Below are positions 1 through 64,000 of a DNA stretch of 64,000 bases, piece by piece. Under the pieces are notes generated by a model, which was not told the DNA's origin, ran no database searches, and worked only from the letters and a program-made list of their open reading frames with translations. The translations under genes were made by a program, and so were the position numbers. Each line of letters begins with the position of its first letter. The stretch's first letter is position 1. This DNA is from Arbacia lixula. Taxonomy: Eukaryota > Echinodermata > Echinoidea > Arbacioida > Arbaciidae. The stretch is from assembly GCA_963669155.1 (NCBI GenBank), contig OZ022581.1:25628197-25692196 (forward strand), written 5' to 3'.

Positions 1-1441
1 TAAATACATAGACTCCCTGACCCATTTTATCCTATAAATTGGACAATGCTAAACCTAGGTGTACATATTGAGTGATAAGTGTTTCGAATGCATTTGAAGA
101 AATAACTGATGTGTCATAATATAATTAATAATCATTCATTGGGCTGAATTCCCATGTGCACCACTGGTTTGATGACAGACATACAATGTCTCATGACTTT
201 TATTTAGCTTCGAGAACCTGAGTGTATATTTAAGTATGTTAAAGATTAGGTACCGGTAGTATGCTTTCAACAATGTAGACATATGTCGATGTAGTCTAGT
301 TCATGTATATTCCTCAGTTCAAAGTAACACAGGCACTCAAGGCAATACACTCCCTCCAAATGCAAAAACAGGACCCTAAGATTTACCAAAGAGCCCCTGT
401 GAGAGAATACTGATCTACACAGAGCATGCTCTACAGCATGGGTCAAGGTGAACATGTCATGACATCAAGGTTGATGAGTATTTCTTCCCTGATATCCTCC
501 TAGACTCCTATCTCTTAATGTCTTTTTTGTCTGGCAAGACTTCTCTCTCTGTCTAAACGGATGCTTATCTCCACATGTCCGAGCACCACAACATCACCAT
601 TAAGATGTCAATCTCTACTTTAAAAAGTGAGTAGTTTTGCCGGCATGCGTGTGTACACTGTAGATCCCCAGGTGTTCAGGAAACCTGGCTATGGCATTAC
701 TTAGTTCAACACCCTCTCTCAACCTTGCTCTCTTTCTGTCTATGTATATATATATATGTTTTTATAGTCTCAGCTTTAAATAATTCAAAGTCACATGACC
801 TTAATAACAAAATCAAGAACAGTGGCAATGAACTGACCAAAAGTCAGTGCTGAAATCTAAAGATAATTTAGATTCCACAATCCACGTTTATTGCTTCGCG
901 TTGTACTAAGGGGGGGGGGGGGTGCAAAGCAGTGAATCCGCTATATAGGGGCGTTATATGGGAGGGGGGTAGATAATCAGGTCTCTGGGTGCTTCTCAAG
1001 TACTTCGAGTAATCGTCTTGAAAAGTAACAAGTTTCAACATATCAATTATATTATGGCAGACACTACAATCGGGAATGTAAAGGGACACAAATTCCATGC
1101 CTGTGGAGTGCATGGCTACCACCGAGTCTGTTAACAACTATGTCTGGTAACAAAGACCATGCCATCTCCTCATTTGCTTTAACCTCACACATGTGTAGTC
1201 TGTGTTATCAGACATAAATGTTAACAGACTTAGTTGTGTCCATGCACCCAGAGCCTAAGAACTAACTAGACCATTGTATACCAAGCTGTGATCTTACACT
1301 TGCTTCTGCTTAACCATCAGCTTATGATGGATATGTTGTCCCATCGTCAGTTTATGGGAAAGATGTAAATATGTTATGTTAAAAGTACATCATTTTTTCT
1401 ATTTGATGTCGAATACATGTGCTTGCTGCTTCACACCATAC
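1..1441. other. Sequence downstream of CUB exon 3; no exon recognised
   Basis: This is intronic or downstream sequence of the minus-strand CUB gene, whose next exon should lie here or beyond the left edge. I found no further CUB-like or other convincing coding segment. It contains a G homopolymer near 911-922 and a short TA run near 745-757. Confidence 0.5.
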
Positions 1442-4400
1442 CTGTGTAGATCATCTCCATCTGGCTCTTCTCCTCTGCTGAGATGAAGGAATATTTGGCG
1501 CTGAATGTCCGGAAGCCGGCGTAGGTCTCTGGCCGGTAGGCCTGGACACCCAGGACGATGACCACCTCCGTGCCTGGGCTCAGCTGGACATCGGGACGAC
1601 TGGCCCCCACGTGCATGGATGGACCGCGGCCATTCTTCAAGTCAATCTGGAAGGAGGGAGGTAATGGTGGAGGGGGGGGGGGGGTGAGATTAATCGAAGG
1701 TTAGAGGCACAGTGTTTGAATTTGCAGTTTAATTGAGTTTTAATTTGAATTTGAGTTCTAGTTTTCATTTGAGTTTGTTAACTATAAACCAAAAATCAAT
1801 CACATTTCTTTCCTTCCTTTTCTAAATGTTCTCATGCCAATTTTAGGTATATCAGATACTTATATCTCACCAAGAAATATGAGAAATATAAACTTTCAGT
1901 TTTAAATCTAATCTACAGTTCATAAATCTAAAGGCAACCTCTTTGCGTATAACAATTGAGCTTTAAACTACAATGTCTGTAAAAGTAGAACTGAAACAAA
2001 TTTCCAGTGTTTGAGGTGACCCTGTCCTAATGCCTTTTTATAACGCACACGGCATTATCTCTATGCAGCGGGATGATTAAACATCAAAACCAAAGACAAT
2101 TGTGGTGAGATGAATCAATGACTCGGCTGAACAATACAGATGTTGACGACCGTGACTGGGAACATCACATGATGTTTCCACTAACAAAGTCGGTATTATG
2201 ATTTAGAGTTATCAGAAACATCAGATAATTGCACCTCACCAAGAAATCTAATAGGACCATGTACATCAATTATTTACAGGTATTACAGTTAAACATCAGA
2301 ACAAGGAACAATTACGGTCACATGAATCAATGATCACGGCTGACATAATAGTCTGCCTTTCATTCCTTTCCCTTGCACATGATGGCAGTTTTGAAAAGTG
2401 CAACAACATCTATCGCCAATGGTAATGTACACATACTGTACAATATACAAGTAAGTATATGAGTTGTATCTAGAACACCAAGTTTGTACAAGTGGACATT
2501 TCCGGAGCAAAATTGATGTGTGTATCATGATCAGTGTGAATGTTCCATTAACTTGTGGATGCCTACTTTACTATAAGAGGGGTGAAGTACAGGCTATGAG
2601 GGCAAGAAGGCCATTGTAATTCAACTTATTTCCTGACAGCACTGTTTGAACAATATACTTCAACACAAACACTGACAATACAGCACTGTTTAAAGCAGTC
2701 TTGCACATTTGTACCTTTTAAGTTCTAGTCAATAACATAGACTATGTAACATATAGTTTATGACATGCTTTGCTACATACTGCAGGACATTCGATTTCAA
2801 GCTTTTGAGCCCTATGTAACTAGTATATAATATACTCAATCATACTGTGGGATATTGTTAATTCCATAACTGTCCAATGATCCGAAAATGTACGACCACA
2901 TCACTGCCACCAATGCCCAGAGTTGGACAATATTTACCACTAAAGTGCTTACTCTGCGAATGTAGGAACTGTGCTACCGTCAAGCATTAATGCAATTAAA
3001 TAATCACGTGATAAGAAACTCAACATTTGACTCATGATTTCAAGCAGAGAGACCTCTAAAAAAATTCTGGTTACACTATACATTCACAGGTAAATGTAAA
3101 AAGAAACTTTGTGGGAATTTTTTGATGATTATTTTGCTGCCAGACAATGTGAACTTCTCACATGATTCAATACCCGGGGGACGAATATCTCATTAATAGT
3201 TTGAACGCCCCCCTCTTGTATCTTATCTGATACCCAGCCTTGGCAGCCTTCCATGTTCAACAAAACAAGCTGCACTCACCATTATCACCCCAAACAGGAT
3301 TTCAGTGGTGCAAAATCAAGGGCACAGCTTGCAGAGTACAAGGTAGAAACAACAGTAAAACACTAACCACAGGCTGTAATGTGTGGCTTCGATTACTCAT
3401 GCCATTTCACACAGCACGTGCCTACATGTATGTGCACACACACTGTGGTCCAATTTGCATTTTGAAAGGATGTACAAGTACGTTTCAGGACAAAGTTCCA
3501 TTTTACATCCAATATCTTTTAAACCGCTCGCAGTGTTTTCTTTTCTTGCTCATATTCCAAGAAACGACACTCTGAATTCAACACAGATGTAAAATGTGTT
3601 TTTTTTATGACAATGAAGAGTCAATGACCATGTGACCACAGGAGTTCAAATCAAACCAAATGGCACACACACATAGAGTTGGGGTGAGGCCTCAGGTCGT
3701 TTTATCCCCACAATGCCAAAAAAAAAAACTGAGAAAAGAGTCATTTCATCAATATGAATAATGCATGACATGATTCAGGGTGTCCATTTAATAACCGATT
3801 GCAAAATAGCCCCTTAATAGTTACATTTTCCCCATGAAATGTTTTTAAAATTATGTAAACGTAAAACTAACAGAAATATGTCTCTATCTACATGTACACT
3901 TATGTTACATACACATAGCTAAATATGTCTTCTACCATGAATTTCTTTCTGTTTCTGCCTATATCTGTATCTATCTATATCTACACATAGATACCTAATT
4001 TAAAAGCTAAGATGTAATTTCTTTGAATCCTGCATTTTTTCATTTCCTCATCTTGTTATTCTAACTACAATAGAAGTACATATGCATCCACATCATCTCA
4101 GCACTTTATTCATTGTTATGTATGTATGTACACATGTACAGTGGCAGTATGTATCTTTCTGAATGTTCTGTCTACAGTGTAGATTGCATTCTTGCACTGC
4201 TGTCATAACCAATTAATGAGGTACTAGGTATTCTAACCACACTCATCACAACAGACAGTGTTGTGCTGAGTGTCTACACTCACAATTAATTCAATCATCC
4301 TTGGACTCGTTTTATCACGTCTTCCATTTCTGTAATAAATAGCCTTGTACGCAAGCACCGATACTAATAAAACTTGATTTGACCATAGTTTGACCATGCC

Positions 4401-7090
4401 ATGGAATGTCTCATCTTCCAAATGTAGGGTCAAACTTGTCCAATATGGTAAGAAATCACATGGGCAAAGAGTCCACCCTTTTTAAATCCCCAGATCATAT
4501 TGTGCAAATTGAATATAAGCAGGGATATAAGAACGATCTCTTTATTTTTTGTATGCAATTTAATTGAGATAACTTTTTGAACATATTTATCTTAGATTGA
4601 GGGGGTAAACTAAAACCTAATCCTAAAACTAACCCATGTGTGACCCCAATCCCTAGCTATAACCCAAACTCCTTTCAGATTGTACGTGATGACAACATGG
4701 GAATTAAATGTGCACATATAAACCTGGAAGTACACCAAATGGCAAGGTACCATCAATACTTTATGTTCATGTCCTTTAAGAATATTTTACAATGTCATAC
4801 TACACTCTCTTAACCCGCAACCATTATTTTTTATAGGCATAGTATCTTATGGGAACCTTGCCATTTTCCATTGGCAAATTTCCATTTTGTCTACAAGCTC
4901 TAGCTGATATGTGTTAGGGATGAGGGTAAGGGTCGAAATTAGGATTAGCACTTAATCCTGAGGTAAGGATTATAGCACAGGTTTTTGAATTGAGTTTACT
5001 TAGCCTTTTAAAGGGTAGTTTAAAGGTTTTCCTTGAAAACAAAAAAAGACGGGAGTAGACCAAATGCTATAAATCATTTATATGTTCATAAAGTATTCTG
5101 GTATCACATAAAAACAACTCATTCAGGCATCAAATATGCTGGTACATACATCTGGTGGTACATGTACATGTGCACACAGTATGTTGAATGTAACCTCACC
5201 AGAACATGCATGTTTGTATTGTGATGTTGTAATTTGAGTTCACTGACTCGTAAGCATCCCTCAATATACAATCACACTCGTGTGTTTTGATTGTTCATTT
5301 GTTATGGCATGATTCTTCATTGAGTATAACTATTTGCACAAAAGCCACTTTAGCAGGGAAATTGGAAGTCGCTTTTCCTGTAACACCATGTTATAACAAA
5401 CAAGCTGTCCGTGTGGGATTGCACCAAAATAAAGCAGTCTGAAAAATGTCCTTTTCCCCAATTAAATGCTCACCTTATACTCTACAATTAACTTCAACTT
5501 CATCAATGGTATGTGAATGTATAATCTCAGAGCCATTTATTCCAGCACCTTATCTTCACAGGAAGAAATAAGTCAATATTTGCTGGGGTTACTTTGCAGG
5601 CCTGATATCTTGAAACCAGCACATGATGCTTTAAACACTCTATGAGAAAACGAAAGTTTGCACAGGGGTACATTTTTTTTTAGTGTATCTAAAGGGTTCT
5701 GTCGCCCTGAACCCATACTCGGAGAAAAAGGAAAAGAAAATGTTCACAGGGGCACTTTTTTTATGTATATCTACATGGACTCTGCCACCCTGAACCTAAT
5801 GCGCCCCCCTGCCCCCCTTTCTGAAAGATGCTGCCCTCTCAGTATGAGAGGCAGTAGTCATCAAACACCAGCCGAAGGAAGCAATAGCACAGGGCACACT
5901 TTTTTTCTTCCCTCATCCCCCATACATCTTTTTCCTACTGCTTACCTGCAGGTAGTCCTTGGTGTCGTTTGTTTGAGAGGTGGTACTTATCAAGCACCAG
6001 TTGAAGGAGCAATTGCACAGGGACACACCTTCTTGTTTCACTATTTACAATGGCTCTATTCCCAATTGTGGAATTGCACAGGGGCTCGCCCATCTATCTG
6101 TTCTCCGCCGAGTACTTGCAGGTAGTCGCAAGTGCCATTCAGAAAGATGCGGAGGAGGAAGTCATCAAACACCAGCCAGATTAGGCAATTGCACACGGAC
6201 ACAGTTTTGTTTTTACTTCTTACATGGGCTCTCCCACCACCCTCCCCCCCCCCCCCCACCCTCCCACTCCCTTCAGCCTCCAACTATCTTTTTCCTACTG
6301 CTTACCTGGAGGTAGTCCTTGGTGCCATTCTGAAAGACACCGACCACTTGGTTGGAGAGGTGGAAGTCATCAAAGACCAGGCGGATGAAGCCGGTGTCGT
6401 TGAGGTTTCGGAGGGTGTAGGTGCACATGTAGAAGGAGCTCTGCCGGGGGTAGCTGACAGGGAAGTTAGGGGCGGAGATCACCCCCTCGGTGCCAACATC
6501 CCCCTCTAGTGTCTCATCACAACCTATACAAAAAAAATGCACATTACTAATGCATCAAATATTATATTGCGAATAAGTGTAAACTGCATAAACTAAATAA
6601 TATAGAGATAAAGGAGGGGGGGAAGGTTAACAGAAAAAAATATGTCTTCATTTCTCTAATTATATCTGTATTGTAACATATACATTTTAGCAGGTGCCTT
6701 CTTTTTTGTTTTGATATCAGAAGCAGTAAAAAAAAATTTACACTGTATGTCTGCATCTACAGCAATGCTACTATGATGTTTATTTTTCCTCTCTCATTAC
6801 AAAAACGGAGGAACAGTAGGCTACAGTATGATAAATAAGAAGTATAATTGCACAGACATCTGCTTAAGAATCAATACTTCTTTCCTTCTTAAATGAAATA
6901 ATATCAAAGCTTGTCACATTAACCATACAAACAATCCTTGAAAAACATACGAATTTAAAAAGATCCTTGAAAAATATGTAGTAATTTTGACTTTAAATTC
7001 TAAGCAAGAATACTTACCAATGGCAAATGATCCCCTCCACATACAGTGTAATAGCAGAAAGACCCAGCTCCATCTTATAAGAACTTTCAT
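1442..7090 (-). CDS. Secreted CUB-domain protein, 5' part (partial gene)
   Basis: Three coding exons are visible on the minus strand: 7018-7090, 6306-6523 and 1442-1646. Exon 1 encodes a 24-residue signal peptide starting MKVLIRWSWVFLLLHC, followed by a phase-1 donor (gtaagt). Exon 2 encodes the N-terminal CUB half, with the typical APNFPVSYP segment, a tyrosine-cysteine-rich strand (FYMCTY) and IRLVFDDFHL, ending KDYLQ in phase 0. Exon 3 continues IDLKNGRG and ends the domain with GFRTFSAKYSFIS. Phases (1, 0, then an open phase 1) agree across all junctions. Only two cysteines are visible in the domain, so the second disulfide of canonical CUB domains appears absent. CUB domains are extracellular binding modules, and the protein is inferred to be secreted or the ectodomain of a receptor. 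The ORF is open at exon 3, so the rest lies off the window. I cannot name the specific gene. Confidence 0.8.
1647..5649. other. CUB gene intron 2, featureless part
   Basis: This is most of the 4.66-kb intron between CUB exons 2 and 3. It holds AT-rich sequence, short A/T and G homopolymers (for example G run near 1672-1684) and degenerate TTAGGG/CCCTAA-like words near 4615-4680 and 4915-4980, the latter resembling the foldback element at 18964-19205. No coding segment was recognised. Confidence 0.5.
5650..6305 (-). repeat. Tandem array of decayed CUB exon 2 copies
   Basis: Immediately downstream (in transcript sense) of real CUB exon 2, the intron holds at least three degenerate copies of the exon's 3' half with its donor region, near 6107-6185, 5940-6010 and 5835-5885. 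On the plus strand each has a version of GGTAGTC, then TCATCAAA or a variant, then ACCAG, followed by a shared linker like GCAATTGCACAGGG and a pyrimidine/T-rich stretch. The copy at 6107-6185 translates on the minus strand to WLVFDDFLLRIFLNGTCDYLQ, matching the real exon's RLVFDDFHL and NGTKDYLQ but with a deletion. The linker recurs further left, near 5657 and 5742, without exon sequence. No copy has a full CUB half, so these are read as decayed exon duplicates rather than used exons. Confidence 0.7.
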
Positions 7091-7460
7091 CTTTGTGTTT
7101 AAACTGTGCATGGACAAGATAAAGAAAAGGTAAAAAGTTACAACACATTACCAAAACAATACGAAAAAACGATGGGAATTAAAAGATTCAAGCAAAATGT
7201 GATACCAGTTTCCCCAATTTTGTGAATGCCTAATAAGGTGAGTGAGTCAATTGGTAGAGATAAATGAAGCGTGATGCTCCGTAATTCTGCTTGGTTGGCT
7301 AGACATCACCAGACGACTATGAGATACATGGCATCAATAGGGAAAAAATAGACAAGGTCTCTGGAATCAGTTTCAGAGCCCTTAACTGCATAATCAACTG
7401 AGCAAGGACACTTGTAATACATACTCTTGGATATTATACATTCCAGCTTAATCCATATGC
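7091..7460. other. 5' flank of CUB gene
   Basis: This is the sequence upstream of the CUB start codon, including its 5' UTR. No clear TATA box or other control element was recognised. The start ATG lies in a short exon that could extend some distance to the right; its transcription start cannot be placed. Confidence 0.4.
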
Positions 7461-8809
7461 TTTTCTCACTGGCAAAAATTTCCTTAGCCCCGTACTATAG
7501 GTGGGGCTAAGGGGGTGGGGGAGGGGGGGGGGGTCTTAGCCCCACCTATAGTACGGAGCTAAGCTTAGACCACTTTCTGTTCTCACTCGTTTTTACCGAA
7601 GTGGGCTAGCCCCACCAATAATCCAGGATTATTTGGCCGTGCGAAAAAACAGGGCTAACCCCGCAATTGCAGGGCCAAGCCACATAGTTCGGGGCTAAGA
7701 GTGCCAGTGAGAACAGAAACGAGAAATAGTACGGGCTAAGGAAATGCGGTGTCAGCTCACAAGGCCGAGACGCCGTGACCAATCAGATAATGCCCGATGG
7801 GCGAGTGACCTTCATGCGAAGTGGTAAAGACCACATGTGCAAGACGTACACTCATAAATATTTGTAAGCTGTCGAGAAAATCCGGGGCTAATGATTTCAA
7901 GTGAGAACAGCATGGATTTCCTTAGTCGGGTTTAACCCTATATAGCCCGGGCTATTTTGAAATCGCATAGCCCGGGGGGGGGCAAAAACAGCCCCCCCCC
8001 CCCTAAGATCTCGACCGTTGATCGCGCGATCGCGACGAAAATTGGCACGTACGTCACCGATGACGTAATCTCCACAATTCAATTGTCAATTGCACCAAAA
8101 TTATTCAAATTTATTTTTAATTAATTAATTATGCTAATTAAATGCATAAAATCATAATTTGGTTGTAAATCTTTAAATATAGCCCCAAAACTACTAGATT
8201 TCAGTCCAGACACTCTTCTTAGGATTATTATCGAATTAGGATTCAAAAAAATTGCAATATCAAAGTTTTTCTTCTGTATTTTATTGTTTTTTTGAATTTC
8301 TTATGTATTTCTTTGTTTTTTCGACTTTATGTTTTTCATTGTTTTCTCAATGGAAATCATTGGCAACAATATTTCAGTCATAAATAACATGAAATTTATT
8401 GTTTTTCATCAGTAAAACTAAAGATAATGATACATTTATGAATTTTGGCTAGATACAGAATTTGCATTGGATTTGTACACGAAATCACGTTTTTGAGCAA
8501 TTTTTGGTCTGACATGCACGTACAAAATGTTACGTAACTTCCGAACCGCGTACCCCCGCGACGCAAATTTGGTCTTAAAAGTTGCGTGAGACTTGAAGAA
8601 AAAAAGTCATGAAACGTCGCGGCGCGATCTTTTCGCGATACAAATTTATTGCGAAAAATGTTGAGGGGGGGGCTGTTTTTGCCCCCCCCCCCCGGGCTAG
8701 ATAGGGTTAAGAAATAGTACTTGGCTAAGAAATGTCAGTGTGAAAAGCTTCATAAAATAGTCCGGGGTTAATGATAGTACGGGGCTAAGAACACCCAATG
8801 AAAAAAGGG
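7461..8809. repeat. Multi-palindrome foldback element with GGGGCTAAG ends
   Basis: The block is bounded by related inverted ends containing CTTAGCCCCGTACTAT (7485-7500) and its complement ATAGTACGGGGCTAAG (8774-8789). A second near-palindrome lies inside the left end (7490-7565), where TTAGCCCC and GGGGCTAAG words bracket a G run. Further GGGCTAAG and GTGAGAACAG words repeat inside. A separate TTAA-type element (7936-8706) has inserted into it, so the left and right parts read as one older element split by a younger one. Confidence 0.65.
7936..8706. mobile_element. piggyBac-type (TTAA) non-autonomous element, copy 1
   Basis: The element is flanked by TTAA on both sides (7932-7935 and 8707-8710). 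Its ends are CCCTATATAGCCCGGG and the complementary CCCGGGCTAGATAGGG. TTAA targets followed by CCC-starting inverted repeats are the hallmark of the piggyBac superfamily. Near each end are long G and C runs around GGCAAAAACAGCC-like cores that could form hairpins. The 771-bp body has no transposase ORF. It shares internal words (a long T/A-rich stretch containing TTATGTATTTCTTTG) with the element at 41753-42555 in opposite orientation. Confidence 0.75.
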
Positions 8810-8868
8810 TAATATAGAAAATGACGACAAAGATGATAATAGTGCATCACATATCTACGATGTACATG

Positions 8869-9103
8869 TATACTACAGCTTAAAGGAATTGTCATCGGGA
8901 AAGGGAAAGGGAAGGTAGGAAAGGAGGCGCAGTTTTAAACTGCGGTATATTTTGTCCAGTTCAGCATGAAACACGATGCTTTAGCCTAAAAAGCAGCATG
9001 TTTCATGCTGAACTGGACAAAATATACAGTGGTTTACAACTGCGGCTCCTTCCCTTTCTTCCCCTTTCCTTTACCTATGCCAATTCCTTCGAGCTGGAGT
9101 GTA
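8869..9103. mobile_element. Palindromic MITE family A, copy 1
   Basis: About 235 bp with imperfect inverted ends (TACTACAGCTTAAAGGAATT and AATTCCTTCGAGCTGGAGTG) and an internal palindrome around TTTAGCCTAAA, with CAGTTCAGCATGAAAC on one arm and its complement on the other. Three further copies lie at 11590-11790, 13401-13631 and 52493-52727. Ends next to TA suggest a TA target, as in Tc1/mariner-type elements, but the superfamily is inferred. It has no coding capacity. Confidence 0.75.
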
Positions 9104-11589
9104 CATCTACATCATGACAATGCCATGTAGAAATATGATATTAATAGCATTTTCAATGAACAGGAACTACCCCAATAACAATGCACACTGCAATGAAGGT
9201 GTCACTAGTTTGTAAAAAAAAAAATTAAACAGGTACATTTGTTCTAAAGTGACAAAAAGATTTTTTATAATAATCATGTACTGTAGAGTAGCTTTTAAGA
9301 TAAGTCTTGACTTTTTATATTTGTCTACCACACTGTACACAGATATGTACATGCACATATTTACCAAAAGTAATTCAGTTGTTTTCAAGCGCCAACAACA
9401 TGTATTTGTATTGTACATTCGAGCATGAATAACAATACATGGAAAAATTTCATGCTAGAATGCTACGATATAGACAAAGTTCTCCAATACTGCTGTAGCG
9501 GGATTTAAGCAATGCACTGAATCCACTGAACCGTGCAATGTGGTTATGAATACGTGCATCACTAAGCATCGGCTTCACACCAGAATAACCTCAGCCATAA
9601 AAATTCAAGAGAACAAAAGGGAACCAAAAAACTACTGTACAAATATCTTCAGTCCTGTAAAAGTGAGGTATTCATTGTGTATTGCATGGCTATATACATA
9701 GCTACAGTACAAATGTCGTAGTGATACCAGGAACAAAATTAAATTATGCTTATTCATGAGCTTTCCTTTCTTTGTTTGGCTCAGAAGTTACTATACTGTC
9801 CATCATACATGTACGCTCAGCCTCAAGACCATTCTCAAAATTTTCATGACAAAACTTCGAAATATGGTTTACATGCTTGGGCTACCATACGATTCTTAGA
9901 ATTACATGAAAGACCTTATCTTCTTACTGGGAATGTACTTTGGACTAGCTCTATGATAAGATATGCAAAATAAAGCTTACAATGTAGATTAAACAAATCT
10001 ACACATGGAATGCACAGCCCATACATGTACTGTACTGTATAATATTGTAACAACATACAGAGTATGTTTTATGTATTATGTGCAGTTACAAACTTGCTCT
10101 AACACCTATAGAGATTACCATAACACATGTGCATCTACATGTAACCTTCACATTTGACTTGATCCAAACATGTTGTTGTTTTTTTTTAAACATGTAATGT
10201 ACAGTCAGCACACCCAAAATCCTATTTGAAGAAGAGAAGTTACAATGTCACATTAGAAATACATTTTGTTTAAAAAACTGAGATAGGAATCAAAGAAAAT
10301 ACCAGTACATGTAGGTACAGTAGATTTAGTTAGATAAAGCAGTTATTCAATAAGTGACTTTGGGTGAGCTCAATACAACCAAATATGTAATATCACCTCC
10401 TTCAATGGAGATATGAGACTACATAAATGGCATTATTTTTTTTAAGACTTGTTTGTAGCATGTATACAAAAATACATACATCCTGCAGTGCAAATCATTT
10501 GTTCAGTATGATTAACGGTGGGCAAAACTTCATTTTTAAAGTACAGAAATGACCTTTGAGTATTGTAAATAAAGTTATTTTTTATAGAACATCAAAGATA
10601 AAGATATATGAAGCGTTACCAACTTTATTACCACCAGTAAATTACATGCATAAAATACAAAAGTACATTGTACCTGTACCTCACCCCGTTACTGCAAACA
10701 TAGAATAGTTTGCAGTGGAAATGTCTACAAAATTTGCATTTGGCACAGTGTGCGCGTCATTTTAAACCATTCTACATGCATGTAAATACATGTACATGAA
10801 CTGGTACGTTAAATAAGAAACCTACCTTTAGTTTCCAAACACTTTCACTTTCTGTTAAAAAAAAATTGATCCTTGGAAATTTAAACTGATACAGTGAAAC
10901 ATTTAAACCATCAGATGTTCTTCCAAGGTTTTAACGGTGAGAGTGTACTAATTAGTAAATAGGTAAACTCTTAACACCTCATGATTGTATTCTTTAAGCT
11001 TTTGTGGAGAAAGAAACATTGATTGGGAGGACAAGGCCTCAGCAAACGGCTAGCGTTTTGGACACACAAAAAAAATAATAATGGTTAATAATGTTTGTAA
11101 CAAAACAATATACTGTACCTTCAAAAGAATGGTACCTAGTGTCACACACAGATTCCAAACGGTGAGAGAGTGAGAGAGTGGGAGTAGTTATTCACTGATG
11201 TCGACTCACTGACAGATTGGTCGACTATCCAGGAAGCATTGGTAGTTATATGCCAAGCTCTCTGATTGGAGTGACAGTGGCAAATGAGGGTGCCGTGTCA
11301 CAACCATTTCCTGCAACTATGGAGTGTATACAAGGTCTTTTTTTTTGCTGTAGTACAAATGCTAAAAAATGTAGTTTTTAAAAGAAGAGTACATGTACAT
11401 ATGTGTGTTGTTAGAAGTTCACCAAATTCTGTGAAACTTTGTGCGAACCACCAGAGGCCTTATTCATGAAACCCTTCTACCCTGTTTACGTATAGTTGCT
11501 GCCTACATAAGCATGTAGAAGAATTCACTTCAGTAACTAGCTACAGGCACAAGGTTCCATGAATATGACCCCTAAACATATACATGTAA
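9104..11589. other. Intergenic, no gene seen
   Basis: AT-rich sequence with many ACATGTACATGTA-like words and short homopolymers. Scattered short ORFs in this stretch have no recognisable family resemblance and no flanking splice context. Nothing else supportable was found. Confidence 0.5.
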
Positions 11590-11790
11590 TACACTACAGC
11601 TCAAAGGAATTGGCATTGGGTAAAGGGAAAGGGAAGGAAATCCAGTTCAGCATGAAACATGAAGCTTTAGCCTAAAAAGCATCGTGTTTCATGCTCAACT
11701 GGACAAAATATACCGCGGTTCAAAACTGCGGCTCCTTCCCTTTCTCCCCTTTCCCTTTACCCAGTGCCAATTCCTTTGAGCTATAGTGTA
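11590..11790. mobile_element. Palindromic MITE family A, copy 2 (internally deleted)
   Basis: The ends TACACTACAGCTCAAAGGAA and TTCCTTTGAGCTATAGTGTA match the other family A copies. The left arm lacks the roughly 30 bp carrying the CCGCAGTTTTAAACCGCGG segment that the right arm and other copies keep, so this copy is shorter (about 201 bp). Confidence 0.75.
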
Positions 11791-12477
11791 GGTCCATTTC
11801 GTGAAACCTGACTGTGATACATGTACAGGGTAAACTCGTTCTTTACAGAGTCTACGCATTTGCAGGCTGGCTTATCTCCAAGCTCAGATGCTGAGCGGTG
11901 CAACTCCTGCATGATCTACTGTAGAGAGTGATGACAGGCTATTCATAAACTTTAAATTCCTCATGGGGTGCAATTAAGTCACACCCCTTTGGTTAATACA
12001 GTTCCATGGCAAATTTTTATATCATAATTGCACCAGGGTTCACGAAGCACAAAATTCCAACTGTGAGCAATAGGTTAAAATAATGTATGAAAAACATACT
12101 ACGCCAATTACATGTACGATAGTTTACATGCATCTGTATGCACTGTAGCACATGTAGTTTATATACAAGTTTACTTTTCAAACTTGGCTTCTTTTAAATG
12201 ATGCCAATAAAAAGTTAGAGTAAACAAGAACAGTGTATCTTTCATCTGTCTTAACTCAGATTGTAATACAAAGATGAGAAGAAATGTTAAATAACAACAG
12301 TTTTCTAATTGCGGCGCCAAGATTGTGTTGTTCTGCCATCCGCAAAGACCCTGAAAAGTAAATACTATTTCCATGAATCTGATATTTTTAATAGATTATT
12401 CTTATTCTAACATTGTATGAAGCCATAGAAATGCATGATTGGTTAAAGTATTCACTGAACGAAAGCAATTCGATAAA

Positions 12478-13033
12478 TATGCCTCCGCCTCTTTGCTAGC
12501 TCTATTTAGATTTATTCTCAGAAACCTGTCTGGTGGGCAATGAACCATTTAATTCCTATGTGAAATGAAAATATATTGTTTTCCCATGTTTGGCCAAGTT
12601 TGGCAATGTTCATTGACCTTTGACTTCCAATCTAATCAGTCCGTCTAAAGCCATCCTTGTATTAAGATTGTTTAAAATTAGCCAATTTTGGGGTAAAGTT
12701 CATCGACCTTTGACCTTTCAGAAATTTTACCGACACTATCACCAGTCTACCTCCATGAAGTGATACATCTCTGTACCATGTTTGGTTCAAACTGAACCAT
12801 TAGTTTTGCATTCAATGTGAAAAATGTTAAATTTGGCATAATTTTTAGCCAATTTTGGCAAAGTTCACTGACACGAAGCAAATGGCATGAAGCAAATCTG
12901 GTTAGCGGTTCTCAAGATATTGCCTAAACGGATTAGGGACGGACGGTCAGACATACCTACCGGCGGACGTACGTATGGACAGACGGACAACCCGAAAACA
13001 TAATGCCTCCGGCCACTTCGTGGCGGAGGCATA
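12478..13033. mobile_element. DNA element with TATGCCTCCGCC inverted ends
   Basis: About 556 bp with 12-bp perfect inverted ends, TATGCCTCCGCC at the left and GGCGGAGGCATA at the right. The interior repeats words such as TTGACCTTTGAC and TTTTGGCAAAGTTCA. The right end carries a GACGGACGG-rich stretch and its own short foldback around CCGGCCACTTCGTGG. It has no transposase, so it is read as a non-autonomous element; superfamily not assigned. Confidence 0.65.
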
Positions 13034-13400
13034 AAAACTTGTATGCGCAAGTTGTAACAAAAGAAATACAATATTCATGCACAGTGCATAGCACTGTTAT
13101 ACAAAAATGCAAGTACTGATGTTAATGATGTTGTGTAGTGAGGTGAATGGAAAAATCAACACATTGGTACTGAACGGAGTACTATTTGAACGCTTTGTCA
13201 GATTTTATGTCCAGATTACGCACAAATATCAAACAAAAGATCTGCACTTTGGTTACATGTCATTGTCACATGATGTCCCTAAACTTCAAATAAAAAGTAA
13301 TAATATTTCTTTGGAGGGTTGCATTTTTCTCTAAATGATTCATGTTTACCCTATCAGACAAGTTAAGTACTACAAAATCACATGGTCAATAATTATAATC

Positions 13401-13631
13401 TACACTCCAGCTCAAAAGGAATTGGCATAGGGAAAGGGAAAGGGAAGAAGGGGAAGGAGCCGCAGTTTTAAACCGCGGTATATTTTGTCCAGTTCAGCAT
13501 GAAACATGATGTTTTTTTAGGCTAAAGCATCGTGTTTAATGCTGAACCAGACAAAATATACGACGGTTTAAAACTGCAGCTCCTTCCCTTTCTTCCCTTT
13601 ACCTATGCCAATTCCTTTGAGCTGTAGTGTA
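13401..13631. mobile_element. Palindromic MITE family A, copy 3
   Basis: Ends TACACTCCAGCTCAAAAGGA and TTCCTTTGAGCTGTAGTGTA with the family's internal palindrome (CAGTTCAGCATGAAAC on one arm, the complement on the other) and the GC-containing CCGCAGTTTTAAACCGCGG segment. Confidence 0.75.
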
Positions 13632-13962
13632 GTGTGAATGTTAAATGGTTATAGTCTTAAAAACAATGCACATTATTGAAATACATGCACCTACAGTGTA
13701 CCGTATTTGATGTTTCTACATCCTTCAATACTTGTTACAAAAATTTGTTTATATTGAAGTCAAAGAGCGTGGAAAGGAGGAGGTGGGCACTCTGGATACA
13801 AAATACAGTCACTTTTCAATCTTTTCCTCTGAGTGGCACCCTTTCCTCTGACATGTTCCATAACTCCATGAATGGCATCCAGTTTAGTGTCAACACATTA
13901 AACCACGTATTGTTTAGACAGAAAACGTGACTAAATGCTGATCAAATACAAACCTGTGATTA

Positions 13963-15009
13963 AGCCTGAGTCATATCGATTTTTTCAGAAACCGGTGTTC
14001 GATGGCTTTGCGCCGATCGAACATCGATGCATCGACGGCACATTAACAAATTGTGTACAACGGATAGCGGAGTGCGAACGCCAGCGGTCGTGTACATTTT
14101 GCGTATTACATGACGTCATTCAGCCACTGCCAAGAGCCAATTTATGAATGAAAATATAGTAAGCATGCGCAGTGCAATCCTTCCATTTCCCCACACAGTA
14201 TTCCACCAAAATAAGTGTGCAATTCTCTATCACCTCGTATCAAAATCGACCTAGAATTTCACTTTCCTTTATTTTATATGAGTTATGAAAGGTATTTTCG
14301 GAGAATCTATTTTCTCACCGATATCGCACATGTAAGCGAATTTCAATAACTTCTTGCTTTTCCGTCAAAATCTTAAGAATTAGCGTCAATATGGCATCGT
14401 GTAAGTTGTAACGTGTAACGTGCACAAAGTCAATTGGCTTCCGGGTTTCGGACAACGTGACCAGATATCGTTATCGCTATCGATTAGCGACCACGTGGTC
14501 ATGACATGATCTACGCGATGCACCAATCAGCGGTCTCCGAATCGCTGTACGAAGACGCTCTACCAGTCTGTTGGCAGCGTGTATGCAAATGAGCCTTAAT
14601 GAGCGAACTTACGCACAATCGCCACTGTGCTGTTTCCGGGTTTTCACAACACACGATGCTATCCGTTGTACACAGTCTACAGACAAGTGTTCGTTGTGGC
14701 ATTGCGCGGTATATAGTAGTGAACGAAAAGAAGCCAAGTATGTAGTAGCTGCTTGATCATCGAGCGACCAGTTCGTTCTCTTGATGTGCTACCTTCAAAA
14801 CTCACAAAAGAGAGTAGGAACCAAGTAAGCAAATTAAACTAATTAAAAAATATTAAGATAAATTGTGTATAACAGGACTATCAAACAAAAGATTTTGTGC
14901 TTTCTAGTCAATTTGGTAATTTCGTCGATGCATCGAATTCATCAAAACGAAATCGGAGTTCGACTTCTTCGATCGAACACCGGCTTAATAATCGATTCGA
15001 CTCAGGCCT
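13963..15009. mobile_element. MULE-like non-autonomous element with 11-bp target duplication
   Basis: A 1047-bp element flanked by perfect 11-bp direct repeats ACCTGTGATTA (13952-13962 and 15010-15020). Its inverted ends run about 40 bp imperfectly: AGCCTGAGTCATATCGAT at the left and the complement of AGGCCTGAGTCGAATCGAT at the right, continuing into ACCGGTGTTCGAT versus GCCGGTGTTCGAT. Target duplications of 8-11 bp with longish inverted ends are typical of Mutator-like elements. No transposase-like ORF was seen. The interior has several ATCGAT/TATCG words. Confidence 0.7.
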
Positions 15010-15751
15010 ACCTGTGATTAATTTGTCTCTATTCATTGCAGAGTCTGCATACATGTTATATGCCAATATAACGACAGGAGTCAACATTTTGTGACAATTT
15101 TATGATCATAGTACATGTTTTTGATTGTCCATGAAAGTCTCTATTATCAGTGTAATCATGATTTATGTATTCATGTTAACCCACCATGCTCTCACTCGTT
15201 CAGTCTCTATCATTATCATACATGATGTAAACTTCACGTTAAATCACAGCACAACTGAACGTTTACAATCAATTATTTCTGACAAAGGCAGAAAATATAA
15301 AATAAAAGCTTCCCACATTGCCTTCATGGCATTTAAATAATAAAAAGGGGAAAAGGGATTTTCTATGCCAATATGTAAAGTTAGTCAGATCCTGCATGTG
15401 ACCTCTGAGAGGAGAAAAGTAATAGCATAAGTTTCTTTGTAGTCAAGAGCCATCCCGTGATCTCCTTTCTATTTTGACATGATTTTTTTTCCACAGGAGA
15501 TCAATATTGTACATGGCAGTCAGATTATGGGAATAGCAAATTCCAAAATATTTGCTCCTACTTTTAGTATTGGGAATCAAAAAATTTGGGGGTGTCGGAC
15601 TGGAAAATTGTTAGCAATTATTTCCACTTCAACTGTGAAAAGTTTTCTTTACTCACAAATAAACCCAGAACATTTACATGTAGCAGTCTGATTGCACTGA
15701 AGAATTACATTTTTGTCACGTGGCCAAGCGGCAGTGTCACCATGCACAAAC
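15010..15751. other. Intergenic, no gene seen
   Basis: AT-rich sequence between two mobile elements. It begins with the right-hand 11-bp target duplication of the MULE-like element. No coding or structured feature was recognised. Confidence 0.45.
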
Positions 15752-15922
15752 AGGAGGGCGTTTCATGAACATTTTTCATCTGACAAGCTGTCTTTCTCCG
15801 ACAGTTACCATAGTAACAGTCAGAGGCTAGTGCCTCTCAGCCAATCAAAACCGAGGATTTCACTGAAGTTGTCAGCACTGACCATTTGGTCAGTGCTGAC
15901 AACGTTCATGAAACGCCCTCCA
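15752..15922. mobile_element. Short MITE with GGAGGGCGTTTCATGAAC ends
   Basis: About 170 bp with inverted ends AGGAGGGCGTTTCATGAAC and GTTCATGAAACGCCCTCC. The right half holds a perfect 15-bp hairpin, TTGTCAGCACTGACC / GGTCAGTGCTGACAA, with a 4-nt loop. It has no coding capacity. Confidence 0.7.
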
Positions 15923-17004
15923 GGATGAAATATATTGACCATGAATATTTCTATAATATTCCTACAGTTTGGCCACACCCAAAGAGACATAAATGTATAT
16001 ATCATGTTGTACTTTCTTAGACCTTTGCAAAATTAATTTTACAAAATTTGTCCTCATTTCTTGAATTGATTCTCATTTTAGTACTATATTATACATGCCT
16101 CGTAGACTAAACAAACAGTTTATCAACCCAGATCTACGTGACCGGTTTTAGTGAGTGTGACCTGGCTGATAAGAGTGAGAAAAAAGGAAATTATTGACAG
16201 ATGTGCAAATAAGAGGCAGAAACGGGCGGAGACTCAAATCCTGAAGCCGATGCGATGACATGTTTCAAGAGTTATTAAGCTAAGGAAGCAAAGCTGGTCC
16301 CTGGATACTGGCAGCCTGTCACTAGCTGATAGAACTGCCTCCATGGTCGCGTACAGACAGACTGACACACACACATTCACAAACAGACGCTCTCACGTTA
16401 TGGTGTCTAATCAGAAATTGCTTGTTATTCCAGGTGAAGGGTCTTCAGTGCAGGGAAATATTACTTTGGGCTATTTATTACCCGTAACACAAAAGATTTA
16501 AATATCATAGTAGCCCCGAAATGACCTCGATGGGGGCGACTCGTCAAATACTTACACAATTTTCCAGAGGGTCATACTACTGGTAACACATGTTTGTACG
16601 CATGTCTCTCATAACAAGTGTGCTCTGCTCATGTGTCAAAAGCTGCCTGCATATTAACTTTTATACACGGTCACTATAAAATAATTCTAGGTAGGCATAA
16701 TACATGTAGCCACACACACATTGTATCAAACCATACAGCCAAAAATACTCATTTAAAAATGCATATCACTTGTTCTGTTTTGTTATCTGTAAATCAAATT
16801 GACTACTGGAAGTCAGCAAAAAAAATAAACACTGTTGTAATCTATATTTTACTTTATCAGTTGAATGTACAGTTTAATTCATTAAGGCATGCTGTACTTC
16901 TATACAGTGAACTAGGTTGAACCATTGAAGAAGATTGAGCTTCTTAGACTGGCAATAGAAAGGAAAGCCTGGCATTTCATGGTCGCCAATGTCACAAGAT
17001 ATTT

Positions 17005-17050
<46 letters not shown>

Positions 17051-17850
17051 AACATGCACATGTGGTGGAGTGCTCCCACCAAACATACATCTCCATATTA
17101 TCAGCTATGTACTGTACGGTACTTGAAATAAAGGACGCTGCAATTACATGTGTCTGCTATTGAGTGTGTAATTTCCTCACTCAGCGTACCAATAAGACTC
17201 CTAATCACTTAATTACATGTAGGTACCTTGTCCAGATCTGACACTGCATGCTCTATTAGATTAAAGGGATACAAGGTACATGCGTATGTTTCACGCACAA
17301 GTGCATCTGCATCCTGGTCAACAGGCTTATTAGTACTGGTAATCCTGTGTCGAATAGCATTTTAGGCATCCTATTACTTGCCAGAAATTATTAAAATTTC
17401 CCTGTTAAGCATCAACGTATTGAATTTAAACTTAACACAGAGTTCTTTCTTCAACATCTGAAAGCCAAGTGCATACCCACAATTATTTGACTTGCTCACA
17501 TCCACTGTATATTCGGTACTCTCATCCCTAACATAACTCATGTTTGCACCCCTATAATGTAATGGCAAAGGCCATGCCAAAATTTCAAGTAACAAGTAAG
17601 GGGAAATATAAACACTCAAGATAAAAGAAACTAAGATCTGAAATGTAGGTGAAAGTAGATATTTCTAGGGCATTAGCATGATATTTAGGCTGTCTTTAGA
17701 ATATTTCTGTAACATTTAAAAGAAATAAAACATGTTATTCACAAGAAAAAAATATATAATTTAATGGGATGACATACAATAATACTATCACCTGAGATTA
17801 CACAACAATGTGTCAAACTATGGGCCGAGCACAGAGCAAAAATCCACATA
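15923..17850. other. Intergenic with (GA)n microsatellite
   Basis: No gene was recognised. A (GA)n tract spans about 17006-17049. Long open frames across it are low-complexity artefacts. Confidence 0.5.
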
Positions 17851-18496
17851 CAGTTGAGGCCAAAAGTTTACATACACCCATGGAATTTATTAAAATTTGT
17901 TCGCTTGCCAAACATCTTCAAATTTACTATATCTTCAGAAATATAAATACTACCATGACAAATTTGCTATCAAATAAAAGAGCGTATTAAGCTCTTTCAC
18001 ATATTTGGATGCCGTTGAGATTAAATGATATTTCAGGTGGAATTTTCTTTGAAGAAAAAAGAGTAATATTCATGCCAAATGTATTCTACTGTTTGTTATA
18101 ACATTTTCAAACATCGTTTCATAGGAACATATAAATGTCAAATCTATGATTTATATTACATTTTCTATAACGATATGTCACCACTGAACAAAAATGTGTA
18201 ATTGAAATGTTTGTCTTGAGAAGTAACTAGCAGAAATATGAAATGTTTTTGTCAAGTTTTTACATTTAATTTGTCTAAAATATGCAGATTTTGGGGGGAA
18301 CAATGACACCTAAATATTTTTCAGCTCCTGATGACAATGCAATGTGATGAAGGGGCATGTCATACACATTTGTTTGATATCAAATTCATCATAATAGCAC
18401 AAATATAATATAAGATACAGTAAATTTCATAATGTTTGGCAAGTGTCAACTTTTCTTCGAATTTCATGGGTGTATGTAAACTTCTGGCCTCAACTG
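17851..18496. mobile_element. Tc1/mariner-type non-autonomous element
   Basis: 646 bp flanked by TA on both sides (17849-17850 and 18497-18498). Inverted ends of about 36 bp begin CAGTTGAGGCCAAAAGTTTA and continue into CATACACCCATG, with one or two mismatches between ends. CAGTTGA with an AAGTTTACATACAC core resembles known Tc1-like transposon termini, such as those of fish Tc1 elements. The AT-rich interior has no transposase, so it would need a transposase in trans. Confidence 0.85.
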
Positions 18497-18963
18497 TACA
18501 TGGAGCTACAATGAGCATCATACACTGTACATAGCGCAATCATACATTGTAGCACACTGTACAATGGCGGCATGGATCAAATTACACATTATAGATTGTG
18601 GGTGGGTGGACAGCTAATAAATCAATATTCTTAGGTAAATAAACAGTTTTATAGGGGGTGATGTATACTTTATCCATAGACCTTTGTCTACATGTAATTA
18701 TAGTCATCCTGCATGTACAGTTTATCATTGCATGTTTTGCCCTTTAAAAGTAGCCTTGAGACAATCTTGCATACTGTCTTAAAGATAAGGAATGGTAGCG
18801 GTAAAAACTATCATACCCAGTTAATATAAATGCCATGACTATGGTAGCCTTCTACATGTAGTTTGATATCAGGATACCAGGAAGAAACATCTCAAATGAG
18901 ATGCAGACACAGTGATGATGGTAGAATGGTTCGACCATGATTACAGCCCATAATATTGGTGAT

Positions 18964-19205
18964 TTGCCATTTGGTCCAATCCCAGTTGGTCTACTCACCA
19001 TTTTGTCTACCATCACATGCTGATATATATGGGTTAGGGTTAGGGTTAGGGTAGGAGGTCTGGATTAGGGTTAATGGTCGAGGTTATGGTGTAGATTAGG
19101 GTTGTTGATAAGTTTACCCAGTATTTTAATCTAAAACGGTATTTTTAAGGGGTTCCTTATAGACGGAATAGTGAGTGGACCAACTGGGATTGGACCAAAT
19201 GGCAA
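18964..19205. repeat. Foldback element with TTAGGG-like core
   Basis: Inverted arms of about 38 bp (TTGCCATTTGGTCCAATCCC at the left, GGGATTGGACCAAATGGCAA at the right) bracket a centre containing about four TTAGGG-type units (19031-19053) and several degenerate TTAGGGTT words. Partially similar sequence lies near 4860-4980. No ORF. Confidence 0.65.
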
Positions 19206-19906
19206 TAAACCATAATATGTACCACTTCTACTGGATTTGTACGTATGATACCCTGCTTCTCAACAGCTTCATGGAATCTCAGTCACAGATTCAGAAACCT
19301 TTTAAAGAAAAAAATAAAAAAAAACTATCCTTGTTTACGTTTGAAATGAAGTGACCATATAGTCTTTATTCGTAATCATATTGCACGTCAGTCCGCGATG
19401 CATCAGGCAGTGCGCACTGCTCACATTGAATTCATGTACTGTGGTGCAGACTGTAGCGGACAGCGCTCTTTCGTCTCTAGGGCCGTGTTTATCAACTTCT
19501 CAGAAATTTAAACATGTTTCCAAAGGCCTTTACGAACGCGTTTCCAAATGCGTTTAAAAATACGGTGCGTTTATCACAAAATGAATCACATACAGGTAAA
19601 TGTTATTTTATAACACATAGATGTACTACAGAGTTAGCAGGTAAGTTGTGAACACATTACAAAAACACGTTATTACTAATAACTTTGGTCAAGATCTACA
19701 TACAGTCAATATACTTTAGATAATAACTAAATATTAATAAATGCATGGTTTTGTGATGCCATCTTTGCTCTTTCAATCATGGAAACACAAGAAATATATT
19801 TAATGGTAGCGTCAGAAGTACAGTATTAAGACAGCATTACCATGAATTAATCATTAGAAAAATTAGCACAGAGAGATTGACATTGTGGTGGACAATATAC
19901 AAATTA
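19206..19906. other. Intergenic with dispersed-repeat fragment
   Basis: No gene. The stretch near 19320-19480 (CTATCCTTGTTTACGTTTGAA, then AGTCTTTATTC) resembles segments near 44225-44450 and 48700-49000, suggesting fragments of one dispersed repeat family. Confidence 0.4.
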
Positions 19907-20403
19907 ATAAATACTATTTAGAAAATAGTAAAACTTTTGGTAACACCATGTGGTTGTATTCTTTTGGATAATTGGCCCACTTGTGGGGTGAAGAAAGGAA
20001 AAGAAAGTGAAAAGTGAAAAAAGGAGAGGTGAATTTTTATATATCATATTTTTTACAACTAACCTATAGTTAGTTGCAGAACTGACTATAACTTTTCTAC
20101 ACTTTTCTCATTTCCTTTTCTTTCTTTTCTCTTTATCACTACTTTGTGACTAGTTCACAACTCTCATCAACACCCACCCTCTTCTTCTACCTCCATTCCA
20201 TCTCATTTATTTTCAGTTTAAAACACCGAAAACTAAAGCTAAAAATAGTCTTGTGTAAGTATTTTAAATATAAAAATTCACCTCTACTTTTTTCACTTTC
20301 CACTTTCCTTTCCTTTCTTCACCCCATAAGTGGGCCAATTATCCAAAAGAATACAACCACATGGTGTTACCGAAAGTTTTACTATTTTCTAAATAGTATT
20401 TAT
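19907..20403. repeat. Large foldback (about 500 bp) inverted repeat
   Basis: Two arms of roughly 120-130 bp are close to perfect complements: AATACTATTTAGAAAATAGT, then ACACCATGTGGTTGTATTC, then GATAATTGGCCCAC and a purine-rich GAAAGGAAAAG stretch at the left, mirrored at the right. The middle has a shorter palindrome around ACTAACCTATAGTTAGT. It has the form of a MITE or foldback element and no protein-coding capacity. Confidence 0.7.
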
Positions 20404-22776
20404 TAGTACACTCTCACCAGGGAAACATTCAAAGAACATTTAATATACAAATTGTAATTGGGGAATGGCTATTTGAAAAAAGGGGTTTAAAATGTGGATT
20501 TTTAAACATGGTCTAAACTATGGGCTGCAAATGTGCTTTAAAAGGATATTTTTAAAAGGGTATGAAAGATATGAAGTTTCTTAAAAGGGCAGTGCAGGGT
20601 TAAATAAATTTGAGAGGGATCACAATTTTCTTAACTCACTGCTGATCCATCATAAACTTTAAGTAACCTTGTTCCATTGGCAGAATGAGGTGAATTAAAA
20701 TATATTATATACTATTACGGATCAGTACTTTCATTAACCTACACTGTAAGGCAGGACAGGGTTTATTAGAAGCTACAAAGGCTCCAGACTGATGGTTTCT
20801 TTAAAGGGTGGGCATAATTTTATATAATTTTTCATAAGTTTACATGAAGAAAGAATCAATAGTTCTATTGGGGCAACAATTAGGATCAGCAGTTTCTAGT
20901 TTAATATAATTTAGATTTTAGGGCAAAGTGGGGTTCAATAAATGTTCTGAAGAATCGGCAGGTTCTTTGAAAGGCATGGCAGTGTTTATCAGTTATGATC
21001 CTCCGAGTTAGCTCCTTACACGTCACACACACACATGCACTGCCGCCTAGCCTTAATTGGGGTGGGTTTAGCCTTTAAAATTACTAATTAATTAGATAAA
21101 CACAATTGCACATGCAACGAATCAAGTATCAAGGAGGCAGATTGTCCCAAATCAAAATAGGATCAAAACCATGCTCCTGTATAAATTATCACACTTAAGC
21201 TATGACTTAAGACAAGTCTTAGTTTGAGTTGACCTCAAACTTTCAAAGACCACAAAGTCAAAGTCAAAGCCTAACTTCGCGAGGCGAGGGCAGTGCAAAC
21301 AACCCCATACAACTAACACACACCTCAACACACGGGACTGCACTGCAGTAGCTTAACAAGTCTCAAACTTGTAAATACAGAAATGGTCAGTGATACGATG
21401 GCACTGATAGCTTTGTTTGATGGCAAATCAGTATGATTAGTTTAATGTGAAACATACCCGTCATATTTTACGAAACTTTTCCTTGATTTACTCACATTTA
21501 TGCCAATTCAATGAAGGGAGGTTGTCTTCTGTTTCCGCGCGCTGTACTATTAGTTTCCCTTGCAATTTGCATAACAAAACAAAAACAACCTCGCCGCGCC
21601 TCACATATCCGCGTACTGTCGGTTGCACCTGACGTGGCGACGCGCTATAATGCCAGACGAGCGCTTTGTTCATGATCGTTGTGAAATCTTTTTCAGGAGT
21701 GAAAAAGTCCCCTTTTGATGACGTCAACCCCTCCCCCCCCCCCCCCCCCTATTTTTCTTTTGTTAATGTAATTTATATATTTTTTTGTTATTATTGATGT
21801 ATTATTAAGCTATAAGGAGGAATTTAGTGTGGGGAACCCCCCTCCTTCTCCCTTTCCCTGTTGCCGTTTTTTTTTTTTTTTTTTTTTTTTTCGTTTGCTT
21901 GTATCCCAGAGGACGGTCTGGGAGACGGACGGTACCCCTACGTAATAATGTATGACTCAAGAAATTGTGCAGCGCTGAGAGCACGTTAAGAGACTGGGCG
22001 TGATTAAAAAAAATATGGAAAAAAACACCCCCAAAAAAGTCCGTCACTATGGGATGGGATTAGTATACCAAACAGTTGAAACAGACTGGGCTGTGTCCAT
22101 GCACCTAACAGCCTAGTCAGTAGGCTAATAGTAATCAGTATTATTATTCAAATACATATAGCCTACTGTTGTTATATAGCTCTCTGTCGTGTTCAAATCA
22201 TATGAACTATTTTCTTATGAAATTATTACAATTGCATTATAAAAGGCAATGAGGTTTAATACAGTCTATATATAGAGTTAGGATTAGGAATACTCCCCGC
22301 GTACTTGAAATTGCAAAATGAGCGATAATATAGAAGCCTTACTAACTTGTCAATACACAACCAAGAATAACGGGCACGGAATATGATTGGATGCTGCGAA
22401 ACAGAGCAAGGTTGGTTTTAAATTAAAATCCCGTGTTGAGATGAGGGATCAGGGTCCCTCTCTGCGTGACTCGCGTGGATGAGCTGAAGGGGTTGCGCAA
22501 CTATGATGTACCTCCTAGAGAGACTTTCATTACCCTATTAAATGTATACTTATATATACGCCCTTGCAGACGTCTTCTATATCTAACATTACTATGATAG
22601 GTACGTGCGTCATGCTTTGATTCGATTGTTATAGTGATTACCTGAGGTTGGGCCTAAATAGGCTATTATCGTGGCGAAGTTTTTTGACATACTTATGTGT
22701 CAGTTTTCAGAATCATACTATCAACTGACTTGAGACAGTTTTACAAGTTTCTTGCAGAATGCATGTATGTACCATG

Positions 22777-22811
<35 letters not shown>

Positions 22812-25489
22812 AGGTTTGAACAGTGGAAGTTGCGCGTCGATAGACCCGTTCATATGGTTGGACAATCCACTGAATAAATACTACTCTACTGCCGACTGGA
22901 TTTTTTCATGAAGCCGTGTTGGATGTAAATACATGTACCTTATTTTACAATGTGCCCGGAACAACATCAGGAGGTGCACATGTGCACATGGTGGAATGTT
23001 CTTTCACTACCTTCTCAGAGCTGAATGGCGGTTGCCACATTTGCATGATAATAAATTGAAATGTGGTCGACTATATATGAATTCACATTTTACTCTGTGA
23101 ATAGTGAAATTAACCTAAGGCCATTTTCCACCAACAATAATCTGCTCATGCGCAAATTGCAATTACGAAGTGACTTTCTCGTATCCGCCGTCAGCTGACT
23201 CTCGGCACGGCATTATCCAGAGAAATAATTTCCAAAATAGATGTAAGCTTTTTCGTCATCAAATTAATCATTCACGTTAGGTCCTACATCACTAGGGTAC
23301 AAAAAGCACATCATTATTGCAGTAATCACAATTGGCCGTGCACCTCTGTGCGTGTGGTCTGCGTCGGGTTTTGCAGAATGACGCAAGGAGGTGCGCTTTT
23401 TTTCAGGCACGTGATGACGCACGCAAGGGATCGCAAAAGTTGGCACGCAAGTTGCGGGCACACATCACGCACGGCCGGTTGTGACCAAGGTACAGTGTAT
23501 TAGTCAAGTATTGAATCGCTTTAGGTAACACCCAAATTTATCCAAATGGAAAACATCACCACGATTCTCATACGAATTACGTTTTTTTTTTAAACAAAGT
23601 CTGAGAACTAGGTAATCTGGGCAATCCCACCAACAATACATGTATTAGCTCAGGTTAACATTTCAGTTCAAATAGAAAAAAAAACTTCTCTAAAATAACA
23701 TCGCAATAAAATATGTATGGTGATGCAAAATGTAAAAGCTCATCAAACTTGATCTTTGTAATCCAATCGTTGTCTTTGAAATATCACGAAAGTGATATAA
23801 ATGACTTATTTGTTGTAAGTCTATATATTGTACCTATTACAATGTTCTTTTTTTTCTCCCTCAATGTTGGTTACTAGAATATGTACTCTGGAGCTATGTG
23901 GTTAAAGCACCATGTCAGTAGTATCTGGTTAAACTAATGCCAAGGGCAAAAATGACGATAGTCACATTTTCTGTCTCTTGTTCCTTTTTATATTTTTTTC
24001 TTTACTGATGCTACATGTTGTTTAGAACCAGAGAATTGAACAATAATGGCTATGACAACATCATTTTGGTACATGTACTCTCCAACTATGTGAAAATAGG
24101 AAAGCATCCATTCATTTGATTAAGTGGAAAATAATAAATATAATTAATACACAAACAAAAGAATCTATAGATGAAGATCAGTTTTGTATTTGTCATGAAT
24201 ATATATATTTTATTCAGTCATTTTACAAAGCATTGTCCACATGACTTTGACATATAAATGTATCACATGTTTAATCTTTCCTCAAATAATAATATGCCTC
24301 CTTTAAAAACAAAGGCAATACATGTACATCAATCACACAGCCTTTGATTGATTACACATTTTCCATGTAAGATGAATTCACAATGTACAACCTTGCACAT
24401 GTTAGGTTCTAACTAAAAGAGAACATAAAACATTGTACAGTGTAGACCAACCCTGCTTTTGAAAGTAAACATGCAGCTTTACCCTAAATTTGGCCTATGA
24501 CAATACATGTATTGCCATAATGAATTATTTAACACACACATATATATTTGTCATGATCATATCTCATTCATGGACATATCCTTCCAAGCGTTTCCAATAC
24601 ATGTATTCTTTATGATTTCTGAATTGCTCACATTCCAAAATTGTTTTCACAGTTTCCTGAGTCTGCATGATCACTGACATCAATCATGGCTTAGTGTTCA
24701 CGACAATGTTTGCATTTATGACATATGCTATTCACATGAATGACATGAATTTATCTTTGTTTCATTTGAAAAGTTTTCAAATTGTAAATTTATAATGTAA
24801 GCTATATAAAAATGATTTGGAAGGAATTTCTTTAGCAGATGGATATGTCTTACACATAACAGAGTTCAAACTGTCCATGACTGATTTTTATTACCCGGTA
24901 CAATCCATAAATTCTACACACCCTGTCTCTCATAAGCTGTGCCAATCATTCAGTCTTTGGCCAAGTTTGGAAAATATAATTCACTTCAGGTAAGAAGCTT
25001 CTCACAATTGTGCGCCTCATCTGCCACGTCTAATGAAGTTACAATCCAGATGTACTTGTAGACTGATTTTTAAGGTCATTTTTCAATGGACATGTGTCTG
25101 TCATCACTACATAAAATTTACTCATTCTGTACATACCATATCATTTCCCATTTGCCATTCATTCTCTCTGAGAAGTCCCGTCCATTCACCACCATAAAGT
25201 AAACCTCAAAGTGAATTCCCATTACACCATGCCAGCATCTGCCTGTCCGGTAGATGTAAGAGCAACATGATGCGTAATAGCTGGTGGTTTCTGCATTGTT
25301 CAAGGTTGATTACACTATGGTACCACTGGCCCACTTAAGTGACCACAGCTATTGAATTTGCACATATCCTGATGCTCTTACAGCCACTGGACACGCTGAC
25401 GCCGGATTGGGGAAATGGCGTTTCCCTTTACTTAGAGGTATGAACTGTGAAAAAAATGTCCACTGAATACATTTTAAAGAACAATTTCT
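20404..25489. other. Intergenic region and AUH 3' flank, no gene seen
   Basis: No exon-like segment was recognised. It contains a C homopolymer (about 21733-21749), a T homopolymer (about 21867-21891) and a (TTG)n microsatellite (about 22778-22811). The right end is the 3' flank of the minus-strand AUH gene; a plausible minus-strand AATAAA lies at 24887-24892, but the poly(A) site is not established. Confidence 0.45.
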
Positions 25490-28400
25490 TCATTCTCCGG
25501 TGAAATTGGGCTTCCTCTTCTCCTTGAATGCAATTAAGCCTTCCATGCGGTCTTTGGTTGGGATCACCTATATGAGACACAGAAAGAGGCAAGAAGGAAT
25601 ACAGTGAAATTTGCTGTGTCTACCAACTGAATAGAATTTTCCTTGAACAAAATTGTCATTGAAACCTGTAATACAGTAACCTGTTCATAAAGAACACCCG
25701 TTCATGAAGACTACATTTTTTACTTCCCTTGAGCAGTCTTTACATAATGGCTTCACTGTATATACATATAAAAGTAAGATTTCACAAATAACTTTGGGTT
25801 TCAATAATACCAGAGAAAAGGCAGCCCGTAAAAATGCAGGCATAGTAAAGAATGGTTGAACAACTTTGCAAATGGTATTCTTTAGCCAAGCAAGTTTGCA
25901 CACGGTGTTTTTATTATACAAGATTTAAATACTTCTCTTAACAAACTGAAAATCGATAAGACTTACCTGTGCATATGCTGCCTCCTCAAATGCTAATCCA
26001 GATGCCAGATCAACCTTCAATGTAAAAAGCGCAAATGTATATCATGTTTTATCATGATGAATCATCCATTTCTTACACACACTCCAAAATCAAATCATAT
26101 ATGAGCATTCTTTCATGTTATATTCCACATACTAAGAATGTTGCTACATGATTGGTCAAGAGTTGATCACGTGATAAAGCGTAGTTTTGCCCATCTGTTC
26201 ACCTGAGAAGAAAATTTTGTTACATTTTAGGTGATAGTACTTTTGGGTTTCGCTGATATTTCACTCCTTACAGTCCTAACACGTGATCAATATTTTGAGT
26301 ACGCGCGAAATAAAAGTGTGCTACACTCGGGACTATCAATTGTTTCACAGTAGCTCCTAGTAACGCGTCCTAATGCGTGTCGTAATTAACACGCGTCCTG
26401 ATGCGCGTCGTAACGCGTGTTCCCCATGGCAGCGGCTCGGGGTTAGGTACAGAAGTAAACATTACTTTTGTAAGTCAAATTGTCATTTTTGGTATAGCTA
26501 GTTGGTTTCAGATGTGGAATATAAAGCAAATAATTAACTTTTGGTTTCAGGCAATGAGACAAACTATCACTTCCTCAGAGATCTGAATGTACCTGCTATC
26601 TTTCCTCCGCTGCGCTTTGGAAAGATAGCTACATCCAGATCATCTCAGAAGTGATAGTTTATCCCATCACCCTCACCAACATTGATTATTTGCTTATTAT
26701 ATTCCACATACTAAGAATGTTGCTATATGATTGGTCAAGAGTTGATCACGTGATGAGGCATAGTTTTTCCTATCAGATCACCTGAGAATATAAGTTCGTT
26801 ACACTCTAGGTTATAGTACTTTTTGGTTTCGCTGATCTCTTCACTCCTCACAGTCCTAAGGCGTGATCAATATTTTGAGTAGGCGCAAAATAAAAGTGTG
26901 TTACACTCGGATTATCAGTAGCTCCTACTAGCGCGTCCTATGCGCGTGTTCCCCATGGCAGCGGCTCTGGGCTAGGTAGAGAAGTAAACATTACTTTTGT
27001 ACGTCAAATTGTCATTTTTGGTATAGATAGTTGGTTTCAGATGTGGAATATATAGCAAATAATCAACTTTTGGTTTCAGGCAATGAGACAAGCGATCACT
27101 TCCTCGGCGATCTGAATGTATACGCTACATCCATATAGCCTCGGAAGTGATAGTTCGTCCCATCACATTCACCAACGTTGATTATTTGCTTATTATCTTC
27201 TGGGATATAACCTTGAACCACGAAAATGTCACTGTCACATTCATTTCATCAATTCTAATGGCAATATATGTTAACAGAAATATACAAGAAATATCTAAAT
27301 ATTCATACTACAAAATCAACTAAAATTTTCTATTTCAAACTTTCTTTTCCCGTCATTAAAACAAATCCACATATTTTCCTCATAAAGACATTCATATATA
27401 CCTCCTGCTAATCAAAAATTTCACATCAAAATAATTTGAAGAATAGTTATCATGCACAATTGCATGCTACTGAAAACAAAAATGAAACAAGCTTTCATTC
27501 ATCACATTCACTTCTTCCGTTCCTGGCAAAATTTAGACACATAACAATGTATGCTATGGTGTTCCTTACCTCAATACCTTTATCCACTGCTTTCTTGACC
27601 ATTCGTAGAGCAACTGGACCCTGTGATCATGTCAAAAGAGAAGAGGAAGAACAAATCTTTATAACTTGCATTCTTCCTCAATATCAGAACATAGGCTGTA
27701 TAAATTTGATATATGCCATGAAACAAAAGCTGTTTTGAAGCATTCATAATCATTTCAACAGTTGCTAGTCAAGAATTTTTATTTGATTTGCTATAGAGGC
27801 AGGTTCTATTTTTTTGTAAAATCATTTACGAAAGGAAAACAAATTCCTTTTGTTTACATGAGATCATAACCAATGTTTCACTCATTGTACCACAAATAAT
27901 ATATAAAGTATCAACCAGCCTTTACCTTTAAAAGTTTCATGCTCACATCCCACAGGTGGATTACTCTTTGTATCAAAATCTTCTGTTCCATAACTGCTTT
28001 GTTTTGCAATACATGTATGTGTTACGTATCTAACTCCTTTGTTTTTATAGCAAATAATGGCAATAATAATAATAATATCTGCAAAAGGTACTAACTGTCA
28101 CTGCACAGCAGGGGGCATTTTGGTCTAGTGGTGGATGATGTTGACTCTCATACATGAGATCCTGAGTTGAGGTCTGGCCTGATGCATACACACTTCTTGA
28201 AGTATTTAGCCTATGCTTGTTCATTTCAACCCAGGTAAAGGAAGTAGGGTAATGGCAGAATTTAGTTTGATCAAGTAAAACAAGCGTAATAACTGGGCAT
28301 TTTGACTGACAGGAAAGTACTGTATAAAAGTGTGTATTATAAGTATCCTTATTGTTATCATACCTGTGTGGCAATCTCTCTGGCCAGCGCCAGGGCCTTG

Positions 28401-31400
28401 GTGTAGGCAGCCTCCTGGCTGTCGTCTTGCTCCACACAGTGGTTGACCAGTCCGATTCTGGCCGCCTCCTGCCCGTCTACCACACGTCCAGTGAACATGA
28501 GCTCCTTAGCGATGGCTGGACCAACCAAACGTGGTAGCCTCTGGGTGCCACCTAGATAATAGAAGTGAAGGATGGATAGTGCAGGTTACCACATAGTAGT
28601 ATTTCATCAGACATAATAATTTCTTGTGGTTGACCAGTGTGATTCTGGCCACCTCTATAGCAGGGGGAAAATAGATATTTGCCAGGGCTACTTTACAAGC
28701 TTTATGCTACGAAACAAACACCCTGCAATGGTTTTGACAATTTTTTTATAGGGAAAACTATCTTACCACAGGGTATCTTCTGTGCATTGTAGAATGAAAC
28801 CTACATTTTCCAACAACAACAAAATAAACAACACACAGGATTTCTTTAAAGATGGAAGGTACAGTCCTTACAACTTGGAAAAAACCTTTCAAAATTTGGT
28901 TCATATGGACAGTACAGCTCAAATAAAACACAACACCCTACACAGCAAATGGAACAGCCCCTACATAGTTTACACTATGAATGAACTAACGATTGACAAG
29001 TTGTTCTTTGTCTATGTTCATTTTCCCTTAACATAAATCATGATTTTATGCCTTGTGGTATAGACTAAGGCTCCCCTCAAAAGCCACCTAGTATGTTTGG
29101 ACTAAAGGCTCCCCTATATAAGACTAGATTTGTTGTACTAATGAGTGATGTTTCAAGCATACATACCTCCTCCAGGGATTATAGCAAGCTTGGTCTCCAC
29201 AAGGCCCATCTTGGCAGATGAAGCTGCATATGCAAGTCAAACACAAAGACATGTACACATCATCATACAGTGCCATGGTGTCTCCAAAGAGACATACCCT
29301 AAAGGAACCTTAAAACCTTGTCATGTCAAGGAATACAGAATGTATATTTCAAATTCCAAAATCCGCAGCAAATACATTTCAAATCAATTTATCTCTTGCA
29401 CGAGAGCGTGTTACTTTCATACAAAAGAAATGGATAATTTGTAAAACTGAAAAGAATTTTGATTGAAGTATACATTGACTGAAACTGCAAGTGATATATC
29501 ATCGTCACAGGTAAATTATGTAATAAAAAAAAATATGTCCAGTCATTTGAATATATCAAAATTGTAACAAAACTACCATTACAGATGTTTCTCAATATAT
29601 ATAAGATTGGCTTTGGCAAAAAAAAAAAAAAAATGAAAACAAATTTGAAAAAACAAACTTAAAAGTTATAAGCATTGCCACTCCATGTACTACCTACGTT
29701 TAGTTCAATCACTATCACATATCTGAATTATTAAATTTCAACAATACTCACATCAGTCTATTTAGTTGTATGCTCTTTCAATATATAACATGTTAAACAC
29801 ACACTCAGATGATATAACTATTACAAAAACAATAAAAAAATCAAGTAAATCTTTGAAGATTTGTGCTTGACATGAATCAAGATAAATATGGTACACCAAA
29901 GAACAATAACAATGAAGTCAGTTAAATGAGAAGTAAGTGACAGTAATTCACAAGAAAATAAGACATAATGATGATGATCTTGTCAGAAGTAATTTAGAAA
30001 CACCTTGCACATTTCCAGACACCAAGACTGCTAATAAAGAAAAAATGGAGATGGAATTTCAACTAACCAAAAGCAAAGTAAGCCACAATTATCATAACTT
30101 GATGTTAATGACATACATACAGGTGAAGCACTATAATAAACTTCATTTGGTACAAGTTCTATAAACAAGCAAAGGCTGCAGAAGTACGGAGGATTGGTAA
30201 AAAACTTTGTTCAAAGGGCACTACAAGGTTTCCTCTAAATACTACAGGACAGCAATGAAGTTTTCAAAATGTGAAGAGCAATGAATGAGGGTAAATTATG
30301 AAAAGCACAATCTTCAAAGGGTAAAAGAAAAGGAGATGTATTTCAAAAGAACAGTGAGTAAAGAGACAGCAAAGCAAAGGTTATTGGTTAGTTACAAGGA
30401 AAGGCAGCAGGCAAACAGGAACATGTCCTCCCAATTAATCATGACCTCACCAGCTACCCTCATGTCACATGACAAGGCCATCTCTAGGCCACCGCCCACG
30501 GCAACACCATCTAGGGCCGCTAGCGTCGGCATGGCGAGGTTACCCAACTCAAGAATCATCATCCGCAACTTAGCGACAAATGGTCCCACTTCTTCCAGCG
30601 GCATTTTTAACCTTTCTTTCAAGTCAGCTCCTACAAAAATGATAGAAAAGTGAGTTTGGAAGAATGAATGTTAGCGATAGAAATATGTGACTCACAAGCG
30701 ATTCTGATGTCACAGCTGAGCGCCATCTCAAGACCTCCCCCAACCGCAGTGCCATCGAGAGCCACAATGGTTGGGCAGGGAAGGCCCCCCAGGTCTTGGA
30801 TCAGCTGCCTGCCTCGGCTGACAAAGGGCCCCACCTCTTCTGCCTTCATCGTCACACGCTCCTTCAAGTCCGCACCTACGTGGACATTTACATGCTGAAA
30901 GCTTAGAGCACTGGAAGGCCAAATAAAGTATTAATTTATTCAGTCTTTTATATACAGGGTAGCCCCATCAGAAAAATTGAAATGTTTTCCCTGGGAGCCC
31001 CTGTATACAAATAACACAATACCATACATAATGACATGAACATACATAATACAAAATAGTGCTAATCAAAAGGCTATAAACTGTAAGGCAACAAAGATCA
31101 ACTGATGAAAAACTTTGTTTTACACAAATGTAGGAGAATCAATGCTTCCACATGCATCAAACAAGTGAAACTTGGAAACTATGACATCATAATATATTGA
31201 TAACGGCATTTTTATGGTAGTGAGGCTGCACACGGAAGACAATTTAATGCCTACATTTATAATTTAAAGTAGAAACCCTTTATCTCCATTTCAAATGTAT
31301 AAGGGACACATTTCATTTAAGAGCAACTTTTTAATGAATATAACTTAATGTAACTATCGATTTCTGAATCATGGAAATAGCCAAGGAACTCACAGCATGG

Positions 31401-34400
31401 CAGCTGTTGCCGTGCTGGCGATCACTATCAGTAATAATAACCCCTGTTGAGCTGAATGTAAAATAGACATACTTGCAAAGCTCTCATCACAGTTCTGCCC
31501 TACTCTGACAAAAGGAAGGAAGTGACAAATAACTCAAATCTGATTATTGGTATTCTTAGATTGTACCCAGCATTCCCTACATACGGCCAAAATCTGTACA
31601 AGAAATATTCATCATGCTGCAAAATAATCAATCTAACAAGATGTGGTGTTGCACTGATTGCCAATGATAACGACAGACACATTTTTCTCATTTACAAGAA
31701 AAGTCTCTTCTGTTAGTTGCTTCCTTTTGTCAGAGTAGGGCAGAGTTGGCTTCATATGTGGAAGGAGAAAACTCGTTGACACAGAAAGGGCTGATAAACA
31801 TGCACTGTGTGACAGCCTACTGGAGCGCACTATTGACATACCTGCACAGAAAATCCCTGGGGCCTCGCTCCTGATGATGAGGGCTCGGACATTTTTGTCA
31901 AACTTGACTTGACCTACGGCATCTTCAAACTAGAAAAGTAAAAAAATCAAATGGATCTACATCAATTATAACCAAAACAAAATGGCATGGATTTAAACAC
32001 AACACATTCTTTGACAAAAGCCACTCAATATAATTGAAGAGTCCTTGTCTTGAGTCTAGAGAGTCCTTGTCTTGATATCAATTCACTGCACCCACGCCTC
32101 ATGCACTGTGTGCTCGGAAACTATGTGTTTGCATTGCTGTTAATTTTAAAAATATGTGCTCAAGCATACAGTCATACTAGGAGAGTTAGCTCCAGTCGAG
32201 ATTGGTCGGTTTTCTGCTCGTTACATTTAACCTACATTATGTGCTTTGTACGGAGAGAAACTGTCAAATTTGTGCAGACTCAGGCCAACTGTCCAAACAT
32301 ATTTTCTCCCACTTCATAAATACAGTAAGTATCATAGTGGCATTGACATGATTTGTGAACAATCAGCCAGGGAAAAAAATACATGGGGGCTTGGGGTGAT
32401 TTCGCCCCTGAAATGCTTAAAAGAGCCCTGGAAAATGTTACAAGAGCCCCCCCAAAATCCCATAGGCACAATGTAAAATTGTAGTAAAATACGCCAATGT
32501 GCTCAAAAAGCAGCCCCCCCCCCCCCCCCAAATTTGTAAATAATTTTTTCCCTGCAATAAGCCTTTAACAGACGTTAAATGTTCATCTTTCACCCCCCCC
32601 CCCCTCAAAAATTGCAACAAAATGTGTTCATTCTTACAAGCTCTTTAAATTGAACTATAAGTATTCACTTACACAGTAGAGAAGGTTTTTGCTGAGGGCA
32701 TTTTTGGCTGCTGGTCTGTTGATGCCAAGGACAACAATTCCTGAAAGAAAGAAAAAGTGAATCCAAAAGAGGAGCGATTTAAATTTCTATTCATAGAGAA
32801 GATGTAAAATCTTCGCTAATAAAGTGATGCAAACATAACCTACACGCACTTAATCTTCCATGCTGTGGTTGTATTTAAATGAGAGAATATCCTCCATTTC
32901 ATAATAATTTCTTTTCCTCGTGAGAAGAACAGAGGAGATATTTTTTTGAAAAATATTTTCAAAATGATTGAAAATCTGTCAAAGCATTCACTTTGCTTAT
33001 CGGACTAGATTTTATATGAAAATATGATGGGAACCCTTGCCAGGATTCCACTCTTTCATCAGGTCTTTGGGCGGTTTCAGCAATCGATGTGCTTATAGAA
33101 TATGCTCGGCCATGTGAGTTTGCGTACATCGGTACACAAAGCAGAGTGGTTCATAGCGGTCTATGGGATTCGAAGTACAGCAGTACATGTCTGAATAAGA
33201 CACCCAATAACTTTGGGCGTCGTAATCACGGTGCCACAATGTCAATGTTGATGATTACAAGACTAATTATAATTTTAAAGATTGATTTGAAACAGGATTT
33301 GTGGATTAAAAACAGGGGATTGCAGTGCTACCTGGGACACTTCCTTTCGACCCAATGACAACTCTAAGCTCAGTTCTGAATCCGATATTTAGCACTGAGG
33401 TGATTCTCAGTTCTAAATTCGATCCTTGTGAACAAATTTGCATTACGCGTGCTATAACATTTCTGTTGCATTTGTCAAACTTAGCTAAGCACTACATCAG
33501 CTGTGGTATGGTAAGGGGTCAGCATGCTCAACATCACTTTATTGGACTCACTGAGCATAAAAAATATTTCATTGTGTTGAGTAACATTCAAGCATTCCAT
33601 AGAGCAAAAAATGTTTGAGATGTTTTATCTGCTGTAACATGCAATTCACACATTTATGAACACCTTTTATTTCGACAATATTTATATCAATTTTAAGCAA
33701 GGCATGTTTTCATAGACTAGCATTAACATGACATTGGTATCTTTCAACACAAATAATAAATATGACCAAAATTAGAAAACTGATGAATCAATTTAAAAGA
33801 AGAAAATGGGCGATTGATATCACAATATTCATGATTTCTGCATCGTGCATCAAGCCATAGGAAAATCAACATTTTTAAAAATACTTCACTCCATATTTAA
33901 CAAAATTGTCAATATCCCAACCTGAGGCTGATGTTTGAATTTTTATCAATCATTGCAGTTTCAATAAGAAATAAGGCCATCGTCGCTCGATTTGTTGGTA
34001 AATTCCGATCCAGTGACCAGTATCGATACACGAATTGTCACTAATATCTGACTCAGTATTTTGAGAAACCAGTCAGCATCATTAATATTAGCATGAGTTC
34101 TAAATAAGATATCACTGCCATTCTAATGCAGTAACACTAACAGGCCCATGCAGCAGCACACACAGCAGGGCTAAATGAGTGGGAATGATTGTGGCGGCGC
34201 CGCCGTACATCCCGGCCCAGGCCGGAGTGCCCACCGGCACCGGCTTGAGGCATGACAAGGCTTGAGGCTAGGCAATGGGGACTGGGACTGGAGCTTGCCG
34301 CCTCAAGCGCCAGCGCAGTTATAATTACCTCCATCGTCCAGGTAATTGACAGTCAAATCATCATGATTGGTGCTCAAATTACGAGATAATGGTGTTACGC

Positions 34401-34494
34401 AGCGTCTGCTCACTGCTCCTTCTGAATTAGAGAGTAAAAAGCTCACAGAACTACTCCCGCATCGCCGGAGAAACTTTCCTAAGTGAATCGCCAT
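25490..34494 (-). CDS. Mitochondrial AUH-type enoyl-CoA hydratase (methylglutaconyl-CoA hydratase-like)
   Basis: Coding exons, in transcript order: 34329-34494, 32673-32740, 31842-31929, 4A 30696-30875 or 4B 30451-30630, 29167-29223, 28364-28551, 27570-27620, 25967-26014, 25490-25567. With either fourth exon the phases agree throughout and give 307 residues (human AUH is about 339). Residues 1-45 are Arg/Ser-rich with few acids, as in a mitochondrial presequence. Then come [19 protein letters not shown], the first oxyanion-hole region FCAGADLKER, the [11 protein letters not shown] motif with the first catalytic Glu, [20 protein letters not shown] with the second catalytic Glu, and a C-terminal [21 protein letters not shown] hydrates 3-methylglutaconyl-CoA in leucine breakdown and binds AU-rich RNA in mammals. 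Of the three Lys reported for RNA binding in human AUH, the third position here is not Lys. ECHDC2 is the main alternative name. Confidence 0.9.
26118..27200. repeat. Two tandem copies of a palindromic repeat in AUH intron 7
   Basis: A segment starting TATATTCCACATACTAAGAA (about 26118-26696) repeats at about 26697-27200 with small deletions. Shared landmarks are GATTGGTCAAGAGTTGATCA, CCCATGGCAGCGGCTC and TTTCAGATGTGGAATATA. Each copy has inverted parts: TATATTCCACAT pairs with ATGTGGAATATA, and the right part folds around the GATCTGAATGTA / TACATCCAGATC region. Copy 1 also has several ACGCGT/GCGTCC words. It looks like a transposable element present twice. Confidence 0.65.
30451..30630 (-). 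CDS. AUH-like gene, alternative exon 4B
   Basis: Also exactly 180 nt and phase 1 in and out, with acceptor ...tttttgtag and donor gtgagg. It encodes [18 protein letters not shown], then [18 protein letters not shown] and MRVA; the split codon with exon 5 gives A, as in human AUH (VAASSAKMG). About 40 of 59 whole residues match exon 4A. Differences cluster in the helix between the two motifs, while both catalytic motifs are intact. This pattern suggests both exons are kept by selection. Confidence 0.88.
30696..30875 (-). CDS. AUH-like gene, alternative exon 4A
   Basis: A 180-nt exon, phase 1 in and out, with acceptor ...cgtag and donor gtgagt. It encodes [18 protein letters not shown], then [18 protein letters not shown] and IRIA, and joins exon 5 to give S at the split codon. 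It contains both the oxyanion-hole ADLKER and the GGGLE glutamate region. It is the upstream member of a tandem pair with exon 4B, separated by only 65 nt. Confidence 0.88.
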
Positions 34495-35445
34495 TGCAAA
34501 TTGTGTAAGGTCCTTTATAAAAATCGGCTAACAAAAACTTCTGTCCTATCAATTATCGCCCTCTCAGTAATTGCATGAGAAAAGGTAGACCGAAAAATCA
34601 GTCTCTATAGGACGTTGGATCCGCTGAGATTGCATCTGGCTCCTCTGAACGCCCTGTTCTATTCGGGGGGTATGTCCAAAAATGTCATTTTGATTAAAGA
34701 ATGCCCCCGAATGAGACGGTTATTCCTGTCTAGAGAAAAGGGCACTTTGCTCGAACCTATATTCACATTTTATGCGGCTCATACGGAACTGACATTGTTA
34801 AAATGATAACCTCCCCCCCCCTTTTTTTTTCTCAGTAAGATTGGCATTGTTTTGTATGGGAAGATCTTCATATTTAGGGTCATTTTGTTGTGCGTGTGTG
34901 TTTCAAAACATAAATATATAAAACTGAAACAATAAATTACAATATTTACAAATGATTGAGACGATCACTGGAAAAGAAAAGAAAGCATAGTACAAGTAAA
35001 TGTAAGTACAAGTATAGCGATGTACAGTATAAGGAATTGTGTCAACTACATGAGCAATATCATCTTTGTGGGTGTGTGTGTGTGTGTGTGCATTTTTTTT
35101 CTTTTTTTCATAAATATTGCAATAAATGTTTAATTCAAAATATCACTTCACAATGTATCAATTCGAATTAAGAATGATTTGTTCAATTGATTTGAGAGAA
35201 AATAATAAAATAAATATGAACCTATAAATGTATATAAGAATTTAAAAGTCCAATTAATGTAGATAATTATGTTCCCTGCAACCTGTTTTAAACTGTTATT
35301 GAATGACTTTTTTGCTTTAAAGGATGGGACATTCATTATCTCGGGTGTCTGTCTGAAATACCATTTCAATTTTTCTTCTTTTCAACGCAAGAAATGACCA
35401 TGCTAGCTGAAAGAACATGACTCGAGCAGTACACGACGGTAAGAG

Positions 35446-35501
<56 letters not shown>

Positions 35502-36299
35502 GAGAGAGAGGGGGGAGAGAAAGAGAGAGAGAGGAGAGAGAGGAGAGACTGAAGGAGTGAGAGAGAAAAAGAAAAGAGAAGAGAGAGAGAAAGACTAGGA
35601 GAAACATGAAATAAAAGGAGAGAGGGAGAGGGTGAGAGAGTAAAAAAAAAAGGAGAAAAGGACTCGAGAGACTATAAAGGCCGTACACACGGTGCCTTGG
35701 ACAAAACATGACATTGATGAAGAGGTAGTTTTGTTTGTTTGAATTATCGATTAGAAACTGGATTGAAACAAGAAACACGGTTGTCTTAAAAATCTTCAAA
35801 TTGAACACTTTCCTGACCCCTCATGCCCACAATACACTCCCATCATAATCATCACGCGAAAAATAAGAAAGAAGGATCGATTCAAATTGGTAACATTTTG
35901 GCTGGCCGAGATGGTAAAAGCTCAGTCTTAGCCACGCCCATTCGCACCCCCCACGCTAGCTCGCTATCTCCGGCCGCACGTGAACTGCCAAAACAAGCGT
36001 CACATAGGTTCATGTGGGGATCAGAAGCAACCACGGATCTCCCCACTATGTACTAACACGAATACTGTACAGCAAGGCTTTACGGATGTTCGTGTCGTTA
36101 TCACTGAGAGTTACGTACACCACATAGTTGATATCAAGTTGGATGAGTCGCTTCATTGTGATTGCTATCAGCTGAACGTGTCTAGACTAGACGTTTAAGT
36201 TTATTGCTGCTCAAAATAAGAACAATCCCATGCAATCCCGGGCCAAGATTTGTTAACAATATCAACTGCAGCCTGTCTACGTCTACACTCTCTAGTCTT
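34495..36299. other. Intergenic between divergent AUH-like and TPRKB genes
   Basis: AUH (minus) and TPRKB (plus) point away from each other here. The region holds a dispersed-repeat copy (about 34595-34735), a TG run (35073-35090) and a GA-rich low-complexity block (about 35448-35640). No exon was recognised. Both promoters should lie here, but no motif can be assigned with confidence. Confidence 0.45.
34595..34735. repeat. Dispersed repeat, copy 1
   Basis: Shares AGTCTCT, ATTGCATCTG, CTCCTCTGAACGCCCT, then a G-run and ATGTC, ATTAAAG, and GAATGAGA, GGTTATTCCTGT in the same order with 53700-53835 inside RhoBTB intron 4. Ends and family are not defined. Confidence 0.55.
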
Positions 36300-36395
36300 G
36301 TCTCTATCACTCAGCTCAGCGGTCTCCATTAATCTGCTGCATGCTGTGGGCAAGGAGAGACAGAGGCATTTGGATACTGCACTGAAATTCGAAAG
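36300..36395 (+). other. Candidate TPRKB 5' UTR exon
   Basis: The TPRKB ATG exon begins with an acceptor (...ttttgcag at 36855-36864), so a non-coding exon should lie upstream. A good donor, GAAAG|GTAAGG, ends a plausible exon at 36395. The exon start cannot be placed; 36300 is only a nominal left limit. The resulting intron would be 469 bp and contain a 28-bp G run (36544-36571). Confidence 0.35.
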
Positions 36396-36543
36396 GTAAG
36401 GATTTTGAACATGAAACAGCCAGTACTAGGTGTTAAGTCCACTGTGTCACTTTTCCTACGTGGTGGCCTCATGATGTAGGACATTTCAAAGACTAATATT
36501 AATATAAAATTATACAGTTCTAAATACAGGGGGGACATGGGCC

Positions 36544-36571
36544 GGGGGGGGGGGGGGGGGGGGGGGGGGGG
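36544..36571. repeat. 28-bp G homopolymer
   Basis: An uninterrupted run of 28 G on the plus strand, about 400 bp upstream of the TPRKB start codon and probably inside the 5' UTR intron. Such a run could form G-quadruplex structures; its exact length is likely to vary between individuals or to be an assembly estimate. Confidence 0.8.
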
Positions 36572-36972
36572 TTGAGTGGAGAGGAAAAATGAAAAACACA
36601 AATGATGTGTCTATACAGCAAAGTTATGATTAGAGGCTGTATAATTCAGTTTTTTGTTTGAACCCAGGTAAGGGAGCGGGAAGGATGTTTTGTTCATAAT
36701 TGAACATATGAAGTAACAGAAAATTGGACCCCTTTTTGTTAGTCCTTTTTTCAATATTTATTTTATCTTCATATTCCTGATGTTTTATGTATCAGTATTT
36801 CTGTGTTGTATGGATATATATCTCCAAAATAAATAACAATCATCTGATACATCAAATTTTGCAGATCTCCAGCTGTACAATACCCCACTGGCAGAACACA
36901 CAGTGCAAGCATTCAGCAACGCAGTCTACGACTTGAGGGACGACTAGACTACAACGATCAATCAAGGACATC

Positions 36973-39363
36973 ATGGATTCCACAACCACAGAATCTGAGA
37001 CGGAACAAATCAATGATCTTCCATCGCAGACCTTTAAACTTGAGCTGTTCCCTGATTCATTAGTGACATTGGCGCTGTTTGAAAATGTGGCAAACATCGC
37101 TGAATTGAAGGATATGTTGATGCAGAGGAAAATAGAAGCTGCTCTGCTGACAGCTACAATGGTAATACGATGTCCACTAAAGCCTACACATAGCTCTCAT
37201 TAGGGTTGGTTTTACAATGTGGTAAAAGGGACTCAATTGCACTGAAAGAGCTGATTTGCATGTATGTGTTTTTATTGTGTGGTATTTGTTCACAAATGTC
37301 AATGGATGTTGCTATTTAAAATTGTGCGTTTGGCAACTTAATTTTGCTAAAAAAAGGTTGCACTCCGTGTTTGTACCACATTAAATCACTATTGGTGAGA
37401 GCCTTGAATAATTTCATAATTCTAAGTTGTGAAATTAAAAGTTGGTCAAATGAATCTGAGAGAGCTCTTGTATTTCCTTTTAAATGTTTTAGTGTCAATA
37501 TTTAACCCAAAAAGAAAAAAACAAATTACTAACTACTAACTCCCAGTCTAGAGAAATGTGTCCACTTTCTTTAATTAAAGAAAAATGAACACTGGACTAG
37601 ACATAAAGTTATAAAGAAAAAAAGATGCATCATTCCAACTTCAAACTTTCCCTAGATTTTAGGATGTAATTGATAAATATGTTTCTGATTGATCATGTTT
37701 GCGTGAGTATACTATTGGTGTGAACTAGTAGCTCACGATATGTACACAAAATTCTTGAATGATACTCATGTTTTATTGACAAGCGAAGATCTAGAGAAGA
37801 TGTCAACAATCCATATATTGAACAATGATGCATGAACGGAATGACATATATTTTATTAATTTATTACTTAAGAATATTAATGCAAAAATAATTTGCCCTT
37901 TATTCTGATTTACAGCTGGTCAGTCCATTCCACATCTTGGTTGCAGTCAACAAAGCGCTGCATGCTCATGCAACTGGCCACGCAAAGACTAGGACGGTCA
38001 CTGCAGAGGTCATCGTAAGCTTGTCACCATCCAGTTATGTGAGTCCTTGCTAGACACACTAGTGAGCTTTCGTTATGAGGACGGACGGGCTCCAGTGCGG
38101 TAATCCGACACCAAGATCGATCTGCGCATGCGCCACCGCCCGCTCTGGAATCCGCTCGGGGAATCGAGAACGTGAATTCTGAGATTTCTCGTCCTCGACG
38201 AGTAGATGACAGCAGCCAATCAGCGCCCGTACAGATGATGTAATGCAAATCGCACGTGCAACCGGCTGTTTTGTAGACAAGCTCGGTAGGGGGTGTGCCA
38301 GATGACGCCACACGCACCGTCGTTTGCGTTCTCTGTCTTTTAGCGAAACTGCATGTGAATTGCCGAGGACGGACGGCGAGAACAGATTGCTCACTGATCT
38401 TGTTTCCGTCCGCGGGGCTATAACGAAAGCTCCCTATTGTTTCTTTGACAGAATCAATATATTGAGTTTGTTTACATGATTACAGCGAATAAATGAAATT
38501 ACCCACTGTTAGGATTCTGTGATGAAAATCAATTATTTTGTGACAGCTTCAGATTATTTATTTTGCGCCATATAAAGTTATGTTAGTTTGCGTTAAGTAT
38601 GTGGTGGCCCACACCTCACAAGCCATCTGCTTTCTGGTTATGCCTCGTATTCATTGCTCATGCACATTGTTTATTTTTGTTTATTAAATGAATAAAGAAT
38701 TGCTTTAATTTGTATGTGGTCTAAGTTGAACTTGAACCACCGTTGTGACTACAGGCAAATGTGTTTTTGTGCTGTTCTTGTTTCACACTTGCAGAGGAGG
38801 GATGCCTTCCAAACATTTACCATGACACCTGGTGACCAAGCAGTGGTGGCCGTTGTGCTAGATGACCACGATGGGTCGCAGATGAAGAACATTGCTCAAC
38901 AGGTGAAGGGTACCTGTGTGCTGCTGGATCAAATGTCCAACCACATTGATGTGGAGAAGGTCAGAAAGGTATGAACTCGGAAACCTGCTTCTGGTGCCAT
39001 CGGGATAGAATAGAGTTCTAAAGCGACATCGTTCAAGTGAGAGTTTCATTAATCCAACATTGTCTAGCGGGCTAGCGTCTGGCACCCCAAAGAGAGTCCC
39101 CGCTATGACCATTGATTTTTACGCACTAGTTATATGAACAGAATCTTACAAGTGAAACATCCATCTAACATACTCCAGAAAACCAATGTATAAGTGGTAA
39201 TGGTTGATTAGAAGAAAATTGTATACACTTACACATCCATATTTGATTCTTTTACGCTGTCTCTTTTTTTTTACAGAAGTATAAAGTGACTGATGCTGAG
39301 CTGGCCATAGGATCCTTACAAGACGCAGTGGTGTGCAAAATAGCAACAAATGATGTATCATGA
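36973..39363 (+). CDS. TPRKB: TPRKB (Cgi121 family), KEOPS/EKC complex subunit
   Basis: Coding exons 36973-37161, 37916-38038, 38795-38968 and 39277-39363, all phase 0, give 190 residues (human about 175). Exon 1 begins MDSTTTESETEQ, an acidic extension, then FKLELFPDSLVTLALFENV, matching the family's start. Exon 2 has LVSPFHILVAVNKALHAH and EVIVSLSPSSY; exon 3 RRDAFQTFTMTPGDQAVVAV; exon 4 ends IGSLQDAVVCKIATNDVS, as in human TPRKB. The second exon was extended past an internal gtaagc because the family segment EVI-x-SLSP continues to the donor at 38039. The protein binds the Bud32/PRPK kinase in the KEOPS complex, which makes the t6A modification of tRNA. The exon 1 5' UTR runs from 36865. 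A possible AATAAA lies at 40968-40973. Confidence 0.93.
38062..38433. mobile_element. GC-rich MITE in TPRKB intron 2
   Basis: Inverted ends GTGAGCTTTCGTTATGAGG at the left and complement GGGAGCTTTCGTTATAGCC at the right, with GACGGACG-type words following on both sides. About 372 bp and visibly more GC-rich than its surroundings (for example TGCGCATGCGCC and GCACGTGC). The ends match imperfectly over about 20-30 bp. No coding capacity. Confidence 0.6.
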
Positions 39364-41752
39364 TGACGACTGCTTGCATCATGGAAAGGACAGTGAGAGA
39401 TGTGAAAGGTGCTACTACATCTGCTCTTAGACTTCTAGATCAGGAGTAGTCCAGATACTGGACGTATTTTATCGTCCGCCTCTTCTCCACACATTACGCC
39501 ACTGATTCACATAGTACGCACACCGCGCCAACCCACTGATTGCGCGACTCCACGAATCTGTCCGCCCGAATGGTGAAAATTTTCTGTTTGTGATGCGCCT
39601 CCAATGTTCGTTGTCGGCGGATTGCTAAATACAGTCCAGGGGGTGGACTAGACCAGGAGCATCGTGAGAGACCAGCTTTGTGGCAGCTCTACAGGGAAGG
39701 CAAATGAAGAGGCCACTACAGACGACATGATTTTGACATGATTCTGCAGTCGTAAGAGTTACAACTGGAAATGTGACATTATCTTCTTATACAAAGGCAA
39801 AGACCAGAGTCATATGACTTATTGGATCGTGTTGTGTGTAGTGACCTTAAGATTGTGTCTGAAATATGAAATCTGATCTAGCAGCAAAATTTGTCTCTCA
39901 TTCTATGGGTATCTAAAGTGGCAACTGAATTGAATGCATGGAAAGCCCATTATCTGAGAAAATATGGCCCGTAGTCCTCGCTAGGCAAAAATTACACCAA
40001 AGCTCAGGGCGATGTAGCCCTGGCAATACAGAAAAAGGTGCTTCTGTGGACATAAGAACTCTTGTGAAGATTTGATTTGTTTTTTTTACAGGGTGTTCGT
40101 TTCATGATTAAAAGCTTAAGGAGTAGTCCCCACAATTATTTTGTTTTTCTTGCAGGTCTGGATTAAGTCTCAGATCTCTGCCACAAAAAGGATGAAAAAT
40201 GGGCACATGCCTAAAATATGAATCTCTTCACAAATTTGAGGCTTATAAGCATGTTGGAAGTATGCAAAACATGTATATGTTGATTTCATGCACATTTTAT
40301 AAGATGTGATGATTTGTAATTTCGAAATTGACCTGGAAGTGTCAAAAGAGTATTTACACAATTGTGCAGCAATATAGATTTTAGATTCTAGGGTCATTTC
40401 CACTGGCAAAAAAAAAAATGCAGTTTTAGTAATACATCATCAGCAAAAAGGGACAGGTATGAACCAACTTCCCCAAACGCAGCCCATCAGATTCTTTAAA
40501 ACATCCTTCTTCATAGTGTGATTTTGCTAACATTTTTAAACATCACAGTTTCGTTGCTAGTGTCAGTGGTCATACACAAGCAACTTTTGGCTTGGCAATT
40601 TTTTGCATGTGACTCATGCACGCATATACATTGCTTATCAAAAATGTGGCACATGTCCAACAAATTGTCTCATTTGAAGTCAAACATGACAATTTTTAAG
40701 AAAAGTGTAAATGGTGGAAAGAAAAATGGTGAATTCTCAAAAGTGATATTTAGAGTGTAAAATAATAAGCTTACTCTTCCATTTTTTATATCGTGTTTGA
40801 GGATTTTTTTTTTTTTGCTGCCTATGTTTTATCAGTTTTCAAATGGAATGAGTTTGGCATCGACTTTCAATGATTCCAAAATATATGAAATGTTTTGTTA
40901 TTTAGGGATGCCAAATTAATGTTTTATAACATTTGTGTCAAAATTTGGGCAAGACTAGCATGAAAAAAATAAAAGATCTTTTTTCTTAGTACAAAGTCAT
41001 TGTGCAAATGTTGAGGGGGAGGGGATCCGATTCTCTCCCCCTGCCCCACCCTTACACCCCTTTAAGGGTTTTAGGTCAGTGATAAAAGCGGTAATGATTA
41101 TGGGTGGTAATAATGGCAGGGTTTTTATTTTGTTTGATTTCTATGATTTTATCACCAAGACGATTGTCCCCTGGTATCCTGAAATCAAGCAATTCATTCT
41201 TCATTGAGTACAGTCATGTCATCTTGACCACTTCTTCCCCTGACATTTAATCATCAACTCATTAACCTTTCTTGAATTATTATTTATCCAGAACATGTTA
41301 GCAAGTTACAAAAAGATTAAAACCCATTCAGAACACTTCTTTATTTGTGGATATGTATTTTGTATAAACCACCTACATGTAATAGGTTCAATTTCTAAGT
41401 ACAGTGTATAAAACATAACCATGCAAAAAAACAAATACAAATTATACAGTCTTCTCCCATTACAACAAGCACAGATTTCAGTTTAATTAGGCAAATCTCC
41501 TGTTCCCAGTTTCAACTTTGTGCACATGTATATGTCCAGTAGAATGTGATTATTGGTATGTTATAACAAGGACTTGGTCCCGAGCACTGTGTTTTGTACT
41601 GGGAGAGCACTGTATTAAGAAATGCTTTGAAAACCGTAGTCTTTCAGACACACCAAATAGTTTCTCCCCTAGCAAACTTCATGTGCTATTAATGTATGAT
41701 TTAAGGAAGATGAAAATGCTAAGTAAGAGGACACAGACAGTGAATATATTAA
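39364..41752. other. TPRKB 3' flank and intergenic, no further gene seen
   Basis: Contains the TPRKB 3' UTR and intergenic sequence. No second gene was recognised. Short A/T homopolymers occur. Confidence 0.45.
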
Positions 41753-42555
41753 CCCTAATACTCCCGGGGGGGGGGGGGGGCCATAATGGCCCCCCCCCCC
41801 CCCTGTCGAAGTTTTGTCGGTACTTCCTAACGCCTCAATATTTCGAAACGAAATTTCTTGACTTTTTTCTCTGATCCTTCCCGCACATTTTGATACCAAA
41901 TTTATGGCGATCGGACCTACCGTGCAGGTGTCAGATTACGTTTACCGAACACGTCACTGAAATTTCGCTATTTCTCTATGTGACTGTGTATAACCCTATG
42001 GATAAAATCAGGAGCTTTTCCAATTTATGTAAATACTTTTCTAATAAGTGTTATCATTGTTTCAAATAGTGTAAATAATTACCACACACACAAACACACA
42101 CCCACACACCCACATTCACACACACCCACACCCACGCATACGCATCTGAATCTTGACGAAAAACAAAGAAATACATAAAAAAATTGAAAAACAATAAAAT
42201 ACATAAGAAATAATTACCACAACCTATCTTTTTCTTTCAAGAATTGATGAGGGAGTTATGAAAGACATTTGTACCAAAAATTGCTATTCCTGAGGCTTTA
42301 TTTAGTGAGAAATACCAATATCTATGATTTTTCGCATAAATTAGCATAAATTAATTAGTTAAAAAAAAAATGAAAGGACTTTCGTAAATTTAGCTATACA
42401 ACTTTGTAGATTACATAATTCTTTACCCTTGTGCAAAATTTTGATGCAATCGGGCGATCCATGGCTGAGATCTCAGGGGGGGGGGGGGCATAATGGCCCC
42501 CCCCCCCCCCCCCCCCGGTAATAACAAGCTTTGAAATACCCCGGGAGTATTAGGG
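41753..42555. mobile_element. piggyBac-type (TTAA) non-autonomous element, copy 2
   Basis: Flanked by TTAA (41749-41752 and 42556-42559) with inverted ends CCCTAATACTCCCGGGG and CCCCGGGAGTATTAGGG. Just inside each end a G run, CCATAATGG or GCATAATGGC, and a C run make a strong hairpin. About 803 bp, no transposase ORF. The interior contains CAAAGAAATACATAA and a (CA)n stretch (about 42082-42140). It matches copy 1 at 7936-8706 in target, end structure and part of the interior. Confidence 0.78.
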
Positions 42556-42559
42556 TTAA

Positions 42560-43467
42560 TGACTCATAAAGATGGAGAAATAGTTCAGATGAAATAGAGA
42601 AGGTTGTGAAAGACTGTAAAAGATACAGAGAGGCAGGAGGGTAGAAAGATGAGACTGGCGAGAGAAAGATTTTTATTTCATTTTGAAGCACTTGATTGCA
42701 CACAATAATGTACAGTGTATTCATATTTCACAACTCGTGGTTCTTGTTTGCATCTCCCTATAAAACCGCAATCTTCTGTCTCTCTTTCATGGTCATATTT
42801 TTCTACATTACACACCAATCTCCACACAAACAATTCTCTATTCTTTTAAAGTAAGAATGCCTTATTTCAATATTCTCACAATTGGCATACTGCAGGATCC
42901 ATATTCCTCTCAATTCCATACCAAATCCACACACATCAACAAAAATACTAATACACAGAATTGTACTATTAAATAACACATTTAATACAAAGTACAAAAC
43001 ATCTGGAATGTTTGGTTGTCTGTGCTTGTTATTTAAAAGAAAATATTCAAGAAATCAGTTTGTTTTCCCCACCCATCTTTCAATAGTGCGTAGGATCCAC
43101 TGCTTCAATCCCAGAAAATATGAATTTAACTGCTTGAAAGGGAATATTTCATGTGCTGATACTGTAAAATAAAAATGTACATGTTCAGTAGGTTAACATG
43201 TTGTTTTGTTTTATAGCTCACATGCTGTTTAATGGTAAGAAGGGGTCAATCGTGTGGTTGAGCCACCCCAGCCCTCCAATATTCCACAGGAAGTATGTGC
43301 AATTGTGATCTACTAAAAGAAATTTAAAGCAATTTTTTCCCTTGGTGATGGTGATAGCAACGTCAGTGGTGATGATTACAGACCATAATCCTGACAGAAA
43401 TGTGCCAGCATTTACACGGTCCAGATTTTGTTTCAATTATTTTCTCATTTTGAAACTATTCCTACCT
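42560..43467. other. Intergenic, no gene seen
   Basis: AT-rich sequence between two mobile elements; no coding or structured feature recognised. Confidence 0.45.
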
Positions 43468-43651
43468 GGGGGATGTTTCACCAAGCTGTTCGTAAGTTAC
43501 GAACGACTTTACGAATGACTGGTGATCCCTTCTTCTGCTAAATCAGATTCTCAATGAACAAAGTGTGGTATCGCATTTAGCACAAGAAGGGATCACCAGT
43601 CGTTCGTAAAGTCGTTCGTAACTTACGAACAGCTTGGTGAAACACCCGCCT
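43468..43651. mobile_element. MITE with GATGTTTCACCAAGCTGTTCG ends
   Basis: About 184 bp with near-perfect inverted arms of about 65 bp: GTTTCACCAAGCTGTTCGTA then GTTACGAACGACTTTACGAA and GGTGATCCCTTCTT, mirrored at the right. The right end reads AGCTTGGTGAAACACCC. The short unpaired centre is about 40 bp. No coding capacity; family not assigned. Confidence 0.75.
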
Positions 43652-44737
43652 GGTATCCCCAAATCAAACTAAAATGGAGCCCTCGGTCATGGCAGAATGA
43701 CACTACTAAAGTGTTGAGCACTAATCACTTTATCTCAACCTTATCCAAAACATGCCTTGCCATGATCAATGGTATATCATGTCAGACTATCAGTACAAAG
43801 GAAACTTCTCATGAACTTCAGCCGAGTCCTTTCCATAAAAAAATACCATACCCCACTTAACTTGTTGATAAGAAATGAGATATTTTCCCTGATGAAATCT
43901 CACTCCCCATCAGGGCTCATCCTTTACCGTGGCCCGAGGGAAAATGGCCACCTGAAACAGCATCAACAGTCTTGAATCAGTGGCCAGGCTGTCCATCAAC
44001 AAACAGAATTTGCCTTAACACACAGTAGTGTAGGTTACAATTTCTGGGCCACCTGAAATTCCATTTGTCCCATTGCATCTCAGGCTCAAGAGGCCCTACT
44101 GGCCACCTTAAAGACATGGTGTCCCATTTGCAAATGTTGTGAAACTCTGCCGGAATCGGCAGCGTACGCTTTCAATAACGTGCATGAAATTGCACAGTCA
44201 CGGTTTAACAAACATTTTCAGGAAACGTGAAAAACTATCTATGTTTAGGTTTGAACTGCAGCAAGCTTAGTCTTTATTCATATTCAGATTTTCCCTCTCA
44301 ACGTCCGATGCGAGCAATTGCTCTTATTGAAAACATGCACCGTGGAGTGGTCTCCAGATGCTTCGCTGTAGGTTTCGGCCGAACCAGCCCAAAACCTCCT
44401 TAAAATCTACTACAGTATAATTTTGTTTCAAGTCAGTTTCAAGCTCTATTATTGGGAGGAAAGTTCTCATCCAGTATATTCTTCCATTTTCTGTGTTTAT
44501 TACAATTTTTTTTTTTTACCTGCAAAGGGGACACCCTGTCTTTAGGAAAAGTTAATGGCCAGCCCTGCCATTCAACTTGTCTGGGTGCCTCTCCTACATA
44601 CACAGGAGCTCACTTATTGTTCTGGAAGTCTGTCCCTCTGCACTGTATACCAGTAATGCATGCCAACTCTGGCACTGTCATTGGCATATCAAGTGAGTTA
44701 AATCACACATCTTTCTGTTAAGTCTGTTCCACATTTT
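43652..44737. other. Intergenic and PPIL1 3' flank
   Basis: No gene. A dispersed-repeat-like fragment lies near 44225-44450. A possible minus-strand AATAAA for PPIL1 lies at 44496-44501, about 240 bp past its stop; unconfirmed. Confidence 0.4.
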
Positions 44738-46817
44738 TTAGCCGCTGTCGGGATAGGCTTTCTGTATTGTCACATCGATCTGCGGCCTGTCGTCCGTGTC
44801 CGTCTGCACCATGCCCATCCGCTTGACCACGCTGATGCCCCCGCTCACACGGCCAAAGATGGTGTGCTTGCCGTCCAGCCACTGGGTAGGGGCGAGGGTG
44901 ATGAAGAACTGGCTACCGTTAGTGTTGGGTCCACTGTTGGCCATGGAGAGGATGCCGGCTCCAGTGTGCTTCAGCTCGGCAGAGAGCTCGTCCTCAAACT
45001 GCTTCCCCCAGATGGCATTACCCCCTCGACCTTGTTATATCGAGAAGGACAAATTTGCAATGTTAAATGAGAATGGAACCCTGAAAAGTAATTGAATTGA
45101 TGAAGGCAGAAAAATCTTATAAATGGTAATAGTGGTAATAGTTTTAAGTATTTGTTTCTTTGATATCTTATCTAGGCTTTCTTTCAGTATTATACAGGAA
45201 GGTGGCTGCTCACTTTCCATAAGACAGGTGTGTGCCCAACTTAATTTTCTTACAAATTGTGCACTTTCCCTTAGCTGTTTATCACATTATAATCATTTCA
45301 GGAGACTGGCTGATTGTAAATACACAAAACAGTGCTGACCTCAACTGTACTCCATATCTCCTTCACATTTCCACAAAAGCTGGGCTAGAAAGGAAGTTAG
45401 AAATGCAGATCAGGAGCAGTGTGACCATCTCTGTTGTTTCTCTTAATCAAAAGCAACTCATAATGGATGCGATTAGCTATGCCATGCCTTGGCATTTGAT
45501 CTAAGAAAGCATTTTGAGCAGTTTTGTTGTTGTTGTTGTTTACCTGTCCCTGTTGGATCTCCTCCTTGCACCATGAAGTCCTTGATAATTCTGTGAAACT
45601 TGACACCATTGTAGTATCCTCGTCTGGAAAGCTCTGCAAAATTCTGACAGGTCTTGGGAGCTTGCTTCCAGTAAAGCTCAACAGTGACTTTGCCCATGCT
45701 ACAATTTATTAAAAAAAAAAAAAGTGAATTGATTCTAGTTATGACAGTCGTATTGACGCCATTACAAAAAGTCTTAAGACTTAGACCAAGTTCTACCGAG
45801 ATCTCCCCGACCCTTAGCCCTAAGAAGAACCCCAGGCATTGGCGTGAGGTCCTTCATTGAGCTCCTGAAAAATGCATCAACGTTTTGGTTTGGCAAGCCA
45901 TTTGGGAAAATGACTGGGTAGAAATCACTTAACTTTAATTACCAACCCAAGCTGCTCTCATCCTTTAGGAACTGTGCCAGGGCAGGCGTTCTAAAATTCT
46001 TGTCCAGGTTGCTGTGTTAAAATCAGTGATAGACGGGAAGTGTATATTTTGCACATGTACTTTTGCCAAGCCCTTCAAAACATCGCATCCGCTTTCGATA
46101 TGTCGCCCCGTACAAAAGCGTAAATAGGCGCCTTAATCATTTAGACTTTAGTGGAAGCAATGACCAATGTTTTGAACTTGAACTTGAGTTGAAGCCAGCA
46201 AAAGTAAACATGCAAAAATATACACTTCCCGTCTAAAAGCAATGCGATTTTCAATAGCTTGACGGAGGCCCTACGCCTTTGGCATGGATTTTCTTGTAGG
46301 GCTTCCTGACCCTGAACAGAATGCATGCAGGACTTGGATCTTAATAATAAGACCTCAACTCTAGTTGTAAAATATAAATCTGTTTGTTGTGTTATTTGAT
46401 TAGTTAGTCTACACTAATATTAGTCCCAAACTAAATATGCTAAAGACTAGTTTTGGTTGTCTTATTCTATTATAATACTCACAACCTAAAGTCCTTTGCG
46501 ATTTAGTTTCCGAGAATTCCAAAATATCAGCACAACTCTTCCAAATAGGTCATACATCGAAGTCGTATTTCTCTTTGAAACAACTACAACGGCAACGCAA
46601 CGGCCAACTACTTGTAAAGACACGTTACACGTTTATATCAACTTGCACAAAAATGAACGAGTGGGAAAAGGTATAATTGCTGACACACTTTACAGAGAAT
46701 CTTCATTTAATTCTCATATTAAATTACGTATTAAGTACGTATTTAAAACGATTGGAAAGAAATGAGTAAAGAAACGAACCTTGTCTCTAAGATAACATTT
46801 GGTGGACCTGAAGACAT
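44738..46817 (-). CDS. PPIL1: PPIL1, spliceosomal peptidyl-prolyl cis-trans isomerase
   Basis: Coding exons 46780-46817, 45544-45698 and 44738-45030 give 161 residues (human 166). Exon 1 is 38 nt, encoding [12 protein letters not shown] plus two bases; the split codon AG|C restores the Ser of the family's LETS-MG junction. Exon 2 reads [17 protein letters not shown], then [20 protein letters not shown]; exon 3 reads [34 protein letters not shown] and [13 protein letters not shown], ending KAYPDSG. Cyclophilin active-site positions are all present: Arg and Phe of HRIIKDF, Gln of VQGGD, Trp of QWLDG and His of GKH. PPIL1 catalyses proline isomerisation and binds SKIP/SNW1 in the spliceosome. 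The exon 1 donor (gttcgt) is weaker than consensus. A start at the in-frame Met of exon 2 would lose the N-terminal strand, so the exon 1 start is preferred. Confidence 0.93.
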
Positions 46818-49707
46818 ATTTTTGACGAATAATTGTCACTTGGAGTTGACTGTGTCTGTGTGAAATTCCGAAAGTTACGCACGCCGCGCCAGTCTTGTAC
46901 ATGTATATTATAAATAGTCTTCTATACAGACCTTATATTTATGACGTGCGTGCCAAGGTGGCTCCCGTGCATTTTTGTAGATAATGAAATTAGATTTTTC
47001 TTGATGCATTTAAATTTTGGGATAATTTCTGTTGATGTGAGTCTTCGAGTGTACGTCTCATATTTCTTCTTGGTGGCATAATATAATAGATTGATGGAGC
47101 AAATTAAATGAAGGAATGTTCAAACAAATGAACTATCTGGGTTATTTTAGTGAAAGGGTTATATAAGTGGTTGGGGAATGCAGACAGGCCGGAGGAGCTA
47201 AATCACATGTTACTAGGTAGTTTAAAAGCATAATTAGTCAATCAGTCAGTCACCTAGTGTGTCTTAACTGCAGTAACTAGTTCTTGAGTTTATAAACTCT
47301 ATGTTTCTTCAGCTGTGGTAGCCTTTCTTACAGACACATTTTTGGAAACATTGCCTCAGTTAGGTCTGTGTGTGCAGACTATTTACACGCTAGTTCTTAA
47401 AATAGTGCATGACCGCATTACCCTCATTCGGGGGATTCTAAACATTGCTCAAGATTGTGCAAGTCGTAGATTCGTATAGCTACTCGATCGTAAGTGATTT
47501 GTACATAACGAAAATTAGAAGTCAAGAAGACAGGCCGTAACCGTAAGTAGTGACCTGTTATAATTGGTTTTCATCTATGCATTGTTGTTTTCAGTTAGTA
47601 AATATTCTACCTGTCATGCCAGTATGAGTGACTCGGTACTCGCAAGATCCTTTCGAGAGCGTGTTTGACGCTCACGCAGCAGCTAGACTCCTGAGCTAGA
47701 GCCAGCCTTGCCGCCCTAGCACCGGGACTGCGTCCTGAGGGCTCACCACCAATTTCCTAACATGTCGGGTCCGACTACTGATAAATCAGGGATGTGTTAG
47801 GAAGGAGGGACAACTCGAGCATTATATTCAAACATCTGTATGGATACTAAACCGTGCTAATGAATGTCAAAAGCATTCCACAATAACTGCAACGCTTTGG
47901 CATGTTTGGCATGTTTGATGTTCCATGCGCGGCACTGTCAGTGTCATTTTGCTACGGTCAACTTGGGAAGCAATATCGTTAATTCCCTGTTTTGTTAACT
48001 GTTTAAATGATGCACAAATGGAGACATAAGATAATATTCTTACTTACATGATTAACAAATTTCTTCCCTTTCTGGAGAATTATTAATGAATTGGGTTGTT
48101 ATGTTAGTTTGATCATTCCACTATTTAGATTGATTGGTTATCTCTAATTTGAATATTTATGTAAATTATTCTATCATGAGTTTCACTGAGGCAAATCTTC
48201 TCGTTTAACTTATTTTCCCTTCAATTGATTTGAGCTGCAACTCATAGAACTTGTATTAGTTTTCGAGTAATGCTGTCTTGCTGATGACTGCTGTACGTGC
48301 TTGTTAAAAGTTGACATTGTGTTATCACTTCCTGTAATATGACTGTCCATGGCCATGTCATGGGAAAGTGTACTGGTACTAGCTAGGGGTTGCCCAATGC
48401 ACACCCACTGTTGATTATGAGTAACAAATGCCCCCCTCAAAATCAGTGGAAATTTTAGTTGAAGAATAGCTGCCCCTCTACGACAATTTCTGTCACCCCC
48501 CCCCCCCCCCTTCCCCCTCAACTCAAGCTAAACAGGAGTCTGTTTGGCTTGCTTGTAAAATTGTGTGAAAAATTAGTATACCATGCAGTAGCCCCTTTTA
48601 CAAAAGTCATGAAACATGGTATGGATATTAGCCAGATGCCCGAATACTAACATGCACAGTATGAAATTGAAAGTCAAAACTTCACAAACCTTTTCATGAA
48701 AAGTGAAAATCTATCCTTGTTTATATTTGAAACACCCTGTTTCATGGCAACCATAGTCTACATTGATATACCGTATGGCACTGGTCATGCAGTGCACTGA
48801 TCAATGGGACTCAGCTTACCTCGATGCATCACTGCGGTGCGGAGAGCCATAATATGCCCTAGGGGTTATCTCTGGTCTACTAGTAGGCCACACAAAACCA
48901 TAAGTGATGGGTGACCCGCCTAATTCCCAAAATCTACTCAAAATCTATGGAGATAATACTTTCTAGATAGTCAGTTTCCAGTTCTAATGTTGTAAGAGAA
49001 TTCCTGGAACAATATATTGTCCCATTTTCGGAGATATGTGCACAATTCTATTTTTTGACCTGCATTAGGGCTACACTTCCTTTAAGTGGCATACTAAGTA
49101 CAATGACAAATGTATTAATTTGTGAGATGTGCTAAATCATCATTTAATGACTTAGCAACATTATATAGGTAGCGTACATAAATGACATATAAATAGTATA
49201 GAGTGTGTATACACTGTACTTACAATAACACTCTATAACACAAGGTAAACTAAAAATAGTTGTAAATGATGCTAGAGGAGGGTTTTTCTTTGAATGGATG
49301 CGTTTGAAAGGGAGTGTAAAGTCGCAAATCAAGGTGTTCTTGGAGCAGGGCCTGGCTTGGGTAACATTCGATAATCTCTGTACAACTTTGGTAAATGTGA
49401 TACTGTATGTGCTCATTTCAGTACATGCAACGTAACATATCAAAGACTGCTGCTAGTAGCACATGTGCACAAGATCACCACTATCAAAGGTTTATTGATC
49501 TTGAAGGTGGAATAGTGCAAGCACTGGGTTTGAGCTGATAAGACTGCCACTGAACGCTGTCGATTGCAGCACCCTCTATAAATGATATCACGCCACAAGA
49601 GCTCAGTTATAGTCAACCTAAAATAATTGAAAATGTTGGTGAAAGAGAATTGCACCTTGAATGGATGCAATAGATTTTCACCATCATCTGAAAACTGTAC
49701 ACAATCG
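46818..49707. other. Intergenic between PPIL1 and RhoBTB, no gene seen
   Basis: PPIL1 (minus) and RhoBTB (plus) diverge here. A dispersed-repeat-like fragment lies near 48690-49000. A C run lies at 48497-48511. A non-coding first exon of RhoBTB should lie somewhere upstream of 50903, but none can be placed. Confidence 0.4.
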
Positions 49708-50083
49708 TTTAAAGGGCATATACTGTACTGGGAAGGCAAAAAAGCCTTCAAAAGATAATTGTTAGCAATCTTCTTGCCAATGGTTCTAAATTCATGTATT
49801 GTCCATTTTAGAAGCTTGTTGAAAGTTATTTGCCCTCAAATGATCCATATTTGGAGTAATTAATGATTAATGATTAAATCCTCAAAATGTTCGGGCCGAA
49901 CATTTTGAGTATTTGTGATTTAATCACTCATTACTCAAAATATAGATCATTTGAGGGCAAATAAATTTCAGCAAGCTTCTAAAATGGGCAATACGTGAAT
50001 TTAAGACCATTGACAAGAAGATTGCTAACAATTACCTTTTGAAGGCTTTTTTTGCTTTCCCAGTACAGTATATGCCCTTTAAA
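49708..50083. repeat. 376-bp foldback inverted repeat
   Basis: Two arms of about 175 bp are close complements from TTTAAAGGGCATATACTGTA at the left to TACAGTATATGCCCTTTAAA at the right, with the centre at TCAAAATGTTCGGGCCGAACATTTTGA split around 49895. Arms differ by small substitutions and short indels. A perfect DNA hairpin of this size is typical of foldback/MITE elements. No coding capacity. Confidence 0.78.
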
Positions 50084-50203
50084 GAAGCCTTAGGTAACAA
50101 GGGACTGGAGAAGAACACTTCCAAAAAAACAATTTATCCATGTTAATATCCTAATGGCATTTACAACCAATTACATGATGATACAACATTATTATAAAGG
50201 TAT

Positions 50204-50216
<13 letters not shown>

Positions 50217-50273
<57 letters not shown>

Positions 50274-50798
50274 TGAAAAAAATGTATGAAGAGAACATTG
50301 GTAGGCGTAGCTTAAATCAAGGCTCCCCAGAGCTATCTACCCTTTGGAAAAATTGGTGATGCCGAAAAAATGTCTCGAACCCGGGCCCCCAGCTTTGAAC
50401 GCCGGTGCCTTAACCACTAGACCACAGATAATTTCTTACATTGATATATACTTTCTCCCGTACGTGTACTGCATCAAAGTAATAGCTTTGATCCAGCTGA
50501 GGCATGGCAGCTTGTCATTGTTCAAAACCCACCTGCACCCAACAAAGGAAATTATAATTGGTATAGTGTCGAGAATTTGTCAATCTGACGGTCAATCGGA
50601 TCGGGGTTGCCTGCGCCACTAACCCGTCTCTGTGGTCTAGTGGTTAAGGCACCGGCGTTCAAAGCTGGGGGCCCGGGTTTGATTCCCGGCAGAGACATTT
50701 TTTCGGCATCACCAATTTTTCCAAAGGGTAGATAGCTCTGGGGAACCTTGATTTAAGCTACGCCTACCATTGTTCTCTTCATACATTTTTTTCACAAA

Positions 50799-50840
<42 letters not shown>
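50217..50840. mobile_element. Inverted pair of tRNA-derived SINEs flanked by (TA)n
   Basis: The right unit (plus sense) begins with a tRNA-like head at 50626-50696, then a body ending TCATACATTTTTTTCACAAA and a (TA)n tail (50804-50840). The left unit is the same sequence in minus sense, from about 50429 down to its (TA)n tail (50219-50270). Its head lacks about 11 nt around the 3' half of the T arm (box B) that the right copy retains. The roughly 190-bp spacer between the two heads is unique. tRNA head, body and simple-repeat tail define a tRNA-SINE; the two heads face each other, making a large inverted repeat. Confidence 0.75.
50626..50696 (+). repeat. tRNA-like head of SINE, anticodon position UCA
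   Basis: 71 nt folds as a full cloverleaf: acceptor GTCTCTG/CAGAGAC (7 bp), D arm with TGGTCTAGTGGTTAAG, anticodon stem CCGGC/GCTGG around a GTTCAAA loop, and T arm CCGGG/CCCGG around TTTGATT. The loop places UCA in the anticodon. Box A and box B resemble tRNA-Glu-type sequence. It is called a SINE head because the same sequence occurs in inverted copy nearby with a shared body and tail. A functional tRNA is unlikely but not excluded. Confidence 0.65.
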
Positions 50841-50845
<5 letters not shown>

Positions 50846-50902
50846 ACAGGAGAGACAGGAGAGATAGCCCTGATTTTGACCTTATGAAATCCTTTCTTAC
50901 AG

Positions 50903-51104
50903 GACTGTCACCATGCCGAACCTTATCAAGCTTACGTTGGTTGGGGATTCGGATGTCGGCAAGACCTGTTTGAGTGCTGTGTACACTACCAAAAAATTTC
51001 CTGCGGACCATTATGGTTGTCCCACACTCCAAGATTTCTACAAAACTGATGTTGCTTTGAATGGCATACCGTATAGATGGTGTATATTCGCCACAAATGG
51101 ACAG
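50903..51104 (+). CDS. RhoBTB alternative first coding exon 1a
   Basis: Acceptor ...tttcttacag, leader GACTGTCACC, then ATG at 50913; donor gtttgt after CAG, phase 0, 64 codons. It encodes the intact P-loop GDSDVGKT, a switch I-like stretch GCPTLQDFY with the Thr, and ATNGQ in place of DTAGQ. It therefore keeps nucleotide-binding Lys and Thr but has an altered catalytic motif. Confidence 0.88.
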
Positions 51105-54052
51105 GTTTGTGATTGGTTTGTTATTTTGCCGCTGCTGTGTCAGTCACTTGAGAACACAATAGGCTCTTTTGCCTTTCACAAATAAAATAGGCAAGATACC
51201 ACAGAGAATGTAGGAAAACCTCCTTCACTTAACTAGAACTGGAAACTGATATGCAGAATCCTATTCGAATTAGATTTCGAGTTGAGTTTTAAACGGGGTC
51301 ATTTAAAAGTGAGCGGTTCCTTTAGCCTATTGTGACTGGATACCACAAAAGCACACATCGTGGCTCTCATCTGCAAAAGCTCCGCAGTAAAGCCTTCAGG
51401 TGAGCAGTGCATCACTGTTCAGGGCAAAATTTAGATTTTTTTTTTTTTTTTTAGATTTTTTTTTTTTTTTAGATTTTTATAAATCCTTTCTTACAGGACT
51501 GTCACCATGCCAAACTTTATCAAGCTTACGTTGGTTGGGGATTCGGATGTCGGTAGGAGCTATTTGGGTATGGCGCATATCATCAAAAGATTTCCTTCTG
51601 ACGGGTTTGATCCCAGAGGCTACGTCTACTTTGCCAGTGAATTTGTGATGAATGGCACACCATATAAATTGCGCATATGTGAAACAGATAGCGAGGTTTG
51701 TGATTGATATGATTTTTATTTTGTAGCCATTGTCTGTAACTCTTTAAATGTAATGAATATGAATTTTAATTATAATTTAATCATGCTTTTGATAGACTTG
51801 TGTCTTTGTTTTATTGCTGAGATATTCCCCCATTAATTTCCAGACCTGAGCCCCATTACATAAAAATTACCTTAATGGTAACTCAGCCATAAATGGGAAC
51901 TTCTATGGAGACCTTGAATTTGATTGGCTGTCGAGTGGTATTACCATGGTAGTTGCCATTGATGACAGACTTACCATTAATGGTAAGTTTTATGCAATGG
52001 GGCCCTGGACTACCAGAGCTTCATTTGGCAAATTTTGTAAAAAATTTCATTTCAGTCATCCTGAATTAAATTACCGATATACCTTTCCATTCTTATGTAC
52101 CATCAAAAGGCCCATTTCAGGTCAAACAATTAAATAAATGTGCAAATCCACTTTCCCCAGATGACTTCATTCATTTTAGATGCGTTTGAAGTAAAGGTCC
52201 ATTTTCTCCAAAAAGCATTTTGATATTGATATCCTATATTGAAATGTGTATTCTGTATTCATATAATTTATGTTTCCTTTTGTCTCCTCTGCTTCCAGAC
52301 ACACATTAACGCTATTCGCCATTGTGTCTACCGGAGGTCCCACGTCTTCCTCCTGTGTTATAGCGTGGATAATCCCATCTCTCTTGAAAACATTAGCGAC
52401 AAATGGTACCCAGACGTCACGCACCGCATGCCAAATACTCCTGTAGTGATAGTGGCAACAAAAATAGGTAACTAGACGATCATTTACATACATACACTAC
52501 AGCTCAAAGGAATTAGCATAGGGAAAGGGAAAGGAAAGAAAGGGAAGGAGCAGCAGTTTTAAACCATGGTATATTTTGTCCAATTCATCATGAAACCCGA
52601 TGCTTGAGCCTAAAAAGCATTGTGTTTCATGCTGAACTGGACAAAATATACCGCGGTTTAAAACTGCGGCTCCTTCCCCTTCTTCCCTTTCCCTTTCCCT
52701 ATGCCAATTTGTTTGAGCTGGAGTGTACCACATGTGATTCTAATAATCATTATGAGACAAGAGTTTTAGCAACAAAATTAATTGTGTGATGTAATCAAGG
52801 CAGTGTCTAAACAAGTTTTTGACATGGTGAATTTCCACCAAATGATACTTTTTTGTACCACCATTCAATATTTCAATGGCAATTTTCTGACAAAAGTAAA
52901 ATCGTGTTGCGCCCAATTTTACTATGTTGGTGCAATTAAAATGAATGTTTAACAGAATGTTTATGGTTAAGATATTAGTTAGGTTTGGGATTTTAGTCAT
53001 GTATTCTCAGTCTCATAGCCACCCTTCAATTTCTTGAAGAAGTTGAAAGGTTGGATTGTTTGTGCTAATACTTGGAAGTGGAGATAAATAACCCTCTTAA
53101 AATGTGCACTTCATCTTTCCAGATCTGCGTGGCTCTTCTAATACTCCCTATGTGACATGGGAGGAAGGGTATAGGGTAGCCCAATCCTTAAACTGCAGCT
53201 ATTTTGAGACAAGCTCCCTCATGATGATAGGTCTTAAGGAGTGCTTTGAACAGGCAGTAAGTGAACATTCAAGCCATCACTGATCAATATGTCTGACATG
53301 ATCCTATAATACCAGTATGTTCACATTCATGCCATCACTGATTAATGTGTATTGTATGTTTACAAAGATGCAATTTCTTTGTAAATTGAAATTACCCAAG
53401 AAAGCCCTTTCACTAAAATCTAAGATGCAATAAGTTATATATAAATCTTCCTTGTACATTAGTTGTCATTATGTTTCCATAAAGCCCTTTCACTAAAATC
53501 TAAGATGCAATAAGTTATATATAAATCTTCCTTGTACATTAGTTGTCATTATGTTTCCATAAAGGGAGGTGTATTACGTCTGATCTATGTCTAAAATCCA
53601 TTGTCTTTTTAATCTATAATTTGTATGCATCCTGGTTCCTCACTAACAACTGGGCTTGTCATATATGTGAAATGGTCCATTTTGCACGCTAGAGGTGAAA
53701 AGTCAGTCTCTGCTGAAATTGCATCTGACTCCTCTGAACGCCCTATATTGGGGGGGGGGGGAGGGGAGGGGAGATGTCAAAAAATGTAATTTTTATTAAA
53801 GTTTGCCATGAATGAGATGGTTATTCCTGTATGATAGCACACAGTTCATATTTGAATGTAACATTCACTCTCTTGTTTCTTACAGCTGCAGCTTGCTGTT
53901 GACTGCTCAATAGAAAGAAAAGCACAAGAAGTTCATGAGTCTGGCACGGGCAAGAAGACTATTCCCGACTGTCCAGTAATGCCTCTTGCCAGTGAGTGTT
54001 TCAACCACCCCTCTCAACCTCACACACACACACACACGCACACACACACACA

Positions 54053-54111
<59 letters not shown>

Positions 54112-54127
54112 ACACACACACATACAT

Positions 54128-54163
<36 letters not shown>

Positions 54164-54209
54164 ACACAAAAACACACATACACACACACACACACACACG
54201 CACACACAC

Positions 54210-54254
<45 letters not shown>

Positions 54255-54672
54255 GATCTTTATTCTGATTCCTTAATAATACAAATTAAATTCATATAAT
54301 CAGTTCAAATATATTAACACAAATTAAACAAAACCACCATGCAACTTATATATATATGCATTTGTAAGTACAAATTAATTACAATAAAATAGCTGAAAAT
54401 ATAAAATATAATTACTCAATTGTTATAATCATGTAACGATGTTTAATCAAATAAACTGAACGAATAGCTTCCGGAATCAAGTTTTAAATAAACAAGTCCA
54501 CTAATCCCCCAACCTATAATACACCCCTAAAATTAGTCCTAACCATTCCTAACCCCCATCTGGACAGCCACCCCCTAACACCAACCCCACCATATATAAA
54601 AGGCGACCCCCTCCCCCTCCCCTTCCCCTCCCCCTCCCGACACCCTCATGTCCGGTACACACACACATACAT

Positions 54673-54710
<38 letters not shown>

Positions 54711-57700
54711 ACACAAAAACACACACACACACACACACACACACGCACCCGCAAACACACATACTTCCTTTTCCCCCCATTTTGTATTGACATGGAATTA
54801 AATGAATGAATTCAAGGGTATGATAAAACTTTTTACAGCTTTTAAAACAGAGCTTTTTCTAGCTAGAAAATATATTTTAAGCCTGTAGTAAGCATACAAT
54901 TGGATTCCTTAGCTGACAGAGCCACAATAAATATTTTGATTGCATGGATTTCATGAACTCAATGCTGTCATTGAAACAAGTTTACATATGATATGTTTTA
55001 AATGCTCAATTGGACAAAATAATTTGATTTGGAAAAATGAAATTCCAGTTTCTGGCGTATTTCTATGGAATGCTTGAATTACTTGTAAAATTGGAATATA
55101 TTTTATGAGCTTTTGGATTTTTGGTCATTCATCTATGCCGATTGATATCAGTCTGCCTTTAAAGGTAATCACAACTTCCATGAATGGCCATGAATTTTAG
55201 CTTTATTGGCCTTATTCAAAGTTAACTTGCTGTGTCAAATTTACTCAAGATTTCAATCAAGGGTGTGAAACCCCCACAGACTTATGACAGTTAAAGTTCC
55301 ATGTGAAAAAAGAAACATGCACCTTAATGTTATGTTAGCGCTGTTTGAGATTTCAAAACGGTTAAGATCTTGCTGTTTGTTCTCTACCAGGCCTGGCTCC
55401 ATGGATTGAGATCAAGACATCCACAATGGGCCGAGACATGGGCGGTATCCTTGCCGACACCTCTGAGGCTGACGTGGTCTTCCACCTGGACGATGGCAAG
55501 ACTCACTCCGCCCACAGGGTCATGCTTTGCAGCGCCTCTGACTTCTTCTGCAGGGTCTTTGAGCAGAAACTACCAAAGGTATGCTAAGCATTAATAATTG
55601 TGCTAGTCCTACATGTAGTTTTTAGGCTCAAACACATATCAATGGGTGTCTCGACAGAAACTAACAAAGGTGTGCTGAGCCTGATGATACATATAGTTTG
55701 CCAGGTGCGGCCAGCGAACCTTTTCTGAATGAATTAATATTTTGCAAACCTAGCAGCCGAAAGGAATTGGCAAGACAATGAAATGATAACTTATGTACAT
55801 TCATTTATTCCATAGTTTCAAAAATGAAGTGAATGAATAAAAGTTACTACTGGTGTCTTTCTAGGTTCAGCAAGAAGACCCAGATATACCTGTGTCTGAC
55901 TTCACCTGGGAAGAGATCAACAGTGGCAGTATAGCTGGTCTGTCTAGTATCGCTCAGGCTGGAGAGGGAGCTGACCACAAGGTGGACATCTGTCTGGCTG
56001 CAGAGGTCCAGTCGCTTGCCTTTCAACATGTCCTAGAGTTCCTCTATGGAGGTCAGTGCGAGTCATCTTCATGTTAATGTGGCATATAGCTCTGCAGTGA
56101 TGGTCACATATTCTTGCTAAGGAAAGAAAAGGTAGACTGTAACAGCAAGTTTTGTCATCAGAATAATACACGTAGTCCCATGCTTTTCCATTATATAATA
56201 GACTAAGTGGTTTGAATTTTCAACTCCTTTTTTAGACAAACACATCAAATATTTGTCTGTAAAGGTTGATCATACCTCACTCCAGTCCAAATATTAAAGC
56301 AATGGAGTTGAAATGAAATCAAACATTTTTAAATCTTATTAAATCCCACTGAATCATGTCAGGGCTGCCCAATGTGGATGAGGACTCTCCAGAACAGGAG
56401 CTGAATGACCTGAAGGAAGTGGCAGATATCTTCCAGCTGACGAGGCTGAGAGAGGTCGTGGAGAACATCCAGAAGAGGGAGGATTTCCTCAATCCCAGCA
56501 TCGGTGCTGACCTCAATGACCTCATGGGTCAAAGGCTGAAAGAGCTTTTCTTCAACAAGCCACTGTTTTCAGACACCCAGTTTGAAGTGGAAGGTAGATA
56601 TTTCTCATGATCCCTCAAGGCCTAAGTGCTGTATGCATGACATCTGATAGAGAACAATATAAGATTCAAGGATGCCTTGTTTAATTCAGCTCCTTTTCCA
56701 TGATATTATAGCCATTTTTCATTGCGAAAGAATTAGGCCAACTCTTTTTGAGGAATAGTTACATCCGTCCTTATGTGTTTGTTATACATGGATGAAACAT
56801 GCCCACCATTATTGCACTATGACAATTTACATTTATTATATTTTGTACTCTGGCCTTGTATATAATTGTTATTGTCTTCATTATAGCGATTACACACAAG
56901 TTATGTTTAAATTATGATGTGCAAGGCACTGAGATGTGGCACTGTTCATCCACAGTAGATCATATAATGGGAACAGAAGACTTAAAGAGAAAGTTGTTGA
57001 GGAAGACTGTGTATGAAATACATAGAGCTGTTCATTTTCAGCAGAAGTATCAGTGCTGACTGGTTAGAATTGTACCAGTCAGCACTGGTACAATTTGTAC
57101 CAAATAAGAAGAGGAAAGAAAAGGAAGAGCCATCAAATTGTTATGATCATCACTTCTCATAAGTTTCTATTACATACCCATGTTTCTTTTATCAACATGT
57201 TTTCCCTTGGAAGGCGAGACTGTCTACGCCCACAGACCTATTCTGAAGGCCAGGAGCACTGTCCTAGCAAGCATGTTCAGCGGGGTGTTCACAGAAAGCT
57301 TCGTACAAAAGGTGAGCAAAAAGGTGAATTTTCCCTCAGATTCATCTTCTTGTAGTCCTAAATAAGGGACATATCATTACTAAGTAGTAGGAGGGGGAGA
57401 GAAATAAGGTGTCTGGGGATATGCCACTTACCGGTAATGGTTTCGTCACTATAGACATATTCCAACTGAATATGTTTTGGCTCAAATCCGTATAAATTGG
57501 TCTTATCCAAACTATGTGATGACCTCCTTTTCTCTGAATTGTTATTTGAGTTTTAGTTGTCATAGCAACTGTATGATTGGACTGCATATGAAAATTATTT
57601 TCCCTCTGTTTTTCAATCAAAAGGAATTGCTGGATTATGCCAAAGTACTTTGCATGCATGTTTGGGGGATTAACAGTCGAGCCCAGACTAATATACTCAT

Positions 57701-58626
57701 ATACGTTCATACTGAAACACTACACAGTCCTTGGTCAAGCCTTCCTGCCCATTCTTGAAGACCAATTCCAAGGTATACACACTGACAGTCAGGCCTGGCC
57801 CAAGCCTAGCATCTGTTAGGGGGTATCATGAAAGGGTTATACGGTACCTAACATGGAATGATATCTTGTCGATATCACTTGTGAGAGGCCTTAGCCCACA
57901 AGGTCTAATGATATAATATATTGATTTGTCCATCCCCAGATCCCGATCCGAGAAACAAGTCGGGAGTGCTTCCTGGCGATCCTGGAGTACCTGTACACAG
58001 ATTGCGCCCCCATAGAGGATGGGGATGTGATAGGGATCCTGATCACAGCTGAGCGCTTCGCCCTGGACAGACTCAAGAATCTCTGTGAGCACTACATTAT
58101 TAAGGAGGTGGATGTCAGCGTTAGTCCGTGCATCAAGAAGGCTGACATCGATGTGATTGGACTGCTGCACACTGCACAGGTAGATTGCAGAATGAAGCTT
58201 TCAGTGAAGTTACAACTTGTAAACAAGCACTCGTTATGAAGGCTGGTCTTTTTCGATAAACTCTCAAACAGCACATCACTCTCTCATGCCAATGTTGCGA
58301 TTGTTCAATATAAAATTTCTGGTGACCACCCTGAAGCCTTCTTTGTTCTGCTCGTCTGGTGAAGCAATTAACACTATTCTCACTTTGCCCTTCTGTCCAT
58401 CCCTCCCTCTGTCCAGTTCCACCAAGCCGACCAGCTGGCCGCCTGGTGCCTGCACTTCATCTCCTCTAACTACCTGGCCTTTGAGAAGCGGGCAGAGTTC
58501 TCCCAGCTGGAGGGTGACAACCTGGCCCATGTCACCGAGAAGCGCTGGCCGCCTGTCTCCTACATGAATGAGAGTGCCGAGTGGGAGAAGAAGTATGGCA
58601 AGAAGAAGAGTTGCATGGTCATGTGA
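50913..58626 (+). CDS. RhoBTB-family protein (Rho GTPase-like plus two BTB domains, CAAX end)
   Basis: Coding exons: 1a 50913-51104 (or 1b 51507-51695), 52299-52467, 53123-53256, 53886-53991, 55391-55578, 55865-56051, 56363-56593, 57214-57311, 57940-58179, 58417-58626. All phases agree, giving 584 residues with 1a (583 with 1b). Residues 1-165 are a Rho-type fold: P-loop GDSDVGKT, then [32 protein letters not shown] and ETSSL. Residues about 220-340 form BTB1, split by an insertion as in RhoBTBs ([15 protein letters not shown] ... LEFLYGG). BTB2 (about 385-490) has [18 protein letters not shown] and ILEYLYTD. The end is [12 protein letters not shown], a polybasic stretch plus CAAX-like motif. 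The DTAGQ motif is degenerate (ATNGQ). RhoBTBs act as Cul3 ubiquitin-ligase adaptors, so a trafficking/degradation scaffold is inferred; I do not assign RHOBTB1/2 versus 3. An upstream 5' UTR exon is implied by the acceptors. Confidence 0.9.
51437..51477 (+). promoter_or_regulatory. U-rich tract upstream of RhoBTB exon 1b
   Basis: Two T runs of 18 and 14 separated by AGA, followed by AGATTTTTATAAATCCTTTC and the acceptor at 51495-51496. Such an extended polypyrimidine tract could bind U2AF, PTB or similar factors and influence choice of exon 1b; function is inferred only. Confidence 0.4.
51497..51695 (+). CDS. RhoBTB alternative first coding exon 1b, degenerate P-loop
   Basis: A tandem duplicate of 1a with the same acceptor, the same GACTGTCACC leader, ATG at 51507, and the same GTTTGTGATTG after the donor; 63 codons, phase 0. 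It encodes [18 protein letters not shown], so the P-loop Lys is Arg. The switch I Thr region is replaced (GYVYFASEF) and DTAGQ by ETDSE. If spliced to exon 2 it would make a protein unlikely to bind nucleotide normally. A U-rich tract (51437-51477) precedes its acceptor. Confidence 0.8.
51850..52010. mobile_element. Short MITE in RhoBTB intron 1
   Basis: Ends GCCCCATTACATAAAAATTA and TTTTATGCAATGGGGC are inverted, with ACCTTAATGGTAA and TTACCATTAATGGTAA just inside. It shares CCATGG-centred words (TACCATGGTA, TTGCCATTGATG) with the element near 61559-61665, suggesting a related family. Confidence 0.6.
52493..52727. mobile_element. Palindromic MITE family A, copy 4, in RhoBTB intron 2
   Basis: Ends TACACTACAGCTCAAAGGAA and TTTGTTTGAGCTGGAGTGTA; internal palindrome as in copies 1 and 3. 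It starts 25 nt after the exon 2 donor. Confidence 0.75.
53401..53560. repeat. 80-bp tandem duplication in RhoBTB intron 3
   Basis: AAAGCCCTTTCACTAAAATC through ATGTTTCCAT (53401-53480) is repeated with no visible change at 53481-53560. A recent local duplication. Confidence 0.85.
53700..53835. repeat. Dispersed repeat, copy 2
   Basis: Matches 34595-34735 in ordered blocks (CTCCTCTGAACGCCCT, a G run, ATGTC, ATTAAAG, GGTTATTCCTGT). Located in RhoBTB intron 3, just before exon 4. Confidence 0.55.
54020..54211. repeat. (CA)n microsatellite in RhoBTB intron 4
   Basis: About 190 bp of (CA)n with rare interruptions (CATACATAAACA, CACAAAAACA). Long open frames on both strands here are low-complexity artefacts. 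A second (CA)n block with the same interruptions lies at about 54655-54745. Confidence 0.85.
54212..54654 (-). mobile_element. Retroposed 3' end inserted in (CA)n
   Basis: A 40-bp T run (54212-54251) is followed by AATGATCTTTATTCTGATTC: on the minus strand this reads AATAAA, 10 nt, then poly(A), as in an mRNA or retrotransposon 3' end. The AT-rich body (about 54252-54500) and a C-rich part (54500-54654) follow. Both sides are (CA)n blocks sharing TACATAAACACAC and ACACACAAAAACAC, as if the target had been duplicated on insertion. The source is unknown. Confidence 0.6.
57051..57087. repeat. Perfect 14-bp hairpin
   Basis: CAGTGCTGACTGGT and ACCAGTCAGCACTG pair around a 9-nt loop, in RhoBTB intron 7. 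The core CAGTGCTGAC also forms the hairpin in the MITE at 15752-15922. Confidence 0.65.
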
Positions 58627-60310
58627 TCTGGCATCCCAAATCCCACCGAAGCTGAAAGACTGCCTGTATTTGAGCTGAGAATTGTTTAAAGAGTTATCCA
58701 GAGCTTCCTAATGATAAACCTCACGCACATGACATATAACAGAATGCTGCCTCTGATTTTATTGGCAATATACTGGCACATTATTTTAGTGTGACGCTTT
58801 AAAGACAGCCAGTCCCTTTTTCAGATCACCACAAAACCGTCGAAACATTGGCAAAACATATAGAGAAGTGTCAGCAAGCTCTATATTCACAATTTGAAAC
58901 TGATACGCAGTGTAAAATTCAAATAATGCACGTAAACAACGTCTGATTAATAGTCTTTACCTCAGGCTCTTAGCAGCTTGTGTTGAAATATCTGCTTTAT
59001 TGATTAATCTGTTAATTAAATTATAAAACGCATTATGAAAAAAATTGTTCTTCAGAAGGAATCATCTCCAAAGTTTGGTAGTTACTCATAAAATTAGGAT
59101 TTCACACACGCATAATAACCACATAGATACTGTAACAAAGACTAATACTTTTTTCGTGGTACGAAAAAAGTCGGTTTGAAATTTAACGGCTGAAATCTTT
59201 TACATATACAAAAAGCTTCAACATGCTATATTCTTAGAAATGGTCGTGAATCACACTTTCTTCAATTTACGATCGTGATAGATGATTTCAAATTTTAAGC
59301 TTGCAAAAGGGACTGACAATCTTTAATACTCACATGTAAAATGTGTTTATGTTATACTGCAATATTTTATAAATGTATGTAAAGGTGCAATTTATACCAT
59401 CTACCTGGGCATTTTTGTATTTCGTAATATGTATTTGTTATGGTGTATTATGTTTATACAAGAAAAATGTTGTATATATTGTTGATTGTAACATCTCAAT
59501 GCAATATCTGTGTTGCAATTTATACCTGTTACCAGGGTATTTTTGTATATTTTATATTTTCATATTTGTTTTGGTGTACTATATTTGTATTACCAAAATT
59601 TTGATGTTTATATTGTTTGATACTAACATTTCAATGCAATCTCTCTTTTTTTTAAACTATGATGTTTTATGTGTCATAAAATCACAACATTTCAAATAAC
59701 TTTGCATCACTTGGTATTTTACATGAAACATGTTGCTCCTGATTGTAGACAAGGAATCATATTTTTTTATATTTTGTAATCAATTATTGTGTGAAAAGAA
59801 AAATGTGCAAACATTGCAACTGAGCCCATTCTTGCTTGTCACATGAACATACTTTAAATTGTTATCGTTCATTACACCTATCCCCCAAATCACAGTAGAT
59901 TAGTATATTATTTGAGCTTCCCTTTGTATTAAAAATTAGTTTTCTATTAGTGAACTGATATGAAGTTTGGATTGACCAAAAAAGTTATGAAACAAAATGA
60001 CTTGAACAAATCTACAAGGAAAATTAGTACATGTATATGAGAATATAACATGTTTATAACTAGTTCTTTTGTGTATGATTTGCAGCAGGTGGTTGATTTC
60101 AGGTATTACTTCAAATTTGGTAAAGGAGAAAATATGTCTTGCATTTGTTCAAACTTTTACCAATCTGTGTCATGATTTATCTGTTTTTACTTAATCAACT
60201 CATTATCAGGGTTTCCTTCCCCTTTGATGAGAAATGAGATAGATGCTTCAACATGAAGACAGAAGGAATTCTGTAACTGGCAGCATATAACGTTGAAGAT
60301 GGATATTTCA
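58627..60310. other. RhoBTB 3' UTR and flank
   Basis: AT-rich sequence following the stop, with no further gene. A duplicated-looking stretch with TGCAATTTATACC lies near 59385 and 59513. The poly(A) site is not established; AATAAA at 60692-60697 is one candidate. Confidence 0.4.
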
Positions 60311-60672
60311 AACACCACTATTTAAAAGGGAATTGCAGTGCTAATTTGTGTGTGAGTGTACACAATTCAATTTCAATACAACTTAATTGTTTGTCCATTG
60401 CTAGTATTTCAAATTGAAATGCTGATCAAACTTTGAAAGTATCTTTCTTTGATCTTCATTTATTTTAGCAATTACAAAAGAGGAAATGGAAAACACCACT
60501 ATTTAAAAGGGAATTGCAGTGCTAATTTGTGTGTGAGTGTACACAATTCAATTTCAATACAACTTAATTGTTTGTCCATTGCTAGTATTTCAAATTGAAA
60601 TGCTGAGCAAACTTTGAAAGTATCTTTCTTTGATCTTCATTTATTTTAGCAATTACAAAAGAGGAAATGGAA
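60311..60672. repeat. 181-bp tandem duplication
   Basis: AACACCACTATTTAAAAGGG through GAGGAAATGGAA (60311-60491) is repeated at 60492-60672, with about one difference seen (GATCAAAC versus GAGCAAAC). A very recent duplication. Confidence 0.88.
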
Positions 60673-61558
60673 AATGAATGTTTGTGAATGAAATAAAAGC
60701 AGATAATAGAGGGTAAATGTGTTATAATGATATACAGCAACGATTGTACAAAGATACATCAATTCGAAAGTAATAATGTGTGTGACATATGGGGAAATGT
60801 AAATACTCGCTATGTTACAATCTCTTGCCACCTCCATAGTTCGTTGTTGTACTGCTGTTGGTATTGTAGAACTTTGTTTAATTTGTGCTTTTTTCACATG
60901 ATGTTGACTTATGACAATCACCAAGGATGGTCTAAATAATAGACTGACTAACGTTATCTTATTTAACTCTTAACTCAACAGGGTAGCCCTTCTGCAGGTC
61001 AATGTAGTAAGATTTTGTGAAGAGACACAGACAATTTAGGAAAATACTGTTAAGATTTTCTCTCTAATAATACAACTGGAAACTGACTTAAAGCGGAATT
61101 ACTGTATAACGATCGCTAGATTTGGAAGATTTGGTTTGTGAGGCTATGACTGATATTTCATACATGCTATCATTGGGGTATACTGCTGATTTCTGACGAG
61201 TTTCATGACTTTTGCAAATGGGGTGCCCTGTCTTTTATGTGTCATTAATACATTTTTGCACAAAAAAAAACACTTCAATGTGTCTGCTGAGCTTCCTTCT
61301 GAAACAAACTTTCACTGTCTTAAAATTTATACTTATTAACGTGAAATTGAAAAAGAAATATATATTTTCCTATGTAGTTTTATATGGAATTATAGAAACT
61401 GATTAAATATATAAATAAGAGATCTGTGGAGTAATGTTTTTTTTTTTTGCCTGTACTGTGGTATTTCATAATGTATGCAACATATTTCATAATGCACCAT
61501 TGTATTGAAATTAATGTGTGAACTGCTTTGAGAAGTAACAGATAAATGCGTATATCAG
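60673..61558. other. Intergenic, no gene seen
   Basis: AT-rich sequence between RhoBTB and the next repeat. Nothing recognised. Confidence 0.4.
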
Positions 61559-61665
61559 GGCCATGATTCAGATAACATACCATCAATGGTAATTACCATG
61601 GCAACAGCCAATTAGCACTCACAGAAGCACCTGTTGCCATGGCAATTGCCATTGATGGTAAGTTA
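61559..61665. repeat. Short foldback with CCATGG core words
   Basis: CATACCATCAATGGTAATTA then CCATGGCAACAG pairs with CTGTTGCCATGG, CAATTGCCATTGATGGTAA. It shares words with the element at 51850-52010. Confidence 0.6.
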
Positions 61666-62414
61666 TATAATTGAGAATTTACAGTGTATATGCAACATGG
61701 CCCAGGATGGTATGGGTACACATTGGAGATATATCCCTTATACTCGTGGGAGGAAATAGTGAAATATTGGGGTGTTTTTTTTTTACTAAAATATGTAACT
61801 ATAGTCTATAGAAAGACAGAAAGCAAAAGAGGGGATGAGGCGAGGGGGGGGGGATGGGTGTGCGTGAAAGAGAATTCGTCCTTTATTTAAAAAATAATTA
61901 TGAACGGTATGTGTAACATTTGGGGGAAAGCATCAAAAATTCACAAATGTATATAAGGACAACAAAAAGAAGACATGCAATACATATATATATCAGGATA
62001 TATATATGCATAACAATACGTTGCTGTGGACAACTGATGAAAGCAAATTGCACGTGGAGATTCTCGGCTGAAGGCTTGCTAAGCGGGGGTATTGAACCAT
62101 TGCCCTGCCGCGGCTGTCGGACTGGCTGATGTTGAAAAGCCATGGAGAACTTGTTTTCATCGCTCTAAGGGGTTGCTAAGCGGATATGACGACACTCCGC
62201 GCCAGCCTATATGCCTTACAAACACTGCTTCTCAACGGATCTCCTCTGTATGGCTAGCGTCACCCTCTCCCCTCCATTCCCCTCCCCCTTCGACGCCGCT
62301 CACCTCCATTTCTTCCCTCTATTCTACCCCTCACCTCTCTCTAGCATTCTGTCCCTCTCTTCTCCTTTCCCCGCCCCTCTCTCTTTCTCTGCCGTCTCTG
62401 GGTTCGCACACCTG
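61666..62414. other. 5' flank of kinase pseudogene
   Basis: Low-complexity C/T-rich sequence near 62260-62400 and a G run near 61840-61851. The word TTGCTAAGCGG occurs at about 62074 and 62172. No exon recognised. Confidence 0.4.
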
Positions 62415-63206
62415 ATGCCGTGGGAGGAGTCGCGGCCAAGGATCTTGCTCGGGAGAGGCGTCATGGGGGAGGTGTTCCTTGTTCCGCCATCGCCTTACAA
62501 AGACCCCTGTCGCCCTCAAGATCGTAGGGTTACCATCCGTGGGCTTTGAGAATGAAGTCTGCATCCACCGAGCTCTTGGCTGACTTCCTTGGTTCCCCGC
62601 CTTCTATGGCACCTTCAACATGGCCGGAGAATGAGCCCTGGCTATGGAGTTTATAGGGGTGAGGCTGATGACAAGAGGTTCACTATCGGCGATTGCATTG
62701 ACAACAATGGTCCTGTCATAACCAGAGACGATTGATTCGATAACCTGAACGATACTGCCATGGGACTCAAAGCTGCACACACCGCTGGATATTTGGTCAA
62801 TGATTTGAAAGAGGACAATACCATGCTTACGAACAGCTCGGACATTTGGCACGCCAAAATAATCGACTTTGGGTGGGCATCGGCTATCAATGACTCCTTC
62901 ATGACTCCTCTCGATGAGGAACAGATTGAGGGGTATAAGCGGAAGGAGATGGGACATCATATTGCCCCCGAGTGCGTCCTGGAGGGTAAGCCATTCTTAA
63001 CATCCAGTGATGTCTTCTCCCTCGGACGCCTGGTGGCGCTGATCGGCCAGGAGATGAAGTATGACGACTTCCTCTCCTACGGCATGGAGATTCTCCTGGC
63101 CGATCAGCAGGACAGGCCATCAGTCGATCAGGTCATGCACGCCCTATACCACCTCCAACTGGTTGAGGGCGGGGAGGACGGCCGTGGGTCGTCCTGCTGC
63201 TATTAA
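62415..63206 (+). pseudogene. Intronless protein-kinase pseudogene
   Basis: Kinase motifs occur in order but in different frames. The first frame has the glycine loop LLGRGVMGEVFLV; the next TPVALKIVG (ATP-binding Lys) and FENEVCIHRAL (helix C Glu), then ALAMEFIG; the last the catalytic loop VNDLKEDNTML, IIDFGWA, HIAPEC and SDVFSLGRL, ending in SSCCY and TAA. Two frameshifts (near 62498 and 62660) and three in-frame TGA stops interrupt it. The HRD His is Val. The NDLKEDN and DFGWA forms resemble an unusual kinase family that I believe is expanded in marine invertebrates; this is from memory. No introns plus an A-rich tract at 63598-63619 suggest a retropseudogene. The second, uninterrupted half (62760-63206) might still be open by chance. 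Confidence 0.75.
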
Positions 63207-64000
63207 AGATGATGGCGCAGGGCCGGGTTACAACATGGCCACTAATACACAGATCGAAGATCAGCCATGTCACTGTGCCCCTGTTTCTCCTCCTCACCAA
63301 AACAACTTGGCCCGGCCCTGCAGCGATGGAGATGGAGGAGACAAGAAGGCAACAATATCAAGCAGAAAGGAAATTGATAACCAGATACCGAATGTTGGGG
63401 AAGGAGGTGAACATCTGCAGTCTTTGGATGATCAACAAAGAATGTAACACATACCATGGGGCCTTCAAGCGATTCTACGTGAACGTTAATTGACTGGAAG
63501 ATTTATAACACTCAACTCTCCGCAACAATGGAGACAATCGTTCACTATGGGAAAGAATCAATTAAGGGGGAGATGCAGCATCGAAGCAGTCCTTTATAAA
63601 AAAAAAAAATAAAAAAAAAGATATGGAACCAACGTTACCTTTGAATGAGTTATTTTAATCATTCACTTGAATATATCAATTTTATCATTACACACAACAA
63701 TGGAAAGTAAGAATAAGCATTTTATATACAATATGGTACAAGAAAAGAAAGACAAATTATTTCCTGATCAGTTTTGATTTTACCCAGTTTGCAAAACCAT
63801 GGAGTAAAACACGTCATTATGTTCAACAAAGCAAGAAACAAAGAATGGGGGTTATGATTAAGTAGAACGAAACATTGTGTATGACCAATAATTTGATTCA
63901 TTCTTCCTGAATCACCCAAACATATAAAACACTGTTCAAATCAGTTGCAGCAAAAGCGAGTTCAATAGAAATGACACTAAAATCTGAAGCAAGTACTCTT
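63207..64000. other. 3' flank of kinase pseudogene with A-rich tract
   Basis: An A-rich tract (63598-63619, one T interruption) lies about 390 bp after the pseudogene stop and could be a retroposed poly(A) tail. No other feature recognised up to the window edge. Confidence 0.45.

Follow-up and report, generated by a model that had tools for sequence, protein, structure and literature searches.

The window, i.e., the whole stretch of 64,000 nucleotides that was analyzed, carries on its plus strand, at 50903-58626, a gene that has two candidates for its first coding exon (1a and 1b) and nine more coding exons (Table 1). The gene model is complete, with ten coding exons per isoform, GT-AG introns and a stop at 58626. 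In this model, exon 1a joined to exons 2-10 yields 584 residues and exon 1b joined to exons 2-10 yields 583 residues, both stop-free, and both first exons join exon 2 in phase 0, as an earlier note on this DNA had stated. In a transcript with both 1a and 1b, the leader shifts the frame, and translation would end within exon 1b at a stop after 83 residues; such a transcript would be an expected target of nonsense-mediated decay.

Table 1. Coding exons of the RacA-type RhoBTB gene and the intron between its two candidate first coding exons
Feature	Positions	Strand	Description
Exon 1a	50903-51104	+	10-nt leader, ATG at 50913, 64 codons, ending FATNGQ
Intron 1a-1b	51105-51496	+	392 nt; T-rich repeat array ahead of the 1b acceptor
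Exon 1b	51497-51695	+	10-nt leader, ATG at 51507, 63 codons, ending CETDSE
Exon 2	52299-52467	+	Common to both isoforms; rewritten switch II; TKI of the G4 motif TKID
Exon 3	53123-53256	+	End of the G domain; G5 region ETSSL
Exon 4	53886-53991	+	Linker; possible remnant of a proline-rich stretch (compared by eye with relatives)
Exon 5	55391-55578	+	Start of the first BTB domain (placed by eye); 79-83% identity to the three echinoid relatives
Exon 6	55865-56051	+	First BTB domain (placed by eye)
Exon 7	56363-56593	+	End of the first BTB region, start of the second BTB; residues 326-402
Exon 8	57214-57311	+	Second BTB domain
Exon 9	57940-58179	+	Second BTB domain and start of the BACK match
Exon 10	58417-58626	+	C-terminal region, ending KKKSCMVM (CaaX-like), then stop

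A RhoBTB gene of the RacA type

The earlier note had read this gene as a RhoBTB, and domains, relatives and phylogeny agree with that identity; more precisely, the gene is a RhoBTB of the RacA type and is nearest to echinoid racA-like proteins. Both isoforms matched Pfam Ras, BTB (in two stretches) and BACK. The Ras match reached 111.5 bits (E 3.8e-32) with exon 1a vs. 89.3 bits (E 2.7e-25) with exon 1b. Each of the two tandem BTB stretches passed alone (E 4.3e-34), the best-scoring stretch spanning residues 388-490, and the BACK match (E 3.4e-5; 24.3 bits, cut-off 20.9) covered only positions 1-48 of 103. Among solved structures, Rac1 was the top match for both isoforms. In the available excerpts of two reviews (PMC8305917, PMC4931677), RhoBTB proteins are described as a G domain followed by a proline-rich stretch, two BTB domains and a BACK-like end, and Dictyostelium RacA is described as RhoBTB-like.

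A protein search yielded 53 homologues, drawn from the 7998 candidates sharing most words and clustered at 90%. The best of these 53 were the 'rho-related protein racA-like' of Lytechinus variegatus (64%), 'racA' of Strongylocentrotus purpuratus (62%) and 'racA-like' of Diadema antillarum (61%), with 99-100% of the query covered; starfish, molluscs, lancelets and dictyostelids came next among the homologues. In a tree of the body that follows the G domain, built from the window gene and 18 of 26 chosen relatives (eight were dropped, as the motif used for cutting did not match), the window gene joined the three echinoids at 99/99, with branches of 0.27 for the window gene and 0.16 for Diadema. 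Judged by the closest relatives of this gene, the source DNA is animal, and echinoid or near one.

In the window gene, as in the echinoid racA-like proteins, a Rac-like G domain is followed by a linker, which may hold a PVMP stretch, then by the two BTB domains and a BACK-like C-terminus, and a CaaX-like end is common to the window gene and all three echinoid proteins. The linker reads PLPPVMPS in Lytechinus and PVPPAMPP in Strongylocentrotus, and the window gene keeps what may be a remnant of this proline-rich stretch. Whereas the three echinoid proteins carry GDGAVGKS or GDGGVGKS, PTVFDNY and DTAGQEDYDRLRPLSYP, the window gene has diverged in its G domain and possesses two first coding exons. 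Dictyostelium RacA differs from the window gene in having no CaaX motif, according to the excerpt of one review (PMC8305917). The human proteins RHOBTB1, RHOBTB2 and RHOBTB3 resemble the window gene in combining a Rho domain with tandem BTB domains and a BACK-like end; five of the relatives found (P0047, P0048, P0050-P0052), judged RHOBTB1/2-like by their G-domain insert and in one case so named, are 709-743 amino acids long and 28-31% identical over 44-96% of the query.

Switch I and the DTAGQ site are altered not only in the window gene and its first exons, but also in starfish racA-like paralogues (Patiria, Acanthaster), among which P0009 has Arg at the position of Thr35 (residue numbers follow Rac1). 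Unlike the window gene, the starfish proteins that include the region (P0004, P0007-P0010, P0025 and P0046) retain Lys16 and Asp57, and the six starfish paralogues tested in the body tree clustered with starfish, not with the window gene. Echinoderm racA genes seem prone to reshaping of the G domain.

In the Patiria and Acanthaster proteins P0004, P0007-P0010 and P0025, the second half of the G domain is, by eye, apparently repeated before the BTB domains. The sponge Oscarella lobularis has a racA-like protein (P0036) that is 40% identical over 99% of the query, which contrasts with the statement, in the available part of a review, that no members of RhoBTB had been identified in the genomes of sponges (PMC8305917).

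Exons 1a and 1b and their G-domain motifs

Exons 1a and 1b share 26 identical nt that run from the acceptor (AAATCCTTTCTTACAG) to the end of the leader (GACTGTCACC); ATGCC directly follows the leader in both exons, and the donor GTTTGTGATTG is found at both. The acceptor, leader, ATG context and donor flank that the earlier note had described as shared are therefore confirmed in the sequence, with coordinates exact to the base. The alignment of the two exons comprises 271 columns with 72% identity (blastn E 4e-44), an E value that rules out a resemblance by chance, and the coding parts differ at 57 of 189 aligned bases and by one whole codon. In a tree of the two exons and 19 relatives, whose bootstrap had not settled and in which 1b forms a long branch, 1a and 1b were sisters (89/95), with branches of 1.33 for 1b vs. 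0.21 for 1a.

Within the window, tblastn searches with the two exons and five relatives found neither a third exon 1 nor a second copy of the gene; the best other match covered 19 residues (E 0.018), and exons 2-10 were found once. Among the relatives listed, no 1b-like exon was found, but isoforms with no difference outside exon 1 would be masked by the clustering at 90%. A search restricted to residues 1-120 of the 1b isoform (69 candidates) gave one weak match, to a mussel protein judged RHOBTB1-like, and counts as a weak negative. As in mutually exclusive pairs, 1a and 1b are homologous neighbours of equal phase, each of which keeps the frame, and their joint inclusion is unproductive. The 392-nt intron that separates them is by itself no bar to joint inclusion.

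The two exons differ at the residues that define the front half of the G domain. Exon 1a keeps Lys16, Thr17, Thr35, Gly60 and Gln61 and has Ala in place of Asp57, whereas in exon 1b Lys16 is replaced by Arg, Thr35 by Arg, Asp57 by Glu, Gly60 by Ser and Gln61 by Glu. Gly12 is Ser in both exons, as it is in 6 of 47 relatives. Among the relatives with a residue at the respective site (52 of the 53 were tabulated, the short P0053 being left out), position 16 is Lys in 47/47, position 57 is Asp in 49/49 and position 35 is Thr in 40/47. In terms of motifs, the G1 pattern GxxxxGK[ST] is present in 1a (GDSDVGKT, with Ser at Gly12) and absent from 1b (GDSDVGRS), the G2 switch I Thr is missing in 1b (Arg at Thr35) and the G3 pattern DxxG is missing in both 1a (ATNG) and 1b (ETDS). 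The shared exons keep TKID and SSL, and TKID, which spans the junction of exons 2 and 3, supplies the G4 pattern [NT]KxD in both isoforms; exon 2, common to the two isoforms, encodes a rewritten switch II at the place where EDYDRLRPLSYP stands in the three echinoid relatives.

The contrast drawn in the earlier note between GDSDVGKT in 1a and GDSDVGRS in 1b, with a switch I Thr in 1a only, is borne out by these data (C-P-T vs. D-P-R). Its claim that 1b has lost the DTAGQ-like motif is correct for 1b, which reads ETDSE, but 1a is abnormal here as well (ATNGQ, with Ala at the Asp position). In both exons the encoded GTPase front half is incomplete, and a clean GTPase/pseudo-GTPase pair is ruled out, as 1a is without Asp57 and the shared switch II is lost. 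The proposal of a pair that switches a GTPase on and off consequently holds only in part: 1b is without the P-loop Lys and the switch I Thr, but in 1a Asp57 is replaced by Ala and Gly12 by Ser, and the rewritten switch II is shared.

Since the P-loop Lys, the switch I Thr and the base-recognition motifs are present, the 1a isoform probably binds nucleotide; it is probably impaired for hydrolysis. The 1b isoform is probably a nucleotide-blind pseudo-GTPase. The available part of a 2026 review (PMC13236570) describes the Rac1 K16R mutant, which has the same change as 1b, as deficient in GTP loading, and names the Rnd proteins and RhoH among atypical GTPases that have no Gly at the G12-equivalent position. 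Because of D57A in 1a, the Gly12 to Ser replacement and the changed shared switch II, the GTPase cycle is likely impaired in both isoforms. The codon for residue 57 is GCC (Ala) in 1a and GAA (Glu) in 1b, and because each of these is one base off an Asp codon, the ancestor of 1a and 1b probably still had Asp57, which would have been lost separately in each copy.

Use, decay or redirection of the duplicated exon

Taking the sequence as the guide, we consider it slightly more probable than its contrary that 1a and 1b are mutually exclusive exons, which would give a RacA-type RhoBTB with a tandem-duplicated first coding exon either a hydrolysis-impaired or a probably nucleotide-blind G domain. 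The first coding exon of the gene was duplicated in tandem, and 1a and 1b would be spliced mutually exclusively after a putative upstream 5' UTR exon. The 1a isoform would hold nucleotide, with G12S, D57A and the changed switch II impairing hydrolysis and regulator contacts, and the 1b isoform (G12S, K16R, T35R, D57E, G60S, Q61E) would be a nucleotide-blind pseudo-GTPase. The choice of exon would alter the G-domain state while leaving the double-BTB body the same, and its likeliest effect would be a change in GTPase-BTB autoinhibition or in partner binding, not the turning on and off of a working GTPase. An autoinhibition model proposed for RhoBTB has the GTPase domain contact the first BTB within the same molecule (PMC4931677, as excerpted). 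A further-reaching version, in which splicing and not GEF/GAP cycling would set the state of the G domain, with a Cul3-adaptor-type gene choosing between a nucleotide-loaded, hydrolysis-impaired and a nucleotide-free G domain whose essential residues were lost separately after duplication, appears unlikely.

The closest precedent found is that of KRAS exons 4A and 4B, which, in the available part of one paper (PMC9882654), are homologous tandem exons of a small GTPase gene that are used mutually exclusively. The KRAS exons vary the C-terminal membrane-targeting region, whereas 1a and 1b hold the P-loop and switch I. Among the papers listed in literature searches on RhoBTB/RacA, echinoderms, exon duplication and splicing, no description of a tandem first-exon arrangement like that of 1a and 1b was found. 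If both isoforms are made, they would represent a natural matched RhoBTB pair whose members differ in the N-terminal 63-64 residues (strand 1 to the DTAGQ site) and nowhere else, and the role of nucleotide binding in RhoBTB could be addressed on an unchanged BTB body; splicing would then stand in for the GTPase cycle.

It is rather unlikely that 1b is a decaying, unused duplicate, that only the 1a protein is made and that the lost motif residues represent neutral drift, although several observations fit such a history. More change has accumulated on 1b, as is evident from its long branch in the exon-1 tree and from the assignment of 44 of the 57 substitutions to 1b with a consensus-guided ancestor (ties assigned to 1a), the overall dN/dS between 1a and 1b is about 0.8 and near neutral past the P-loop, and the absence of a 1b-like exon among the relatives listed (clustered at 90%) points in the same direction. 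However, 1b keeps an open frame, ATG, leader, acceptor and donor, its sole length change is one whole codon, and nonsynonymous changes between 1a and 1b are few in codons 1-17 (about 2 of 39 sites) vs. 41 of 110 later (Fisher p 6e-5). Purifying selection acting in both copies on strand 1 and the P-loop would account for this unevenness; since synonymous change does not differ significantly between codons 1-17 and later codons (p 0.16), gene conversion could be the source of the 5' similarity of 1a and 1b. In drift simulations, for which indel rates, substitution numbers and uniform mutation were assumed, the frame remained intact in 9-33% of runs without indels, as decay would allow, but in only 0.2-5% of runs at 28-57 substitutions when each substitution was accompanied by 0.08 indels of a kind able to break the frame, and in 0-2% when this rate was 0.125.

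Comparison of 1b with drifted copies gave less uniform results. Starting from a consensus-guided proxy for the ancestor, 13% of drifted copies were open with an ATG, and 115 of 2000 open drifted copies were as G-domain-like as 1b, vs. 3 of 2000 when drift started from 1a itself (the exon-1 profile comprised 42 of 52 relatives and left out five partial models and five RHOBTB1/2-like rows). The excess of 1b over drift varies with the ancestor assumed, since drift from three random ancestors equalled or beat 1b in 24, 75 and 759 per 1000 copies. Exon 1a itself is not above drift from the proxy (644 of 2000, with 13 substitutions) and the test therefore has low power over short distances. Support for 1b being under constraint, and not a dead exon, is of moderate strength and in part mixed, and the prospect that 1b is put to functional use appears somewhat better than even. 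The joining of haplotypes can create tandem copies, and the pair could in this way be an assembly or haplotype artefact that places two alleles in tandem; with 57 of 189 coding bases different, far above allelic variation, and with exons 2-10 present once in the window, this origin is highly improbable.

Mutually exclusive use of 1a and 1b would also be part of another reading, in which the whole G domain is a non-enzymatic interaction module, exon choice varies its binding surface and both isoforms are pseudo-GTPases. We regard this reading as possible, with the balance leaning against it; it overlaps with the explanation preferred above, as both exons are used in each, and the odds given to the readings do not sum to one. 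Its support includes the uneven pace of the gene. Over exons 1a, 2 and 3, identity is 51% (82/162) between the window gene and Lytechinus vs. 71% (116/163) between Lytechinus and Diadema, while over exons 5-10 the respective values are 73% (280/384) vs. 76% (295/389), the linker exon 4 being left out of these sums. By this measure, the BTB exons evolve at an ordinary echinoid pace and the G-domain exons evolve faster. With a BTB body that evolves at roughly the usual pace, the gene does not resemble a pseudogene, and its G domain looks released or redirected. In a tree of exons 2 and 3, which gives no placement of the window gene, the branch of the window gene is 0.83 vs. 0.24 for Diadema, but other relatives have long branches here, too (Amphiura 0.71, Anneissia 0.57, Oscarella 0.51). 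The loss of Asp57 in both exons and of switch II in the shared exon would also suit an interaction module, as would the location of the largest differences between 1a and 1b, in switch I and strands 2-3. By contrast, the conservation of Lys16, Thr17, Thr35, Gly60 and Gln61 in 1a, together with the shared TKID and SSL, would be odd if nucleotide binding were irrelevant.

Other features of the window

Just upstream of exon 1a, the segments 50228-50428 and 50629-50840 are inverted copies with 98% complementarity, each consisting of a tRNA-like repeat and flanking AT repeats; ARAGORN reported a tRNA-SeC at 50626-50697, in one arm of this inverted tRNA-like repeat. A scan for bacterial-type promoters upstream of the gene found 16 vs. 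17.8 expected, and is uninformative here. Two tandem duplications, at 53401-53564 (80 bases, 100% match) in intron 3 and at 60310-60674 (181 bases, 99%) downstream of the stop codon, look recent. Further downstream, at 62736-63203 on the plus strand, lies an uninterrupted frame of 156 residues with a partial match to protein kinases (Pkinase, E 1.1e-10), which is possibly a retrocopy or pseudogene.

A second pair of tandem exons was observed on the minus strand at 30451-30875, in a gene resembling that for methylglutaconyl-CoA hydratase (AUH). The two exons of this pair (30875-30696 and 30630-30451) are each 180 nt long, have the same phase, lie 65 nt apart and are identical at 109 of 180 bases, and they match the solved AUH structure (1hzd) about equally well (E 1.5e-20 and 8.3e-21). 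The short intron between equal, homologous exons suggests that these AUH-like exons also form a mutually exclusive pair.
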